Assembly: GCF_000230675.1 (NCBI RefSeq)
Contig: NZ_AGIK01000008.1
Location: 1-60,088 of the forward strand
Reading direction: 5' to 3'
DNA: 60,088 bases
Origin: Synechococcus sp. WH 8016
GTDB lineage: Bacteria > Cyanobacteriota > Cyanobacteriia > PCC-6307 > Cyanobiaceae
Under the pieces are notes generated by a model. It saw nothing but the letters and a program-made list of their open reading frames with translations. It made no database searches and was not told where the DNA came from. Shown one piece after another: positions 1-60,088 of the stretch (its first letter is position 1; each line of letters starts with the position of its first letter). The position numbers and the translations under genes were made by a program.

Positions 1-802
1 ACTGTTTTCGATACGAGGTTCAGGCTTCCGCGATACAGATTCACTGATTAATGGTCTGCGATATGCATAAACGAGCGAGTTAGGCCGTCTTTCCTATCTG
101 GGAGGGGCGGCCTCTCTTCATGGAGGCCTTCACTGAAAGGAAGCTCTATCGAGTTCCTTATCAGTAGCTCAACCGATCGTCGTTCAACTAGTACAAGAAT
201 TAGCCAAGCAATTTAGACCCAGTATTCGTTGCCCCCTCCTTGCACTTGGAGAGTGGGCGCTCATCTAGGGCTCACTACCCAAATGCATGCAGGCCTAGCT
301 CCCAAACCCAAGGCTTGTCACAACGCGCCAACAAATCAGTTGCTAAGGCTAAGACATTCTCTTTGCGTTGATTCGCACGGATCAGTCGTTACGACGCGCT
401 TTGATTAATGCACTCCCACGAGATAACAGTAGTCCAGGCCGCGCGGCTCTGGAGGGGAAGCCGGCATTTTGTTCGCCGCTCTGAAGTGTCTGAATCACTG
501 TCAGAAGTTAATTGCTGAATTGAAAAGCGCTTGCTCTTTGGACTCTTGCTGGAGGATCGCTCTTCGTCTCATCAAGTATCAGTTACAAAAAATCTCCGTA
601 TGTCTCCTCCCGAGACTCACTGAAAGGGGAAACCTGCGCTCGCTTTTCAGCTAAATGGAAGGAATTTTTCTGGGAATGATTATGAATCAATTCTACCAGT
701 GATCAATCTCCTTGTTATTTCATTGCCGGCCTGAGCTAGAATGCATCAACATTTGTGCGATATCATATGATTTGCACGATCTGGCATTTGAGTTTTTTGA
801 AT
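1..802. other. Gene-poor AT-rich leader region with hairpins
   Basis: No convincing coding region. Two perfect or near-perfect hairpins lie close together: GGCCTC 109-114 with GAGGCC 123-128, and AAGGAAGCTC 137-146 with GAGTTCCTT 151-159 (one bulged G). No tRNA, rRNA, tmRNA or RNase P signature was recognised. A 61-codon open frame at 469-654 has no protein-like features. The region could hold a structured RNA or be decayed DNA; the sequence alone does not decide. Confidence 0.4.
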
Positions 803-1429
803 ATGCACGCTAAGAAGATAAAATTTGTTGCCTTGACTTCCTATATTGTTTTTCTTGCTGTGGTTCTGCTTACGGCCACTTCGTATGGAGAAAAATCTGT
901 AGTCACTGATGTCTCTACTTTGCAATTAGCTTTGTGCTCTATGGTTGGTTCGATTATTGCAATAGCTATATTTTTTCAGAAAAATTCTCTGAATTTCTCC
1001 GCAGTTTCTGTGTGGGTTGTCCTTGCCTTTGGATGTGCTTTTCTAGCGATGGATGATGCATTTATGTATCACGAACGATTGGATAAATTGATTCACTCAC
1101 TATTTGGATGGGAGGAGACTCGGTTGAGTGATCGAATTGATGACATTCTTGTTGGAGCGTACGGGTTGTTGGGCATGACTTTTATTCTCTTGAATAGGAG
1201 CTATTTTGCCTTTTCTTCAAGATTTATAAATTACGCTAAATCCGCTTTTTTGCTTTCGGTTTTGATGGTCTTTTGCGACAGTAAAGGGTTTGGACTGGTT
1301 GACGGATTGATTCCGATTATGCATCATTTAGAGGAATGGACAAAGCTGCTTGGAGGCGGCTGTCTGTTTGTGGGCATGCTGTGCGCGCTAGAGGACATTC
1401 TCAAGGCGAGAAAACTTCTTTTTTATTGA
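803..1429 (+). CDS. Six-helix integral membrane protein of unknown function
   Basis: 208 residues from the ATG at 803; an ATG at 767 and a GTG at 755 are in frame upstream, but the ATG at 803 puts a short basic stretch (HAKKIK) just before the first helix, as usual for membrane proteins. About six hydrophobic segments are seen. Polar residues cluster at membrane edges: DDAFMYHE after helix 3 and HHLEE before the last helix. Such Asp/His/Glu sets suggest metal binding or hydrolase chemistry, as in some multi-helix membrane hydrolases, but I cannot place it in a family. It lies alone in AT-rich DNA with no operon partner, which fits an accessory gene. Real gene: likely; function: unknown. Confidence 0.7.
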   Translation: MHAKKIKFVALTSYIVFLAVVLLTATSYGEKSVVTDVSTLQLALCSMVGSIIAIAIFFQKNSLNFSAVSVWVVLAFGCAFLAMDDAFMYHERLDKLIHSLFGWEETRLSDRIDDILVGAYGLLGMTFILLNRSYFAFSSRFINYAKSAFLLSVLMVFCDSKGFGLVDGLIPIMHHLEEWTKLLGGGCLFVGMLCALEDILKARKLLFY

Positions 1430-1652
1430 TTCCAGATTCTGTCGAGAAGCTCATAGTCTTAATGTGTCCAATAATGGAATAGATTAATAGTCTTTCTCAG
1501 TATTTGCTAATGTAAAGAGGAATTCTTGTTTCTTGGTCGTGCAGATTGACTGAAGCTTCTATGAAATATTATTCTAAATAGATGCTTGGCTGTGTTGGCT
1601 GAAATAGTCGCGTGCTATCAGTTGTTGAAGGAAGTCTGCTTGGGCTACGGTG

Positions 1653-2213
1653 ATGACTGACAGCAGGATGTCGAAGGAAGTAATCAGAGCGTTGCTTGAA
1701 ATTGCTAAGTTAATTGCCTTAAGTGATGGAAATATTTCAAAAGAAGAAGAGCAACTGATTCTCGGCCTGCCTGAGCAGATATTTGCCAATACGATTGAGA
1801 ATGAACTTCTTTTCCCTATTGAAAGTTCATCGCTCAGTATCAAGGAGATTGCTGGGACGTTATCAAGTCATGAAAATCGTTGTCTTGCTGCACGAGTGGC
1901 CTATCTCGTTGCTGCTGTTTCAATGCAGCCCCGTGATCGCAGCAAGATCAACTCTGATGAGCGACGAGTTTACCAAGAACTCATTCAGGAGCTCAATCTT
2001 TCGAAGGGTGATCTGGAGGCAATCGAATCCACAGCAAATAAACAACTGAATCAAAATCGCTCTCCAATCAGGCTTGTGCTGGATTTGATCTTTGGGGATG
2101 AAAAATTGCCCGATCTTCTTATTGAAATGCTTTGTTATGCTGAAGGCAGGCAGCATCACGATCATCCGCTTCATGGGTCTTATGAAGGCCTAGCGGCAAT
2201 GTCAGATTTTTAA
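1653..2213 (+). CDS. TerB-like helical protein
   Basis: 186 residues from the ATG at 1653 (GTG 1650 and ATG 1668 also possible). The N-terminal part has the TerB/DjlA-N signature: a helix with IAKLIALSDGNISKEEEQLI, where the acidic loop after the helix (SDGNISKEE) matches the 'aDG.i...E' pattern of tellurite-resistance-TerB-like domains. A second similar stretch (SKINSDERRVYQELIQEL, about residues 100-120) repeats the pattern, as expected for this two-fold helical fold. The family is widespread and mostly uncharacterised; the tellurite label should not be taken as a function. No signal peptide, so probably cytoplasmic. It stands alone with AT-rich flanks. Confidence 0.7.
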   Translation: MTDSRMSKEVIRALLEIAKLIALSDGNISKEEEQLILGLPEQIFANTIENELLFPIESSSLSIKEIAGTLSSHENRCLAARVAYLVAAVSMQPRDRSKINSDERRVYQELIQELNLSKGDLEAIESTANKQLNQNRSPIRLVLDLIFGDEKLPDLLIEMLCYAEGRQHHDHPLHGSYEGLAAMSDF

Positions 2214-2875
2214 TGTGACCAAGTTCTCTTTAGTTCTGTCGATTGCGGATTCAGCGTTAGCTTGTTTCTTTTTTTAGAATTAAATTGGTGAAGTGTCTGC
2301 ATGGCCAAAAGAGCTAATGCTGTTTCAAATGTTCATAGAGTTTAATTTTGCTTTCTCCCTGATTCTACGCTAATTGGTGAGCTAGTGAGTCCTCATTTGT
2401 AGTAGGGGAGGATTGTTGCCAGCTGGTATCAGCACCTTTTGTTGATTCATTAGGAGTTGCAGATGAAATACAGAAATGAGGCGATATTTCTCAGGTCAAC
2501 TGGATTCTGAAAACCCAAATTTCTGGCTCCTCGATTCTTGTCAGCGTCTGGCCTGTTGATCATCGGTTTTGTAGTCTGTGGAAGATGATGTCGTTGTGGA
2601 AGAGGCACTTTGACGCATCTTTGAGCGATTCTCTGATTCGCTGGTCTTTCTATTTGATTCAATTACGAGTTGGCTGTTTCGGTGATTCCTCGCCCCTTAT
2701 TGTTCCTATTTCTCAAACGTTTGGAGCTGCCTTGATTTTCTTGTAATCGCTTTCGTGTCTCTTTTGGTTCGCTTCGCGTAATTTGTGTTGCTCGTAATAT
2801 CAACCTTCACAGAGCTGTTCTCCTGTTGTTATGGCGGCTGAGTCAGCTTGATTCGTCCCGTTTTGCACTCTCTTG
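2214..2875. other. Long T-rich intergenic region
   Basis: About 660 bases before ispF. It is T-rich on the plus strand and broken by stops in all frames. A 53-codon frame starting near 2586 and a 70-codon frame on the minus strand (2450-2662) look random in composition. No terminator, tRNA or clear promoter was found. The base composition changes sharply to the GC-richer core at ispF, so this may be the edge of an accessory segment. Confidence 0.4.
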
Positions 2876-3376
2876 ATGGTCTCTTCGGTTCCTACCATTC
2901 GAATTGGTAACGGCTACGACATCCACCGTTTGGTGCCGGGTCGACCCCTGATTCTTGGCGGTCAGCAGCTGGAGCATCCAGCAGGGCTAGGCCTCGATGG
3001 TCACAGCGATGCAGATGTGTTGGTGCACGCGATCATGGACGCCCTGTTGGGGGCGTTGTCTTTGGGTGACATTGGCAAATATTTCCCTCCCAGTGATCCC
3101 CAATGGAAAGGAGCCGACAGCCTCGTGCTCTTGGAGCAGGTTGTGGCTTTGGTGAAGGCACGCGGCTGGAGTGTGGTCAATGTGGACGCGGTGTTGATCG
3201 CCGAGCGGCCCAAGCTCAAGCCCCATATTGAGGCGATGCGATCGGCGATTGCCCTCAGGATTGGGATTGCTCCAGACCAGGTGGGTGTGAAAGCCACTAC
3301 AAACGAACAGTTGGGCCCTGAAGGCCGGGAAGAGGGAATCTCATGTCAGGCCGTGGCCCTTTTGCAGGCGCTTTGA
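2876..3376 (+). CDS. ispF: 2-C-methyl-D-erythritol 2,4-cyclodiphosphate synthase
   Basis: 166 residues. Converts CDP-methylerythritol phosphate to the cyclic 2,4-diphosphate with release of CMP in the MEP isoprenoid pathway (cytoplasm), which feeds carotenoid, chlorophyll-tail and quinone synthesis. Visible: the metal-binding GYDIHRL at the N-terminus, [30 protein letters not shown], and the C-terminal TTNEQLG..GREEGI. Length is the family norm. The ATG at 2876 is chosen over the TTG directly before it. It heads a run with the next two genes: its stop overlaps the next start by one base (TGATG). Confidence 0.97.
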
Positions 3377-3834
3377 TGCCAAGCCTTCTGCAGCGATTCC
3401 AGCCGCTAATGATTAGGGTCACCACCCTGATATGCGTTGTTTTGGTGCTGGTGGGTCAAACGGCGGATGTGCGGTTTGCTGCGTTTGCGGATCCAGAGGG
3501 TGGTTACGACGTTGCGGTGATTGAGCATCTGCGCATCTCTGTTCCCTCCCATGGGCGCAAGGCGTGGCTGGAGGCGGAGCGTGGCAGCTGGGAGCCTTGG
3601 TTGGCGCAACAGACGGGATTTCTCGGTCGCGATTTGCTTTGGGACCCTGAAACCGAAGAGGGCACGCTTTTGATTCGCTGGTCGAGTCGGCAGGCTTGGA
3701 AGGCCATCCCCAGCGGCCAGGTGGAAGAGGTTCAGGCTCGTTTTGAGCAGCTCGCGCGCGACGCCATGGCGCTGCCTCAGGCGATGGATAATCCCTTCCC
3801 TCTGGTCTTTGAAGGAGAGCTGTTGCCCCCATGA
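3376..3834 (+). CDS. TIGR03792 family protein, probably exported or membrane-anchored
   Basis: 152 residues from the ATG that overlaps the ispF stop. Hydrophobic N-terminal segment (IRVTTLICVVLVLVGQTADV) acts as signal or anchor, followed by a ferredoxin-fold-like domain with VIEHLRISVP, W.EAERGSWEPWLAQQTGFLGR and a WSSRQAWKAIP segment. This matches the cyanobacteria-restricted TIGR03792 family, related in outline to antibiotic-biosynthesis-monooxygenase-like alpha/beta barrels; no enzymatic role is known to me. Its stop overlaps the larB start by four bases (ATGA), so ispF, this gene and larB are probably one transcript. Confidence 0.8.
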   Translation: MPSLLQRFQPLMIRVTTLICVVLVLVGQTADVRFAAFADPEGGYDVAVIEHLRISVPSHGRKAWLEAERGSWEPWLAQQTGFLGRDLLWDPETEEGTLLIRWSSRQAWKAIPSGQVEEVQARFEQLARDAMALPQAMDNPFPLVFEGELLPP

Positions 3835-4496
3835 GCAGAGCTGACGTCCGTCTCGACTGGCAGCGGAGCGATCGACTCGGCATCAGCGAAGCGATCTGGG
3901 GTCTGCATAAAACGGTGGACCAGATCGTGGCCATTCTTGAAGCCTTTGCGGCCAGGGATCAGCCAGCACTTGTGACTCGAGTGGATGAGGCCAAGGCCCA
4001 GGCGGTCCTCAAGCGCTGCAACACAACGCTTGTCCGTTTTGAGGCGCGGGCCCGATGCTTAACGTCGGGAATGCCGCCGGCGTTGCGACCGGAGCTTGGG
4101 ACCGTGACGGTTCTCAGTGGCGGCACCAGCGATCTCCCGGTCGCTGCAGAAGCGCAGCTGGCCTTGCAGTGGCATGGCATTCAGGCAGAGCTGTTGCTGG
4201 ATGTGGGGGTTGCCGGGTTGCATCGGCTCTTGGATCAACTCCCGAAACTTCAGCAGTCGTCGGTTTTGATTGCTTGCGCTGGTATGGAAGGAGCCCTACC
4301 CACCGTGCTTGCGGGCCTGTTGCCCCAACCGGTGATCGGTGTTCCCGTGTCGGTGGGCTATGGCGTGAGTGCGGGGGGCCGGGCCGCTCTCGATGGAATG
4401 CTTGCGAGCTGTGCTCCAGGCCTTGCGGTGGTCAATATCGACAATGGTTACGGCGCCGCCATGGCGGCGTTGCGAATTTTGCAACGACGCGCCTGA
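3831..4496 (+). CDS. larB: LarB-type carboxylase (nickel-pincer cofactor pathway)
   Basis: 221 residues. LarB carboxylates and hydrolyses nicotinic acid adenine dinucleotide to the pyridinium-3,5-biscarboxylic acid mononucleotide, first step to the nickel-pincer nucleotide cofactor. The C-terminal two thirds is PurE-like: TVLSGGTSDLPVAAEA, a VGVAGLHR segment, CAGMEGALPTVLAGL, and VPVSVGYGVSAGGRAAL. The N-terminal part (DWQRSDRLGISEAIWG) carries the usual LarB 'R.g.pEaI.g..K' pattern. No larC or larE is seen in the window, so the cofactor genes are elsewhere or the protein has another role in this organism. Start overlaps the previous stop. Confidence 0.9.
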   Translation: MSRADVRLDWQRSDRLGISEAIWGLHKTVDQIVAILEAFAARDQPALVTRVDEAKAQAVLKRCNTTLVRFEARARCLTSGMPPALRPELGTVTVLSGGTSDLPVAAEAQLALQWHGIQAELLLDVGVAGLHRLLDQLPKLQQSSVLIACAGMEGALPTVLAGLLPQPVIGVPVSVGYGVSAGGRAALDGMLASCAPGLAVVNIDNGYGAAMAALRILQRRA

Positions 4497-4530
4497 CCCA
4501 GATCAGCTACTTCAGCGCGGGGACAACGGT

Positions 4531-4665
4531 TTAGGGCTGTTCCTTGTGCTTATGCCCTAAGCGTGACAGCTCATCACTGTGCTGGTCGCATTCCACATTG
4601 CGGAGATGGCAAACCAGTTCGATCAGGTCTCCTTGATCGAGCTCACCGTTGGTCTGCCACTGCAT
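4531..4665 (-). CDS. Acidic/His-rich microprotein, 44 aa
   Basis: Small minus-strand frame between larB and the DUF1517 gene. The ATG at 4665 gives MQWQTNGELDQGDLIELVCHLRNVE and an end rich in His and Lys before TAA at 4531-4533. An in-frame TTG eleven codons earlier (near 4701) is the only upstream alternative before a stop. Composition (Asp, Glu, His, two Cys) and amphipathic pattern look protein-like rather than random. No known motif; a cytoplasmic, possibly metal-binding peptide is conceivable. Called on codon pattern and composition only. Confidence 0.5.
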   Translation of the reverse strand: MQWQTNGELDQGDLIELVCHLRNVECDQHSDELSRLGHKHKEQP

Positions 4666-4800
4666 GGCCCTGGGGTCTAAGCGTGATGCAGTGAAGGTCA
4701 AGGCTCAACCCGATGAGTAGTGATTTAAACCTATTGAGTTGAAACCCTGACCGCTTGTTTGATGTCGCGAAATGGGCGGAAGATTTTCTTAAATCAGACC

Positions 4801-5766
4801 TCAGAGGTGCTGAAGGTTTGGATAGGCCATCACCAGCTCATCGGCGCTGAGAACGTCGCCGCTTCCATCCGGTTGCCAAATCACCTCAAGAGCCATCAGG
4901 TCTGAGGAGGATGTGGAGCCAAGGATGCGCAGCGTTTCGCGCAGGTCTTCACCGCTGTTGGCTTGCTTGAGCTTCACGCTTTGGCGGCTTGCTACGAGCA
5001 CCGTCACCACGATGAATTCGTTGGTGGCATCGGCATCACCGCTGCTGCTCAATTCCGCGGCATTGCCATTGCGCACCCCGCCCACATTGGTGGTGATTTC
5101 AGCGCGCAACTTGCTGCGTTCGGTCATCGACAAACGGTTGAATGTCGACTCTGAAGCGTTGAAGGGAACGCTGCCTGATTCCACGTTGGCGTACACCCAG
5201 AGCTCGGGCTGGCGCAGGAGGGCGAGGGTTGTTTCCTGCAGCACCCGTTGCAGACCAGAGGAGGTGCTGGTGTCCGCGGATGCGGCGAGCTGACGCAGGT
5301 CGGTTTGCAGCGCTTTGGCGCTGGCGAGCAGTCCAATCTGCATTTGCAGCATCGATACGGGTCCCGTGGATAGCTCCCGGGGGGCTCGATAACCCCCACC
5401 GATCGCAGGGCCGCCGCCACCGCCGCCATTGCGCACCGCATTTACCACCACACCCGCGAGTGCCATGAGAATTAACAAGCCAAAGAGGCTGCCTCCGCCA
5501 AATCCAAAGATTGGGATGATGAACGGAAAGCCCATCCCACCCCCATAGCCGCGGCCATATCCACCGCCTCCGTAGCTACGGCTGTATCCCCCGCTTCTGG
5601 GCATGGACGGGGCACGGAAGCTGCCACCCCCGATCCGACCACCACGGGCGGCCTCGCTGGGTTGGGGATGGAGGACCAATAGGCCAACAACCAGGACTGG
5701 CACCAGCAATCCCGAGAGCCAGCGTCTGATTTGACCAACCTGGGGGCGGAGTTTGGAGGAGGCCAA
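4801..5766 (-). CDS. DUF1517 membrane protein (FLAP1-like)
   Basis: 321 residues from a TTG; no in-frame ATG fits and a stop lies just upstream. Order: basic N-terminus, hydrophobic segment near residues 16-34, a Gly/Arg/Tyr/Ser-rich low-complexity stretch (about 40-78), a second hydrophobic segment (FPFIIPIFGFGGGSLFGLLI onward), another Gly run, then a soluble alpha/beta domain with LQMQIGLLASAKALQTDLRQLA and LEVIWQPDGSGDVLSADEL. This is the DUF1517 family of cyanobacteria and plastids; the plant member FLAP1 acts in photosynthetic acclimation to fluctuating light. The role here is inferred from family only. Next to thiS/thiE on the same strand, separated by 25 bases. Confidence 0.85.
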   Translation of the reverse strand: MASSKLRPQVGQIRRWLSGLLVPVLVVGLLVLHPQPSEAARGGRIGGGSFRAPSMPRSGGYSRSYGGGGYGRGYGGGMGFPFIIPIFGFGGGSLFGLLILMALAGVVVNAVRNGGGGGGPAIGGGYRAPRELSTGPVSMLQMQIGLLASAKALQTDLRQLAASADTSTSSGLQRVLQETTLALLRQPELWVYANVESGSVPFNASESTFNRLSMTERSKLRAEITTNVGGVRNGNAAELSSSGDADATNEFIVVTVLVASRQSVKLKQANSGEDLRETLRILGSTSSSDLMALEVIWQPDGSGDVLSADELVMAYPNLQHL

Positions 5767-5791
5767 GACGGCATATCACACTCCGGTAACT

Positions 5792-5998
5792 CTAGGAACC
5801 ACCGCCGACGATGGTGACGATCTCGAGGTTGTCACCGTCTTGGACCTGCTGAGCTGCCCAGCGTTCCGGCGTCAGGATCAAGCCGTTGTATTCCACAACA
5901 ACCAGCCGCGGGTGATGGCCCAGCTGCTGGATCACTTGATCCAGCCTTGCGGCGGATGGATCCAGGCTGTGCCGTTCGCCGTTCACCGTGAATTGCAT
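5792..5998 (-). CDS. thiS: Thiamine biosynthesis sulfur carrier protein ThiS
   Basis: 68 residues, beta-grasp ubiquitin-like fold. ThiS carries sulfur as a C-terminal thiocarboxylate for thiazole formation. Visible: MQFTVNGE start, VVVEYNGLILTPERW, and the C-terminal DGDNLEIVTIVGGG. Odd point: the chain ends GGGS, one Ser beyond the Gly-Gly that is normally adenylated, so it may need trimming or the extra residue is tolerated. It follows thiE on the same strand by 20 bases, so the two are probably co-transcribed. Confidence 0.9.
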   Translation of the reverse strand: MQFTVNGERHSLDPSAARLDQVIQQLGHHPRLVVVEYNGLILTPERWAAQQVQDGDNLEIVTIVGGGS

Positions 5999-6018
5999 GG
6001 CACCAAAGCAAGGGGGGG

Positions 6019-7080
6019 TTACGTGAGGGTTTGGAGCAGGGTCCGGCTGGCTGCTTCCGGATCATTGGATCCCATGATCGCGCTCACAACGGCGACGCGC
6101 TCAGCGCCAGCAGCGCGAACCGAGCCGATCGTTTCAGCATCGATGCCACCGATGGCAAACCAGGGCACGCTCGCGTGACGACTGGCTTCCGTCACCCAGC
6201 TCAGGCCGGCTGGGCTGCGATCGCGTTTGGTCTGGGTGGCAAACACGGGGCCAACGCCGAGATAATCAGCGCCCTCTTGCTGGGCCTCAAGCAGGTGCTC
6301 GAGGCGGTGGGTGCTGCGTCCCAGCAAGCGCTCTGGGCCGACCAGCTGTCTCGCTTCTGAGAGGGGGAGGTCGTCCTGGCCGAGATGGACGCCATCGGCA
6401 TCCACCAACAGCGCAAGATCGATGCGGTCATTGATGATGAATAGGGCATCAAAGCGCCTGCAAAGGGCTTTGAGGGCTTGCGCTTCCCGCAGGCGTTGTT
6501 GGTCATGGCCCTGTTTGCGGCGGTACTGAACCAGGCTGACGCCGGCCAGCAGAGCGGCTTCAACTCCCTGCAGCAACCGCTCCAGATCGTTGTCTCGATC
6601 GGGATCCGTAATCAGGCAAAGCTTGGCGGCCTCGAGGCGTTCCTGCCTGTGCTGACGTCCGCAGGCTTCGAGAATGCTCACTTCGAGGTCATAGAGCCCG
6701 TAGCGGATCTCGGCGGCGGTGCTGGCCAGGTCTGGATCGAGATTGCGAGCAAATTCCTCCAACACGCGCAGGGCTTCCTGCACCCGGCTGGCATTGGCTT
6801 TGACAATCGCTGGGGCAGAGCAACGACTCGCTTGAGCGGGATGGCCTAGGCCGGCGGCAACGTCTGTGGCGCTGGAGCGGGCCCGGCGGTAACGATCGCG
6901 ATGCTGTTGCCCGAGGCGCTGCCTCCAGTCTTTGAGCGGCACGACGAGATCGTCCCGATCGAGTCCAAAGCGGCACCAGTCTTCAATGACACGCAGCCCT
7001 TCCCGTGCGCGATCGAGGTTGGCATCGATCAGCCGCGCCACTCGCAGGTTGGCGTCTGCTTCGACAACCATCGGCTCCAT
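6019..7080 (-). CDS. thiE: Thiamine phosphate synthase with N-terminal ThiD2 domain
   Basis: 353 residues from the ATG at 7080 (MEPMVVEADANLRV); the frame stays open upstream but those residues look untranslated. Residues about 10-135 form a helical ThiD2-type domain (IDANLDRAREGLRVIEDWCR, KANASRVQEALRVLEEFARN), a family shown elsewhere to include monofunctional HMP-phosphate kinases. Residues about 150-353 are ThiE: VQYRRKQ, IINDRIDLALLVDADGVHLG, LLGRSTH, YLGVGPVFATQTK and FAIGGID. ThiE joins HMP-PP and thiazole phosphate to give thiamine phosphate. The fused form is usual in cyanobacteria, and the domain pairing would couple pyrimidine phosphorylation with the joining step (inference). Upstream of thiS. 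Confidence 0.93.
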   Translation of the reverse strand: MEPMVVEADANLRVARLIDANLDRAREGLRVIEDWCRFGLDRDDLVVPLKDWRQRLGQQHRDRYRRARSSATDVAAGLGHPAQASRCSAPAIVKANASRVQEALRVLEEFARNLDPDLASTAAEIRYGLYDLEVSILEACGRQHRQERLEAAKLCLITDPDRDNDLERLLQGVEAALLAGVSLVQYRRKQGHDQQRLREAQALKALCRRFDALFIINDRIDLALLVDADGVHLGQDDLPLSEARQLVGPERLLGRSTHRLEHLLEAQQEGADYLGVGPVFATQTKRDRSPAGLSWVTEASRHASVPWFAIGGIDAETIGSVRAAGAERVAVVSAIMGSNDPEAASRTLLQTLT

Positions 7081-7116
7081 GGCAGTCTGTGAAGGATCGC
7101 ATGCTCCCCGGCGGCC

Positions 7117-7236
7117 ATGGACAACAGCGGATCCGAGAGCACCATGCACGTGTTGGTTTGGGGAATCATCCTCTTGGGCGGCATTGGTGTGTTCATCGTC
7201 TGGGGACTCTCGAATGCTTACCCCGCCGGGGCCTGA
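7117..7236 (+). CDS. Single-helix membrane microprotein, 39 aa
   Basis: ATG at 7117 gives a short polar N-terminus (MDNSGSESTM), one strong transmembrane helix (VWGIILLGGIGVFIVWG), and a conserved-looking end LSNAYP before TGA at 7234-7236. A second ATG at 7144 would give a 30-residue form. Size and architecture resemble small thylakoid subunits of cyanobacterial photosynthetic and NDH-1 complexes (NdhP-like in outline), but I cannot assign a complex. It sits between thiE and ribF on the opposite strand; its last 19 bases overlap the 3' end of ribF. The Gly-rich helix followed by a NAYP tail argues strongly against chance. Confidence 0.7.
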   Translation: MDNSGSESTMHVLVWGIILLGGIGVFIVWGLSNAYPAGA

Positions 7237-8207
7237 AGCCGTTGACGGGCTGCTTCGGCGTCCTGACCGATTTGAGCGCTGAGCTCCTCGAGGCCTGAAA
7301 AGCGTTGTTGTCCGCGCAGCCGTTCCACCGGCTCCACGACCAGCTCCTGGCCCACCAGTTCGATACGCCTATCGAGTAGGTGCACCTCAACGGCGGAAGG
7401 CGAGTTGGGGTCCACCGTGGGCTGGGGGCCGAGATTCATCACAGCCGGTAAGGCTTCGCCCTTTCTTTCGCTATCTCTCCCTTCGCCATCACGCTGTGTC
7501 CAGGCGCGGGCGGCATAGACGCCAAGCCCTGGCAAAAATTTGCGCCCATCCACTTGCAGATTGGCGGTGGGCCAGCCCAAATCGCGACCCAAGCCGCGAC
7601 CGCGAACCACCGTTCCCCGGAAGCGGTAAGGACGGCCGAGCAGTTCGCTGGCGCTTTGGAGGTCGCCATTCGAGAGCGCTGCGCGAATGCGGCTGCTGCT
7701 CATCCGTCCGCCGGCATCCTCCAGAATCGGCAACACCGATACCTGCACCCCAGCGGCTTCCGCTAGGGCCCGCAAGGTGTTGGTGTCGCCCTCACGGCCC
7801 CGACCGAATCGGAAGTTGGCCCCCACGGCAATTTGGCGCGCCTTGAGGCAACCGAGCAGCACCTGCTCGACAAAGTCATCGGCGCTGAGCTGGGCCAGTT
7901 GGCGATTGAAGGGCACCAAAACCAGCTGCTGGATGCCGAGGGGCTCGAGGAGCTCGAGCTTTTCCTCTGGGAGATCGAGGCGCAGGCGGGGTTCACCGTG
8001 CAGCACTTCGCGTGGATGGGGCCAGAAGCTCACCACCGTGGGAATGGCCTCAAGGTGATCCGTTTCGGTCACAGACGCGATCACCCGCCGATGGCCCGCA
8101 TGCAGGCCATCGAAGCTGCCCAACGCCAGGGTGGTGGGGGTTTTGGCCTGCTGTGGGGAGCAGAGAGGAATCAACGGCGTTGTGCACGGATCTGTGGTTG
8201 ATGGCAA
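7218..8207 (-). CDS. ribF: Bifunctional riboflavin kinase / FAD synthetase
   Basis: 329 residues. Phosphorylates riboflavin to FMN, then adenylates FMN to FAD. N-terminal nucleotidyltransferase: LGSFDGLHAGHRRVI (the [S/F]DG.H.GH motif), VSFWPHP, ISANFRFG-type GANFRFGRGREGD, and SSSRIRAAL. C-terminal kinase: RPYRFRGTVVRGRGLGRDLGWPTANL and PAVMNLGPQPTV. Start is a TTG at 8207; another TTG twelve codons in is possible, and no suitable ATG exists. Divergent from the DUF3611 gene, 27 bases between starts. Confidence 0.96.
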   Translation of the reverse strand: MPSTTDPCTTPLIPLCSPQQAKTPTTLALGSFDGLHAGHRRVIASVTETDHLEAIPTVVSFWPHPREVLHGEPRLRLDLPEEKLELLEPLGIQQLVLVPFNRQLAQLSADDFVEQVLLGCLKARQIAVGANFRFGRGREGDTNTLRALAEAAGVQVSVLPILEDAGGRMSSSRIRAALSNGDLQSASELLGRPYRFRGTVVRGRGLGRDLGWPTANLQVDGRKFLPGLGVYAARAWTQRDGEGRDSERKGEALPAVMNLGPQPTVDPNSPSAVEVHLLDRRIELVGQELVVEPVERLRGQQRFSGLEELSAQIGQDAEAARQRLQAPAG

Positions 8208-8234
8208 GTTTGGACGACAGACCTCCTACATCGC

Positions 8235-8795
8235 ATGGCCGATCGGCTCGATCTCCAACTGCTTGCCCTTGGCTTGCGCCGTTCCGCCTGGATTCGCTTT
8301 TGGACCCAAACCGGGCTTGGGATTGTGATTTTGGGGGTGTTGACGTTCAACAACATCGGCGGAAGTTTGAGCAGAAACGCCGATAGAGCCTTGGGATTGG
8401 GTCCGGGGCTGTCGCTCACCACGCTGTCGTTTTTGGTGTTGCTGTTCAGCCTTTGGCAGGGCTGGTTGGTGGTGCGGCTCGGTCGCGCTCTTGATAGTGG
8501 TGCGCGACCAAGTCGGGGGGAGGCGAGCCGCACGATCAAGCGCAGTTTGTTGGCGGATCTGTTGGGCTTGGTGCTCGCTGCTGTTGGGTACCAATCCCTC
8601 GCCGGGGCCTTGTTTGTGCAGGCGTCGCAGCAGACGCCAGGCATTGCCATTGGTGCCAGAGGGGCGAGTGAAAACATGGCGATCACCTCCCTGGAAATGC
8701 TCTCGGTGCTGAGCAACACCCAGGTGCTGTTTGCCCACGTGATCGGCTTGATTTTTTCGCTGTGGATGCTGCAGAGGATCTACCGAACGAGCTGA
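8235..8795 (+). CDS. DUF3611 family membrane protein
   Basis: 186 residues. Four hydrophobic segments: WIRFWTQTGLGIVILGVLTF, LTTLSFLVLLFSLWQGWLVV, LLADLLGLVLAAVGYQSLAG and the C-terminal TQVLFAHVIGLIFSLWML. The layout matches the DUF3611 family found in cyanobacteria and plastids (Tic21/CIA5-like in outline). Function is not established; a role in thylakoid or envelope membrane is inferred from distribution. The promoter must lie in the 27-base gap shared with ribF or inside the ribF start region. Confidence 0.8.
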   Translation: MADRLDLQLLALGLRRSAWIRFWTQTGLGIVILGVLTFNNIGGSLSRNADRALGLGPGLSLTTLSFLVLLFSLWQGWLVVRLGRALDSGARPSRGEASRTIKRSLLADLLGLVLAAVGYQSLAGALFVQASQQTPGIAIGARGASENMAITSLEMLSVLSNTQVLFAHVIGLIFSLWMLQRIYRTS

Positions 8796-8796
8796 G

Positions 8797-9594
8797 TTAC
8801 TGATTGAGGTGCAGTTGGGGTAGGGAGGAGAGACCTCCTCGCCAGAAAAGCTCCGGTTGGATGGGGGTGAGTGATGGGGCATTGGCTTGAATTTGGGCCA
8901 CATCCGTGGGCCAGTCGCGGGGGCCATCACCGCCCGACTCGAAATCTTCGACCGCTTCACCGGCCAACCAGTAGTAGGTGCGTCCGCGGGGGTCGACCCG
9001 TGGGCTGAACTGTTCGTCGTAGCGGCGGATCGACAGGCGGGTCCAGCTCAGTTTCCCCATGGCCTCCGGCTTGCAGGGGGGGACGTTGAGATTGAGCAAG
9101 AGATTCTCCGGCCAGCGATCGGCCAAGGCTGCTTCCGCCACCTCGATGGCCAAGTTGGCGGCGGCTTGGAATTCTCTCCACTGAAAACAGGCGCTGCTCA
9201 CGGCCATCGCCGGCAGGCCCTCCAGCGTGCCCTCCATGGCGGCTGCCACGGTTCCGGAGCAAAACACATCGGTGCCGAGGTTGGGGCCGTGGTTGATCCC
9301 CGAAAGCACCAGATCGGGCTTTTCAGGCAGCAGCTCAAACAGGGCCAATTTCATGCAATCGGCTGGGGTGCCACTGCAGGCCCAGGCTTTGATTCCAGGT
9401 TCAAACAGTTCATCGGCGCGTTCGGCACGGATGGGGGTTTGAAGGGTGAGGCCGTGGCCGGTGGCGGATCGCTCCTGGTCGGGACAGACCACGGTGATCT
9501 CATGTCCGGCCGTTGCGGCCGCTGCCGCCAGGGTGCGGATGCCGTCGGCAAATACGCCGTCGTCGTTGCTGATCAGTATCCGCAGGGGAGCCAT
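8797..9594 (-). CDS. surE: 5'/3'-nucleotidase SurE
   Basis: 265 residues. Metal-dependent nucleoside monophosphate phosphatase of the SurE family. Visible: the N-terminal [16 protein letters not shown] with paired metal-binding Asp, [58 protein letters not shown] (metal Asn and catalytic loop). Length is typical. Convergent with the DUF3611 gene with one base between the stops; divergent from pheS. Confidence 0.96.
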
Positions 9595-9668
9595 CCGAAG
9601 GGTTTGTAAGCGTTGGTTGGAACCTAGTCGTGATGGCTGCCTACAGTCATTGCCGCGAAACCAATGCC

Positions 9669-10676
9669 TTGAGCGCCACGATCTCCCTGCAGCAGCTCAC
9701 TGATCAGCTCGATGCCCTCGAGGCGGCGGCGGCGGTTGAAATCCAGGCGGCCGCCGATGCCGCTGCCCTTGAGCAGCTTCGGGTGGGCCTGTTGGGCAAG
9801 AAGGGGCGGCTGTCAGCCGTGCTCGGGGCGATGGGCAAGCTGCCGGGAGAGGAACGGCCGTTGGTGGGCCAGCGCGCCAATGTGCTGAAAACATTGGTGC
9901 AGCAGCTGCTGTCTGAGCGCCTTGAGGCGGTGAACAGTGCTGCGATGGAAGCAAGAATTGCAGCGGAAACCCTGGATGTCACGGCGGCTCCGCTGGGCGT
10001 GCCGATGGGGCACCGGCATCCGTTGATCACCACCACTGAGGAGATTGTTGATCTGTTCTGCGGCCTTGGGTATCAGGTGGAGGAAGGTCCTGAGGTGGAG
10101 ACGGATCACCACAACTTCACGGCCTTGAATATTCCGCCTGAGCACCCTGCGCGAGACATGCAGGACACGTTTTATCTGCAAGACAACTTGTTGTTGCGCA
10201 CCCACACCTCGCCGGTGCAGATCCGACACCTGGAAACCAATCCACCACCGGTGCGGATCGTGGCTCCAGGCCGGGTGTATCGGCGGGATGCGGTGGATGC
10301 CACCCATTCGCCTGTGTTTCATCAGGTGGAGGTGCTGGCGATCGATGAGGGCTTGGATTTCAGCCACCTGCGCGGAACGGTGATGCAGTTCCTCAAGGCG
10401 TTCTTTGGCGACCTACCGGTGCGCTTTCGCGCCAGTTACTTCCCGTTCACAGAACCCTCTGCGGAGGTGGACGTCCAATGGCGAGGGCGTTGGTTGGAAG
10501 TGATGGGGTGCGGAATGGTTGATCCGGCCGTATTGGAGGGGTTAGGCCTGGACCCCGATCGTTGGAGCGGTTTTGCGGCCGGTTTGGGCGTGGAACGGTT
10601 CTGCATGGTGCGTCATGGCATTGACGACATCCGCCGCCTGTACACCAGTGATCTACGCTTTCTTGATCAGTTTTGA
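9669..10676 (+). CDS. pheS: Phenylalanyl-tRNA synthetase alpha subunit
   Basis: About 335 residues from the TTG at 9669 ([13 protein letters not shown]), a length close to the family norm; an ATG at 9633 would add twelve residues. N-terminal coiled-coil tRNA-binding part (to about residue 90), then the class II core: [55 protein letters not shown] (motif 2 region), [20 protein letters not shown] and the motif 3 [18 protein letters not shown]. pheT is not adjacent, as common in cyanobacteria. Followed by AT-rich DNA. Confidence 0.95.
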
Positions 10677-11065
10677 TGCAAATCATTCATTTTGTTGATC
10701 TGAAGATCACCTGTATCGGAACAAGAGATGATCTCGATACCAATTGCAGAATTTGACCAAGATTTTTAAGCTCAGTAGCTGTAAGTCTAACAATATTGAA
10801 TTTGCAATCTTGAGTGGTTGAAGGGCATAGGAAGTTGATTGAGCAATCTGAGATGCAAATGCTTTTTATGATTCAGAGGTGTTGCTGTTCCGTACTCATA
10901 AAACTGGTAGTACTGATTGCTTATGTGACGAGCATCGATGTAACTTTCTTTTACGCGTTGACCCAGGGCTTGATGAATGTTCAATCTTTGAGGTAATTGA
11001 AGATAATAGTATTTGGAAGCTTGCTTAATTGCGTAAGTATTGAGCATCGCTCAATGTTTGATTTA
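10677..11065. other. AT-rich intergenic stretch after pheS
   Basis: About 390 bases of AT-rich DNA marking the left edge of an island. An 86-codon minus-strand frame (10787-11047, ATG) begins 18 bases beyond the stop of the amidotransferase-like gene and contains YYQFYEYGTATPLNHKKH; it is the only candidate gene here, with no ribosome site or recognisable domain. A 60-codon plus-strand frame overlaps it. I leave both as unproven. A weak palindrome TGATCTGAAGATCA follows pheS at about 10697-10710. Confidence 0.35.
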
Positions 11066-12436
11066 TTACTCCATCAGGCTGTCGTGTAGTATTCGAATAA
11101 GCAATCTAATTCCATCGTCTTTTTTTAAATGATCGAATGAAGGGATGCCGCTTTCTTTGAATTCTCTAAGATCATCTCTTAATTCTGGGTGGAATTGACA
11201 TGTAAACGATCTGCGTGTCTGCCGAGTGTCGTAGTCTCTGTAGTTGATGCATGTAGCGGCAACTTCTGTGCATAGCCTCCCTTCAGCACTTGTTGAACAC
11301 AGTATCTCAATGCTGCTTGGAAGGTTGAACAGCCAATATAGTTCAGATATTACAAGCTGATTTCTAGCTGGTAGAAGTGTTTGATAGAGATTGCGATAGG
11401 CCCAATTAGCGAATAATATAGCTTCTTCGTTAACTTCATCGGTATGGAACATAACAATATTTAGGTCCTTTTCGTGAGAGATTGATTCTTCAATTACGCC
11501 ATCATATTCTTCTGCTGTTATTGCTTGAGCGGTAAGTAATTCGGCTAGTTCAAGGTCAGGATGGGGATTGGATTTTTCATAGTGAACGATTTCACAGTGA
11601 CCCGCCTCCGGAACCTCATTAATCCCTACGGCAAATTCTGAATGATCCCAGCCCTCCGCGACGATTTTGTCGTCTTTTACTATTCTAAGTTTTGCGCCTA
11701 GAGTCTGAATTCTATTGCAGACTTGCTTTAAAGCATTTCTAGAATTAGGTTGATTGATTAGGATTTCATCAATCGTCTCCATAATCTCATAAGTTGCTTT
11801 TTTGATTAACCGTATGTGTGCTTGAGCGGCAAGCTGATGCCCAAGGCATATGAATATAGAGGGAGCACTTCTAAGTCGCCTGGATAAAATAAGTTCTTCA
11901 CTTAAATAGAGGAGATCGTCATGAGAGCAATTGGTATTTTTAAATGATTTGCTGTCGCGTACTGTTGGATGTCCACCTTCAAATACAACAGCTAGAGAAG
12001 AAGTAAGAACATGAGTAAGTTTTTTTCTATCCATTAGACCTGATTTCCACAAAGGGAAAACGATTGAGTCGCAATCGGCAATTCTCTGAGCAAGCCATGC
12101 AATATTGATTGAGGCTCTCACGGGTTCGCCAATCGTGTTTAATCCAACATGATCAGCAGGTTCGACAATGCAAATGGATTGATTGAATGAAAAAGGAGTA
12201 TTGATAAGAGTATCAAGATCTTCTTGGGAAGTAATCTCTTTTTCTAATGGAGCAGAATCACCCCATCCATGTTTTATTGAATCAGATGTGTCGTTGTTAT
12301 AATGAGTTTGCAATAAGCTTGGAGAATGCCTATCTCTTAAGAATTCAGACAATAGGGTCTGAATGGATTTGAAACTTGACTTTCCAGGACGGTAAAACCC
12401 AGGAAGCACTCGCCAGGATGTTTTTTTATCCATCAT
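11066..12436 (-). CDS. Orphan glutamine-amidotransferase-like protein
   Basis: 456 residues from the first ATG (12436). Not a known full-length family to me, but it holds the hallmarks of a class I glutamine amidotransferase: a nucleophile-elbow sequence SIFICLGHQLAAQ with Cys near 197 (the usual G-x-C-x-G-H/Q, with Ile before Cys), and TCQFHPE with His near 416 and Glu near 418, which together would make the Cys-His-Glu triad. Cys and His lie about 220 residues apart, roughly twice the usual spacing, so a large insertion separates them. The N-terminal 100 residues match nothing. No signal peptide and no acceptor-domain gene beside it. Codon use is AT-rich, unlike the flanking core genes, which suggests transfer. 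Confidence 0.75.
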   Translation of the reverse strand: MMDKKTSWRVLPGFYRPGKSSFKSIQTLLSEFLRDRHSPSLLQTHYNNDTSDSIKHGWGDSAPLEKEITSQEDLDTLINTPFSFNQSICIVEPADHVGLNTIGEPVRASINIAWLAQRIADCDSIVFPLWKSGLMDRKKLTHVLTSSLAVVFEGGHPTVRDSKSFKNTNCSHDDLLYLSEELILSRRLRSAPSIFICLGHQLAAQAHIRLIKKATYEIMETIDEILINQPNSRNALKQVCNRIQTLGAKLRIVKDDKIVAEGWDHSEFAVGINEVPEAGHCEIVHYEKSNPHPDLELAELLTAQAITAEEYDGVIEESISHEKDLNIVMFHTDEVNEEAILFANWAYRNLYQTLLPARNQLVISELYWLFNLPSSIEILCSTSAEGRLCTEVAATCINYRDYDTRQTRRSFTCQFHPELRDDLREFKESGIPSFDHLKKDDGIRLLIRILHDSLME

Positions 12437-12439
12437 CAA

Positions 12440-13062
12440 GTCAGTAATTTATACGTCTAAATTCTATACCATTAGTGCATTCGCTTGCCTTGCAGAACTT
12501 GCCGCTATTCTCTTTGTATCTGTAGTTTTTGTTACATTCTTGCGAATAGGTTGGCCGAATTCGTATTGAATCAGTGAGGTTTGACCTTTTGAATTGAGGA
12601 AGATGGAGCGATTCTCTATTTTTTCTTGTTCTCACCCTTGTAATGCTTTTATGATTGTCAGGTCTTTAGTATTCATTTGGTGGCACCAGGGAAGCCGCTA
12701 ACTGTCAATAATGTGAATGTTTACAATGTATGCTAATTGGCTTGAGTCTGCATTCTGTCTAGGCTCTGGTATGGAATTTCATCTATCTCTTGTTGTTGAG
12801 ATTAAATGTGTTTAGGAGTTGGATTAAATCGGAGTTCTGGACCGAGATTGTTGAAAAGTCCGTTGATTTCAAGGTTGTGGTGGTTCAGACTTGCTTTGCC
12901 AACTAAGACTTCTCCATTGCAGGCTATGTCGATCCTTTGGGGGTATGGGGACCGCTTTTGCAAGTTTCGCTTGAGTAAAGGTCAATAGAAGTCTTCATGC
13001 CCTCTGATGACTGCTCCAGTCCACTGATGCACCCAAAACTTTTGTTGTTTACCGCTGCTTAA
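12440..13062. other. Non-coding AT-rich stretch before the UbiB gene
   Basis: About 620 bases. Short frames (12441-12635 minus, 64 codons; 12806-12988 plus, 60 codons) show random-looking composition and no start context. Base composition rises to core values just before 13063. Promoters for the minus-strand amidotransferase-like gene and the plus-strand UbiB gene must both lie here; no clear consensus elements were identified. Confidence 0.4.
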
Positions 13063-14706
13063 ATGTCAGTCCTCAGTGTGTTCGACGGTTCCTCACGAGC
13101 CTTGGAGATCGTTCGGATCGTCTCCCGCCATGAGTGGTCGTTTCTCTCTCAGCTCCTCAACCGAGGCGATGCCTCTGAAACGCGGCTGCCCCTGCCCTCG
13201 GTGCTGTGCAACATTCTTACGGAATTGGGCCCCGTTTACGTGAAGCTGGGCCAGCTATTGAGCACTCGCCCCGATCTCCTGGGGGACGACTACATTGCGG
13301 CGTTGAGCCAATTGCAGGCGGATGTTCCGGCTGTGCCCTGGGAGCAATTGAAACCCCAATTGGAGCAAGAGCTGGGCTGCTCTGTTGACGAGGCCTTCTC
13401 AACCTTCGATGAAATGCCGATTGCGGCTGGAAGTGTGGGGCAGGTGTACAGGGCGACCTTGCCGGAGCTGGGTGCCGTGGCGGTGAAGGCCTTGCGGCCC
13501 GGGATTGCGGCCCAGGTGGAAGAAGACGGTCGCTTGCTGCGCAAGATTGCCGCCCTTGCTGCAGCCACGTCTCTCGGCAGTTTGTACGACTTTGTCGGGC
13601 TTGCCGACCAGGTGCTGGAGGCCTTGGTGCGCGAGCTCGATTTCAGAATTGAGGCCTCCAACACCTTGCGGTTGCAGCGCAGTTTGGAGGAATCAAACTT
13701 TGTTCCAAACGGACAGATTCGCCTTCCTCAGGTGGTGAAGTCCTTGTCGGGCCGCAGCGTTTTGGTGCTCGAGTGGATCGAGGGCGCATCGATCCTCAGC
13801 CCTGCAGGCCGGGAGGCCCTCGAGGCTGGGCCTGGCTTGGTGGCCACCACCACGGCCCTGCTTGGGGCTTTTGTGCAGCAATACTTCGTGGATGGGTTCT
13901 TTCATGCCGATCCCCATCCCGGCAACCTCAAAGTGCTCGCCGATGGCAAGGTGATCCTGCTGGATGCGGGCATGGTGGGTCAATTTGATCCGCGCACGCG
14001 CAGCAACCTGCTGGATCTTGTCTTGGCGCTGATCAACCAGGACGGTGCCCGTGCAACTGATGTGTTGGAGCAAATTGCGCCACCGGCACGGGGGGGAAAA
14101 GTGGATCGTCAGCATTTGCAGCGCCAGCTGGATCAGCTGATTGCCCTCAGTTTTTCCAAGCCTTTGGAGGAATTGAATTTCGCCCTGTTCCTCGCTTCCT
14201 TGCTGCAGCTGGCGAATCGCTCTGGGTTAAGGGTGCCGGGAACCCTGGGCCTGTTTGTGAAGTCCGTCACCAATTTGGAAGGGGTGGGCAATTCTTTGAA
14301 CCCGGCGTTCAGTTTCACCGGGGAGATGCAGCCGTTGGTGGCCCAGCTCCTGGCCCGTGCCGTGATGCTGCCTCAAGAACGGCTGATGCAGTTTGGCCTT
14401 GATTTACGCAATCTCACGATTGATTCTCCGCGGCAGTTGAGTCAGCTGTTGCGGCGCTTTAGCAGTGATGAATTGGTGTTTGCCATTCAGCTGGAGGGGC
14501 TTGACGCCATGCGCGCCAGCTTGGACCGGATGTCGCAACGGGTGTCGTTGGCGATTCTTGTGGCATCGCTGTTGCTGAGTGCCACGGTGATGGCCACCTT
14601 GGCCCAACAACCTCTGCTGAGGGATGTCAGCGAGGGGTTATTTGTTGGGGCCACTTTGTTTGGCCTCTGGTTGATCGTGTCGTTGCTGCGCTCGAGTCGT
14701 CGATGA
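13063..14706 (+). CDS. ABC1/UbiB-family atypical protein kinase
   Basis: 547 residues. ABC1/UbiB proteins are atypical kinase/ATPases linked to quinone and isoprenoid-lipid metabolism. Visible: the family-specific KxGQ motif (YVKLGQLLSTRPDLL), an Ala-rich nucleotide loop (AAGSVGQVYRA), VAVKALRPG with the ATP-site Lys, LVRELDFRIEASN (ExD), VLEWIEG, and the catalytic FFHADPHPGNLKV followed by LLDAGMVG. Two C-terminal hydrophobic segments (LAILVASLLLSATVMATLA and LFVGATLFGLWLIVSLL) anchor it in the membrane. Cyanobacteria have several paralogues, so a gene symbol is not justified. Convergent with the next gene, six bases between the stops. Confidence 0.93.
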   Translation: MSVLSVFDGSSRALEIVRIVSRHEWSFLSQLLNRGDASETRLPLPSVLCNILTELGPVYVKLGQLLSTRPDLLGDDYIAALSQLQADVPAVPWEQLKPQLEQELGCSVDEAFSTFDEMPIAAGSVGQVYRATLPELGAVAVKALRPGIAAQVEEDGRLLRKIAALAAATSLGSLYDFVGLADQVLEALVRELDFRIEASNTLRLQRSLEESNFVPNGQIRLPQVVKSLSGRSVLVLEWIEGASILSPAGREALEAGPGLVATTTALLGAFVQQYFVDGFFHADPHPGNLKVLADGKVILLDAGMVGQFDPRTRSNLLDLVLALINQDGARATDVLEQIAPPARGGKVDRQHLQRQLDQLIALSFSKPLEELNFALFLASLLQLANRSGLRVPGTLGLFVKSVTNLEGVGNSLNPAFSFTGEMQPLVAQLLARAVMLPQERLMQFGLDLRNLTIDSPRQLSQLLRRFSSDELVFAIQLEGLDAMRASLDRMSQRVSLAILVASLLLSATVMATLAQQPLLRDVSEGLFVGATLFGLWLIVSLLRSSRR

Positions 14707-14712
14707 GTGCGA

Positions 14713-16338
14713 TCAGGACAAGCCCATCAGCCAGGGGTATTTGAGTCCAAAGAGTTCCAGTTGATCCATCACGCGTTTGTTGATGGTGCGCCCGAGCACA
14801 ACCTGCGGCTCGTCGGCGCGAATCGGGATCACAGGGTGTGGAAGGGCCTGAGATGGCGTTGTTCCGGAGATGATCTCGCGTCTAAGCAGTGAATTTCCGG
14901 CTTCTAAACCACAGACATAGGCACGCTCCTGGCAGAGCCCTTTGGCGCCGAATTCCCGATCTCCCATTCGCACCCAGTCGCCCGCGCAGACGATCGAGGC
15001 AACGGAGGTTTCCAGGGGTGGACGCTGCTGGAAACTTCCCGGGGAAAATAGCGACACCGACCCCGGATAACGCCGCACCTCCTGATCCACCACCTGGGCT
15101 GTGCGGAAGGCCGGCTGCACCATCGGCAACAACTCCTGCATCAGGGAATCGACAATCTCCTGATCACTTTGTGCGGCAATCACCGAGGCGTTATAAAAAT
15201 CGCTTGCAACCACAGACCCTTGCACGGGATCAGCACCCCAGAGCTCCTGCTGACTGTCCGCTTGCAGCTGATCCAGCATGAAGAAGGTGGCGCCGGATCC
15301 TTGAAGGGCCGGAAAACGCGACAACACATTGGCGGGATCGGCAACCGGCACTTTGCGATCAAGCCACAAGCGCACGGACACCACATCAATGGCGTTGAGA
15401 TGGCCGGCTTGCACCAGCTCCGGGGACAGAGCCGCGCACTCCGGTGAGTTGGCCATCAGCGCCCCCATCCCCTTGGCGCCCACCGCCAGCACCACGGCAT
15501 CCACAGCCTTGATCACAGCGCTGCGGCCCGTGCTGACCGAGAGGGTCTCCACCGAGGTCACCGATGTGCCATTGGGGGAGACGTTCAGGCGTGATGCCAA
15601 CGTTCCTCCGAGGACTTCCAGATGATGTTGGTGGCGCAAGCGCTGACTGAGTGGAGCCAACAGTTGCTCTGCGATGCTCTTGCGTTTGATCCAGCGCACA
15701 TCAAAAGAATCCTGATGGGCCAAGGCGTAGTAGTACAGCAACTCCATCGTCACCGCCGCTGAGAGCTCTTCCGGTGGCTTGAACAGCCCCACCAGCAGGA
15801 TTGGCCGCAGGAACTCATTGATCATCCGATCGCTGATCCGTAACTGCTTGAACAGCGTGAGGGCGTCGATGCCGTCGTACTGCTGGTACACCGCGTTGTT
15901 GCGGTTTAAATCGAGCATGGCGACCAGCAGCCCGGCGATGCTGAGTCGATCGGCGACCGGCAACCGCTTGAAGTTGTTGAAGGTGGCGAAGGCCTGGCCC
16001 AGAGGGCTGGGTAGCTGAGGGCCATCACCAAACACCGGCGCTGAGGCTTCTAAGCCATCGGGAGACCAGAAGGCGCTGGTGGTGAACTCGGTGAAAATCT
16101 CGCCGAGCTGGAGCTCTTCCGTGAGGGCGTTGATGTTGGGATAGTCCTTCCAAAATCCCCGCGTCCCGGCCTCGAAGGGTTTGCCGCTTGGGGTGGTGAG
16201 CGGCGTGCTGCCGGTTGGATCCTTTACCCCGTCGATCAAGGTCACGCGCACCCCGGCCTGGCAGAGGGATTTGGCGGCGCCCCAGCCAGCCCATCCCGCT
16301 CCGATCACAACCACATGGGACGGGGTGTTGCTTGGCAT
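14713..16338 (-). CDS. FAD-dependent oxidoreductase, carotene-desaturase-like
   Basis: 541 residues. N-terminal Rossmann motif VVVIGAGWAGWGAAKSLCQAG binds FAD; the fold continues with FEAGTRGFWKDYPNINAL and DALTLFKQLRISDRMINEF. The C-terminal FAD signature is present (VCAGDWVRMGDREFGAKGLCQERAYVCGLEAGN). Overall pattern is the amine-oxidase/phytoene-desaturase superfamily, in the branch of long plastid and cyanobacterial members without assigned substrate; it is not zds, pds or crtO-like closely enough for a symbol. No signal peptide. A role in carotenoid or quinone chemistry is plausible but unproven. Confidence 0.85.
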   Translation of the reverse strand: MPSNTPSHVVVIGAGWAGWGAAKSLCQAGVRVTLIDGVKDPTGSTPLTTPSGKPFEAGTRGFWKDYPNINALTEELQLGEIFTEFTTSAFWSPDGLEASAPVFGDGPQLPSPLGQAFATFNNFKRLPVADRLSIAGLLVAMLDLNRNNAVYQQYDGIDALTLFKQLRISDRMINEFLRPILLVGLFKPPEELSAAVTMELLYYYALAHQDSFDVRWIKRKSIAEQLLAPLSQRLRHQHHLEVLGGTLASRLNVSPNGTSVTSVETLSVSTGRSAVIKAVDAVVLAVGAKGMGALMANSPECAALSPELVQAGHLNAIDVVSVRLWLDRKVPVADPANVLSRFPALQGSGATFFMLDQLQADSQQELWGADPVQGSVVASDFYNASVIAAQSDQEIVDSLMQELLPMVQPAFRTAQVVDQEVRRYPGSVSLFSPGSFQQRPPLETSVASIVCAGDWVRMGDREFGAKGLCQERAYVCGLEAGNSLLRREIISGTTPSQALPHPVIPIRADEPQVVLGRTINKRVMDQLELFGLKYPWLMGLS

Positions 16339-16492
16339 CGCTTGGGCTCGCCTCAGGGGGTGACTGGAACGCTACGCAGGGCCGGCTCTATGGGGAGGGG
16401 CTGAGGGGAGGGGCTGGATTTAAAAAACAACCCGACGCTGCTGGGCGCCGATTTTTCTCATAAAGTGATGCCGTTCTTTTGAAGCGCGATCG

Positions 16493-17401
16493 GTGCCCAG
16501 GGTCGGACTGATCGTGAATGACGGGAAGTCACTTGCCGTTGAGACCGCTCAAACGATTCAGGAGCGGCTGGAACTCGCCGGCCACGAGGTGGTGCGGGCC
16601 AGCAGTTCTGGAGGAATGGTGGGTTTCGCCAACCCAGACCAGCACCTGCGCATGCTCGGGTACAACGCCTGTGTGCCGGAGGGATTTGATGCCTCGATGG
16701 TGCTGGCGATTGTGTTGGGAGGCGATGGCACCGTGCTGTCAGCAGCCCGCCAAACAGCACCGATTGGGGTGCCGATTTTAACGATCAACACCGGTCATCT
16801 CGGCTTTCTTGCCGAGGCTTACCTCGGTGATCTCGACAAAGCTCTCGAGCAGATTCTCACCGAGCGCTGGACGATCGAAGAGCGCGCCAACATGGTGGTG
16901 AGTGTGATGCGTGGTGACCAAAGGCGCTGGGAAGCCCTGTCTCTCAATGAGATGGCGTTGCACCGTGAGCCACTCACCAGCATGTGTCATTTCGAAATTG
17001 CGATCGGCCGGCATGCGCCCGTGGATATCTCTGCCGATGGGGTGATCCTGTCGACGCCCACGGGATCGACGGCCTATGCCCTGAGTGCTGGCGGTCCTGT
17101 GATCACCCCCGATTGTCCGGTGTTGCAGCTCACCCCCATCGCCGCCCATTCCCTGGCTTCGAGGGCGCTGGTTTTTAGCGATCAGGAACCGGTCACGGTG
17201 TTTCCGGCCACTCCGGAGCGGCTGATGATGGTGGTGGATGGCAGTGCTGGCTGTTATGTCTGGCCTGAAGACAGGGTGTTGATCCGGCGGAGTGATCATC
17301 CCGTGCGCTTTGTGCGCCTGTCGGACCATGAGTTTTTCCAGGTGTTGCGCAACAAGTTGGGTTGGGGCTTGCCCCATGTGGCAAAGCCTGATCGTCCATG
17401 A
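16493..17401 (+). CDS. nadK: NAD kinase
   Basis: 302 residues from a GTG. Phosphorylates NAD to NADP. Visible: VGLIVNDGK near the start, the GGDGT motif ([14 protein letters not shown]), the [10 protein letters not shown] segment, LNEMALHR and the glycine-rich loop [22 protein letters not shown], plus [11 protein letters not shown]. Length is the family norm. Cyanobacteria carry two NAD kinases; which paralogue this is cannot be settled here. Its stop overlaps the start of the response-regulator gene by four bases (ATGA), an arrangement suggesting translational coupling. Confidence 0.95.
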
Positions 17402-18081
17402 ACGATCAGGGGGTGTTGTTGTTGGTTGGTGCTGAGGCCCTGCACCTCCAGGATCGCCTCGAGGCCTCCGGTTACACAGCTCTGGAGTGGGAGTCGGGGG
17501 ATGGGGCCGTTGCGACGGCTGGCCAGCCGCCGATGGCTGCGATTGTGTCGCCGGGCCAGCTGCCTCAGGTGGGGCAGCTCCGCCAGTGGTTTGGAGCGCT
17601 GCCGATTTTGTTGGGTGTGAGCGAAGACAGCATTGAGGCGCGAGAGCTCTGCTTCAGTTCCGGGGCGGATGATTTCTGGTTGTCCAGCAGTGCACCGAGC
17701 GATCTCTTGCAACGGGTGCGTCTCCATCTCTCGCTTCAGAAGCGCAGGGAAGAGCTCTGCTCCGTGATCGTGGTGGCTGATTTGCAGCTTGACGTCAGCA
17801 GCGGTTTGGTGCGTCGTGGCACCCGCTCCATCGGCTTAACGGAGCGCGAATCGTCGTTGATGCTGTTGCTGTTCAAGCAGCGGGGCCAGGTGGTGAGTCG
17901 TGAGCAAATCTTGCGCGAGGTTTGGAACGATGAGCAGGGGCTGTCGAGCAATGTGGTGGAGGTGTACATCCGCTATTTGCGTCAGAAGCTCGAAGAGGGT
18001 GGAGACACCCGCTTGATTCACACCATTCGTGGCCGTGGTTATTGCCTGAACCATGGCGTTCCTTTCCTGAAGAGCTCCTGA
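17398..18081 (+). CDS. OmpR-type response regulator with degenerate receiver
   Basis: 227 residues. The C-terminal half is a normal winged-helix DNA-binding domain: [44 protein letters not shown] and [10 protein letters not shown]. The N-terminal receiver has lost its chemistry: the acidic pair expected after the first strand is absent (LLLVGAEAL), the phospho-acceptor Asp is replaced in [10 protein letters not shown] (near residue 50), and the conserved Lys is missing from [12 protein letters not shown]. So it probably acts without phosphorylation, or by protein or ligand contact. Coupled to nadK upstream and to the DUF192 gene downstream (one-base overlap). Confidence 0.9.
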
Positions 18082-18509
18082 TGGATGTATCTCCCCCCCA
18101 GCAATTGCCCCTTGAGGCGCAATGGTGCGTTCGCGACAACACCTGTGTGCTCTTGGAAGTGGCGGATCAGCCCCAGGAGCAACGGCTGGGTTTGATGCAG
18201 CGCCCGGCCTTGCCACCCCTGAGGGGAATGTGGTTTCCGTTTAAGCCGGCACGGCCGTTGCGCTTTTGGATGCTGAACACGCTTGCGCCCCTCGACATGG
18301 TGTTTGTGCACCAAGGCGAGGTGATCGCGATCGAGGCTGAGGTGCTCACTTGTTCTGCCTTGCCCTGCAAGAGCTTTGGGCCGATGGCTGATGCGGACGG
18401 CGTGATTGAGCTAGGGGCAGGGGAGGCGAAGCGCCTGGACCTTGCGATCGGAGACGCGGTTGTGATCGAACCGATCGCCCCTGTTGGCCCAGCTCAAAAC
18501 CTTGATTAG
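18081..18509 (+). CDS. DUF192 family protein
   Basis: 142 residues from the ATG that overlaps the previous stop (TGATG). DUF192 core: EVADQPQEQRLGLMQRPALP, GMWFPFKPARPLRFWMLNTL (the 'f.m.nt..pLD' signature), LDMVFVHQGEVI, and CKSFG plus the acidic end VIELGAGEAKRLDLAIGD. Members are small periplasmic or cytoplasmic beta proteins of unknown role; no signal peptide is seen with this start. Third gene of the nadK cluster. Confidence 0.88.
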   Translation: MDVSPPQQLPLEAQWCVRDNTCVLLEVADQPQEQRLGLMQRPALPPLRGMWFPFKPARPLRFWMLNTLAPLDMVFVHQGEVIAIEAEVLTCSALPCKSFGPMADADGVIELGAGEAKRLDLAIGDAVVIEPIAPVGPAQNLD

Positions 18510-18556
18510 ATACGTCCTGGTGTCATGGGTGGCACGCCTAAGTAACGCTTGCGTGC

Positions 18557-18682
18557 CTAGCTGAAGAATCCTTTGGATTGGAGCCATAGCCCAACAGCGA
18601 GTAGGGGGCCAACACCTGCGATAAACAAAGTGATCTTGAGGCGAAGGGGTGACACCTGCGGTTTGCTTTCTCGAATCGACAT
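18557..18682 (-). CDS. Single-helix membrane microprotein, 41 aa
   Basis: ATG at 18682 preceded by AAGG about ten bases upstream. Sequence: a basic N-terminus (MSIRESKPQVSPLRLK), one transmembrane helix (ITLFIAGVGPLLAVGLWL) and a short end (QSKGFFS) before TAG at 18557-18559. The positive-inside pattern predicts the N-terminus in the cytoplasm. The architecture is that of small subunits of thylakoid complexes, though I cannot name one. It lies between the DUF192 gene (convergent) and cbiET (same strand, downstream). Confidence 0.7.
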   Translation of the reverse strand: MSIRESKPQVSPLRLKITLFIAGVGPLLAVGLWLQSKGFFS

Positions 18683-18738
18683 CCTGACCACCTTCAAAGG
18701 GCATGATTCTGCTCCTTTTTCGTTCGATCGCGTCAGGC

Positions 18739-20004
18739 TCAGTCCTGCCGAGGAGCGCTTCCCTTGAGGATCAACACCGGATTCATGGGGGCAAGCCGGG
18801 TGCCATCGGCCAGGGGTTGGCCTCGCCAGGCTTGCTGCTGACTCACTTTCAGCGTGTACTCGGCGGCTTCGAGCACGGGTCGCAGCTCCGCCAAGGCTTC
18901 GAGCGTGGCCAGGGGGATCACCACTTCACCCTTGGGGGCCATGCACTGGATCACCCTCTCCAGCAGGGATCGGCGTTTGCGGCCACCGCCACCAATCAGC
19001 ACCCGGTCGGGGGAGGCCAAGTCTGCTGGGAGATTGCTGAGTTCTTCCATGGCATCCCCCTCCAGCACTGCAGCGGGTTGAACACCGAGGCGTGCGGCGT
19101 TCGCCGCGATCAATGCGGACCCACCGCTGCGCTGCTCAATGCAAAGCAATTGCAATTGAGGCCGCAGCCGCAGCGCTTCGAGGCCAACGCTGCCGGTGCC
19201 AGCACCCAGATCCCAGAGCACCCCCCGCTCAGGAAGGTTGAGCTCAGCGAGCAATTGGATCCTCACCTCCCGTTTGGTCATCAAGCCAGGTCGGTCGGCG
19301 TGTTGCAGAAACACACCATCCTCCAGGCCAAACAGTGGCAGTTGATCGGCGGGTGGCGCTGCTTGATCCTCCGCAAGCAACACCACCAGATGCAGGGGGT
19401 GCAAATCGCTAGGCGTGGCTTGGGATGGGTGGAGTCGTTGCACGCGCTCACTGCTGTGGCCAAGCGATTCGCATAGCCAGAGGGCGTAGGCCGATTCCAG
19501 GCCGCTGCAGCGCAAGCTTTGGCGGACCTCGTCCACGCCACCCCGACTGGGATCGGTGAGCACGGCCAAGGCGCTGGGACGTTGCTGCAAGCGCTGCGCT
19601 AAGGGCGCCGGGTCACGGCCGTGCAAGCTGATCCACTGTGCGTTCTGCCAGGGATGCCCCAGGCGCGCAAACGCCAGTTGCAAGGACGAGGGGCCTGGAT
19701 GAAAGCGCAGACGTTCGCGTCCGAGGCGCTCGATCAAAATCCGGCCTATGCCGAACCACAACGGATCTCCGCTGGCCAGCACCACCGCCCGCTGATTGCT
19801 GCCAAGGGCAAGCAACGCTTCGCTAAGAGCAATGGGATTGTCACTGGCGATGCAACGCTGGCCTGCTGGGCACGCAGACCATTGCTGCAGTGCAGGGAGC
19901 AGCCGTTTGGGGGCTGCTACCAGGTGCGCCTGCTCCACCAAGCGATGAGCTCCGGGTGGGAGCGAGCCGGGAGCACCGGCGTCGGTGCCGATCACATCGA
20001 TCAT
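18739..20004 (-). CDS. cbiET: Precorrin-6Y C5,15-methyltransferase (decarboxylating), CbiET fusion
   Basis: 421 residues. N-terminal CbiE-type tetrapyrrole methylase: IDVIGTDAGAPGSLPPGA, LVAAPKRLLPAL, AVVLASGDPLWFGIGRIL and FHPGPSSLQLAFARLGHPW. C-terminal CbiT-type Rossmann methyltransferase: TKREVRIQLLAELNLPERGVLWDLGAGTGSVGLEAL, with the SAM loop DLGAGTGS. The enzyme methylates C5 and C15 and decarboxylates precorrin-6Y/cobalt analogue on the way to (pseudo)cobalamin. No cobalamin riboswitch was recognised upstream. Divergent from the exported DUF1254 gene. Confidence 0.95.
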   Translation of the reverse strand: MIDVIGTDAGAPGSLPPGAHRLVEQAHLVAAPKRLLPALQQWSACPAGQRCIASDNPIALSEALLALGSNQRAVVLASGDPLWFGIGRILIERLGRERLRFHPGPSSLQLAFARLGHPWQNAQWISLHGRDPAPLAQRLQQRPSALAVLTDPSRGGVDEVRQSLRCSGLESAYALWLCESLGHSSERVQRLHPSQATPSDLHPLHLVVLLAEDQAAPPADQLPLFGLEDGVFLQHADRPGLMTKREVRIQLLAELNLPERGVLWDLGAGTGSVGLEALRLRPQLQLLCIEQRSGGSALIAANAARLGVQPAAVLEGDAMEELSNLPADLASPDRVLIGGGGRKRRSLLERVIQCMAPKGEVVIPLATLEALAELRPVLEAAEYTLKVSQQQAWRGQPLADGTRLAPMNPVLILKGSAPRQD

Positions 20005-20147
20005 CAGGTCATTGTGCAGGGTTCAACACAACGTCCTTTCGTTCCCGACGTTTGCTCCCGATTGTGCTCAGTGGAGGACTTGAGCGAGTGAACGGCCGGA
20101 CAAACCATGGCGGCGTGATTAGGACGTTGAAAGAAAAGAAAGAGCTC

Positions 20148-21260
20148 ATGGCACAAGGTATTGGTTCAATTTCAGGCCGCTTGGTTGGTTTCACGTCTGC
20201 AATGAGCCTTGGACTGCTTTCTGTTGCCGTTCTCCCTGCCGCGAAAGCACAAGCGGTCGCACCCTCGAACACCTGTCCTGAGCCCGCTGTTGTTGTTCAC
20301 AGTGATGCGGTCGTTCCTGTCACGAAGGCAAACTATGCAGCGGCTGAAACACAGACCGTGTTTGCCAAGTACATCGCCAACGTTGCCAAGGCAACCTGCA
20401 GTGGCGGTATGGGCGTGCTGTTGAACGACAGCAAAGCAGCGGATCCAAAGGATCGAACGGTGATTCGCATCAATTTCGACACCTTGTATTCATGGTTGAT
20501 TTTGGATCTCAATGATCCGGCCACAATCACACTTCCTGAAACAGGTGGTCGTTATCAAAGCGCCATGGTTGTGGATGATCAGGGATACGTCTTTGTTTAT
20601 AAAAATCCTGGTGCTTATGAGTTAACCAAAGAGAATGTTGGTAGTCGCAATGCTTTGGTAGGGTTCCGCACCGGCGTGAATATGAATGATCCGGAAGACC
20701 TCGCCAAAGCTCGGGATTTGCAGAAGAAATTAAAGGTGAGCCAGGCGAATCGTGGAGAATTTGTGCAGCCGAATCGATGGAACCTCGAGGAGATGCTTGC
20801 CTTGCGCGCTGCTTACAATCAAGAGCGGAATGAGCAAGGTGTGAAGTCTGAAAATCTTTATGGCCGTAAGGGTGTTGTTTCTCCCGAGCAAAATAATATG
20901 GGCGTTGCTGTTGGGATTGGAGGATTACCAAAAGAAGGGGCTGTGTACCTCTTCTATACCCCGTCTTCGGATAAGCCTCAAATGCTTACTCTTAAAGATG
21001 TTCCCTATGGAAGCAATGCATTCTGGTCTTTAACTGTTTACGACAAAGATGGCTTCCCTGTTGGTGACAATTACAACGTCAACAGTGCCTTCGTAACAGC
21101 GAACGCTCAAGGCGAGGCGGTGCTGAATTTTGGTGGTGACTCCAGTCAGGAGAATTACCTTGGGATTTACCCAGGTTGGAACGCAACCTTGAGGATTTAC
21201 AACCCCACGCCTGCTTATTTTGATGGTTCCTGGACGCGTCCGGAGCTACAGGTGAAGTGA
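20148..21260 (+). CDS. Exported DUF1254/DUF1214 protein, short form A
   Basis: 370 residues from the ATG at 20148 (the frame is open far upstream but only this start gives a signal peptide: hydrophobic SAMSLGLLSVAVLPAAKA, cleavage near AKA-QAV). N-terminal DUF1254 domain: PVTKANYAAAETQTVFAKY, RINFDTLYSWLILDLNDPATI. C-terminal DUF1214 domain: GGLPKEGAVYLFY, FWSLTVYDKDGFPVGDNYNVNS, YLGIYPGWNATLRIYNPTPAYFDGSW. Probably periplasmic; the family's biochemical role is not known to me. First of four paralogues in a row and closest to the next one, with which it shares order, length and most motifs. Confidence 0.88.
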   Translation: MAQGIGSISGRLVGFTSAMSLGLLSVAVLPAAKAQAVAPSNTCPEPAVVVHSDAVVPVTKANYAAAETQTVFAKYIANVAKATCSGGMGVLLNDSKAADPKDRTVIRINFDTLYSWLILDLNDPATITLPETGGRYQSAMVVDDQGYVFVYKNPGAYELTKENVGSRNALVGFRTGVNMNDPEDLAKARDLQKKLKVSQANRGEFVQPNRWNLEEMLALRAAYNQERNEQGVKSENLYGRKGVVSPEQNNMGVAVGIGGLPKEGAVYLFYTPSSDKPQMLTLKDVPYGSNAFWSLTVYDKDGFPVGDNYNVNSAFVTANAQGEAVLNFGGDSSQENYLGIYPGWNATLRIYNPTPAYFDGSWTRPELQVK

Positions 21261-21418
21261 TCGCATTTATTTTGGATTGCAGGCATCCCTTGGCGCACAT
21301 TTGGCGCAATTAATCATGGATCTTGCAATCTGAGATATCTAAATGATCCCAATCGTGCATGAAGAATCAAACTTACTTGTTGTGGTTGAGGCTTCAGCTG
21401 AAGCGTTGGCTATGACTG

Positions 21419-22558
21419 ATGCAAACGGATGAGAACTCAATGGCGTTTCGCACGCTCACGCGTCATGGTCGAACCCTCGTGGTGGCTTCTGCTCTAGGAG
21501 CTGGCCTTTTGGCTGGCTTCCATGGCAAAGCCGATGGCGTGCATCCGCATACGCAGGGGAAAGCCTGTCCGGAAGCGGCGATTGAGACCACAGCCACTGT
21601 GGTCACACCGGTGACCAAGGCCAATTACGCCGTCGCTGAGACGGAGGTGATCCTGGAAGATTACGTTCGCAAGATCGCCAAGGGGACGTGTGGCACGGGT
21701 GTTGGAGAGTTTCTGCATCTCAGTCAGGCCATGGATCCAGCGGATCGGACAATCCTGAGGCCCAATTTCGATACGTTGTATTCGTTTGCCGTGCTGGATC
21801 TTGACAGCCCTGCAACGGTTGTCTTGCCTGAAACAGACCGCTACCAGATCCTTGAAGTGGTGGATGAGGAGCATTGGATTCCGGTTGTTAGCGATAAGCC
21901 CGGTCGTTACGAGTTGACGAAGGAGGCCATAGGTAGTCGCTATGTGTTCGCATTTGTGCGCACACAGGTGAACATGCAGGATCCTGCTGATTTGCAAGCT
22001 GCCGCTGCTGTTCAAAAACAAATTGGCTTGGAGCAGGCCAACAAAGGTGAATTTATCTCTAACCATCGTTATGACATGCAGGAGATTCTCGATCTGCGTG
22101 CCGATTACAACAGTCGCCGTGAACCCGAGGGTGTGACCTCGGAGAACGCATTCGGCAAAAGGGGAGAGATCAGCGATGAGCTGCGTAATTTCGGCGTTGC
22201 CGTGGGCTGGGGTGGATTGCCTAAGCAAGGAGCTGTGTATCCCTTCCCCAAGATTGTTGACTCCATCGAGCCTCATACTCTTGTGATGAAGGATGTGCCG
22301 AATGATCCTCGGGCTTTCTGGTCCGTCACGGTGTATGACGCCAAAGGTTTTTCAACCGGTGAGAAGTACAACATCAACAGTGCTTTTGCGAAGGCCAATG
22401 AAAAAGGTGAATATGTTATTCATCTAGGCGGAGATAAGAATCAGGATAATTATCTTGATATTTATCCTGGTTGGAATGTGGCCATTCGCGTTTACTCTCC
22501 AACAGAATCGTATTTCGATGGTAGTTGGACGCCACCTCAGTTTCAGCCCGTTCAATGA
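21419..22558 (+). CDS. Exported DUF1254/DUF1214 protein, short form B
   Basis: 379 residues (ATG 21419; ATG 21440 gives a tidier signal peptide beginning MAFRTLTRHGRTL). Hydrophobic VVASALGAGLLAGF precedes the mature part. Same architecture as its left neighbour: PVTKANYAVAETEVILEDYV, RPNFDTLYSFAVLDLDSPATV, GGLPKQGAVYPF, FWSVTVYDAKGFSTGEKYNINS, YLDIYPGWNVAIRVYSPTESYFDGSW. Both have a CG or CS pair in the first domain (GTCGTG here). Tandem duplication is the simplest origin. A strong intrinsic terminator follows the stop, so the short-form pair is probably one unit separate from the long-form pair. Confidence 0.88.
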   Translation: MQTDENSMAFRTLTRHGRTLVVASALGAGLLAGFHGKADGVHPHTQGKACPEAAIETTATVVTPVTKANYAVAETEVILEDYVRKIAKGTCGTGVGEFLHLSQAMDPADRTILRPNFDTLYSFAVLDLDSPATVVLPETDRYQILEVVDEEHWIPVVSDKPGRYELTKEAIGSRYVFAFVRTQVNMQDPADLQAAAAVQKQIGLEQANKGEFISNHRYDMQEILDLRADYNSRREPEGVTSENAFGKRGEISDELRNFGVAVGWGGLPKQGAVYPFPKIVDSIEPHTLVMKDVPNDPRAFWSVTVYDAKGFSTGEKYNINSAFAKANEKGEYVIHLGGDKNQDNYLDIYPGWNVAIRVYSPTESYFDGSWTPPQFQPVQ

Positions 22559-22562
22559 GTGT

Positions 22563-22592
22563 AAAGCCCGGGTTAAAACCCGGGCTTTTTTT
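22563..22592 (+). terminator. Strong intrinsic terminator
   Basis: Perfect 10-bp stem AAAGCCCGGG / CCCGGGCTTT around a TTAAAA loop, with seven consecutive T's (22586-22592). Placed five bases after the short-form B stop. It should end transcription of the first DUF1254 pair. Confidence 0.92.
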
Positions 22593-22632
22593 AATCAAGT
22601 TGTGCCCAAAGATGAGCTGTGCTTGCAGTGGA

Positions 22633-22674
22633 GCTGCCTCGAAGCTAAGGCTGCCTCAAAGCTAAGGCTGGCTC
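22633..22674. repeat. 17-bp tandem repeat, 2.5 copies
   Basis: Units 22633-22649 and 22650-22666 differ at one base (GCTGCCTCGAAGCTAAG against GCTGCCTCAAAGCTAAG), followed by a partial third copy GCTGGCTC. Lies in the non-coding gap between the two DUF1254 pairs. Confidence 0.8.
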
Positions 22675-22810
22675 TGATGGATGCAGCCAAGCATGCTGAG
22701 GACCATGATCAAGAGGCTGGTCCCATTCGGGCAAACGTTCAATTTCTCTTGTTCTGCGTCCTGCAGCTATTCCTAGACAGGGATTGAACAGGATCTCTTG
22801 TTAATTGGGT

Positions 22811-24382
22811 ATGGCAGGCATTTCCAGCAAGCTGCGCAGGCACACATCTGCTTTGCTGCTTTCATCTTTAGCGGTGGCCGCAGTTAGCGCATCGGATCGT
22901 GCCGTGAATGCGCAACAGTCTCAGGTGAGTGAGCGCTACACCACTCCCATCCCTGAGGAGATTTTCACTCCAGACGTTGTTAACACAAGCGCTGGAACAT
23001 TTCGGTTCTTCGATGGAATGCCTGATGAGGCAACGGTTCGGACAAGCTTCGAAAATCTAAAGTTCATCCGTGCTTATGAAACCTTCCTCACCTTGATGCC
23101 CGCAGCCAGCATTGAAATGCTGCGCCATGGTCATGCGGAAGTGGGCGTGGATGATCACACCAAGGTGGCCTTGATGTCTCCCTTGAATTCGAACCCTCTC
23201 TTCCTTACAGGGAATACGGATACCGTTTACGGCTCCACGTTTTTCAACCTTCAGGACACCGGTCCGATGGTGATCGAGATCCCTGCTGGGCTTGGTCCAG
23301 GCACGATTAACGATGCCTTTTTTCGCTTTGTGGCTGATACGGGAGCTCCGGGGCCTGACAAGGGGAAAGGTGGTAAATATTTGATCTTGGGACCCGATGA
23401 CACTGAGCCAAGCAATGTTGGTGATTATTTTGTTTTCCGCTCTCCAACCTACTCAAATTGGTTGATCCTCAGGGCGTTCCTTGATTCCAATGGTCAGCCT
23501 GATCAAGCTGTCGCGAACTATGAAAATGGATTGCGACTTTATCCCTATTCGCAGAAAGATAATCCGCCTCAGATGAGCTTTTTGAAGATTGGCGAAAAAG
23601 TGGTTAACACGGTTCACGCCAATAATTTTGAGTTTTTTAATGAGCTCAATACGGTGATTCAGCGAGAGCCCATTGCTTTCTTGGACCCCGAACTGAGGGG
23701 ATTGGCATCGTCGATTGGGCTCGAAAAAGGCAAACCCTTCTCTCCTTCTCCAGAGGAAAGAAGGGTCCTTGAGGATGCCATTCAGGTGGGTGTTGCTTAT
23801 GTCCGTTCTGATATGGGTAAGCCTCGTAATCAGGATGTTTACTTCTATCCAGGCAAGCAATGGTTCACTCCGTTTGGAGGTGGAAGTCATGAATGGCTGG
23901 TTGATGGCGGGAAAGGCGGCCGTAACCTCGATGCCCGCAATAATTTCTTTTGGGGCTATACCGTTAATACTCCCGCCATGGTGTTGAAGATGGTGGGTGT
24001 GGGCTCCCAGTACGGAGTGGTTGCCACCGACTCGACTGGTGTGTATCTCGATGGGAGCAAAACATACAAATTTACCATTGATAAAAATGTTCCTGCCAAG
24101 GATTTTTGGTCGATGGTTGTGTATGACCCCCAGACGCGATCTGAATTGCAGACGGGTCAACTTTTACCAAGTAAAAATAGTGTTCGAAATCAAGATATAA
24201 AAACCAATGCTGACGGCAGTATTGATTTGTATTTTGGCCCCAAAGCACCTGCAGGACAAGAAGCCAATTGGATTGAAACCGTTCCTGGCAAGGGTTGGTT
24301 CGCTGTCTTCCGTCTCTATGGCCCCCTGCAGCCTTGGTTCGATAAGACCTGGCAGCTCAATGACATTCAGCCTCTTGGTTGA
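22811..24382 (+). CDS. Exported DUF1254/DUF1214 protein, long form A
   Basis: 523 residues from the ATG at 22811. Signal peptide: basic SSKLRRH then hydrophobic TSALLLSSLAVAAVSAS, cleavage near VNA-QQ. DUF1254: YTTPIPEEIFTPDVVNTSAG, FLTLMPAASIEML, LTGNTDTVYGSTFFNL, PGTINDAFFRFVADTGAPG, PDKGKGGKYLILGP. DUF1214: MVGVGSQYGVVATDSTGVYLDG, FWSMVVYDPQTRSELQT, NADGSIDLYFGPKAPAGQE, WIETVPGKGWFAVFRLYGPLQPWFD. About 150 residues longer than the short forms. Substrate unknown; an envelope role is inferred from the signal peptide. 37 bases separate it from its paralogue, so the two are probably co-transcribed. Confidence 0.88.
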   Translation: MAGISSKLRRHTSALLLSSLAVAAVSASDRAVNAQQSQVSERYTTPIPEEIFTPDVVNTSAGTFRFFDGMPDEATVRTSFENLKFIRAYETFLTLMPAASIEMLRHGHAEVGVDDHTKVALMSPLNSNPLFLTGNTDTVYGSTFFNLQDTGPMVIEIPAGLGPGTINDAFFRFVADTGAPGPDKGKGGKYLILGPDDTEPSNVGDYFVFRSPTYSNWLILRAFLDSNGQPDQAVANYENGLRLYPYSQKDNPPQMSFLKIGEKVVNTVHANNFEFFNELNTVIQREPIAFLDPELRGLASSIGLEKGKPFSPSPEERRVLEDAIQVGVAYVRSDMGKPRNQDVYFYPGKQWFTPFGGGSHEWLVDGGKGGRNLDARNNFFWGYTVNTPAMVLKMVGVGSQYGVVATDSTGVYLDGSKTYKFTIDKNVPAKDFWSMVVYDPQTRSELQTGQLLPSKNSVRNQDIKTNADGSIDLYFGPKAPAGQEANWIETVPGKGWFAVFRLYGPLQPWFDKTWQLNDIQPLG

Positions 24383-24419
24383 GGCCTGAACTGCTCAACT
24401 TTTCTCTGAATCCTCAACC

Positions 24420-25973
24420 ATGTCTTTAATCACTCGTTTTCCATCTGCTGTTCTTTCAGCTTTGTTCTTGGCGTGTAGCGGTTCTGCGCTGCATGCCGCT
24501 GATGTTGCGCCAAAGGGCTACAACACGCCTATTCCTGTTGACGTTCTGACGCCCGACACCGTAAATACGCGGATCGGCACTTTTAATTACTTTGATGGTT
24601 TCCCTGATGACGAGACGATGCGAAAGGCACGGCGTCAGGTGGATCTTGGCCGTGGTGTGCAGACGTTCCTCAATTTCATGCCCGCAGCTTCCCTGGAGAT
24701 GCTGTATGTGGGCCATCGTGATGGCTATGGCCTGAAGCCGAATCGAGACATCGGCATCTTTGATGAGTTGATGAGTGCTAAGTCACTTTGGCTCACGGGA
24801 AACACCGACACGGTGTATGCGTCTGCTTTTCTCGATCTCAGCAATGGTCCGGTCGTTGTGGAGGTTCCACCTGGTACAGGTCCAGGCACGGTTAATGATG
24901 CGTTCTTCCGCTTTGTGGTGGATATGGGAGGCCCTGGTCCTGACAAGGGAAAGGGAGGGAAGTATCTGATTCTTGGGCCTGGTGATCAGGCGCCTGCCTC
25001 CACCGATGGCTTTTTCGTTGCCAGGACCCCGAGCATCATCAATTGGTTGATTCTTCGTGGTTTTCTTGATGATCAAGGCCAGCCTGATACGGCACGCGAA
25101 AGCTTTAAAAATGGCTTGAAGATTTATCCCTATGCCATGCGGGCTAATCCTCAAGCCAACGCTTTTAAAAATCTCACTGACTGGACAGTCAACACGATTC
25201 ATGCCAACAATTTTAGATTCTATGAAGAACTCAATGAGGTGATTCAGCGCGAGCCCTCTGAGATGTTCTCTCCAGAGCTTCTAGGGATGGCGTCAGCGAT
25301 TGGGATTCAAAAAGGAAAACCATTTGCTCCGGATGCGGAGCTCAGGGCACTCCTTACAGAATCAGTGGCGATTGGCAATGCCACGGCTCGTTCGATCCTA
25401 TTTTCTCCACAAGATCCCAAGGCTTATATCTACCCAGGTAAGGTTGGTTATTGGCAAACAGGCTTTCCAGGAGGTAGCCACGAGTATCTCGTGGACAATG
25501 GAAATGGCGGGCGCGATATGGATGGCCGCACCCTGTTCTTCTATCTCGCCACGGTGAATACACCGGCGATGGCCCTCGAGCTTCCTGGTGTGGGGTCGCA
25601 ATATGCGTTCACCTCTCGCGATGGCAATGGCGCCTATCTCGATGGAGCGAACACCTACAAACTCACGGTGCCGGCGAATGCTCCTGCGAATCGCTTTTGG
25701 TCGTTTGTGGTCTACGACCCGCAAACCCGTTCGATGTTGCAAAGCAAGGAATCTCCCTATCCGAGCAAAAACAACAAACGCAATCAGGACATGGTGAGCA
25801 ACGCTGATGGCAGCGTTGACCTCTATTTCGGTCCAAAGCCTCCCGCAGGTCAGGAGGCGAATTGGGTGAAAACCGTTCCTGGTAAAGGTTGGTTTGGAAT
25901 CTTTCGTTTGTATGGACCTGAGCAAGCTTGGTTCGACCGGACCTGGACGCTGGGTCCGATCGACAAGCTCTAA
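24420..25973 (+). CDS. Exported DUF1254/DUF1214 protein, long form B
   Basis: 517 residues from the ATG at 24420. Signal peptide: FPSAVLSALFLACSGSALHA, cleavage near HA-AD. Motifs align one to one with the gene before it: YNTPIPVDVLTPDTVNTRIG, FLNFMPAASLEML, LTGNTDTVYASAFLDL, PGTVNDAFFRFVVDMGGPG, PDKGKGGKYLILGPGD, FWSFVVYDPQTRSMLQS, NADGSVDLYFGPKPPAGQE and VKTVPGKGWFGIFRLYGPEQAWFD. It is slightly GC-richer than the long form A. Together the four genes give a 5.8-kb block made by at least two duplications. Confidence 0.88.
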   Translation: MSLITRFPSAVLSALFLACSGSALHAADVAPKGYNTPIPVDVLTPDTVNTRIGTFNYFDGFPDDETMRKARRQVDLGRGVQTFLNFMPAASLEMLYVGHRDGYGLKPNRDIGIFDELMSAKSLWLTGNTDTVYASAFLDLSNGPVVVEVPPGTGPGTVNDAFFRFVVDMGGPGPDKGKGGKYLILGPGDQAPASTDGFFVARTPSIINWLILRGFLDDQGQPDTARESFKNGLKIYPYAMRANPQANAFKNLTDWTVNTIHANNFRFYEELNEVIQREPSEMFSPELLGMASAIGIQKGKPFAPDAELRALLTESVAIGNATARSILFSPQDPKAYIYPGKVGYWQTGFPGGSHEYLVDNGNGGRDMDGRTLFFYLATVNTPAMALELPGVGSQYAFTSRDGNGAYLDGANTYKLTVPANAPANRFWSFVVYDPQTRSMLQSKESPYPSKNNKRNQDMVSNADGSVDLYFGPKPPAGQEANWVKTVPGKGWFGIFRLYGPEQAWFDRTWTLGPIDKL

Positions 25974-25996
25974 GCGAGCTTGATTCCCATGTCTAC

Positions 25997-26024
25997 GTCA
26001 GGAGCCAAGGTTTTGGTTCCTGAC
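25997..26024. terminator. Hairpin after the DUF1254 cluster
   Basis: GTCAGGAGCCAA (25997-26008) pairs with TTGGTTCCTGAC (26013-26024) around a GGTT loop: twelve pairs including one G-T. It follows the long form B stop by 24 bases but has no run of T's (CTTGTTGCG), so it is a weak terminator or an RNA-stability element. Confidence 0.5.
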
Positions 26025-26041
26025 CTTGTTGCGAAGAAAGG

Positions 26042-26068
26042 TAAGGAAGATAAGGAAGACAAGGAAGA
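26042..26068. repeat. 9-bp tandem repeat (AAGGAAGA type), 3 copies
   Basis: TAAGGAAGA, TAAGGAAGA, CAAGGAAGA in direct succession, flanked by related purine-rich DNA. Likely a slippage product in non-coding DNA. Confidence 0.75.
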
Positions 26069-26372
26069 CAGCAAGGCGACGTCCGGGGTGGTCTGGTCTG
26101 ACTTTTTCCCCCTTTGGTGGATCCCCAGGTTCCGGCTGACAGGTCCTCAGCCGGTTTAGATGTATCACTAAGAAGAGAGATTGCACCCCTAGTGCAGGTC
26201 AGCGAATGAAATGCTTTCATCGCTGAAATTCTTTTGGATTGTTTTATCGATTGCTCTTTGCATTGTTTGTTTTATTGTCCTGGTCCCGTGCGTGCGCAAT
26301 CCATGGGTGGTCTTGGGAGGATGTTTCTTTCGTCTCTAAAGTTGAATTGATTAATATGTTTTAAGTGCTCTG

Positions 26373-27680
26373 ATGGCTGCCAAGACTTCATACGACGTTG
26401 TGATCATCGGCGGTGGATTTGCTGGTGTTACTGCGGCAAGAGATCTTCAGAAGAGAGGGCTGAGCACGATTGTGCTCGAGGCGCGAGATCGCTTAGGAGG
26501 TCGCACCTTTTATGAAGAGCGCAATGGTTTTCACGTTGAACTTGGCGGCACATGGATTCACTGGACCCAGCCGTTTGTCTGGGCAGAGAAAGAGCGTTAT
26601 GGGCTTGAGGTTCAGGAAACACCAGGATGTGTTGCGGAGCGCATCGCGATCAAGATGGACGGAACGGTTCAGGACCTGCAGGAGGCCCAGCTGGGTGAAT
26701 TCGTTGAAGGTTTTGAGCGTTTCTTTGCTGAATCAAAGGGGGTGTGGGAGCGCCCCTATGACATTCACCACTGCTGGGATGCCGTGTGTGAACGGGATGG
26801 GATGTCCGTTGCTGACCGTCTCCATGCTCTCGATCTAACGCCTTTGCAGCGCACCAGCATTGGCGGGTTTTTGGAGATTCTTTCCATGAATCAACCGCAG
26901 AATGCCTCCTATGTGGAGATGATGCGCACCTGGTCACTGACCGGTTGGAATTACCCGTTGTTTAACGACACGGCCGCCCGTTACAAGTTCACCAAGGGGA
27001 CCGGTGCACTCGTGGAGGCGATCAGCCGCGATGGTGGTTTCGAGGTGGCACTCAACACGCCCGTTCGCTCCGTTCAACACAGCAGCGATGGTGTGCGCGT
27101 CACCACGGAGTCTGGAGAACAGCTGATGGCACAACGTGCGGTGGTGACCGTTCCTTTGAATGTGCTCCACAGCGTGGAGTTTGAACCGCCCCTTTCTGAG
27201 TTGAAGCTCGAGGCCTCGAAGCTTAAGCACGTCGGGGGTGGCTGCAAGGTGTTTTTTGAAGTTGAAGGCGACCCCGGTGCGGTGATGACCCTGTCCCGTT
27301 CTACGGACTCTCCCCTGATTGGAAGTTTCACCTACAAGCGTGGTGAGAAGCACTCCGTGCTTGCTGGCTTCAGCCTTGAACCAGATGCTCTGGAGAAGTC
27401 GGTCGCTGAGTGGCAGCTCGTTTTGGAGGAATTCATTCCGGGGATCAAGCTGCTCTCCACCTTTGGTCACGACTGGGGTGGTGACGATCTCTCCAGAGGC
27501 AGTTGGTGCACCTATCGCCCTGGGACGGTTGCTCGATTCACCGACGAACTACCACGCCAAGAAGGTCATCTTTTCTTTGCCTCTGGCGACCATGCCCAGG
27601 GTTGGCGTGGGTTCATCGAGGGAGCGATTGCCAGTGGCTCGCGCACAGCCGTTCAAGTGGCTGAGACTCTCAGCGCTTGA
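26373..27680 (+). CDS. Flavin amine-oxidase family protein
   Basis: 435 residues. N-terminal FAD Rossmann motif DVVIIGGGFAGVTAARDLQKRG, followed by VLEARDRLGGRTF (the GG motif) and ELGGTWIHWTQPF, as in monoamine oxidases. C-terminal FAD site: HLFFASGDHAQGWRGFIEGAIASGSRTA. In true MAOs flavin is bound covalently to a Cys; none is seen at that place, so FAD is probably non-covalent. No signal peptide, so cytoplasmic; substrate unknown (an amine or a desaturation substrate). Read alone on the plus strand, with a convergent beta-barrel gene 22 bases downstream. Confidence 0.88.
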   Translation: MAAKTSYDVVIIGGGFAGVTAARDLQKRGLSTIVLEARDRLGGRTFYEERNGFHVELGGTWIHWTQPFVWAEKERYGLEVQETPGCVAERIAIKMDGTVQDLQEAQLGEFVEGFERFFAESKGVWERPYDIHHCWDAVCERDGMSVADRLHALDLTPLQRTSIGGFLEILSMNQPQNASYVEMMRTWSLTGWNYPLFNDTAARYKFTKGTGALVEAISRDGGFEVALNTPVRSVQHSSDGVRVTTESGEQLMAQRAVVTVPLNVLHSVEFEPPLSELKLEASKLKHVGGGCKVFFEVEGDPGAVMTLSRSTDSPLIGSFTYKRGEKHSVLAGFSLEPDALEKSVAEWQLVLEEFIPGIKLLSTFGHDWGGDDLSRGSWCTYRPGTVARFTDELPRQEGHLFFASGDHAQGWRGFIEGAIASGSRTAVQVAETLSA

Positions 27681-27702
27681 ACGGCAAGTGCACCCTCAAC
27701 AA

Positions 27703-28776
27703 TCAGTCGAAGAACCAGCGCAGACCTAAGTTCACGCCGCTTTGATCCACGCTGTAGGCGTTGCCACCGCCTCCGGCGTAATCAAGCCCGAAATACTTAT
27801 AGGAGAGGGAGATCTGGGCTGAATTTCCCAGGGCGTAGGCAATGCCTGCCTGGGCCGTTCCGCTCAGATCCTGCTCTCCGCTCAAACCGAACCCGCCGGC
27901 ATCCAGGTAGGCAAAGGCCTGCCAGTCTTCGCTGATGGCATACGTGCCGAAGGCGCCGATCAGCGGTTGCACCCAGGTGTTGCCAAAGCTTTCGCTAGAG
28001 GCTCTCTCTAATTCGCGCGTGTTTTCACGACTCAAGCGTTGTCCATCCACTGAGACGGTGGAATTGCTGCGAGCGGACCAACTGGTGTTGATGTTGGCAT
28101 CGATCACTCGGGCTCCAAGTAGGCCAATGAAGCTGCTGCTTCCTTTTTCCATCCGTGGCTTCTGAATGGCTCCTGCCCGATAGCGGAAGGCCAGGTCCAC
28201 GATGGTCTGATTGGCATCGACGTCAACATCGAGATCTCCCTTAACGCGAATCGTTCGCTGTCTCAGGGCGGAAGGAAGCCCCAGCTGATTGCGAAGGGGG
28301 TTGTTCGTCTCTTTGAAGAAGGATTTGGATCCGCTGCTGGACAGGCTCCCGTGATAGACCCCGGCCATGAATCCCAATCGACCGTATTCAACCTGGGCTT
28401 TAAAGGTGAGCGCCTCGTCGAGGGTATCGATCACATCCGACAGGGGAAGCTCCGCGTCGTTTTTGTTGCCGTTGATGGTGGTTGAGCTGTAAGTCGTTGG
28501 CACCAAAAATGCATAAAGATCCAGATAAACCCGCCAACTGTCTTCCTCGTCTTGTTCTTGGTCGATTTGAGTCTCTTCATCATTCGCCTGACTGAGCACG
28601 AGGGGTTCCATTTCTTCGGTTTCGCTGATATCAACACTGGCGCTGGTTGCCAACTCAGTCTCAATCTGAGTTTCACTGTTATCACCAATGTCTGCTGCTT
28701 GGATTGGTCTTGTCACTGCATCCATGCACAACGTGCTAAGTGGTGCGAGGAGAGCTAGAGGGAGAAGGCGTGTCAC
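27703..28776 (-). CDS. Outer-membrane beta-barrel-like protein
   Basis: About 357 residues. Start uncertain: the GTG at 28776 gives VTRLLPLALLAPLSTL, a signal-peptide-like segment ending near IQA-AD; the frame runs on upstream to 29016 but would overlap the divergent gene and lacks protein-like features. After an acidic linker (about residues 30-85, rich in Glu/Asp/Gln) come alternating strands typical of barrels (VYLDLYAFLVP, FKAQVEYGRLGFMAGVYHG, TIVDLAFRYRAGAI) ending in LGLRWFFD; outer-membrane proteins commonly end in Phe, here one residue before the end. Probably an outer-membrane protein of unknown cargo. Confidence 0.72.
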   Translation of the reverse strand: MTRLLPLALLAPLSTLCMDAVTRPIQAADIGDNSETQIETELATSASVDISETEEMEPLVLSQANDEETQIDQEQDEEDSWRVYLDLYAFLVPTTYSSTTINGNKNDAELPLSDVIDTLDEALTFKAQVEYGRLGFMAGVYHGSLSSSGSKSFFKETNNPLRNQLGLPSALRQRTIRVKGDLDVDVDANQTIVDLAFRYRAGAIQKPRMEKGSSSFIGLLGARVIDANINTSWSARSNSTVSVDGQRLSRENTRELERASSESFGNTWVQPLIGAFGTYAISEDWQAFAYLDAGGFGLSGEQDLSGTAQAGIAYALGNSAQISLSYKYFGLDYAGGGGNAYSVDQSGVNLGLRWFFD

Positions 28777-28924
28777 GAATAGCGTTGAGATTCGCTGAAA
28801 CTTAGGCGCATCCCTCTGCTCCTGCTGCTGAATCTGATCCCATCCGTGCTGGTTTTTGCATGATGCCCTTGGCGATTTGATTGGATGCAATAAAACTCGG
28901 TGGATTTTGAAATTGGTTGGATTG

Positions 28925-29935
28925 ATGACTTTGCGTCTTCGTGGAAGCTTTGGCCTGGCTTGGCTGCTTGGATGTGCCTCTCTCTTGGCTCCTTCCGTTG
29001 CTGAAGCGCAAGACAAGGCTCAGTTTCTGGTCTCGGATCCCGGCGATTTTGATTTCACGCCTTTAGTTCACAGCGAGATTGCTCAAGCAGCTGCAGACGA
29101 TCAACCTCCTGGTACAGATAACCAACCGGTCACGGTGACGCCAGGCGAATCGACCGCTGCGGAGGAGGGGTCATTGGCGAAGGCCGCGCAAAATCCGATT
29201 GCTAGCCTGATCAGCCTGCCCATTCAATGGAATAGCACTCCAAATACGCAATGGGCGCCAAATCTTTTGGATCCCAAGGCCAAGCAGAATCAGACCCAAA
29301 ATGTTGTCAATGTGCAGCCTGTCGTTCCTTTCAAGGTGAGCGATGACCTAACGCTGGTGACACGCACGATTGTTCCTTTTATCTCCCAGCCCTGGGCTCA
29401 GGGAACATCGATTCAGGCGCTTGGGGATATCAATCCCTCGGTTTTCATCGTGCCGACGTTGAAGGGCAATTTCACCGTGGGTGTTGGGCCCACCGTTGTG
29501 CTTCCAACGGCGACCGACAGCAGGCTTAGTTCCGGAAAGTGGAGTGCTGGCCCATCAGCTGTTTTGGTTTACACCAAAGGCAAGATTGTTGCTGGTGGTT
29601 TGATTAACAATGTTTGGTCGTTTGCTGGTGATGGTAAGAGAAATGATGTCAATAAAATGCTGATCCAGCCTTTTCTAAATTACAACCTTCCAAAGGGTTG
29701 GTATTTGACAAGCTCTCCAATTATTACTGCCAATTGGAATACTCCGGATAATAAGGGTTGGACAGTTCCTGTTGGAGCAGGCTTTGGAAGGGTTTTTGTG
29801 CTTGGAAAGCAGCCAATCAATGCTTCGCTCAGCGCTTATTACAACGCGATTAAGCCTGAGGTGGCGGGTGAAACTCTTATGGGGGATTGGACATTGCGCG
29901 CCCAGGTTCAGTTCCTGTTCCCAACGGGTGGTTGA
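28925..29935 (+). CDS. Exported porin-like / transporter-type beta protein
   Basis: 336 residues from the ATG at 28925 (an earlier in-frame ATG at 28856 lacks a sensible N-terminus). Signal peptide LRGSFGLAWLLGCASLLAPSVAEA, cleavage AEA-QD. Then a Pro/Thr/Glu linker and repeated amphipathic strands: FKVSDDLTLVTRTIVPFI, FTVGVGPTVVLPTAT, AVLVYTKGKIVAGGLINNVW, FLNYNLPKGWYLTSSPIITANW, FGRVFVLGKQPINASLSAYY and a final LRAQVQFLFPTGG. This matches the proteins often annotated 'neuromedin U', outer-membrane channel-like proteins in bacteria. Divergent from the other barrel gene; they may share a control region at 28777-28924. Confidence 0.75.
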   Translation: MTLRLRGSFGLAWLLGCASLLAPSVAEAQDKAQFLVSDPGDFDFTPLVHSEIAQAAADDQPPGTDNQPVTVTPGESTAAEEGSLAKAAQNPIASLISLPIQWNSTPNTQWAPNLLDPKAKQNQTQNVVNVQPVVPFKVSDDLTLVTRTIVPFISQPWAQGTSIQALGDINPSVFIVPTLKGNFTVGVGPTVVLPTATDSRLSSGKWSAGPSAVLVYTKGKIVAGGLINNVWSFAGDGKRNDVNKMLIQPFLNYNLPKGWYLTSSPIITANWNTPDNKGWTVPVGAGFGRVFVLGKQPINASLSAYYNAIKPEVAGETLMGDWTLRAQVQFLFPTGG

Positions 29936-29956
29936 TCTCATCAGCCTATGCCTGAT

Positions 29957-29989
29957 GCCAAGGATGATGCTTTTGCCATCATCCTTGGC
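29957..29989. terminator. 13-bp perfect hairpin after the porin-like gene
   Basis: GCCAAGGATGATG (29957-29969) and CATCATCCTTGGC (29977-29989) form a perfect stem with a seven-base loop. No T-run follows on the plus strand, so it may be a U-poor terminator or an mRNA 3' stabiliser; the FGE gene starts 47 bases later. Confidence 0.6.
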
Positions 29990-30036
29990 GGTGAGTGTGG
30001 CGGCTTTTAACAATCTTTCGTTCTTGGCTTGATTTT

Positions 30037-30885
30037 ATGAGTGATACGTTCGATCGGATGGTCGTCATTCCATCGGGTGATTTCATCCTTGGTTCGGATT
30101 CTTTTTATCCGGAAGAATCGCCCGTCCGTTCCGTTCAAATCAAGTCTTTCAGGATCGACGCTTGCCCCGTCACCAATGCCGAGTTTGCCCGTTTTGTCTC
30201 TGAGACTGGGTACGTCACGGTGTCTGAAAAGCCGCCCGATCCTGTCTTGTATCCGAACCTGCCGCCGGATCAGCAGAATCCGGAATCAGCGGTGTTCATT
30301 CCGCCGCCTCCAACGGTGGATCGCAATCAACCGATGTCTTGGTGGGCCTTGATCGAAGGAGCCGATTGGAGGCATCCCCAGGGGCCTGATTCCACTATCG
30401 CCGACCGGATGGATCACCCTGTTGTTCATCTTGCCTACGAAGATTCGCTTGCCTACGCCCAATGGATGGGGAAACGTCTACCGACTGCGGATGAATGGGA
30501 GGTTGCTGCCAGAGGTGGCTTGGTTCAACAGCACTATGCATGGGGTGAGGAGATGACTCCAGGGGGTCAGTGGCTTGCCAATGTCTGGCAAGGACCTTTC
30601 CCGTGGAAGAACGAACAGGCTGACGGATGGTTTTGGACGTCTCCTGTGGGATCGTTTCCAGCAAACGGCTACGGCCTTGTTGATATGTGCGGCAATGTTT
30701 GGGAGTGGACCTCCACATTGTTCCCTGTCCCCAAAGGAGAGCAGGAGCGTCGGATCATCAAGGGGGGATCCTTCCTTTGTGCTGAGAACTACTGCCATCG
30801 CTTCAGGCCAGCGGCTTTGATGGGACAGACGATTGATACGGCAACTTGCCATATGGGATTCCGTTGTGCCGCTGATTCAGGCTGA
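30037..30885 (+). CDS. Formylglycine-generating enzyme (sulfatase maturation)
   Basis: 282 residues from the ATG at 30037. Oxidises the Cys of a CxPxR sulfatase to formylglycine, using copper and oxygen in characterised aerobic FGEs. Visible: MVVIPSGDFILGSD, CPVTNAEFARFV, RMDHPVVHLAYEDSLAYAQWMGKRLPTADEWEVAARGG, GLVDMCGNVWEW, and the active-site Cys pair Cys248 and Cys253 in SFLCAENYCHRFR followed by MGFRCAAD. The retained pair separates it from the many SUMF-domain proteins that are not FGEs. No signal peptide, so it acts on the nascent sulfatase in the cytoplasm. The likely client is the sulfatase at 35495-37912. Confidence 0.9.
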   Translation: MSDTFDRMVVIPSGDFILGSDSFYPEESPVRSVQIKSFRIDACPVTNAEFARFVSETGYVTVSEKPPDPVLYPNLPPDQQNPESAVFIPPPPTVDRNQPMSWWALIEGADWRHPQGPDSTIADRMDHPVVHLAYEDSLAYAQWMGKRLPTADEWEVAARGGLVQQHYAWGEEMTPGGQWLANVWQGPFPWKNEQADGWFWTSPVGSFPANGYGLVDMCGNVWEWTSTLFPVPKGEQERRIIKGGSFLCAENYCHRFRPAALMGQTIDTATCHMGFRCAADSG

Positions 30886-31241
30886 GATTTTGCACCACTG
30901 ATCGCGAATCATGAAGACGCTAAGGATCAGGTGAACCCCAGTTCCAAGCCAGACGGCGACTCCACCCGATAGCTCTCGAAAAGCTAAGGCGATCAGAAGG
31001 ATTGAGGCAGCGCAGTTGTAAATCAGCAATCCACGTTTTGCAGGCGCAGGGCATGGTTTTCCCCAGCACGCCATTCCTAGTCCGATCAGCGCCAGTCCGT
31101 ACAGCTGAGTGAGCTGTTCGCCTGCGTCACTGGGGGTGATCGGAACAGTAACTGCATGACCAGTGTTGGAGGCACTAGCGACACGCCTGTGACCAGTTCG
31201 ATGACAGCAGCAAATCGGTACAGAAAGGAGTAAGAAGGCAC
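30877..31241 (-). pseudogene. Frameshifted small multi-helix membrane protein gene
   Basis: Two overlapping frames together read as one membrane protein of about 120 residues. From the GTG at 31241 (or TTG 31256) the first frame gives PSYSFLYRFAAVIELVTGVS then VPPTLVMQLLF, and runs to a stop at 31086-31088. The second frame resumes with DAGEQLTQLYGLALIGLGMA and continues CWGKPCPAPAKRGLLIYNCA to the stop at 30877. The switch falls in a run of five G's on the plus strand (31132-31136); one extra base would restore a continuous frame. So it is a recent pseudogene, a sequencing error in a homopolymer, or programmed frameshifting. Convergent with FGE and overlapping its end by nine bases. Confidence 0.75.
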
Positions 31242-31464
31242 GCGTCTTTCTCTCAACTTGATGTCCTAAATCAAGGATAGGTGCCGTGTGTTTTGATTTC
31301 TGCGCTCACAATTGCATGCGCTGATTCTTAGCACTCTTTTGATGGCAGAGGCTGAATTGAGTGAGCCGATTGCAGGCGGATGATCCGATTCGTGCGCAAT
31401 CATCAGCTTCCGATGGCTGCTCTCGATCCAAGTAGCTAAGGGTTAAGCGGGCTCTTGCTTTGTT

Positions 31465-32319
31465 ATGCACCGGTTTGAAATCACACTGTTGATGTTGGCT
31501 TTGCTTGGCGGGGGCTTGTCCTTAGGCCAACCCGTCAAAGCTGCGGAACCAGCACCCCACTGTGAATCCAACGTTGGATCCCCTCCTGTAGTGAAGGAAT
31601 TTAAACGTGGTCTTTTGGAGGGATATCTGGCAGCAGAGGAGCGTCCCGATTCCCTGAAACTGCTCGATCCGCCCCCCACACCAGGATCAGCTGCGTTTGC
31701 TCTGGACCAAGAGGTTGCCAAGGCGAGTTTTCCTGGTCAGGGAAGTGCGCGATGGGAACTAGCGGCCCGTGATGCCGACCTCTACTTCCCAGCAGCAGCT
31801 GCAGCTTTTTCATGCTCCCTCGGGATTCAGATCTCTGAGGAGGAGACCCCTCGGCTCTACACACTTCTGCGACGCACACTGACTGATGCGGGGCTTGCGA
31901 CCTACAAAGCCAAGGAGCATTTCAAGCGGCGCAGACCTTTTTTGATCAATGGGCAGCCGATCTGCACACCTGATGAACAGGAGGATCTCACCACCGACTG
32001 GTCGTATCCATCCGGCCATACCTCCGTGGGCTGGGCCTGGGCTCTAATCCTCAGTGAAATTGCGCCGAACCAACAGGATCAAATCCTCCAGAGGGGAAGG
32101 GAATTCGGTAAAAGCCGAAATGTTTGCAATGTGCACTGGTACAGCGACGTCCAGGCGGGTCTTTTAATGGGTGCTGCAACGGTGGCCCAACTGCAGGCCA
32201 ATCCCGTCTTTCGTGCTGATTTGCGAGCAGCAGCAGCAGAAGTTAAGGCGCAACAAACGTTGAATCCAAGCGCCAATGGCGTTGACTGCGCGCTCGACCA
32301 GAAGGCTTTGCGTCCCTGA
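31465..32319 (+). CDS. Class A non-specific acid phosphatase (PhoN type), exported
   Basis: 284 residues. Signal peptide ITLLMLALLGGGLSLGQPVKA, cleavage near VKA-AE. The vanadium-haloperoxidase/PAP2-type triad motifs of class A acid phosphatases are complete: KAKEHFKRRRPF (Lys148, Arg157), YPSGHTS (residues 181-187) and GKSRNVCNVHWYSDV (Arg218, His224, Asp228). Family members hydrolyse phosphomonoesters in the periplasm using a phospho-histidine intermediate. In a phosphate-poor sea this would free phosphate from organic esters (inference). First of several ester-cleaving genes in a row on the plus strand. Confidence 0.93.
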   Translation: MHRFEITLLMLALLGGGLSLGQPVKAAEPAPHCESNVGSPPVVKEFKRGLLEGYLAAEERPDSLKLLDPPPTPGSAAFALDQEVAKASFPGQGSARWELAARDADLYFPAAAAAFSCSLGIQISEEETPRLYTLLRRTLTDAGLATYKAKEHFKRRRPFLINGQPICTPDEQEDLTTDWSYPSGHTSVGWAWALILSEIAPNQQDQILQRGREFGKSRNVCNVHWYSDVQAGLLMGAATVAQLQANPVFRADLRAAAAEVKAQQTLNPSANGVDCALDQKALRP

Positions 32320-32379
32320 TCGCACAGGAGGAAGCGATCGCTCATTCCCCAGCCAAACGACGTATCCCAAGACCGAGCA

Positions 32380-33690
32380 ATGCCCTCAACTCTCGTTCTG
32401 AACGCTGATCTCGATGTCTGCCCGGCTTTGGGGACTTGGATCATCAACAACACCCAACTGCTGTCCGGGTTTTCCCTTCTGATCGCAGAAGACGTGTTGC
32501 AGGAGCTCACCAGTCGACATCCCTTAAAGGACCTTTCGATTACTGAGACTCGGGCGATTCGCCAGGGCGGCGACATCGCGATGGCCGCCACGATCCTCAA
32601 TGGTGAGATCAGTGGTCTCATCCACTTCCCCTCTCCACCTGAACGTCAAGCCAGGGATGTGCTGTCTGAGCCGTTGGTGCGTGCAGCCCTGCTTCAGGAT
32701 CTGCCTATCGCCCTGAATCCAGCCACGGCATCGGCACTGATGCAAGGCGTGAAGAGGAGTCGCAGGGGATATCTGATTTTTAATCCAGTCTCCGGCCAAG
32801 GCGATCCTGAAAGCGAACTGGCAGAAATCCGCGCCCATCTCGAACCGCAGTTCATGCTGCAGGTCTGGATGACGCGACCGGATAAGGATCCCTCGGAACA
32901 AGCCAAGGACTTGATCAAGGAGATCAATGCCTTCAATGCCGAAGGGGAAGGAGATTCGATCATCATTGCCTCGGGCGGTGATGGAACGGTTGGTGCCGTG
33001 GCTAGCGCGCTTCAAAACAGCAATATTCCCCTTGGCATCATTCCCCGTGGCACCGCCAATGCCTTCTCGGTGGCGCTAGGAATTCCTACAGGATTGAAGG
33101 CCGCCTGCACCAATTTGCTCCTCGGCAATCTTCGTCGAGTTGATGTCGCCTTGTGCAATAACCGACCGATGATCTTGTTGGCTGGCCTCGGTTTTGAAGC
33201 GGGAATGGTGGATAAAGCGAGCCGTGAATTGAAGAACATCCTCGGACCGATGGCCTACATCTTTTCAGGTGCTCGGCAACTGGTGGATCAGCAACCTTTC
33301 CACGCCACGATGGAAATTGACGGAAAGGAATACCGGCTCGATGCCAGCGCGATCACGATGGCTAACGCTGCTCCGGCCACCTCCCTGATGGCTCAGGGTT
33401 TCGGTGAGGTGATTCCGGATGATGGATTGCTCGAGGTGATCGTTGCTTCTCCGAAGGACCGCATCAGTGGCCTTTCTGTGCTCTCAAGTCTTGCCTGGTC
33501 AGCGATCATGAGCAGCAGCGCTAATCACAACAACAACATCGCTTGTTTTCGAACCAAGGAATTACAGATTGAGTTGGATGATGTGCAGAAACTTGTGATC
33601 GATGGTGAAGTTCTTGATGCGAAAACCATCACGCTGAGCGTGAACCCAGGAGCCTTGCAGGTGGTTGCCCCAATCCCCCTGAAATCTTGA
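32380..33690 (+). CDS. MgsA-like domain fused to diacylglycerol-kinase-type lipid kinase
   Basis: 436 residues. Residues about 1-125 resemble methylglyoxal synthase: the GGD segment (IRQGGDIAMAATILNGEISGL, Asp65) and ALLQDLPIALNPATAS are in order, but the PHDPDV stretch holding the catalytic His of MgsA is replaced (PPERQARDVL), so synthase activity is doubtful. Residues about 130-436 are a DAGK/YegS-type kinase: LIFNPVSGQGDPE, IIASGGDGTVGAVASAL, IPRGTANAFS, LAGLGFEAGMVDK, and IPDDGLLEVIV. The kinase likely phosphorylates a lipid or lipid-like alcohol. The pairing suggests triose-phosphate or metabolite sensing tied to lipid phosphorylation (inference). Its stop overlaps the next start. Confidence 0.85.
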   Translation: MPSTLVLNADLDVCPALGTWIINNTQLLSGFSLLIAEDVLQELTSRHPLKDLSITETRAIRQGGDIAMAATILNGEISGLIHFPSPPERQARDVLSEPLVRAALLQDLPIALNPATASALMQGVKRSRRGYLIFNPVSGQGDPESELAEIRAHLEPQFMLQVWMTRPDKDPSEQAKDLIKEINAFNAEGEGDSIIIASGGDGTVGAVASALQNSNIPLGIIPRGTANAFSVALGIPTGLKAACTNLLLGNLRRVDVALCNNRPMILLAGLGFEAGMVDKASRELKNILGPMAYIFSGARQLVDQQPFHATMEIDGKEYRLDASAITMANAAPATSLMAQGFGEVIPDDGLLEVIVASPKDRISGLSVLSSLAWSAIMSSSANHNNNIACFRTKELQIELDDVQKLVIDGEVLDAKTITLSVNPGALQVVAPIPLKS

Positions 33691-35246
33691 ACTTCGCCAG
33701 CGATCCCAGCATCCAGCGGAAGATCAGCAAGATGGCCGCTCGCGTGTGCTGGAACCATCCGGAGCTGAGTCGCCAGGGGATTGATCAGACCCGACTTGTG
33801 ATCGACCAGGGGAATGACACCGTTGGGATCGACGATGCCTTTCACTTCTTGGTGCTAGGCGATAGTGGCACCGGTCGTCATCGCTTACACAGCCCTCCAA
33901 GGCGGATTGCTGAACGACTGCTTCCCCATAAATCGGCTGCAGCCTTTCTTCTGCACACCGGCGATGTGGTGTACCTGGTAGGCGCTATGGACCAGTACCG
34001 CGCCAACTTTCTAAGGCCTTACCGGGAATGGCTTCATTACGGCAAGGATTGGAAAACCATCAGCCCAGAAGGCTTGATGTTTAATCAGCCATTTCTGCCA
34101 GTTCTTGGCAATCACGATTACTACGATCTCTCGCTGCCTGTTGCCTTGATTGCGGGCCTCACCCTTCCCTTTCGTCGCCATTTGCAATGGTTCGATGATA
34201 TCGATGCGGGATGGCGTGGCTCTCGGCAAGGCGAGGCCTATGCCTGCGTTTTTTTGGATGTTCTCAATCGAATACCGCCTGTCAAACTTTCAGACCATCT
34301 CAAGTTGCATTACAACGCCGTCTGGGATGGACATCGATGTTTGCGGTACAGGCCAGGAGTAAACACGCGCCTGCCGAATCGCTATTACCGCTTTCAACAT
34401 GCCGGTGTCGATGTGTTTGCGCTCGATTCGAACACCCTGATCACGCCCGACCAAGCCACGAACAACCAGCGCAACTTGCGCAGAGATTTGCGGACGCTTG
34501 AAGAACGTCAAAGCGTTGTTTACAGGAGATTGGCGAGTAGCAGCCTGGATGAAAACCACCGGGATGACCTGTTTGATGAGTTGGAGACGCTCCAGGAGGA
34601 ATGCTTCGATCTTCAGCGTCAAATCAAACAAATCAATCAGCTCAAACAAAGCGAATGGGTTGATCATGAGCAACTGGAATGGCTCAAGGAGGGCTTGATC
34701 AGATCCCATCGAGATCGATCGGTGAGGGGCAGGATTTTGACGATGCATCACCCTGCCTATGTCACCGAGAAAACAAAATGTGGTCAGGCCGATACCAAGG
34801 CAATTCGCCGACAAATGCGCGATGTTTTTGATGCCGTTGTGTTGGCCCTTGGGGAGGATCTGGGACAGGCTCGCCCAGTGGATCTTGTGCTCAGCGGCCA
34901 CGCCCATTGCTTGGAGGTGATTCGCAGCCATGACACTGGACATGCAGACAGCCACATCAACTGGGTGATTTGTGGCGGTAGTGGCTACGGATTGCGAGCT
35001 CAGCGGCGGGAAGGTGCGGAGCTGACGGAACAAACCGTTGATGGCAACAGCAAGGTGGTGGCAACCAGCGAGCTGTTTATCGGGCGGAACTGGCCAGCCG
35101 CAGGTGGACGCGATAGCTATAGCGGGCTGCGGGTCGACATTGCCGAGGGGCGCCCCCTCAGCATCCGCTTAACACCTTTGGTTTCTTGCCGAGACAGCAA
35201 CGGTTGGCTGGACGCAGACCCTGAGTCCATCAGGCTGCGGATGTGA
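33687..35246 (+). CDS. Calcineurin-like metallophosphoesterase
   Basis: 519 residues from a TTG that overlaps the lipid-kinase stop (TTGA), the only start matching the coupling. Metal-binding motifs in order: HFLVLGDSGTG (Asp), AFLLHTGDVVYLV (GD), PVLGNHDYYD (GNHD), LTMHHPAYV (His) and VLSGHAHCLEV (GH.H). Between GNHD and the C-terminal motifs is a long helical, probably coiled-coil insertion (about residues 270-330, LEERQSVVYRRLASSSLDEN onward). No signal peptide. Substrate unknown; coupling to the kinase suggests they act on related phospholipids or phosphoesters. Confidence 0.85.
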   Translation: MNFASDPSIQRKISKMAARVCWNHPELSRQGIDQTRLVIDQGNDTVGIDDAFHFLVLGDSGTGRHRLHSPPRRIAERLLPHKSAAAFLLHTGDVVYLVGAMDQYRANFLRPYREWLHYGKDWKTISPEGLMFNQPFLPVLGNHDYYDLSLPVALIAGLTLPFRRHLQWFDDIDAGWRGSRQGEAYACVFLDVLNRIPPVKLSDHLKLHYNAVWDGHRCLRYRPGVNTRLPNRYYRFQHAGVDVFALDSNTLITPDQATNNQRNLRRDLRTLEERQSVVYRRLASSSLDENHRDDLFDELETLQEECFDLQRQIKQINQLKQSEWVDHEQLEWLKEGLIRSHRDRSVRGRILTMHHPAYVTEKTKCGQADTKAIRRQMRDVFDAVVLALGEDLGQARPVDLVLSGHAHCLEVIRSHDTGHADSHINWVICGGSGYGLRAQRREGAELTEQTVDGNSKVVATSELFIGRNWPAAGGRDSYSGLRVDIAEGRPLSIRLTPLVSCRDSNGWLDADPESIRLRM

Positions 35247-35494
35247 TCTCTCCCACGACCAGGGTGCCCTGAGGCTGGTCCTATTCGTGCAGATTTGACT
35301 CGAAAAGTCGGGCGAAGACCTAGACGCTGACCCTATAAAGCAATTTCAGCTTGAATGCTTCTTATCCCAGTGGATTGAGAAGGGATTTGATGTTGATCGA
35401 GCGGTGATTCTGATCCCATTCGATGACACCAAGTTTTGTTCAAGTGAATTTTTACTAGCTGGACTTGGCTGGGCACTCTTCATTTCCTTTCATC

Positions 35495-37912
35495 ATGTCT
35501 GTTCGATCCCGTTTCACACGACTCTCCCAACAGGTTGCTTTGGGTGGTGGCGTTTTGATTCTTTCAACAGCATCGTTGAGCCAAGCCGCACCCAATCAAA
35601 ACTCCAGGGCAGTTTTTAATCGAACCAAGCTCCCGATTGCCGAGCCAAAGCCTGAAAAGGTCACCAAGGTTCTCCCTTCAGAGGTGCCATTGCCTCCCCA
35701 GTGGGAGGTGACGGCACCAGCCGATGCCCCCAATGTGGTGATCATTCTTCTCGATGATGTGGGCTATGCAGCACCCTCCGCCTTTGGCGGTGCGGTGAAC
35801 ATGCCGACGGCGGAAAAGCTGGCCAATAACGGCCTTCGCTACAACAAATTCCACACCACAGCCCTGTGTGCACCGACTCGGGCGGCTTTGAAATCCGGAC
35901 GTAATCACCACAAGGTCAATACGGGATCGATCCCAGAGATCGCCACTGGTTATGCGGGGAATTCCACCGTGGTGCCGGACTATGCCGTGCCAGTTGCAGA
36001 AATTCTGAGGCTCAATGGTTACAACACAGCGGCCTTCGGTAAGTGGCATGAAACACCAGGCCGTGAGACCACGGCAGCCGGCCCTCAGACCCGTTGGCCA
36101 ACGCGCCAGGGCTTTGAGAAGTTCTACGGCTTTGTTGGAGCGGAAGACAATATGTGGGAACCCACCATTCACGATGGTGTCACCGTTGTGGATGCTCCGA
36201 AGAAAGATCGGTATCACTTCACAGAAGACATGACCGATCAGGCGATCGGCTGGGTTCGCCAACAGAAATCAATCAAGCCAGATAAGCCATTTTTTGTTTA
36301 TTACTCTTCAGCGGGTGCGCACTCCCCGCATCATGTGGGTCCGGAGTGGATTGCCAAATACAAAGGCAAGTTTGATGAGGGCTGGGATGTTCTTCGAGAG
36401 CGCAATCTCAAGAATCAAATCAAGGCAGGGATTGTTCCCGAAGGCACGCAGATGGCCAAGGCGCCAGACAGTATTCCCAAATGGGATAGTCTCACGCCTC
36501 AGCAGCAGCGAATCTATGCCCGTCAAGCAGAAGTTTTTGCTGCCTTTACTGAGCACTCCGATCACGAAGCCGGGCGTTTAATCCAGGCGATCGACGATCT
36601 TGGCGAGCTAGACAACACGTTGGTGATTTACATCACTGGTGACAATGGCGCCAGTGTTGAAGGCGATAGGAGTGGACATTGGAATTGGAACCACTACCTC
36701 AATGGTGTGCCAGAAACGCCTGACGAACAGGAAGCCAAGCTTGATGAGTGGGGCGGACCGACGACCTATCCCATGTATCACATGGGCTGGGCGATCGCCT
36801 TTAATTCACCCTTTGCTCTCTCCAAACAGGTTGCTGGTGATTTCGGAGGAACACGCAACGGCACGGTGATTCATTGGCCGAAACGCATCAAATCAGGTGG
36901 GGGTGTACGGACTCAGTTCTCGCATGTGAATGATGTGGCCCCCACGATTCTTGAAGCGGCCAATCTGCCAATGCCAACCATGATCAATGGCATCCCACAG
37001 ATCCCAATGCAAGGAACCAGCCTGCTCTATACATTCGATAATCCAGGTGCTAAAGAAAGGCACAACACGCAGTATTTCGAGATTATTGGTAATCGCGGCA
37101 TCTATCACAATGGTTGGATGGCACGGACCACCATCATGTATCCCTGGATGGCGCCGAAGAGAATGAACACGGTTGCGGCAGATGATGGTTGGCAGCTGTA
37201 TGACACCACAGTTGATTTCAGCCTTTCGAATGATCTGGCTGCGCAATATCCTGATCGTCTTGAGGCCCTTAAGGCGAAGTTCATGGAGGAGGCGATTGAG
37301 AATCAGGTGTTGCCACTGGATGATCGTCTTCTCGAGCGTCTTGTGCCTTCTGTTGCAGGGCGTCCAACACTTTTAGGTGATCGAACCTCCATGGATTTGT
37401 ATCCCTATGCCTGGAATATGGTTGAAGACTCGATCCTCAATGTGAAGAACGTGTCGAACAGTGTGACGGCATTTGTTGATGTGAAAGGGGGCGATGAAGA
37501 TGGCGTGATTTTTTCGCAGGGTGGTCGATTTGGTGGTTGGTCGTTGTACGTTGAAAACAACAAGCCTGCTTACACGTACAACTATATGGGCCAGCTCTTC
37601 ACTTTTAAGAGTAATAAAGCTCTGCCTATGGGGAAATCAGTTGTTCGTTTCGAGCTCGACTATGACGGAGGCGGCACAGGAAAAGGAGCAGATGTTCGGA
37701 TGATCCTCAACGATGTTGTTGTGGCTGAAGGTCGTTTAAACAAGACGATTGCATCCCGCTTCTCGATTGATGAGGGCGCAGATGTTGGCCTCGACCGCGG
37801 ATCTGCGGTAACGGTTAAAACGATCGGACCTCGTCGCTATAGCGCTTACGGCGGCCAGATCGATAAGGTTACGCTTGAGATTTATCCCAAGCCAAGTGAT
37901 GCGAAAATCTGA
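35495..37912 (+). CDS. Large exported arylsulfatase (formylglycine type)
   Basis: 805 residues from the ATG at 35495 (an upstream TTG at 35465 is less likely). Signal peptide LSQQVALGGGVLILSTASLSQA. Catalytic domain: VVIILLDDVGYAAPSAFGG (metal Asp pair near 87-88), the formylglycine site LCAPTRAALKSGRNHH (Cys125-x-Pro-x-Arg129), FGKWHE, VYYSSAGAHSPHHV, and ITGDNGAS. About residues 630-805 form a beta-rich C-terminal domain (AFVDVKGGDEDGVIFSQGG, GWSLYVENNKPAYTYNY, VVRFELDYDGGG), as in large arylsulfatases. It would release sulfate from organic esters in the periplasm after Cys maturation by the FGE gene 5 kb upstream. A strong terminator follows. Confidence 0.94.
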   Translation: MSVRSRFTRLSQQVALGGGVLILSTASLSQAAPNQNSRAVFNRTKLPIAEPKPEKVTKVLPSEVPLPPQWEVTAPADAPNVVIILLDDVGYAAPSAFGGAVNMPTAEKLANNGLRYNKFHTTALCAPTRAALKSGRNHHKVNTGSIPEIATGYAGNSTVVPDYAVPVAEILRLNGYNTAAFGKWHETPGRETTAAGPQTRWPTRQGFEKFYGFVGAEDNMWEPTIHDGVTVVDAPKKDRYHFTEDMTDQAIGWVRQQKSIKPDKPFFVYYSSAGAHSPHHVGPEWIAKYKGKFDEGWDVLRERNLKNQIKAGIVPEGTQMAKAPDSIPKWDSLTPQQQRIYARQAEVFAAFTEHSDHEAGRLIQAIDDLGELDNTLVIYITGDNGASVEGDRSGHWNWNHYLNGVPETPDEQEAKLDEWGGPTTYPMYHMGWAIAFNSPFALSKQVAGDFGGTRNGTVIHWPKRIKSGGGVRTQFSHVNDVAPTILEAANLPMPTMINGIPQIPMQGTSLLYTFDNPGAKERHNTQYFEIIGNRGIYHNGWMARTTIMYPWMAPKRMNTVAADDGWQLYDTTVDFSLSNDLAAQYPDRLEALKAKFMEEAIENQVLPLDDRLLERLVPSVAGRPTLLGDRTSMDLYPYAWNMVEDSILNVKNVSNSVTAFVDVKGGDEDGVIFSQGGRFGGWSLYVENNKPAYTYNYMGQLFTFKSNKALPMGKSVVRFELDYDGGGTGKGADVRMILNDVVVAEGRLNKTIASRFSIDEGADVGLDRGSAVTVKTIGPRRYSAYGGQIDKVTLEIYPKPSDAKI

Positions 37913-37939
37913 TTGTATTGATCACTTCATTCGATAGCG

Positions 37940-37974
37940 GTGGTGTTTCCTTTCGGGGAAGCACCACTTTTTTT
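37940..37974 (+). terminator. Intrinsic terminator after the sulfatase gene
   Basis: GTGGTG (37940-37945) with CACCAC (37962-37967), extended inward by TTTCC/GGGAAG-type pairs around a TTTCG loop, then seven T's (37968-37974). Starts 27 bases after the sulfatase stop. Confidence 0.9.
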
Positions 37975-37988
37975 GTTTGGTGATTGTC

Positions 37989-38228
37989 TTAATGCGAGTG
38001 ATTGCGTTGATACATTCCAGAAACAATGATGGTGAGCGAGGTGGTGAGACGGCTTGAGAGCGTTCGCGCTTCTTCTAAACCGCCCAACACAAAGGCGACA
38101 CCTACGATTACCCCGAAAACGCCGGTCAATGTTCCACTGAGCGTGCGCAACAAGTCTCCGATGGATCGCCCTTCAACGGCATCTGGATTGATGCCGACCC
38201 GACTTCCCGAAAAAAGCCAGTGATTCAA
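37989..38228 (-). CDS. Small single-helix membrane protein, 79 aa
   Basis: 79 residues from a TTG at 38228; no ATG is available upstream before a stop. One transmembrane helix (LTGVFGVIVGVAFVLGG) in the middle, a polar N-terminus (GSRVGINPDAVEGRSIGD) and a second weakly hydrophobic part (LTTSLTIIVSGMY). No family recognised. It lies between the sulfatase terminator and the transporter gene on the transporter's strand. Confidence 0.5.
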   Translation of the reverse strand: MNHWLFSGSRVGINPDAVEGRSIGDLLRTLSGTLTGVFGVIVGVAFVLGGLEEARTLSSRLTTSLTIIVSGMYQRNHSH

Positions 38229-38333
38229 TGGTGGAGACTTATGTTGATGAACATTATTTACTATTGATGAGGCTTCAAATCGGTTTGAGCGTTTTTATCT
38301 GAATCTGTTTGCATGGAAGTGATTTGAATTTAT

Positions 38334-39194
38334 TCAATTTGTGATGCCTGCAATGAGGCTTTTTCGCCATTTCATGAAGGGTGCTGACCCTACAGCTGTG
38401 ATAACCACGTATCCCACAACTGCGGCTTTGAGATCAAGTGCTTGAGGAGCGATCTGTTGAATGATTAATAGCGCTAAGCCTGGATTACGCATGGAAAGCA
38501 CTAGCGGAATAGTGCTGCGCTCGACGCTATTTTTACCCGCTACAGCAAGGCCTAAAGCCAGTCCGATCCAAGTCAGTATGAGCATGACCAAAGCGCCTCT
38601 GAGATTGCCAATAAGCATTGGAGTTACCTTTGGTAGAGCCACAATCAGGATCAAACTCAATAGAATCAATAGCAGAGCTGTAGCTATTTTTTGAACGAGC
38701 GAATTCCAGTGTTCGGCCCATTCACTCCACCATCGTCGTAGTGATACACCCAGCAGGAGTGGAATCAACTGCACGGTAAAGATTTGGAAGGCAATATCTT
38801 GATTGGAAACACTCCAGATTGTTTCTCCTGCTTCTGTTGGCAGTTGATTGACCCACAGCGGCACGCTGACGATCGCTGCACATGCCGACCAACATTGCAG
38901 CCGTGTTGCTAATTCAGGGTTATCAGCGAGTTGTCGGCTCTTCAAGGCGATCATCGGAGCGCTTGGACAGATCGCCATCAGCATGATCGCTGTTTTGACG
39001 GCGGTTGAAAGTCCATCACCCAGTGGTGATGCCAGCACTAAAAGAGCAGATAGGGGAATGCCAACGCAGGTGGCAAGCAACACGCGAATGAGAAATCCCG
39101 GCCGTCGTCTTAGAAGTCCGAATTGGATGCTGGGCAGATTGAGGCCCAGGGACACCATGATGAAAAAGAGAGCTAGCGATATCAGCAATGACAT
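38334..39194 (-). CDS. BASS-family (bile acid:sodium symporter-like) transporter
   Basis: 286 residues, about eight to nine transmembrane segments. The family pattern is visible: SLALFFIMVSLGLNLPSIQF at the N-terminus ('sLglel...d'), IMLMAICPSAPMIALKSRQL (the pseudo-Pro crossover 'l.a..P.a...s..a'), and LSMRNPGLALLIIQQIAPQA ('..rN..la...'). Members move organic anions with sodium, for example pyruvate or bile-acid-like compounds in plastids and bacteria. The substrate here is unknown. Next to AraC-family regulators that could control it (inference). Confidence 0.82.
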   Translation of the reverse strand: MSLLISLALFFIMVSLGLNLPSIQFGLLRRRPGFLIRVLLATCVGIPLSALLVLASPLGDGLSTAVKTAIMLMAICPSAPMIALKSRQLADNPELATRLQCWSACAAIVSVPLWVNQLPTEAGETIWSVSNQDIAFQIFTVQLIPLLLGVSLRRWWSEWAEHWNSLVQKIATALLLILLSLILIVALPKVTPMLIGNLRGALVMLILTWIGLALGLAVAGKNSVERSTIPLVLSMRNPGLALLIIQQIAPQALDLKAAVVGYVVITAVGSAPFMKWRKSLIAGITN

Positions 39195-39238
39195 GGAAGA
39201 GGGGGTGGATTGAGTAGGGAGGTGGAGATGGCTTGGGC

Positions 39239-39361
39239 CTATGCAAACTCAGCCAGCAGCAATAGAAAGGCAATTACTCCAATTGGCTCGACTTGGTAGT
39301 GGTAGCTGTTGCTTCTCAGCCGGGCCAGTTCCTTTTTGTGTTGCTGTAAAGCTTCATGCAC
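39239..39361 (-). CDS. Membrane-tail microprotein, 40 aa (GTG start)
   Basis: From the GTG at 39361: a charged amphipathic helix (HEALQQHKKELARLRSNSYH) and a hydrophobic tail (IGVIAFLLLLAEFA) before TAG at 39239-39241. The clean split of charged and hydrophobic halves looks selected. An in-frame TGA stands three codons upstream. Function unknown. Confidence 0.5.
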   Translation of the reverse strand: MHEALQQHKKELARLRSNSYHYQVEPIGVIAFLLLLAEFA

Positions 39362-39367
39362 CTCATA

Positions 39368-39475
39368 TCAAGAGGCTTCACCTTCGGGGAATCCGTAGAA
39401 ATCATCGAATCCAAGAACCGTCCGCACAAGGGTTGCCTGTGACTGGCAGCCTTTTGGGATCGGGTAGCGGACTAT
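39368..39475 (-). CDS. Short protein-like frame ending FPEGEAS
   Basis: About 35 codons ending TGA at 39368-39370, reading RYPIPKGCQSQATLVRTVLG then FDDFYGFPEGEAS. Composition is strikingly protein-like, but no ATG is present; it would have to start at an ATA/GTC near 39475 or at the GTG about 19 codons before the stop, or be the remnant of a longer gene. It is in the same frame as the microprotein just downstream, separated by its TGA and two codons. Confidence 0.35.
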   Translation of the reverse strand: MVRYPIPKGCQSQATLVRTVLGFDDFYGFPEGEAS

Positions 39476-39604
39476 GTATGTCTACTCCTGCGCAGTCGTT
39501 CCGGCCTTGCTGACCGTCGACTTGGCAGGAAACGGCATGATCAATCCTTCGATGTTTGAATGGTTGCCCATGGATGAGACTGATGGCAATGATCAGTTAT
39601 TTGA

Positions 39605-40633
39605 TCAGCCAGTTGTTGACTTCAGCCAGGTCTCACTTGGGCTTTCTTCAAACAGGTGTTGGTAGGCCTTGGCAAAATGACCTCGACTTTGAAAGCCATA
39701 GTGTTGAGCCACTTGGGTGATGGTTGTGAAGTTTTCGGCCGCACGTGCTTCGGTTGATCGCAGGATCCAATTCACTTGTTCGAGCCGTACCCGTTTCATC
39801 ATTTCCATCGGACCCATCCCCAAGGATTCCTTGGTGCCCTGGATCAGAGTTCGCCTTGATGCAAATAGTGATTCACTGATTTGATCAAGGTTGCAGTTGT
39901 TTCGTGAATTCTTAAAGGCAAAATCTACAAATTCCCTGACAAGTTCCTGCCGGGCAGATGGAGCATAGCTTAGGTAATTCACATTGGACTTGTCTCGAAG
40001 AACATGCAAGAATGACCGATATAAATGATTCGTTATCTCTCTTTGCTGCTGCATTGTAACGACTGGAGTGACAAGAAGAGTTTGAAGTTTTTTGCGAAAT
40101 TTTTCATGCATTGCAGGCGTTGTTTGCAATGCATTGTTGGCTTCAAGGTGTTCGATGAGCTCTTCTGCTCCGCAATGGGCGATGAATGCATTGAATCGAC
40201 TGACAGACAGTATTACCAGATAAGTGGTTGTATTGGCTGTGAGCTGGAAATGGGATTCCTTTTGTCCCTGGCGAAATCCGTTGAGGGAGTAGGGCGCAAT
40301 GGGCTTATTGAACATTAGGTGTTCATCGGCCAGCCCAGTGGCTTCAAAACAAAAACTCATGCAGTCCAATCCTCTATCTCCATTCAGAAGTAACCTCTGA
40401 TTGGTGCGGATTTCGAGCAGGCACATGCTGCCTAAATTGGTCTGCGTGAACTGCCCGTTTAGGGCCCCACGGCTAACTTGAACGGCATCAAATGCTTTGC
40501 CTATCTGTTGAAACAGCTGCTTCAGTTCGCTGGCAGAGCGAAATGCAGTTATTTGGCTATGAATGTTCTTGGAACCAGTCGACGGCTGTGCGGAGCTTCC
40601 AAGGCTGGCATGGCTGATGAGTCTGGTAGGCAA
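39605..40633 (-). CDS. AraC-family transcription regulator A
   Basis: 342 residues from a TTG (no ATG available). N-terminal cupin-like sensor part (FTQTNLGSMCLLEIRTNQRL, FQLTANTTTYLVIL), then the double HTH of AraC proteins at about 240-342: LDQISESLFASRRTLIQGTK (first helix-turn-helix) and ITQVAQHYGFQSRGHFAKAYQHLFEESPSE (second, with the FGF.S.GHF..AY...FG..P signature). AT-rich. A paralogue of the next gene. Effector and targets unknown; adjacent transporter is a candidate. Confidence 0.9.
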   Translation of the reverse strand: MPTRLISHASLGSSAQPSTGSKNIHSQITAFRSASELKQLFQQIGKAFDAVQVSRGALNGQFTQTNLGSMCLLEIRTNQRLLLNGDRGLDCMSFCFEATGLADEHLMFNKPIAPYSLNGFRQGQKESHFQLTANTTTYLVILSVSRFNAFIAHCGAEELIEHLEANNALQTTPAMHEKFRKKLQTLLVTPVVTMQQQREITNHLYRSFLHVLRDKSNVNYLSYAPSARQELVREFVDFAFKNSRNNCNLDQISESLFASRRTLIQGTKESLGMGPMEMMKRVRLEQVNWILRSTEARAAENFTTITQVAQHYGFQSRGHFAKAYQHLFEESPSETWLKSTTG

Positions 40634-40743
40634 GAGTTTCCCTTGGATTTGTTTATTGTATCAACTTTTTCTTTTCAGATAGGATTTGATGAACTTTTTT
40701 TATGGGCGTTCATTGCTGCATTGCTCGATCATTCAGCTCAGGT

Positions 40744-41820
40744 TCAGGCTTTGACATCCATTGCCTGTTGAGCGTTGGCTTTCGATAGCGTTTGTCTAGG
40801 CGTTTCGCCAAAGTGGTTTTGATAAGCTGCTGAAAAATGTCCACGACTTGAGAAGCCAAAGTGATTAGCAATATCACCTACTTTCTTTAAATCTAATGCT
40901 GCACGTAATTCACTGCATCTGAGGTGAAAATTTACTTCTTCTAATCGAATTAAGCGCAGCAACTCCATTGGCCCTATGTTGAAATTTTCTTTGCAGCCTT
41001 GTATGAGGGTGCGCCGTGAACTAAATAAAATGTTGCTGATCTCATCGAGTCTGACGGGATTGGAGCTGTTTTCGAATCCCCAGTTGATGAGTTCGTAAAT
41101 AAGTTTTTGGCGTGGTGCTATCTCGAACGACTTGAAATTTTCCTCGTCTGTGGATTTGAACGCTTCAAGCATTAGCGTGAAAATATGTCCAGTGTGCATT
41201 GAGCGCAATTCTGCATTATTTAATGGGTTGTTTAAATACCAGAGAAGCTGTTTTGAAACCTTGGAGTATTGTTCAGGATTGAGTCGGAGCGAATTGCATG
41301 TGTAGAGATTTTCAAGTAATTCAAGCTCTCCGTAGCACTCCAGAAAACTGCAGAATTTTTTGGCTGATGTGATCGCAATAACGGTTGTTGAACCTGCTGT
41401 TAATTGGAAGTGGCTTTCATTGAGATCAGGTTTGAATCCATGGAGTGAATGGGGTTCAATAGCCCGGCAGAAGATTCGATGATCGTCGAAATTGCCGCTC
41501 GTTTCTAGGCTGAAAGTGATGGAATCTGATCCGCGCTCACCATTGAGTAGGAGCAGCTGATTGGTCTGAATGCTGATGATGCTGAGATCTTTGAGATGAA
41601 CCACCGAAAAGTGGCCTTGAAGCGGGCCGGCTGACAGCTGCAGAACATCAAAGCTTTTGCCCAGCCTTGACAGGGCTGTTGCTAGCTCGCTGGCGCTACG
41701 GAAACTTGTGCTCCAGCTGAGGCTTGGAGAGGTTGATGGGGGGATGGAGAGGTGGCTGGTCGTCGCGCTGGCAACTTGCAACACGCGATGCCCTCCGCAA
41801 CATTCAGGCAGATTATGCAT
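40744..41820 (-). CDS. AraC-family transcription regulator B
   Basis: 358 residues from the ATG at 41820 (another ATG at 41913 adds 31 residues; the shorter form aligns better with paralogue A). Shared landmarks: FRSASELATALSRLGKSFDV, GHFSVVHLKDLSIISIQTNQ, LLLNGERGSDSI, then LDEISNILFSSRRTLIQGCK and VGDIANHFGFSSRGHFSAAYQNHFGETPRQ. The strongest conservation between A and B is in the DNA-binding domain and in an N-terminal TNQ.LLLNG.RG motif, so they may read related signals and sites. Tandem duplication followed by divergence is likely. Confidence 0.9.
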   Translation of the reverse strand: MHNLPECCGGHRVLQVASATTSHLSIPPSTSPSLSWSTSFRSASELATALSRLGKSFDVLQLSAGPLQGHFSVVHLKDLSIISIQTNQLLLLNGERGSDSITFSLETSGNFDDHRIFCRAIEPHSLHGFKPDLNESHFQLTAGSTTVIAITSAKKFCSFLECYGELELLENLYTCNSLRLNPEQYSKVSKQLLWYLNNPLNNAELRSMHTGHIFTLMLEAFKSTDEENFKSFEIAPRQKLIYELINWGFENSSNPVRLDEISNILFSSRRTLIQGCKENFNIGPMELLRLIRLEEVNFHLRCSELRAALDLKKVGDIANHFGFSSRGHFSAAYQNHFGETPRQTLSKANAQQAMDVKA

Positions 41821-41953
41821 AAATTTTCCGAAGCCTGACGAGTTGCTCCCAAAAGTGCGGATTTGCGAAACAATCGGGTTTCGGCGTTGGCTGCAGATCT
41901 GTTGCCGCCGCATTTAGCTGCAAATTCTTGCTGATCTGGGTTGTTTTTCTGAG

Positions 41954-43024
41954 GTGGTCTTGTCCGTATCCAGCCTTTCTGACGTGCTTGTGGCCGGTGG
42001 ATGCGTTCGCCCCACCACGCTGCTGGCGGGTTTAAGGCATGGCGCTGTGGTCCCTCAGCGTTTCGCCGTTGCCCTGTTGCTGTCGGGCAGTGGCTTGCTG
42101 GTGGAACCGTTTGCCTGGTTGCAAACCCTCTGGTACGGCCGCGCGATTCAGGCCTGTGCATGCCCTGATGACCCGGTGGTGGTGATTGGCCATTGGCGCA
42201 GTGGCACCACCTATCTGCATCAGTTGTTGGCGGCTGATCCCTGTGCCGCCACTGCTCGCAATCAGCTCACCGTGGCACCGCAGGCTGCCTTGGTGCTGAA
42301 ACCGTTGTTGCGAGCTTTGTTGAAGCGCACGATGTCGCAGCAGCGACCGATCGATGCGGTTCCTTGGGGCCCAGAGGATCCCCAGGAAGATGAGGTGGGT
42401 TTGGCGCGGCTCACCATGGACACCAACATGGCGGGTATTGCCTTCCCACAGCACTACTTAAGGAATTTCCGTCGCAGTGTGCTCAATAGCTCTGCTGCTT
42501 TTGAACGTCACTTGCTGGAGTTCACCCGGCTCACTTGGTTGTACGAGGGAGCTGGTAAGAAGCACCTGGTGATCAAAAATTCAGCCCACACCGCTCGGGT
42601 TGGCTTGTTGCTCCGTTTGTTCCCGCGCGCGCGTTTTGTCTACTTGCACCGTCGCCCGATCGATTCGGTTCGTTCCTTAACGCAAGTGAAACAGCGCCTG
42701 GTGCAGTTGGTGGGTCTGCAAGAGCCTCCATCCAATCTCCGGCAAGTGGAGGAAACAGCGGCAGCCCACGACCAATTGCAAGAGGCTTTCGCGCGATCGC
42801 GGCATTTGATCCCCAAGGGGCAGCTGGTGGAAATCGCTTACGACGATTTGGTGCAGTTACCTCTGATCACCTTGGAGCGGATCTATGGCGCTCTTGGGAT
42901 CAGCGGATGGAGCACGGCAGGCGATGCGATTGCGGCGCGTATTGCCAAGGCCCAGGCGTATCAAGCCGAGCCTGTTGTTTTGGAACCGGCCGCTGAACAA
43001 CGCCTGCAGGATTTGTTCAGCTGA
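41954..43024 (+). CDS. Sulfotransferase family protein
   Basis: 356 residues (GTG start; later TTG possible). PAPS-dependent sulfotransferase of the Sulfotransfer_3 type: 5'-phosphosulfate loop VVVIGHWRSGTTYLHQLLAADP and 3'-phosphate site FPRARFVYLHRRPIDSVRSL with catalytic-type His in IKNSAHTARV region. Near the N-terminus a hydrophobic stretch (RFAVALLLSGSGLLVEPFAWL) may contact membrane. Acceptor unknown: lipid, glycan or small molecule. Divergent from the AraC regulator B, convergent with the SR-rich gene. Confidence 0.9.
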   Translation: MVLSVSSLSDVLVAGGCVRPTTLLAGLRHGAVVPQRFAVALLLSGSGLLVEPFAWLQTLWYGRAIQACACPDDPVVVIGHWRSGTTYLHQLLAADPCAATARNQLTVAPQAALVLKPLLRALLKRTMSQQRPIDAVPWGPEDPQEDEVGLARLTMDTNMAGIAFPQHYLRNFRRSVLNSSAAFERHLLEFTRLTWLYEGAGKKHLVIKNSAHTARVGLLLRLFPRARFVYLHRRPIDSVRSLTQVKQRLVQLVGLQEPPSNLRQVEETAAAHDQLQEAFARSRHLIPKGQLVEIAYDDLVQLPLITLERIYGALGISGWSTAGDAIAARIAKAQAYQAEPVVLEPAAEQRLQDLFS

Positions 43025-43038
43025 GCCGGTGTGATCCT

Positions 43039-44034
43039 CTACTGACCGAAGGCCACCTGACAGGCCGCATTCAGCAATTGGGCCTCGTTTGCATTCCGCG
43101 GTGTTCCGCCGTTGAGCGTGCCATCGCGGCAGTTGGCGTTGAAGCGCACGGTGTCGTAACCGTTGTCGGCTTCAAAGCTCACCACGTCACCAGTTGCGGT
43201 CACGCTTGGGTAGTAGAGCGAGTAATCCGAGTTTGGGACTTCGATGTAGCTCACTTGGCTGGTTTGCGCTGAATTCACCAGGTTGTTGATGGTGGAAAAG
43301 GTGGCCATCCCAGCAAGACCCCAGGCAGCTGCTTGGCCGGGGTACCAAAGCCAGTTGTTGTAATAGGACCCGCCGTACCAACCGTTGTTCCAGGGGCGGT
43401 TGTTGTACCAGCTCGATCCGCTGTACCAACCATTGCCGTAGCGATCCCAGTTGTTCACGGCATCGCGGCGGGTCTCTGAGCGGTTGTTCACCCGATCATT
43501 GCGGCCGCTTTGGCGTGTATCTGTGCGGCTCGTGCGTCCCTGCTGACGGGAATCAATGTTGCTGTTGAGCGTGTTTTGGCGCGTTCCCCGGTTGTCTCCG
43601 CGGCTGGTTTGACGCTGATCACGGGTTCCGGTACGCGCGCTTTGCCGATTGCTGCTCGTGCTGCTGCGGGTGGTTTGGCGGTTGCTGCTGGTGGATTGGC
43701 GCGTGCCCTGGCGGCTGCCGCTGTAGGAACTGAAACCGGTGCGGCCACTACTGGAGCGACTGCTGGAGCGGGAACCACTGCTGCGAGAACCACCACTGCG
43801 AGAACCACCACTGCGAGATCCACCACTTCTGGAGCCGCCGCCACCTCTGGAACCACCGCCTCTCGATCCACCGCCGCGTTGGCTGATCAGGAGCTCTTCT
43901 GTGGCAGACGTTGGTGCTGCCTCAAGGATGAGACCACCATTGGGCTCAAAGGCGGAGAGGGCTGCTGCAGGTTGCAGCATCAGCAGGACGCCGATCGCTC
44001 CTGCTAGGCCTGTCTTTCTGGCTTTGTTTGTCAT
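43039..44034 (-). CDS. Exported Ser/Arg/Gly-rich protein
   Basis: 331 residues. Signal peptide TGLAGAIGVLLMLQPAAALSA. Residues about 53-130 are low complexity (repeats of GSRSG, RSSSRS and TR.S.SSNRQ), then an Asn/Arg region (GRNDRVNNRSETRRDAVNNW), a Trp/Tyr/Asn-rich stretch (WYNNRPWNNGWYGGSYYNNW), a hydrophobic AAAWGLAGMATF and a compact C-terminal domain with two Cys (NCRDG, AACQVAF). Very basic, so it may bind polyanions such as nucleic acid or sulfated glycan in the envelope. Its ATG overlaps the stop of the gene upstream (ATGA), so the two form an operon. Confidence 0.82.
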   Translation of the reverse strand: MTNKARKTGLAGAIGVLLMLQPAAALSAFEPNGGLILEAAPTSATEELLISQRGGGSRGGGSRGGGGSRSGGSRSGGSRSGGSRSSGSRSSSRSSSGRTGFSSYSGSRQGTRQSTSSNRQTTRSSTSSNRQSARTGTRDQRQTSRGDNRGTRQNTLNSNIDSRQQGRTSRTDTRQSGRNDRVNNRSETRRDAVNNWDRYGNGWYSGSSWYNNRPWNNGWYGGSYYNNWLWYPGQAAAWGLAGMATFSTINNLVNSAQTSQVSYIEVPNSDYSLYYPSVTATGDVVSFEADNGYDTVRFNANCRDGTLNGGTPRNANEAQLLNAACQVAFGQ

Positions 44035-44531
44035 TTTTGAATGGCCTCCATGAGTCGATCACAACCGTTGTCAAAGCAAGCCACGTCCACGCGTCCGTTG
44101 TCTGCAAAGGCCATGCCGAGACGGGTGCGGCCTTGAATGGCATGACCGCCTTGGGTCAGGACATCGGCCAGGAAAGTGGGATTGTTGACGCAAAAGGCCT
44201 CGCTGTTGAAGCAAAGCTGTTCGGTTTTGAAATTGATGGTGGCGTTTTTCACCGATGTCCAGGCTGCGCCGGCCTGGGCCCGACCTTCGATGCGGACATA
44301 GGGGTCTTCCATCACGCGGTAGCTCACCGTGCGCGATCCAAAGCGATGGCGATACTCCGTGGAATCATCCACATCCACGGCCTGCACCTGGCAGGAAAAG
44401 TTTTGGGAGGTTGGGGTGCTGCAGGTGGTGTTAATCGTGTAAAGCTCCTCGGCGATGACCGCTGGAGCAGCAAGGCCGCTGCAGAGCGCCAGCAGAGCTG
44501 TCAGCACCTTGCTTCGTTTGGAAACAAGCAT
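44031..44531 (-). CDS. Small secreted disulfide-rich-type protein
   Basis: 166 residues from the ATG at 44531 (a further upstream start lacks a signal peptide). Signal peptide KRSKVLTALLALCSGLAAPAVIA. Mature part has six Cys (TTCSTP, FSCQV, QLCFNSEAFCVNN, VDVACFDNGCDR), likely making disulfides, and the hydrophobic KNATINFKTEQLCF. No family recognised. First gene of the pair with the SR-rich protein; possibly its partner or chaperone. Confidence 0.75.
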   Translation of the reverse strand: MLVSKRSKVLTALLALCSGLAAPAVIAEELYTINTTCSTPTSQNFSCQVQAVDVDDSTEYRHRFGSRTVSYRVMEDPYVRIEGRAQAGAAWTSVKNATINFKTEQLCFNSEAFCVNNPTFLADVLTQGGHAIQGRTRLGMAFADNGRVDVACFDNGCDRLMEAIQK

Positions 44532-44599
44532 GAAAAGGGTGAATGCGCGGAGGCGTATGACCTCCATCCCTTCAAGATGGCCACAGCGAGAGCGGTGTG

Positions 44600-44875
44600 A
44601 TGAAAATGTGCACCAACGGGATCAACGAGCGTCGTCAACGCCTCCACGACATCCTGTTGGCCCTCCTGGCCCAACAGGGTGATTTAGAGCTGATGGATGC
44701 GGACAATCCCTCCGGGTTGGTGGGTGGTGGCAGCCGCGATGCGCCCGTCGACGCCGCGCGCTGGTTGGAACGCAATCGACGGGTGTTGCAGCGTTATCAA
44801 GCCCTGGTGCGCACAGCGGTCACGCTCGATGCCTTGCTCGATGCGGAAGATGGCATCGCTCAGGAACCCTCTTGA
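44600..44875 (+). CDS. Conserved-type small helical protein, 91 aa
   Basis: 91 residues from the ATG at 44600 (GTG three bases earlier). Mostly helical: NERRQRLHDILLALLAQQGD, DAARWLERNRRVLQRYQALV and TAVTLDALLDAEDG. No Cys-rich or hydrophobic signal; cytoplasmic. Divergent from the preceding operon. Its end overlaps the MFS gene's stop by 16 bases. Family not identified. Confidence 0.7.
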   Translation: MKMCTNGINERRQRLHDILLALLAQQGDLELMDADNPSGLVGGGSRDAPVDAARWLERNRRVLQRYQALVRTAVTLDALLDAEDGIAQEPS

Positions 44876-46419
44876 TGAAGCAGTTGTTGTTCACGGCCAA
44901 TGATCAGCAGCAGCAAGCTGATCGCAAACAGCAGTCCCGTGAGCACCGCCACAACTAACATCGTTCCGGCTAGCCCCTGGGTGTAGGCCTCCCGCAGCAG
45001 TGTGAGCAGTGGCTGCGACGCCGATCCCTCTAGCGAAATCGGGCTATTGCGCAAAAACAGACGAATCTGCTCATCGAGTTGCGGCAGATGCTCCAGGCCC
45101 AGTCCGGCGGCCTGCATGCGGCTGTGGAGATCATGAAACCCAAAGCCGCTGATCATCGTTCCGCTGGCAGCGAGCCCAAAGGCAAAGCCCAGCTGGCCGC
45201 TTGTGGTGCGAAAGGCCAGCACCGATCCAAAGCAATCCTCCGGTGCTTCCTGCACAAACAAAGCGGATTGAGGCACCGCCACAAAGGCCAGCCCGAGGCC
45301 AGCCAGCATCAACGCCGGCAGCAGCTGCCAATAGGGCGTTTGCACCTGCACGATCGCCATCAGGGCTAGGCCAAGCACCAGCGCCAGGCTGCCTCCCGCC
45401 ATCAACACCAAGGTGCGCCGGCCCGGCCCCATCCAGCGCCCGGCGTAGATCCCCGCCAGGCCAAAGCAGATCAGAAAGGGCAGCTGAGCGAAGGCCACCG
45501 CACTGGTGCTGTAGCCCTGCACCAACTGCCAGAAGTTGCTGGTTTGCAGTTGCACCACCGCCTGCGCCACATTCCAGCCGATCCCGTTGATCACCGCGGC
45601 GGCAAAGAAACCACGGAGGTAGAGCCGGGGCGGAAAGATCGGTTGGCGGCTGCGGCGCTCAATCGTGATGTGCAGCACAAATAACAGCAGTCCGCTGCAG
45701 GCCGGCAGCCAGAAGCTGGGGCTGCGCAGCCCTAAGGCGGCGTGGTTGATGCCAAATAAAAACAGCACCATCGCGATCGCGATGCTCGCCAGGCCGGGAA
45801 GGTCGGGCTTGAGAGCGCGATTGCCTGGAATCGCTGGCAGCAGGGCGGGCAAGAGCAGCAGGCTGCCGCTGCAAATGATCGGCACCAGCAAAAAGGCCAA
45901 GCGCCAATGGATTGTGGCCATCCAGCCACCGATCAGCGAGCCGCTGATGAAGCCCACCACGATCAGCAGATTCCAGAGGCCCAGGGCGGCGCTCACGCCA
46001 GCGGCGGGTGTCACGAAGCGCACGCTGGCAAAGGTGCCGGTGAGCACCGAGCCGAGGGCGATGCCGGTGAGGGCCCGGCCGAGCAGAAACAGGCCCGGTT
46101 CGCCAGCCAGCATTGAAAGCAGATTGCCCACTAGAGCCAGCAGCAGGGAGGCCGCCAGCACCCGTCGCCGTCCAAAACGGTCGCCGAAAAAGCCCATCAC
46201 CAACACCGATGCGGCTTGGGCCAAGGTGGAGACGCTCGCGCCCAGGGCCAACACAGCGCCATGCATCTGCAGGGCATCGCTGGCTTTCACCAAGGCGATG
46301 TTGGCCACGCTGGGGTCGATCAGCTGCAGGCTGGCGAGGATGCCCAGATAGGGGATGCAAGCAAGCGATTGCCATTCCCTCAGACTGCCAATTCTCACTG
46401 GGTTCTCACGCGTTCTCAA
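44860..46419 (-). CDS. MFS transporter, DHA2-like (about 14 helices)
   Basis: 519 residues (TTG 46419; GTG eight codons later possible). Family hallmarks: DPSVANIALVKASDAL at the N-terminus, the motif A loop GFFGDRFGRRRVLAASLL, motif C-like GLWNLLIVVGFISGSLIGGW, and about 14 hydrophobic segments ending in a charged tail. Members usually export drugs or amphiphilic compounds by proton antiport. Substrate not deducible; next to a glycosidase gene divergent from it by about 150 bases. Confidence 0.9.
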   Translation of the reverse strand: MRTRENPVRIGSLREWQSLACIPYLGILASLQLIDPSVANIALVKASDALQMHGAVLALGASVSTLAQAASVLVMGFFGDRFGRRRVLAASLLLALVGNLLSMLAGEPGLFLLGRALTGIALGSVLTGTFASVRFVTPAAGVSAALGLWNLLIVVGFISGSLIGGWMATIHWRLAFLLVPIICSGSLLLLPALLPAIPGNRALKPDLPGLASIAIAMVLFLFGINHAALGLRSPSFWLPACSGLLLFVLHITIERRSRQPIFPPRLYLRGFFAAAVINGIGWNVAQAVVQLQTSNFWQLVQGYSTSAVAFAQLPFLICFGLAGIYAGRWMGPGRRTLVLMAGGSLALVLGLALMAIVQVQTPYWQLLPALMLAGLGLAFVAVPQSALFVQEAPEDCFGSVLAFRTTSGQLGFAFGLAASGTMISGFGFHDLHSRMQAAGLGLEHLPQLDEQIRLFLRNSPISLEGSASQPLLTLLREAYTQGLAGTMLVVAVLTGLLFAISLLLLIIGREQQLLHQEGS

Positions 46420-46570
46420 TCAGGTCTTGGTCAACGGCCAAAGGGGCTGGCGGTTGCTGCCGATGACCCTTTGAAGGATGCAGGGGTGAAGGGTTCAGTC
46501 GTCTTGCTCCTAGCAAGGCCCTGGCTCTTCTGGCCAGCTCTGGCAATCTGGGTCCACTTTCGGCCTCTGC

Positions 46571-49072
46571 ATGGCACCGCTCGGACTGTCCGCATTGCGT
46601 TCACGGCTGAGCCGCGGCTCATCAGGGAAGGGTTGGCAACCACCAGAAGCCAGCTGGAGCCGCTCCTTTGGTTTGGGCTGGTCGTCTCCGTTCACGGTGC
46701 GCTATGCCAGCAATCTCGACGACGGCCCCTGGCATGGGATGCCCCTAGGGGGCTTTGGAGCCGGTTGCATTGGCCGTAGTTCCCGGGGTGATTTCAATCT
46801 CTGGCACCTCGATGGCGGTGAGCATTGGTACGGAAGCATTCCCGATTGCCAATTCGCGCTCTGGGAAAAGCAAGACGATCAGGTGCGTGTCCATGCCTTG
46901 GCCACAGAGCCAACGCGCGATGACTCCAGGCCGGAGTCGGGCAAGCCGCTCAGCAGCTGGCAGTGGTATCCCGCCAGCACGGAGGAGAGCAGCACCGGTA
47001 CCTATGCCGCTCGCTATCCCCTCAGTTGGAACCACTACGAGGGGGTGTTTCGCGCTGAAGTGAGTTGCGAGGCGTTCAGCCCGATCCTTCCTGGGGATTA
47101 CCAACGCAGCAGTTATCCGGTGGCGGTGTTCCGCTGGACCCTCACCAATCCCACCACCAAGCCCTTGGAGGTGTCGCTGCTGCTGAGTTGGCGCAACACG
47201 GTGGGCTGGTTCACCAATACCGATTCCTCGGCGGAGGTGCATTTCCGCGACGACGGCAGCCCCGAGCACAATTACGCCCCGGCGATTGGAGTGGGCGAGG
47301 GCCAGAGCAACCGCTGGATTGATGGCGATGGTCTGTGCGGGGTGCTGCTCGATGGCAAGCGTTCAACACCGCTGGCGGAAGGGGAAGGACAGTGGTGTTT
47401 GGCCCTGCCAGACAGGCTGGATGGTGTGGAGCTAATGCGCTGCAGCCGTTGGGATCCCAGCGGTGATGGCGCTGAGCTTTGGCAGCCGTTTGCCGCTGAT
47501 GGGCTGATCCCCGATAGCAACAACGATCGCGCCAGTCGGGCGGGAGAGCACGCCAGTGCGGCGATCGCCGTGAAACTCACCCTGGCGCCAGGGGAAACCC
47601 GCGAGATTCCGGTGGCGATCAGCTGGGATCTGCCGGTCACGAGCTTTGCGACCGGGGTGCGGGACCTGCGCCGTTACAGCGATTTTTATGGCGCTGATGG
47701 CTGCCATGCGGCGGCGATTGCGGCAGAAGCCCTGCGCGATTGGCGCTCGTGGCACGAGCAAATCGAAGCCTGGCAAGCGCCGGTGTTGGCGCGCAAGGAG
47801 CTTCCCGAGGAGCTGCGCATGGCGCTGTTCAATGAGCTCTACGACCTCGCCAGCGGCGGCAGCCTCTGGACGGCCGCCACCACCAAGGATCCCTACGGCC
47901 GCTTTGGGGTGCTGGAGTGCCTCGACTACGCCTGGTACGAAAGCCTTGATGTGCGTTTGTACGGCTCCTTTGCGCTATTGCAGCTCTGGCCGGAGCTGGA
48001 TAAGGCGGTGATTCGCAGCTTTGCCCGAGCGATTCCAGCGGCCGATGCCACGCAACGGCCGATCGGTTGGTATTTCACCCAGGGCCGCGGCCGGGTGGAA
48101 GCGGATCGCAAGGTGAAAGGGGCCACGCCTCATGATTTGGGGGCACCGAATGAGGTGCCGTTTGATGCCACCAACTACACCGCCTATCAGGACTGCAATC
48201 TCTGGAAAGACCTCGCCAGTGACTACGTGCTGCAGGTGTGGCGCACCTTCAAATTGGCTCCCACCGGAGAAGACTTGAGCTTTCTGGCGGAGTGCTGGCC
48301 TGCGGCGGTGCAGGCCCTCCATTACCTCAAGCAATTTGATGTGAATGACGATGGCCTGCCCGATAACGGCGGGGCGCCGGATCAAACCTTTGATGATTGG
48401 CCGCTCAAGGGGGTGAGTGCTTATTGCGGTGCACTTTGGATTGCTGCGTTGGAAGCTGCGCTAGCGATGGCCCAACGGCTGCAGTTGGAGCTGGGGCTTG
48501 ATACCGGAGACGAGCAGCACACGTTCAGTGGCTGGCTGGAGCAATCGCGCGCCAATTTCGACACGCTCCTCTGGAACGGTGAGTACTACGACATCGATGC
48601 CGAAAGCGGTACGCCCGTGGTGATGGCCGATCAGCTCTGCGGTGATTTTTATGCGCGCTTGCTGGAGTTACCGCCTGTGGTGAGTGAGGCCAACAGCCGC
48701 AGCACCTTGAAGGCGGTGAAGGAAGCCTGTTTTGACAACTTTGCTGGCGGATTGCTCGGGGTGGCCAATGGCTTGCGCCGCGATGGCACGCCCTTGGATC
48801 CGAATGGCACCCATCCTTTGGAGGTGTGGACGGGGATCAACTTTGGAATCGCCAGCTATTACCGCTTGATGGGGGAGGGCCCAACGGCAGAAGCGATCTG
48901 CTCCGCGGTGGTAACCCAGGTGTATGCCGGTGGCTTGCAATTCCGCACGCCAGAAGCGATCACGGCCGTGAACACCTTCAGGGCTTGCCACTACCTGCGG
49001 GCGATGGCGATTTGGGGCCTTTGGGCCACGCACACGGATTGGGAAACGATTCCGGGCGCGCAGCGGGGATGA
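46571..49072 (+). CDS. GH116 beta-glucosidase (GBA2-like)
   Basis: 833 residues. Glycoside hydrolase family 116, the family of human GBA2 glucosylceramidase and of bacterial beta-glucosidases. N-terminal beta domain: MPLGGFGAGCIGRSSRGDFNLW, LWEKQDDQV, FRWTLTNPTTKPLEV, SWRNTVGWF. Catalytic alpha-barrel: FGVLECLDYAWYESLDVRLYGSF with the presumed nucleophile Glu449, and GAPDQTFDDWPLKG with the acid in the Asp604-609 group. Family size and motif order match. No signal peptide, so cytoplasmic. The bacterial substrate is probably a glucosylated lipid or small glucoside; ceramide is not expected in this organism. Confidence 0.93.
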   Translation: MAPLGLSALRSRLSRGSSGKGWQPPEASWSRSFGLGWSSPFTVRYASNLDDGPWHGMPLGGFGAGCIGRSSRGDFNLWHLDGGEHWYGSIPDCQFALWEKQDDQVRVHALATEPTRDDSRPESGKPLSSWQWYPASTEESSTGTYAARYPLSWNHYEGVFRAEVSCEAFSPILPGDYQRSSYPVAVFRWTLTNPTTKPLEVSLLLSWRNTVGWFTNTDSSAEVHFRDDGSPEHNYAPAIGVGEGQSNRWIDGDGLCGVLLDGKRSTPLAEGEGQWCLALPDRLDGVELMRCSRWDPSGDGAELWQPFAADGLIPDSNNDRASRAGEHASAAIAVKLTLAPGETREIPVAISWDLPVTSFATGVRDLRRYSDFYGADGCHAAAIAAEALRDWRSWHEQIEAWQAPVLARKELPEELRMALFNELYDLASGGSLWTAATTKDPYGRFGVLECLDYAWYESLDVRLYGSFALLQLWPELDKAVIRSFARAIPAADATQRPIGWYFTQGRGRVEADRKVKGATPHDLGAPNEVPFDATNYTAYQDCNLWKDLASDYVLQVWRTFKLAPTGEDLSFLAECWPAAVQALHYLKQFDVNDDGLPDNGGAPDQTFDDWPLKGVSAYCGALWIAALEAALAMAQRLQLELGLDTGDEQHTFSGWLEQSRANFDTLLWNGEYYDIDAESGTPVVMADQLCGDFYARLLELPPVVSEANSRSTLKAVKEACFDNFAGGLLGVANGLRRDGTPLDPNGTHPLEVWTGINFGIASYYRLMGEGPTAEAICSAVVTQVYAGGLQFRTPEAITAVNTFRACHYLRAMAIWGLWATHTDWETIPGAQRG

Positions 49073-49098
49073 AGCCGTGCTCCAGCTACTTTGATCGT

Positions 49099-49114
49099 GT
49101 ACGCTTTTGCGTAC
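49099..49114. promoter_or_regulatory. Palindromic operator of the toxin-antitoxin pair
   Basis: Perfect inverted repeat GTACGC-TTTT-GCGTAC, 22 bases before the antitoxin GTG, nested in a wider near-palindrome (TGATC at 49092 to GATCA at 49120). Type II antitoxins bind such sites to repress their own operon, so this is the likely operator. Confidence 0.7.
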
Positions 49115-49135
49115 GTATTGATCATTGGGGTTGAA

Positions 49136-49378
49136 GTGGCTTCGATTTCCGTGACTGAAGCGCGCAAGCGTTTGTTTGCCTTGGTGGATGAAGTGGGTGA
49201 ATCCCACGCACCAGTGGAGATCCACGGCAAGCGCGGCAATGCCGTGTTGGTGTCGGAGGAAGATTGGAAGGCGATTCAAGAAACCCTTTATCTCACCTCG
49301 ATTCCCGGCATGCGGGAGTCGATCCTTGAAGGGATGGCAGCACCGGAATCTGCGCTCAGTGAGACCCCTGGCTGGTGA
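49136..49378 (+). CDS. Phd/YefM-type antitoxin
   Basis: 80 residues from the GTG at 49136 (the frame is open to a TTG at 49091, but that start would place the operator inside the gene). Phd/YefM fold: ISVTEARKRLFALVDEVGES, PVEIHGKRGNAVLVSEEDWKAIQETLYL, and a C-terminal acidic tail that wraps the toxin (SILEGMAAPESALSE). It neutralises the toxin and represses the promoter with it. Stop overlaps the toxin start. Confidence 0.9.
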   Translation: MASISVTEARKRLFALVDEVGESHAPVEIHGKRGNAVLVSEEDWKAIQETLYLTSIPGMRESILEGMAAPESALSETPGW

Positions 49379-49644
49379 GCTGGCGCGTGTTGTTTACCCG
49401 CCAGGCTCAGCGGGATGCCCGCAAGCTCGGTAGCGCCTCTCCTGCGTTGAAGGCCAAAGCTGAACGTTTGCTTGCCTTGCTCCAAAGCGATCCTTTTCAG
49501 AAGCCTCCTCCCTATGAAGCCTTGGTTGGAGATCTCAAGGGTGCCTATTCCCGCCGAATCAATATTCAGCACCGGCTTGTCTATCAGGTGCTTGAAGACG
49601 AGCAGATCGTGAAGGTGTTGAGGCTTTGGACTCACTACGCATGA
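49375..49644 (+). CDS. YoeB/Txe-type mRNA interferase toxin
   Basis: 89 residues from a GTG overlapping the antitoxin stop (GTGA). YoeB family: WRVLFTRQAQRDARKLGSAS, FQKPPPYEALVGDLKGAYSRRINIQHRLVYQV and the C-terminal VLRLWTHYA with the His and Tyr seen in YoeB. Members cut mRNA at the ribosome under stress when the antitoxin is degraded. Complete in length, so the pair looks functional. Confidence 0.93.
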   Translation: MSWRVLFTRQAQRDARKLGSASPALKAKAERLLALLQSDPFQKPPPYEALVGDLKGAYSRRINIQHRLVYQVLEDEQIVKVLRLWTHYA

Positions 49645-49688
49645 GGATTGGCCTTGCCGGCTTGTTCTGCACGCCATAGGGTTTGAGC

Positions 49689-50051
49689 ATGCACGCGACT
49701 GGAACCACAACCAAAAATGCTGTGGCCGCGATTCGAGAGCGGAAAAGGGAGGAGCGCGTCCAAGCCCTCAGGAGCAAAGCCAGCTCATTGCTTTCACATT
49801 TTGATGGGTGCAGCCTCTGGTTATTTGGCTTCTTGGCGCGGGGAGATTGGGATGCTTTTTCGGATGTAGATGTGCTTGCGGTCGGCCGTGATCAGGAATG
49901 TGCTGATCGATTGTCGGATCAGGTTCTTGCCTGCGGGATGGCGGATGACGTGATCGCGCTCACCGTGCAGGAGTGGCAAAAGTTGCGCCAGGGGCATGAC
50001 CCCTATTGGCGTGCGATCGCTGTAGATAGCGTCTGCCTGGGCGATCGATGA
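49689..50051 (+). CDS. Minimal nucleotidyltransferase (MNT-like) with altered motif
   Basis: 120 residues from the ATG at 49689. MNT/Pol-beta-type core: the glycine-rich motif plus paired Asp, WLFGFLARGDWDAFSDVDVLAVG, where the usual GS becomes GF; and a second acidic stretch CGMADDVIALTVQEW. Such proteins usually pair with a HEPN partner in toxin systems, but none is adjacent. Loss of the Ser may weaken nucleotide binding. No signal peptide. Between the TA pair and a sulfotransferase gene; function unresolved. Confidence 0.8.
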   Translation: MHATGTTTKNAVAAIRERKREERVQALRSKASSLLSHFDGCSLWLFGFLARGDWDAFSDVDVLAVGRDQECADRLSDQVLACGMADDVIALTVQEWQKLRQGHDPYWRAIAVDSVCLGDR

Positions 50052-50094
50052 GTGCACGGATCGACGTCATGGTGCAGTACAGCGAAGTCCAGCA

Positions 50095-50910
50095 ATGACA
50101 ACACAACTCGCTTTTCAATCGTCGCTGCCACGTTCGGGATCGACTCTGTTCAGCAACATCGTGGGGCAGAACCCTGCCTTTCATGTGACCCCAACATCGG
50201 GGTTGTTGGATCTGCTTTATGTGGCCCGCGGGCAGTTCAGCCGCGGCGAGGAATTTAAGGCGCAGAGCCGAGAGGAGATGGAGCGGGCCTTCATCGGCTT
50301 TTGCCGCGGAGGGCTGGAGGGCTATGCCAGTGCCCTCACGGATAAGCCCTGGCTGTTGGATAAAAGCCGCGGTTGGAGTGTGCATTACGCCTTCCTGGAT
50401 GCGTTTTATCCCAACCCCAAAATTGTGTGCATGATCCGCGATCCCCTCGACATTCTCTGTTCGATGGAGCGCAATTTTCGCAAGGCAGGATTGCGTGATC
50501 CCGGGATGGTGAATCACAGCGAGATGCTGAACACCAGCTTGGAAAAACGTTTGGATCATTGGGTGGTGTCGCCGCCGGTGGGTTTGGCGATGGAGAGGTT
50601 GCAGGAAACGTTGCGCCAGGGCATTGATCAAAAGATTTTGTTCATTCGCTATGAGGATTTATGCGCTAACCCGCGTTTGGAACTGGAGCGTTTTTATTCC
50701 TATGTAGGCCTCCCCTATTGCCCTGCCCATGATTTCAACCATGTGGAGCAAATCACTGTTGAAGATGATGAGGTGTATGGGGTGTTTGGTGATCATCAGA
50801 TCCGCCACAAGGTGGAACCGCAGCCCAGCCAGGCTTTAGAGGTGTTTGGACCGGGCTTATGCGATTGGATTCGTGAGCGCTACGGCTGGTTTTATGAACG
50901 GTTTGGGTGA
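50095..50910 (+). CDS. Sulfotransferase family protein
   Basis: 271 residues. Sulfotransfer_3-type PAPS-dependent enzyme: 5'-phosphosulfate loop FQSSLPRSGSTLFSNIVGQNP at the N-terminus, a WLLDKSRGWSVHYAFLD segment, and 3'-phosphate site YPNPKIVCMIRDPLDILCSMERNF, then LFIRYEDLCANPRLELERFYSYVG. The end WIRERYGWFYERFG is common in bacterial tyrosine/carbohydrate sulfotransferases. Acceptor unknown. Close to the surface-modification operon, so a part in it is possible. Confidence 0.92.
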   Translation: MTTQLAFQSSLPRSGSTLFSNIVGQNPAFHVTPTSGLLDLLYVARGQFSRGEEFKAQSREEMERAFIGFCRGGLEGYASALTDKPWLLDKSRGWSVHYAFLDAFYPNPKIVCMIRDPLDILCSMERNFRKAGLRDPGMVNHSEMLNTSLEKRLDHWVVSPPVGLAMERLQETLRQGIDQKILFIRYEDLCANPRLELERFYSYVGLPYCPAHDFNHVEQITVEDDEVYGVFGDHQIRHKVEPQPSQALEVFGPGLCDWIRERYGWFYERFG

Positions 50911-51072
50911 GCTAAATGCCGAAGCGGCGCAATTGGATTCGATTCACGCGCAGCACACAGGTTTGAAGTCTCCTGGGGCGATGCGAGATTAGATCCAAAT
51001 CGGTCCCAATTTCAATACCTCGCTGGACGAGTTGTATGACGGGGCTATTCAGCCTTCTCGGTGCAATCAGCC

Positions 51073-51165
51073 ATGAGCCGAATTTTGTTCGACACCCATC
51101 TGCTGCTGTGGTGTCTCATAAACAATCTTTATACTAGTTCTTTTCGGCCTGTAGTCGCCAAATAA
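51073..51165 (+). pseudogene. Truncated VapC (PIN-domain) toxin remnant
   Basis: The ATG at 51073 opens with MSRILFDTHLLLWCL, the invariant N-terminal strand of VapC PIN toxins with the first metal-binding Asp, but after about 15 residues it loses similarity and stops at 51163-51165. The other Asp/Glu residues are missing, so it cannot be active. No intact antitoxin precedes it. The break coincides with the end of the AT-rich methyltransferase gene, marking an insertion junction. Confidence 0.7.
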
Positions 51166-51661
51166 GGTGCGAATGATCCCACAGTTGGTTGAGTAACAAG
51201 AATTGTCCTTTAAAGCCATATCTTTGTCCTAATTCGAGACCCCAAGGATCGATCAAGCTGCCATCTATTTGGGGCCTGCGAGCGAAGTAGCTCACAGTCG
51301 TGTCGGTAATAATGTTTACGTGAGTTGGGTCTTGGAAGCATTCAGGATGTGGGAATGCAGGGGTTCGTGCGTAAAATATACCTTGAGGTTTCAAGACACG
51401 CCAAATTTCGCTCATCGTTTCAATAAAAGGGTTCGTCATTTCACCATCCTTCCAAAGTGATCTCGGTAAATGTTCTAGAAAGTCAAAAGCAGTTACAACA
51501 TCAACACTGGAGTTTTCAAGAGGGATCGTTTCTATGCCGACCCAGCAATTCAATACATTTTCGCCTATTGCTTGAGAATCAATCCCAATGACGCGATCAG
51601 CGTTAAAAGGATTGGCTGGATGAGGACCGCTCCCTAGATCGAGAGCAATGGTTTCGCTCAT
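51134..51661 (-). CDS. SAM-dependent methyltransferase (type 11-like)
   Basis: 175 residues. SAM site: IALDLGSGPHPANPFNADRVIGID, then VDVVTAFDFLEHLPRS and EIWRVLKPQGIFYARTPAFPH. Small size and lack of extra domains fit sugar- or small-molecule-directed methyltransferases of surface polysaccharide loci. Visibly AT-richer than its operon neighbours, so it may be a later addition. Start overlaps the upstream gene's stop by four bases (ATGA). Last gene of the four-gene operon. Confidence 0.88.
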   Translation of the reverse strand: MSETIALDLGSGPHPANPFNADRVIGIDSQAIGENVLNCWVGIETIPLENSSVDVVTAFDFLEHLPRSLWKDGEMTNPFIETMSEIWRVLKPQGIFYARTPAFPHPECFQDPTHVNIITDTTVSYFARRPQIDGSLIDPWGLELGQRYGFKGQFLLLNQLWDHSHLIWRLQAEKN

Positions 51662-52569
51662 GTCAAAGCCTCCTCTAAGTCTTTGTATAAAACTTGATCC
51701 ACTGAAAAGCCCATCGCACCCATTAATCGTTGTCTAACTAGTAGCTCCTCTTCCTTGCTGAGCAAGCCATTGGAGAAACGCTTTTCTAGGGAGCTAAAGG
51801 CGCGGACGTGGGTGAGAGGGGTGCAATCGATGGCAGCAAATCTCCAAATATTGAGGTGAGCGGCGCAGAGAGGCATCGCGAATCGATCGAGGCCATACCC
51901 ACTGCGTACGCCTTGGAGAAACGGCATGGAGGCATCGAGCAAATCACGACGCAAAAAAGGAGCCATGATTTCAATAATCGGTACTCTGTGCAGACTGCTG
52001 CCCACCCTTTGGCGTAACCAGCCGTATTCCTGGCAAAGGCTGCTGCTAAAACTCACCGCCGGCTGGGCGGCACTGAGGTTGTAAATGCGAGCTGTGGCCA
52101 ACAAGGTTTGGATGTCGCTGCTGCGCAGCAAGACGTCGTCATCAATGAAGCCCATGTAATGACCAGGCCCAGGAGGAGGGAGCTGGCGCCAGGCTTCTTC
52201 CATCAGATGGCCTTTGCATTCAGTGGCCACACTGAGCACCTCAAACCCGTGGGGGTTGCTGCCCGCTTTGAGGCCTTCACCCGTCCAATCAAAGAGCACC
52301 ACCCGGCAGGGCAAGGGTTGATCCAACACCACGCAGTGCTTGCCGCGTTCACAGGCAATCACCACCAGGTCCTCGGCGCTGGCCCCTGGATTCACGATTG
52401 GAGCCCCTGCGTTGATCGGATCGTGTTGTTCAAGCTGCTGAACAGCAGCCAGCATCTCTGGCAAAAACTGATCGCTATGGCTGCCCAGCACCCAACGGGC
52501 CCATTGTTGGCGTTCCGCTTCCGGGCGATCTCGCATCAAGGGAGGGAAGTTGGGTGTGGGAAGTGTCAT
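51658..52569 (-). CDS. DUF707-like / GT-A-type glycosyltransferase
   Basis: 303 residues from the ATG at 52569, which overlaps the upstream stop (ATGA). A DDD motif in HYMGFIDDDVLLRSSDIQTL, inside a Rossmann-like N-half (VLDQPLPCRVVLFDWTG, HGFEVLSVATECKG), points to a GT-A nucleotide-sugar transferase; the downstream IIEIMAPFLRRDLLDASMPFL, GYGLDRFAMPLCAAH and LTHVRAF resemble DUF707 family proteins. The acceptor and sugar are unknown. No transmembrane segment. Confidence 0.78.
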   Translation of the reverse strand: MTLPTPNFPPLMRDRPEAERQQWARWVLGSHSDQFLPEMLAAVQQLEQHDPINAGAPIVNPGASAEDLVVIACERGKHCVVLDQPLPCRVVLFDWTGEGLKAGSNPHGFEVLSVATECKGHLMEEAWRQLPPPGPGHYMGFIDDDVLLRSSDIQTLLATARIYNLSAAQPAVSFSSSLCQEYGWLRQRVGSSLHRVPIIEIMAPFLRRDLLDASMPFLQGVRSGYGLDRFAMPLCAAHLNIWRFAAIDCTPLTHVRAFSSLEKRFSNGLLSKEEELLVRQRLMGAMGFSVDQVLYKDLEEALT

Positions 52570-53474
52570 GGTTGAGACCCGTGAGGCGCCGCCTCCGCCA
52601 CACCTCCCAGCAGCCGCTGGGCTAATTCCAGAAAGGCCCAATCGGCGGCATAAAAGCGATGCAATGCAGCAATGGCTTCTGGGCTGAGTTGATCCCGGTG
52701 CAGACGTCTCCAGGGATTGGCTTGTTCCAGGTTTTGGGACACATGTTGCGGGGTGGTGTCGAGCTGGATGCCAGCGGATTGGCCCCATTGCTGTAGGAGC
52801 CAATCGATCTGCTCCATGCCCAAAACAGTGGCGTAGGGCCGGGGGTCGCCGCCGAGATAGCTCACCTGGGGAATCGTGTGGTGGCTCCAATCGAGATGGC
52901 ACTGAATCCATGCCGGTAGCTGCAGCGCAGCGGCATTCATGGCCTCTACAGGATCAACGTTGTCGTCAAAGCTGCGTACCCCTTGCTCTGCAAACAGCTG
53001 TTGGTGGAAGGCAAGCGCCTGTTCGTAGGCCTGTGGGTTGCCTTGGCAAAGATCATCAAATTTGGCATGGATGCGGCCGCTGGTGAGCTCTATCAAGTGG
53101 CTGCGACAGGCCGACACGTAGCGATCAATTGGATCGCGCCAGATCGCTACCAAGGCTCGGTGCTCTGCGACGGCGCTGAGCTCAGCTGGCCGCAGCCAGT
53201 GGGTGCTGGGCAATACGGCCTGATGGATGTCTGCAGTGAGCTGTGCCGTAGGTGTCCCCTGCAGTTGCAGCCAGGCGCGCTTGAGAGTGGAGCAGCCATT
53301 TTTAGGAATCCACACCAAGCCAGCATCGGCGCCTAGAGGCAGCAGGGGCGTAAGGGTTTCGCCTTGGCGCAAGCGCAGCTGAATCTGGGCCCAGTCTTCT
53401 CCGCTTTGAGCACGCAACCCTGGAATCGGATCGCTGGCTAGTAGCTGAAGAGGTGCTGAGGATGAGCTGTTCAT
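52566..53474 (-). CDS. Sulfotransferase (Sulfotransfer_2-type)
   Basis: 302 residues from an ATG overlapping the stop of the large fusion gene by one base (TGATG). PAPS sites: LVWIPKNGCSTLKRAWLQLQG (the PK.GcsS/T loop) and HRALVAIWRDPIDRYVSACRSHLIE. C-terminal VSYLGGDPRPYATVLGMEQIDWL and a helical tail. This is the carbohydrate/protein sulfotransferase branch with a similar loop to that in the N-terminal domain of the gene before it, so the two might share or divide acceptors. Confidence 0.9.
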   Translation of the reverse strand: MNSSSSAPLQLLASDPIPGLRAQSGEDWAQIQLRLRQGETLTPLLPLGADAGLVWIPKNGCSTLKRAWLQLQGTPTAQLTADIHQAVLPSTHWLRPAELSAVAEHRALVAIWRDPIDRYVSACRSHLIELTSGRIHAKFDDLCQGNPQAYEQALAFHQQLFAEQGVRSFDDNVDPVEAMNAAALQLPAWIQCHLDWSHHTIPQVSYLGGDPRPYATVLGMEQIDWLLQQWGQSAGIQLDTTPQHVSQNLEQANPWRRLHRDQLSPEAIAALHRFYAADWAFLELAQRLLGGVAEAAPHGSQP

Positions 53475-56400
53475 CAGGCGGCCGCGCTTGATTGCTGGGC
53501 CAACGGCAAAATTTCGCTGGGTTGTTGGCCCACGCTTGGTGTTCGCCGGCAGATGGTTTCCACTGCGGTTTGGAAGGCCTCTGCCACGCTTTTATCAAGA
53601 AAAAGGCGCTGCTTGCGTTCTTGAATCGCTTGTTTCATCGCTTGATAAAAGGCAGGATCGTCGAGCAGTTTGCTGGAGATGGCGATGTAATCGTCGGCGT
53701 TGTTGGCGATCAGCTCAGGGAGCTCGAGCACCTCGAGCATGGCCACGGTGTGGCGGCCGCGCATGAAGGCTGTGGGCAAGGTCACCACAGGGCAGTCCAG
53801 CGAGAACGATTGCAAGGAGCTGTTGCCACCGTTCCAATCGATCGTGTCGATGGTGTGGTGGCTGATCGCAAACAAACCCATGAAGTCGCCGTAATCGAGT
53901 CTGGGCAGGATGCGCAGATGGTTATCGATCTCTAAGCCGCGCTGCTCGAAATGGGGCTTCATCCGCTCGAGCAAACGCTCGGCGATGCCACCACTGCCCA
54001 TGTGGCCTACGAGCACGATGAAGGCCTCGGGGTGACGTGAGGCAATCTCCGCAAAGGTCCAGTCGTTACGCGGCAGGTATTTGAAGGTGCTTTGCAGCGA
54101 ATTGAGGATGGGCCGATCGCGCGGCAGGTCGTATTTGTCGTAGAGGAGCTGGCCATCGTGAATGGCGGCGGGGATTTCGTAGTTCAGTCCTGTTTTGGGA
54201 AGTCTGTACAGGGTTTCGCTGTAGTGAGCCTCATTGCCATCCGGTTCCATGTCGGCGCCCGATAAGTAGTAGTGGATGGTGCGCGAACCGCTACTAATCG
54301 GATGGCCCCAGCCCTGACCTTGCACGGGCGCGAGCTGCAACACCGAGGTGACCTTGCTCGAGGGGTGCATGCCGATATCGGTAAAGATCAAGAGATCGAG
54401 CTGGTCGTCCAGGATTTGCTGGAGCATCGCCTCGGGGTTTTCGGCCCGCAGCGGCAGATGCCGGTAGGTGCCCAGAGCCGCGAAGCGTTGGCTGCCGCTG
54501 TCTTCTCCATCAGCGGTGTTGTAGGCGAAGATCTCGTAGCCAGGATTTCCGGCAATCCCTTCCAGCCAACCGAGGGCCCAGATCGAGCCGTTGTGGTTGA
54601 TCAAATGGGGGGAAATCACGCCTACGCGCAGAGGAGATGTATCGGCGGGGTTGCGTTGGGGTAGGGGTTGCATGAACGCTCCCAGCCTGGGGCGCAGGAT
54701 CCGGTCAAGGATGCCGGCATAGAGCTCCTGCAAAGGCCGATCGTCTTCCATCTGATAGGCGAGATAGAAGTTGGTGAGCGACCAGGCATGGGCATAGAGC
54801 AGCTCCCAGGCGGGATCCTCCTGGGTGATTCCCTCTAGGAGCCCGTAGAGCTCTGCGCAATCATCCTCCCAGCGCTGTCGGACTGTGCTTACTTGCTCGT
54901 CTGTGCTGTAAAGCACTGGCAACGCATGCAGGCGTGCCATCAATTGCACGCGCCGATCGCTATGGCATTGATCAGCGGCGGTGAGCCCTTCCTCGTAGCG
55001 ATCAAGTTCTGTGAGGCAAGCGATTGCTCCCTGCAACCCCACGACCTGTTCAAAGGCGGAGAGTCCGTTGATCGCACCAAACAGCTTGAATTGCTCTAAA
55101 GCATCGCCATGGCGTTTCTCTTGAATCAGCGCTTGGGCGAGGTTTTGGCGTGATGGCTTGAAATCGGAGGCAATGGAGAGGGCTTGGCGGTAGCTGGCCA
55201 TCGCCGGCTCCATTTGCTTGAGATTGGCGTAGGCCAAGCCCATGTTGTTCCAGGCATCGGGGTAGGCAGGGGCGTGCTCCAGGCAAAGCCGAAAGGCTTC
55301 AATCGCCTCGGGGTCGCGCTTGTGATCCCTGAGCAAATTGCCAAGCGAAAAGGCGGCTTGGGAAAAGTTGGGTTGGTCACGCAGCAGCAAACGCAGTTCC
55401 CGCTCGGCGGCCTCAGGATCACCTGAATCAATCAGGGCTAGTGCTCGGTTTTGCCTCGCTTCTCCAAACCCAGGGAAGAGGGCAATCGCTTCGTTGTAGA
55501 GGCGGAGCCCCTCCTCCGTATTGCCTAAAGCGCGGCAGGCATTGCCGCCGTTGAACAACACATAGGGGGTGAGAAACCCCCTTGTTTGGGCTGCTTCATA
55601 GGAGCGCAACGCCAACTCGTGTTGATTCAGCAGGCCGTGGGCAAGGCCTTCTAAGTAAGCGATCTCACCGGCATGGGGATGGCCTTGCAGGGATGCGGTT
55701 TGATCAAGAATTTCTTGCGGCCGGTTTTGGCTTAGCGCTTCATAGAGGTGGGCCAGACCCGCTTCCGGAGAGTTGTGGTTGGGCCACTGCCCGCTGGGAG
55801 GCTGGAGTTCGGGCAAGGGAGGCTGCTGTAGCTGCTGCTGAGCGAGAGCTAACTGTTGCTGGAGATCCAGCAGTTGTTGCTGCAGTCCAGAAATCTGCAG
55901 GTGGCGATCGCGCAGCTGTTGGAGTGGATCAACAAGGGCATCTGCATCGGCTGCGGCCAGGGGGCGCACCTTGTCGCTGCGGCGGCGGGGTATGGCGTAG
56001 TTGTAAGCCTTGAGATCGTCTGCGTATAAGCGTTCAAGCAGGGCTAACCCCTCTTTGCCAAAGGCGTCGTCCCAGCGTTTGCCTAAGCGTTGGCGGTAGC
56101 GCTGGTCGTAGGTCTGCAGTTCTTTGCGAATGCGCAGCAGGCGATCCGCTGGGAGAAGTGGTTCGAGGAGGGGCGGCAACTGCTTAATCAGCTGATCACG
56201 GTCGAGCCATTGGTTAAAAAAGCTTCCATCACCAAGACACTCCGCTTGGGGCCTTAGGTGGCCATCGTTTTTTAGCAACTCCCAATGCTCGCTGAGGTAG
56301 GCGAGGAAATCATGAAAGCGGCAAGGCTCTGCTGGATTGTTGCTGCAACTGGCTTGCACCGATGCATTCAGGGGCGCGTAAGCGGGATCTGCCAGATGAA

Positions 56401-56722
56401 GCTTGTCGTGCCAAAACGAAAGCAAGCGCTCTCCCGGATGGCGGGTTACGGCAAGCCTTAGTGCGTGGGGATCGTCTAGAAGCTTTTTCTGCTCCTCACT
56501 AGAAAGGTCAGTGAAGGCGGGTAAGCCATGCCGATTGGCCCGGTGGATGGCAAGGGCAGGGCGCGTTTCACCGATCGCGGCGCCTTCAAATGGTTCGCGG
56601 CCAGAGGCAATCACCGCCAGCCGCTTCAGCAACGTAGAGCTTGTTTTGGGAATTGGTGCTAAGCACCAACGCTGTTCAGGAACGCTGAGCACTGCGCCAG
56701 GCAACAAAGAAACAGCGCTCAT
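53474..56722 (-). CDS. Sulfotransferase-TPR-GT41 fusion protein
   Basis: 1082 residues from the ATG at 56722 (ATGs at 56776 and earlier give implausible leaders). Order: (1) N-terminal sulfotransferase-like domain, about 1-270: PIPKTSSTLLKRLAV loop (24-38) and HALRLAVTRHPGERLLSFW (near 86-105); (2) Gln-rich coiled-coil linker (QQQLLDLQQQLALAQQQLQQ, about 280-300); (3) five or more TPRs, about 340-540 (YAEALSQ..., LFNGGNACRALGNTEEGLRL, FSLGNLLRDHKRDPEAIEAF, WNNMGLAYANLKQMEPAMAS); (4) OGT/HMW1C-type GT41 domain, about 690-1050: RVGVISPHLINHNGSIWALG (active-site His), GWGHPISSGSRTIHYYLSGA, FKYLPRNDWTFAEIASRHPE and TIDWNGGNSSLQSFSLDCPV. GT41 enzymes add sugar to Ser/Thr or Asn of proteins. Head of the four-gene operon. 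Confidence 0.9.
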   Translation of the reverse strand: MSAVSLLPGAVLSVPEQRWCLAPIPKTSSTLLKRLAVIASGREPFEGAAIGETRPALAIHRANRHGLPAFTDLSSEEQKKLLDDPHALRLAVTRHPGERLLSFWHDKLHLADPAYAPLNASVQASCSNNPAEPCRFHDFLAYLSEHWELLKNDGHLRPQAECLGDGSFFNQWLDRDQLIKQLPPLLEPLLPADRLLRIRKELQTYDQRYRQRLGKRWDDAFGKEGLALLERLYADDLKAYNYAIPRRRSDKVRPLAAADADALVDPLQQLRDRHLQISGLQQQLLDLQQQLALAQQQLQQPPLPELQPPSGQWPNHNSPEAGLAHLYEALSQNRPQEILDQTASLQGHPHAGEIAYLEGLAHGLLNQHELALRSYEAAQTRGFLTPYVLFNGGNACRALGNTEEGLRLYNEAIALFPGFGEARQNRALALIDSGDPEAAERELRLLLRDQPNFSQAAFSLGNLLRDHKRDPEAIEAFRLCLEHAPAYPDAWNNMGLAYANLKQMEPAMASYRQALSIASDFKPSRQNLAQALIQEKRHGDALEQFKLFGAINGLSAFEQVVGLQGAIACLTELDRYEEGLTAADQCHSDRRVQLMARLHALPVLYSTDEQVSTVRQRWEDDCAELYGLLEGITQEDPAWELLYAHAWSLTNFYLAYQMEDDRPLQELYAGILDRILRPRLGAFMQPLPQRNPADTSPLRVGVISPHLINHNGSIWALGWLEGIAGNPGYEIFAYNTADGEDSGSQRFAALGTYRHLPLRAENPEAMLQQILDDQLDLLIFTDIGMHPSSKVTSVLQLAPVQGQGWGHPISSGSRTIHYYLSGADMEPDGNEAHYSETLYRLPKTGLNYEIPAAIHDGQLLYDKYDLPRDRPILNSLQSTFKYLPRNDWTFAEIASRHPEAFIVLVGHMGSGGIAERLLERMKPHFEQRGLEIDNHLRILPRLDYGDFMGLFAISHHTIDTIDWNGGNSSLQSFSLDCPVVTLPTAFMRGRHTVAMLEVLELPELIANNADDYIAISSKLLDDPAFYQAMKQAIQERKQRLFLDKSVAEAFQTAVETICRRTPSVGQQPSEILPLAQQSSAAA

Positions 56723-56967
56723 CGCCTTGAAAGAAGGATCGAACGAATGTATCGGCTTTTTGCTTGGAAAGCTCATCAAGGTGGAATCTAGATTTGAGAC
56801 AAGGTTTGGCTTGATCAAGTGCGGAAGATTGGCTTGCCTAGGTGGCTTTGGGATTGAGATTTTAAAAATGATTCCAATCGTGCTGGTACCGGTGAGACTC
56901 ACGCGCTTTTTCGCTGTTTCTCAGGAAAAACTCAGCAAAGTGAATTTCTATCAACAAATTCATTCCA
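56723..56967. promoter_or_regulatory. Divergent control region between adhesin and modification operon
   Basis: 245 bases separate the two start codons. AT-rich, no coding frame. It must hold promoters for both directions, but no consensus -10/-35 element stands out clearly enough to place, and no ribosome site is visible before the adhesin ATG. Confidence 0.55.
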
Positions 56968-59900
56968 ATGCTTTTCCTCCTTGGATCTGTCCTTAAAGCA
57001 GGTGGATTCCGTCGGGGTGGAACAAAGCGAAAGAGTTCTCGAACTAAACGCTGGAGCCGTGCCTCAAGGGTGGTTCTAATGAGTTGGGCCGTTGTTGGAC
57101 AGCTTGGAACTGTTGGTGTCCTTCTTCAGCATCTTGATGTAAAGCCTGTTTTGGCTGACACCGTTCCTAACAGCTACGGAGGAACTCCTACTGGAGTAGG
57201 TGCAAGCAAAGATGAACCTACTACTTTTAACAGTAGGGGATCTATGGCGATCGGATATGCTGCTAGTGCAGGATATGAAACGGACAATATAGGGAATGCT
57301 AAGGGTATAAATAATGGAAGTTCTATCGCGATTGGAACGCTCACAAATGCTTCTCAATATGGTGCTGTCGCTATTGGCATTGGCGCTGTCACAAACCGAG
57401 AGAATCAAATTGTTTTAGGGGCTTCAACTAATCTCGTTGGAACGAGTGGCTTTACTTATGCCAATGCAAACAAAACAACAGTTACTGTTCCAAATCTTTC
57501 AGGTTCTAGTTCTGCACTCGTAGCTGCCAATGAAGATGGAACGTTGTATCGATATGAAGGTGCAGGTGGATTAGATAATCTGGATTGTGTGGGTGTAGGC
57601 GATAACGCCGTTTGTTATGGCATAGGCGCAAATGCCACAGGTAAAAACACGACTGCTATTGGTGCGTATGCCAATGCGGCATCATCAACTGGAACACAGA
57701 TATTTGGTGCCACCGCTATTGGATCAAGTTCTGAAGCACGTGGCACAAATTCCACCGCTGTTGGTGCTGAAGCTAAGGCACAAGCCAACAGAACTACCGT
57801 TTTGGGGGTGGGGGCAACTGCTGCAAGTAATGGCTCTTCAGCAGTTGGGTATCTTGCGACTTCTTCTGGCTACCGAAGCCAATCCTTTGGTGCTTATTCG
57901 AATGCAACTCAAAATTCGGCGTCTGCATTTGGTTTTCAAGCGCAGGCTCTCGGAAACCGATCATTAGCTTTTGGTGCTTATTCAAATGCAACTGATAATG
58001 CTGCAATCGCCATTGGAGTTAGCTCCAGTGCAACTGGACTTCAATCTTTAGCCATTGGATCCAATGCCAGTGCTACAGGCCAAAAAGCAATTGCATTAGG
58101 CAGTCAATCTCAAGCCAATGCTTTTAGGTCCACGGCCTTCGGTACCCTTAGCGTTGCCAGTGCGGCAAATGCACAAGCCATAGGAAGTGAGGCAAATGCA
58201 TCCCAAGTTAACTCTACTGCCGTTGGAACAGTTGCCAAGGCTAGTGGTAAGTACGCCAGTGCATTTGGAACATCGGCCAATGCCAGTGGCCTAGCTTCGA
58301 TGGCCTTTGGCGCAGGTGCGAATGCCAGCGATACTGGCGCGATTGCCCATGGCGTGAATTCGATAGCGTCTGGAGCTAATTCATCAACCTTCGGTACAGC
58401 ATCCACCGCAACTAAAGAGGATGCCATCGCTTTTGGATATTCAGCAGCAGCTTCTGGAATTGATTCGATTGCTATTGGTAAATCTTCAATTGCTAGCAAC
58501 ACAAACGCAACAGCCATTGGTACAGAAGCCAATGCAAGTGGAGTTAATTCAAGTGCTTATGGCGATAGTTCAATAGCTAGTGGGGCTGATAGTTCAGCAT
58601 TTGGATTTAATGCGAAAGCAACCGCATTGGATTCAACGAGTTTTGGCGTTTCAGCAAGAGCATTAGCGAATCAATCCATTGCTATCGGACGAGCCTCTAA
58701 GGCCAATGCAAGCGGTTCTGTCGCAGTTGGTCACGTGGCAGTTGCTTCAGGTTATCGCTCCTCAGCTTTTGGCAAAAATGCTAATGCCAGTGGCACCTAC
58801 TCCACATCCATTGGTGCTTTTGCGAATTCTGCTAACAATGATGCTCTAGCAATCGGCTACTCATCACTTGCCTCCGCAGAAGATGCAATTGCTATTGGTA
58901 CATTCTCAGTAGCAAGTGAAACCAATTCAACAGCGATTGGTACGGAAGCCAAGGCTACAAAGGTCAATTCCAGTGCTTTTGGTGATGCCGCTGAAGCGTC
59001 CGGTAATCAAGCCACTGCGTTTGGTGCTGGCTCAGTAGCGACGAAAGAAAATGCCACAGCAATTGGAGAGAAGGCGGAGGCTTCTGGCACTCAATCAACG
59101 GCCGTTGGCAGACAATCTTTAGCCAGCATGCACGATGCCACAGCTCTTGGCACAGTCAGTAAAGCAACAAAAGAGCGAGCTACTGCAATTGGTGTTTTAA
59201 CCAAAGCCAGTGGTAAGTGTTCAACAGCTGTGGGTGCCTTAGCCGTTGCTAATGGCTTCCTTTCGCAAGCTTTTGGTGCCAATGCAACCGCTTCTGGCAC
59301 GAACTCCACTGCTCTTGGCAGCTATTCCAAGTCAATCAAAACGAATTCAACAGCCATCGGTACAGGGTCAGTTACCACACGTGATGATCAATTAATACTG
59401 GGTAAGAGTGATACACAGGTCACGGTTTCTAATATTGCGACCGATAGTTCAGCAACAGATGGAAGTCAGTTTGAGATGGTTGTCGCTAATGGGGATGGAA
59501 CTCTGTCTGGGATTCAGGTTGGGGATGGTCTGACAATTAATAATGGTGGTCAATTAGAAGTGAACACTGGTGGTAATAATATTATTGTCAACCCTAATGG
59601 ATCGCTCAGTACACCAAATACATCGGTCATTTCTGGAACAGTTACAGCAACGGGAGATGATGAAACTCAACTAACAACAAGAAAAGAGAACGGCACAATT
59701 GTTACTGGTGTTTGGAATAGCGCGAACTCAACCAGTGTTTTTGCTGTTCAAGCGAATGAATCTGTTGTTAGCGGTGGAGATAATATTGCTGTTGCTTCTA
59801 GCAATGACGGCCGGGTCACTACCTATAGCGTTAGCGGATATAACGCGACAACCCAAGCAGGTGCAGTTGCTGGTGGGGCTGCTTCTACCAGTAACGGTGT

Positions 59901-60088
59901 CACCGTTACCTCTAAATACGACGCCGGAACTCAAACAACGAGTTATGGCGTTGAGGTTGCAACGGGTAATGGTTTAACCATCAACAACGGCCAGCTCGAA
60001 GTTAACACTGGTGGTAACAACATCATCGTGAACCCCAATGGATCGCTCAGTACACCAAATACCTCCGTCATTTCCGGAACAGTTACAG
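56968..60088 (+). CDS. Giant YadA-head-repeat surface adhesin, 5' part (runs off window)
   Basis: At least 1040 codons, open to the window end. The ATG at 56968 gives a 63-residue extended signal peptide: very basic n-region (residues 14-34, RRGGTKRKSSRTKRWSRASR), hydrophobic VVLMSWAVVGQLGTVGVLL, cleavage VLA-D near 63; a stop at 56941-56943 bounds it. Mature part: a short block of head motifs (93-150), a neck-like segment (NQIVLG...VTVPNL), a second block of about 42 fourteen-residue motifs of the form AxAIGxxSxASGxxS (about 212-808), a second neck-like segment (DDQLILGKSDTQVTVSN), then 147-residue repeats. The YadA head (Hep_Hag) motif makes left-handed beta-roll trimers. The C-terminal anchor lies outside, so trimeric autotransporter is likely, not proven. 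Confidence 0.9.
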   Translation, partial: MLFLLGSVLKAGGFRRGGTKRKSSRTKRWSRASRVVLMSWAVVGQLGTVGVLLQHLDVKPVLADTVPNSYGGTPTGVGASKDEPTTFNSRGSMAIGYAASAGYETDNIGNAKGINNGSSIAIGTLTNASQYGAVAIGIGAVTNRENQIVLGASTNLVGTSGFTYANANKTTVTVPNLSGSSSALVAANEDGTLYRYEGAGGLDNLDCVGVGDNAVCYGIGANATGKNTTAIGAYANAASSTGTQIFGATAIGSSSEARGTNSTAVGAEAKAQANRTTVLGVGATAASNGSSAVGYLATSSGYRSQSFGAYSNATQNSASAFGFQAQALGNRSLAFGAYSNATDNAAIAIGVSSSATGLQSLAIGSNASATGQKAIALGSQSQANAFRSTAFGTLSVASAANAQAIGSEANASQVNSTAVGTVAKASGKYASAFGTSANASGLASMAFGAGANASDTGAIAHGVNSIASGANSSTFGTASTATKEDAIAFGYSAAASGIDSIAIGKSSIASNTNATAIGTEANASGVNSSAYGDSSIASGADSSAFGFNAKATALDSTSFGVSARALANQSIAIGRASKANASGSVAVGHVAVASGYRSSAFGKNANASGTYSTSIGAFANSANNDALAIGYSSLASAEDAIAIGTFSVASETNSTAIGTEAKATKVNSSAFGDAAEASGNQATAFGAGSVATKENATAIGEKAEASGTQSTAVGRQSLASMHDATALGTVSKATKERATAIGVLTKASGKCSTAVGALAVANGFLSQAFGANATASGTNSTALGSYSKSIKTNSTAIGTGSVTTRDDQLILGKSDTQVTVSNIATDSSATDGSQFEMVVANGDGTLSGIQVGDGLTINNGGQLEVNTGGNNIIVNPNGSLSTPNTSVISGTVTATGDDETQLTTRKENGTIVTGVWNSANSTSVFAVQANESVVSGGDNIAVASSNDGRVTTYSVSGYNATTQAGAVAGGAASTSNGVTVTSKYDAGTQTTSYGVEVATGNGLTINNGQLEVNTGGNNIIVNPNGSLSTPNTSVISGTVT
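57601..59393 (+). repeat. About 42 head motifs of 42 bp, with higher-order copies
   Basis: Motif centres (IG, FG, VG or LG) recur every 14 residues. Larger copies are seen at exact multiples of 42 bp: a GYS...AIGTEA segment at 58435 and 58855 (420 bp), and a AVGxxAxxSGYRS-type segment at 57841, 58723 and 59227 (882 and 504 bp). The strict period shows expansion by whole motifs. Confidence 0.85.
59525..60088 (+). repeat. 441-bp (147-residue) tandem repeat, second copy incomplete
   Basis: The segment LTINNG..QLEVNTGGNNIIVN occurs near 59530 and again near 59970. A 26-base stretch (AATGGATCGCTCAG then TACACCAAATAC) is identical at offset 441, while flanks differ at many third positions. The last copy runs past the window end. 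Confidence 0.85.

Follow-up and report, generated by a model that had tools for sequence, protein, structure and literature searches.

What does a lone amidotransferase-like gene do in an AT-rich island of a Synechococcus genome, with no synthase nearby for it to serve? The gene lies in a 60,088-nucleotide stretch of DNA from Synechococcus sp. WH 8016 (hereafter, the window). An earlier note on this DNA had described an open reading frame with the motifs ICLGHQ and QFHPE, had read these motifs as parts of a Cys-His-Glu triad, and had offered three options: a glutaminase-like hydrolase, an enzyme of the gamma-glutamyl hydrolase type, or a new amidotransferase for a transferred pathway. Most class I amidotransferases (GATases) serve a synthase, and solitary hydrolases, where known, have about 250 residues. 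We propose that the protein works on its own as a cysteine hydrolase that cuts glutamine or a gamma-glutamyl compound, and that it has the class I GATase fold and its own substrate cap. We give this reading a probability of roughly 0.55.

Both motifs are present in the reading frame (Table 1). It is not a chance frame, because relatives can be aligned over its full length (at identities from 91% down to 41%) and because dN/dS is low: 0.057 between the window and G021, 0.065 with G014, 0.082 with G005, and 0.063 with G027, although in the comparison with G027, synonymous sites are close to saturation. (G and L numbers are our labels for genomes and loci.) The protein is under strong constraint, with purifying selection, and the genome has a single copy of the gene. 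We number residues from the TTG that opens the frame. The earlier note's gene ended at the in-frame ATG one codon later, at 12436; its Cys197, His416, and Glu418 are our Cys198, His417, and Glu419. The true start is probably the ATG at 12433, which would give a protein of 455 amino acids, because an ATG is aligned there in all six rows of an alignment of the window and five Synechococcus relatives. In four of these rows, GATAAA follows this ATG.

The protein is predicted to have a complete class I GATase fold. In the AlphaFold2 model (mean pLDDT of 91.1 and pTM of 0.93), Cys198 is at the junction of a strand (residues 194–198) and a helix (199–226), and His417 and Glu419 come after another strand (408–414). 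We compared the model to solved structures with VIA-align, and the Z scores were 16.8 for TM1158 (1o1y), 16.7 for the TrpG subunit of anthranilate synthase (1i7q_B, with 190 of 192 residues superposed at 2.5 Å), 16.6 for the GATase domain of GMP synthetase (4win), 16.0 for DnfC (8khs), and 15.9 for gamma-glutamyl peptidase 1 (9k7l). Since these scores are tied, they settle the fold and not the subfamily, and the comparison does not divide hydrolases from amidotransferase subunits. Foldseek gave weaker results, with five matches at E up to 0.001, of which a CTP synthase was the best (E = 4e-4); viral folds had no match at this threshold. Given how much of 1i7q_B superposes, and how closely, Cys198, His417, and Glu419 should converge in the folded protein. 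The first GATase strand of the model is formed by residues 88–92, so about 86 residues precede the GATase domain; the earlier note, which had put the unmatched N-terminal segment at 100 residues, was roughly right. By eye, the model has further extra mass after the elbow helix, before His332, and in a helix at residues 338–363. Together, the N-terminal segment and the insertions make the protein more than twice as large as a minimal GATase.

The residues of the putative triad are invariant across the family. Our conservation alignment has 71 full or near-full rows: the window and 70 of the 80 loci that were listed by a scan of species genomes. (The other 10 are near-duplicate, partial, or broken: L040, L045, L065, L096, L097, L102, L105, L109, L110, and L111.) Twelve positions are identical in all 71 rows: G155, G156, C198, H201, Q202, H332, E335, Q415, F416, H417, P418, and E419. 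In the window's protein, Cys198 lies in a C-x-G-x-Q-like motif (FICLGHQ), and QFHPE, which is found in all 71 rows, comes after a late core strand of the model. These results bear on both conditions that the earlier note had named as refuting its reading: the cysteine is conserved in every row, and the model, in which the three residues should be close, has the whole GATase fold. We counted 219 residues from the cysteine to the histidine, which agrees with the spacing of about 220 that had been noticed before. We take Gly155-Gly156 to be the oxyanion strand, as in other class I GATases.

Table 1. Features of the GATase-fold gene and of its surroundings. Positions are those of the window unless a locus is named; residues are counted from the TTG.
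Feature	Position	Strand	Details and basis
Solitary gene with class I GATase fold (predicted)	11066..12439	-	457 aa counted from TTG; ORF list, family alignment, and model
First GATase strand and following EPxxHVG (residues 87–99)	12143..12181	-	E93, P94, and V98 invariant; H97 in 59/71; model and alignment
Gly155-Gly156, presumed oxyanion strand	11972..11977	-	Invariant, 71/71
Codon of Cys198, putative nucleophile elbow (ICLGHQ)	11846..11848	-	Cys in 71/71; junction of strand 194–198 and helix 199–226
HxDEVNEE motif and the long helix after it (residues 326–363)	11351..11464	-	H332, E335, N337, E339, and W346 invariant; model and alignment
His417-Pro418-Glu419 of QFHPE	11183..11191	-	71/71
TGTA-N8-TACA palindrome upstream of the gene	12521..12536	none	Perfect; motif inspection
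AT-rich insert between pheS and the ABC1-kinase gene	10677..13062	none	GC profile and genome comparison
Gap between pheS and the ABC1-kinase gene	window 10677-13062; L127 4000-7224; L133 4727-7820

The window's protein scores 22.0 bits against the GATase family of Pfam (PF00117), just under the gathering cut-off of 22.8, and only residues 191–223 are matched. All 71 members match PF00117 at E up to 1 (the best at 1.9e-6). No NCBIfam cut-off was reached by the window's protein, and a search of the PDB with the family's sequence profile found no chain at E up to 1. Profile comparisons with two GATases from the same genome gave low probabilities: 11% for TrpG and 9% for GuaA. With GuaA, QFHPE aligned as expected. 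With TrpG, the elbow (ICLGHQLAAQ) aligned, and the HPE of TrpG was placed against H332 (in FHTDEVNEE) and not against H417. Both QFHPE and the order of the strands lead us to keep H417 as the putative triad histidine. H332, which like E335 is found in 71/71 rows, may, together with E335, be part of the catalytic site.

We found no synthase partner for this protein. There is none in the window, and when we grouped 93 loci into 26 sets (at 80% identity), no neighbor recurred convincingly. The commonest one was a signalling cluster, in 5, 8, and 11 of the 26 sets within one, two, and four genes; we rejected it as a recurring partner, as single linkage had merged cyclases, kinases, response regulators, and other proteins into it, from positions both close to the gene and farther away. 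The next families were found in 2, 3, and 5 of the 26 sets at these distances, and the last of these is a protein of 130 amino acids. The top neighbor family in our first tally (12 loci) was a 104-amino-acid ORF on the opposite strand and centered inside the gene itself, which we took to be a shadow frame. In G009 and G030, ATP-grasp-like (by eye) and HisC-like genes lie beside the GATase-fold gene, but ATP-grasp is also found in G006, G010, and G026, which lack the GATase-fold gene. It matched in 6 of 31 genomes (in G019, by a fragment) and is absent from the window's own genome. There was no fusion among the 93 loci, and the longest stop-to-stop frame was 502 amino acids. The description of the gene as an orphan thus holds for the window and for its homologs, and the suggestion that a transferred pathway came with its own new amidotransferase finds no support, since no pathway travels with the gene in the 93 loci. 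Nor does the gene replace a missing GATase among the standard types within reach of PF00117 (PdxT, for example, is beyond it): the genome has TrpG, CarA, GuaA, PyrG, HisH, CobQ, and PurQ. The lack of a convincing recurrent neighbor or of a fusion, and the presence of these seven GATases, are what one would expect of an enzyme that can do without a partner of its own.

We also considered that the protein might be a glutaminase subunit that works with a synthase encoded at another place in the genome, this partner being a conserved housekeeping protein. A partner acting in trans would give the same picture, the predicted fold is equally close to GATases that are coupled to a synthase (TrpG and GMP synthetase), and the elbow aligns, at low probability, with that of the genome's own TrpG. 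However, the neighborhoods, the lack of a fusion, and the seven standard GATases speak against this. Furthermore, several phyla have the gene by itself, and a dedicated partner would have to exist already in all of them. We consider this explanation rather unlikely.

Another alternative is a one-chain amidotransferase, in which ammonia from glutamine would be passed, without ATP, to an acceptor bound on the extra segments. Summed, these segments are larger than a minimal GATase, and one of them is as conserved as the end of the GATase domain: the mean frequency of the majority residue is 0.80 for residues 326–363, as compared to 0.82 for the C-terminal strands that include QFHPE (376–420) and 0.63 for the N-terminal segment. 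But the extra mass comes in several short pieces, and some of these are poorly conserved (0.50 for residues 227–250 and 0.59 for 291–325). Furthermore, no nucleotide-binding or acceptor domain was recognized; besides the GATase family, Pfam gave only weak and scattered matches. This makes a one-chain amidotransferase quite unlikely.

We return to the self-contained hydrolase, which is the simplest reading because there is no neighboring partner, no fusion, and no recognized ATP site. In class I GATases, a cysteine that is activated by a histidine and a glutamate forms a glutamyl thioester with glutamine. Similarly, we propose that Cys198, at the nucleophile elbow, would be activated by His417 and Glu419 and would attack the gamma-carbonyl of the substrate, which would be either glutamine or a gamma-glutamyl amine or peptide. 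A glutamyl thioester would form, with the oxyanion held near Gly155-Gly156, and the products would be glutamate and either ammonia or the amine. A substrate cap would be built from the protein's own extra parts (its N-terminal segment and its insertions, above all the HxDEVNEE helix, which is conserved) and would stand in for the synthase partner. On this reading, the gene acts alone, is dispensable to its hosts, and has spread by horizontal transfer. We infer, then, that a stand-alone enzyme of the glutaminase or gamma-glutamyl hydrolase type is the best fit among the three original options.

How does this protein compare to characterized ones? GATases of the TrpG/PabA type are minimal domains of about 190 amino acids that work with a synthase. 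The window's protein shares its predicted fold with these and with the GATase of GMP synthetase, and its CLGHQ aligns with TrpG and its QFHPE with GuaA (at low profile probability), but it is solitary, it has 455–457 amino acids, and its identity to them is 17–23% in the structural alignments listed. Gamma-glutamyl peptidase 1 (GGP1) from Arabidopsis and TM1158 also have the class I GATase fold, and their solved chains have no synthase domain; these chains are shorter, with 230–248 residues, and are 15% identical to the window's protein. GGP1 is reported to cleave a conjugate of glutathione in vitro (PMC3042935), and so provides an example of a GATase-fold protein with activity on a gamma-glutamyl conjugate. 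The gamma-glutamyl hydrolases PuuD and SpuA (peptidase C26) have a GATase-like fold as well. Two such structures, 6vtv and 7d50, are in the Foldseek list, but at E = 4e-3 and 6e-3, versus 4e-4 for the best match, and Peptidase_C26 (PF07722) matched just 1 of the 71 members, at E = 0.051. Finally, DnfC is a GATase-fold protein from outside of the classical pathways. DnfC is reported to be encoded in a dnfABC cluster, and glutamine to be an intermediate of the dirammox pathway (PMC11440038), whereas the window's protein has no such cluster.

The family is patchy: it occurs sporadically across the cyanobacteria and in a few other bacteria, including some records of Bacteroidota and Pseudomonadota. 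Among 197 genomes searched as relatives, 15 matched (including the window's own). A profile search of 388 cyanobacterial genomes found matches in 34, and 28 of these have an unbroken, near-full copy; the other six (G013, G157, G217, G265, G320, and G394) have only broken or partial copies. The scan of species genomes gave 94 coding loci. The 80 that were listed are mostly from cyanobacteria, and the other titles among them are Halioglobus, Parahaliea, Methylococcaceae, Gammaproteobacteria, Rhodobacteraceae, and Bacteroidetes/Flavobacteriaceae. Of 274 genomes drawn from the class of Parahaliea, none but the seed had a match. In a tree of the family, three rows from Bacteroidota and one from Rhodobacteraceae lie inside a 22-row clade with Synechococcus and Prochlorococcus (support of 100/100), which suggests that the gene was transferred between phyla. 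(The Rhodobacteraceae row is a long branch that is paired with another long branch.) Alternatively, these cross-phylum records may be due to contamination of bins or of single cells. We also noticed that one Prochlorococcus contig (CACJAC010000013.1) has two copies, L043 and L045, about 10 kb apart and on opposite strands.

The AT-rich island that had been noticed is confirmed: GC content is 0.40 at 11–13 kb, as compared to 0.52 at 10–11 kb, 0.64 at 9–10 kb, and 0.60 at 13–14 kb. We compared this locus across the 15 of 31 genus genomes (including the window's own) that match the DNA around the start of the ABC1-kinase gene. The GATase-fold gene lies between pheS and the ABC1-kinase gene in 5 of the 15 (the window, G005, G014, G021, and, in two pieces, G013). 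In eight others (G008, G009, G010, G017, G025, G026, G027, and G030), the gap between the aligned ends is just 89–158 bp. In G007, the gap holds a 180-amino-acid protein (TerB-like by eye), and in G019, it holds a 670-amino-acid protein and a 204-amino-acid membrane protein (by eye). Because the contents of the gap vary, and because three of the short-gap genomes (G009, G027, and G030) have the GATase-fold gene at another place, the gap is a cargo-swapping insertion site to which the gene is not bound. Repeats in the gene's flanks are limited to short two-copy matches, there is no tRNA in the window, and positions 10600-13100 have no Rfam match at the gathering threshold.

Some copies near or outside of this site have features of their own. 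Downstream of the window's gene, there is an 86-amino-acid ORF (10787-11047, minus strand), and a search of 16 loci found a match to it in G013 only (72% over 75 residues). The copy in G013 (L022, 8410-9779) is broken into two frames. G009 has a second, C-terminal fragment (L023, 8561-8791) about 2 kb from its intact copy, between two repeat-rich ORFs. The copy in G027 (L033, on QCUL01000007.1) is near the end of a contig whose flanking GC is 0.32 and which has few long ORFs; this genome is titled Synechococcus, and the contig may be a low-GC island or foreign.

In most hosts, the GC content of the gene follows that of its flanks (r = 0.85 over 86 rows, with some genomes counted twice), which suggests long residence there. 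The exceptions are the window's close relatives and, to a lesser degree, G009 and G090. The departure of the window's relatives from the trend fits a recent arrival of the gene in marine Synechococcus.

Could this be a mobile defense protein with a GATase-like active site, acting for instance against phage? A solitary and patchy gene, of which six of 388 genomes have only partial or broken copies, in a cargo-swapping gap, would fit this. But neither PADLOC nor PHROG gave a match, and no relative was found in phage and plasmid records or in IMG/VR (searched with two short peptide patterns). Furthermore, long residence in most hosts, as suggested by GC content, does not favor this explanation, which we regard as very unlikely. 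That the protein is a decaying former enzyme without a function, as the broken copy in G013 might hint, is hardly credible given invariant catalytic residues and dN/dS of 0.057–0.082.

We looked for clues to the gene's physiological role. The palindrome upstream of the gene is a putative NtcA-like site, judged by the consensus. It is intact in the window, G005, and G013, altered in G021 and G014, and not kept in G027. Across the genome, there are only 9 such sites, versus 18 per strand for a backward control pattern, and, by eye, none of the other 8 sites lies before nitrogen genes. Across 81 loci, the shorter pattern GTA-N8-TAC is found upstream of 12, as compared to 6.6 expected from single-base shuffles (with a maximum of 16). 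The palindrome may be an NtcA-type site, although it gains no support from the control across the genome. We also asked if the gene replaces gamma-glutamyltranspeptidase, which is absent from G000 and G021, is present as remnants in G014, and is intact in G013, whose GATase-fold gene is broken. Across 31 genomes, there was no association (Fisher p = 1.0 for absence, or p = 0.68 for absence or decay). EgtD is present in 28 of the 31 genomes and was uninformative.

The family is real and under constraint. None of the libraries that we searched gives it a curated name, and among literature records available in part, our searches found no paper naming the enlarged GATase family. Its chemistry is probably conventional. 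More tentatively, the GATase site and its own insertions might define a new kind of one-gene catalyst, either a one-chain amidotransferase or a hydrolase of a so far unrecognized gamma-glutamyl metabolite, and this catalyst would be passed as a single-gene trait between bacteria, most of them cyanobacteria; we doubt this more than we believe it. A dispersed and conserved family of proteins that are nearly twice the usual 250 or so residues, with no neighboring partner, no NCBIfam name, and no sequence-matched chain in the PDB, implies that Synechococcus and Prochlorococcus, among others, carry out a reaction on glutamine or gamma-glutamyl compounds that has yet to be assigned.
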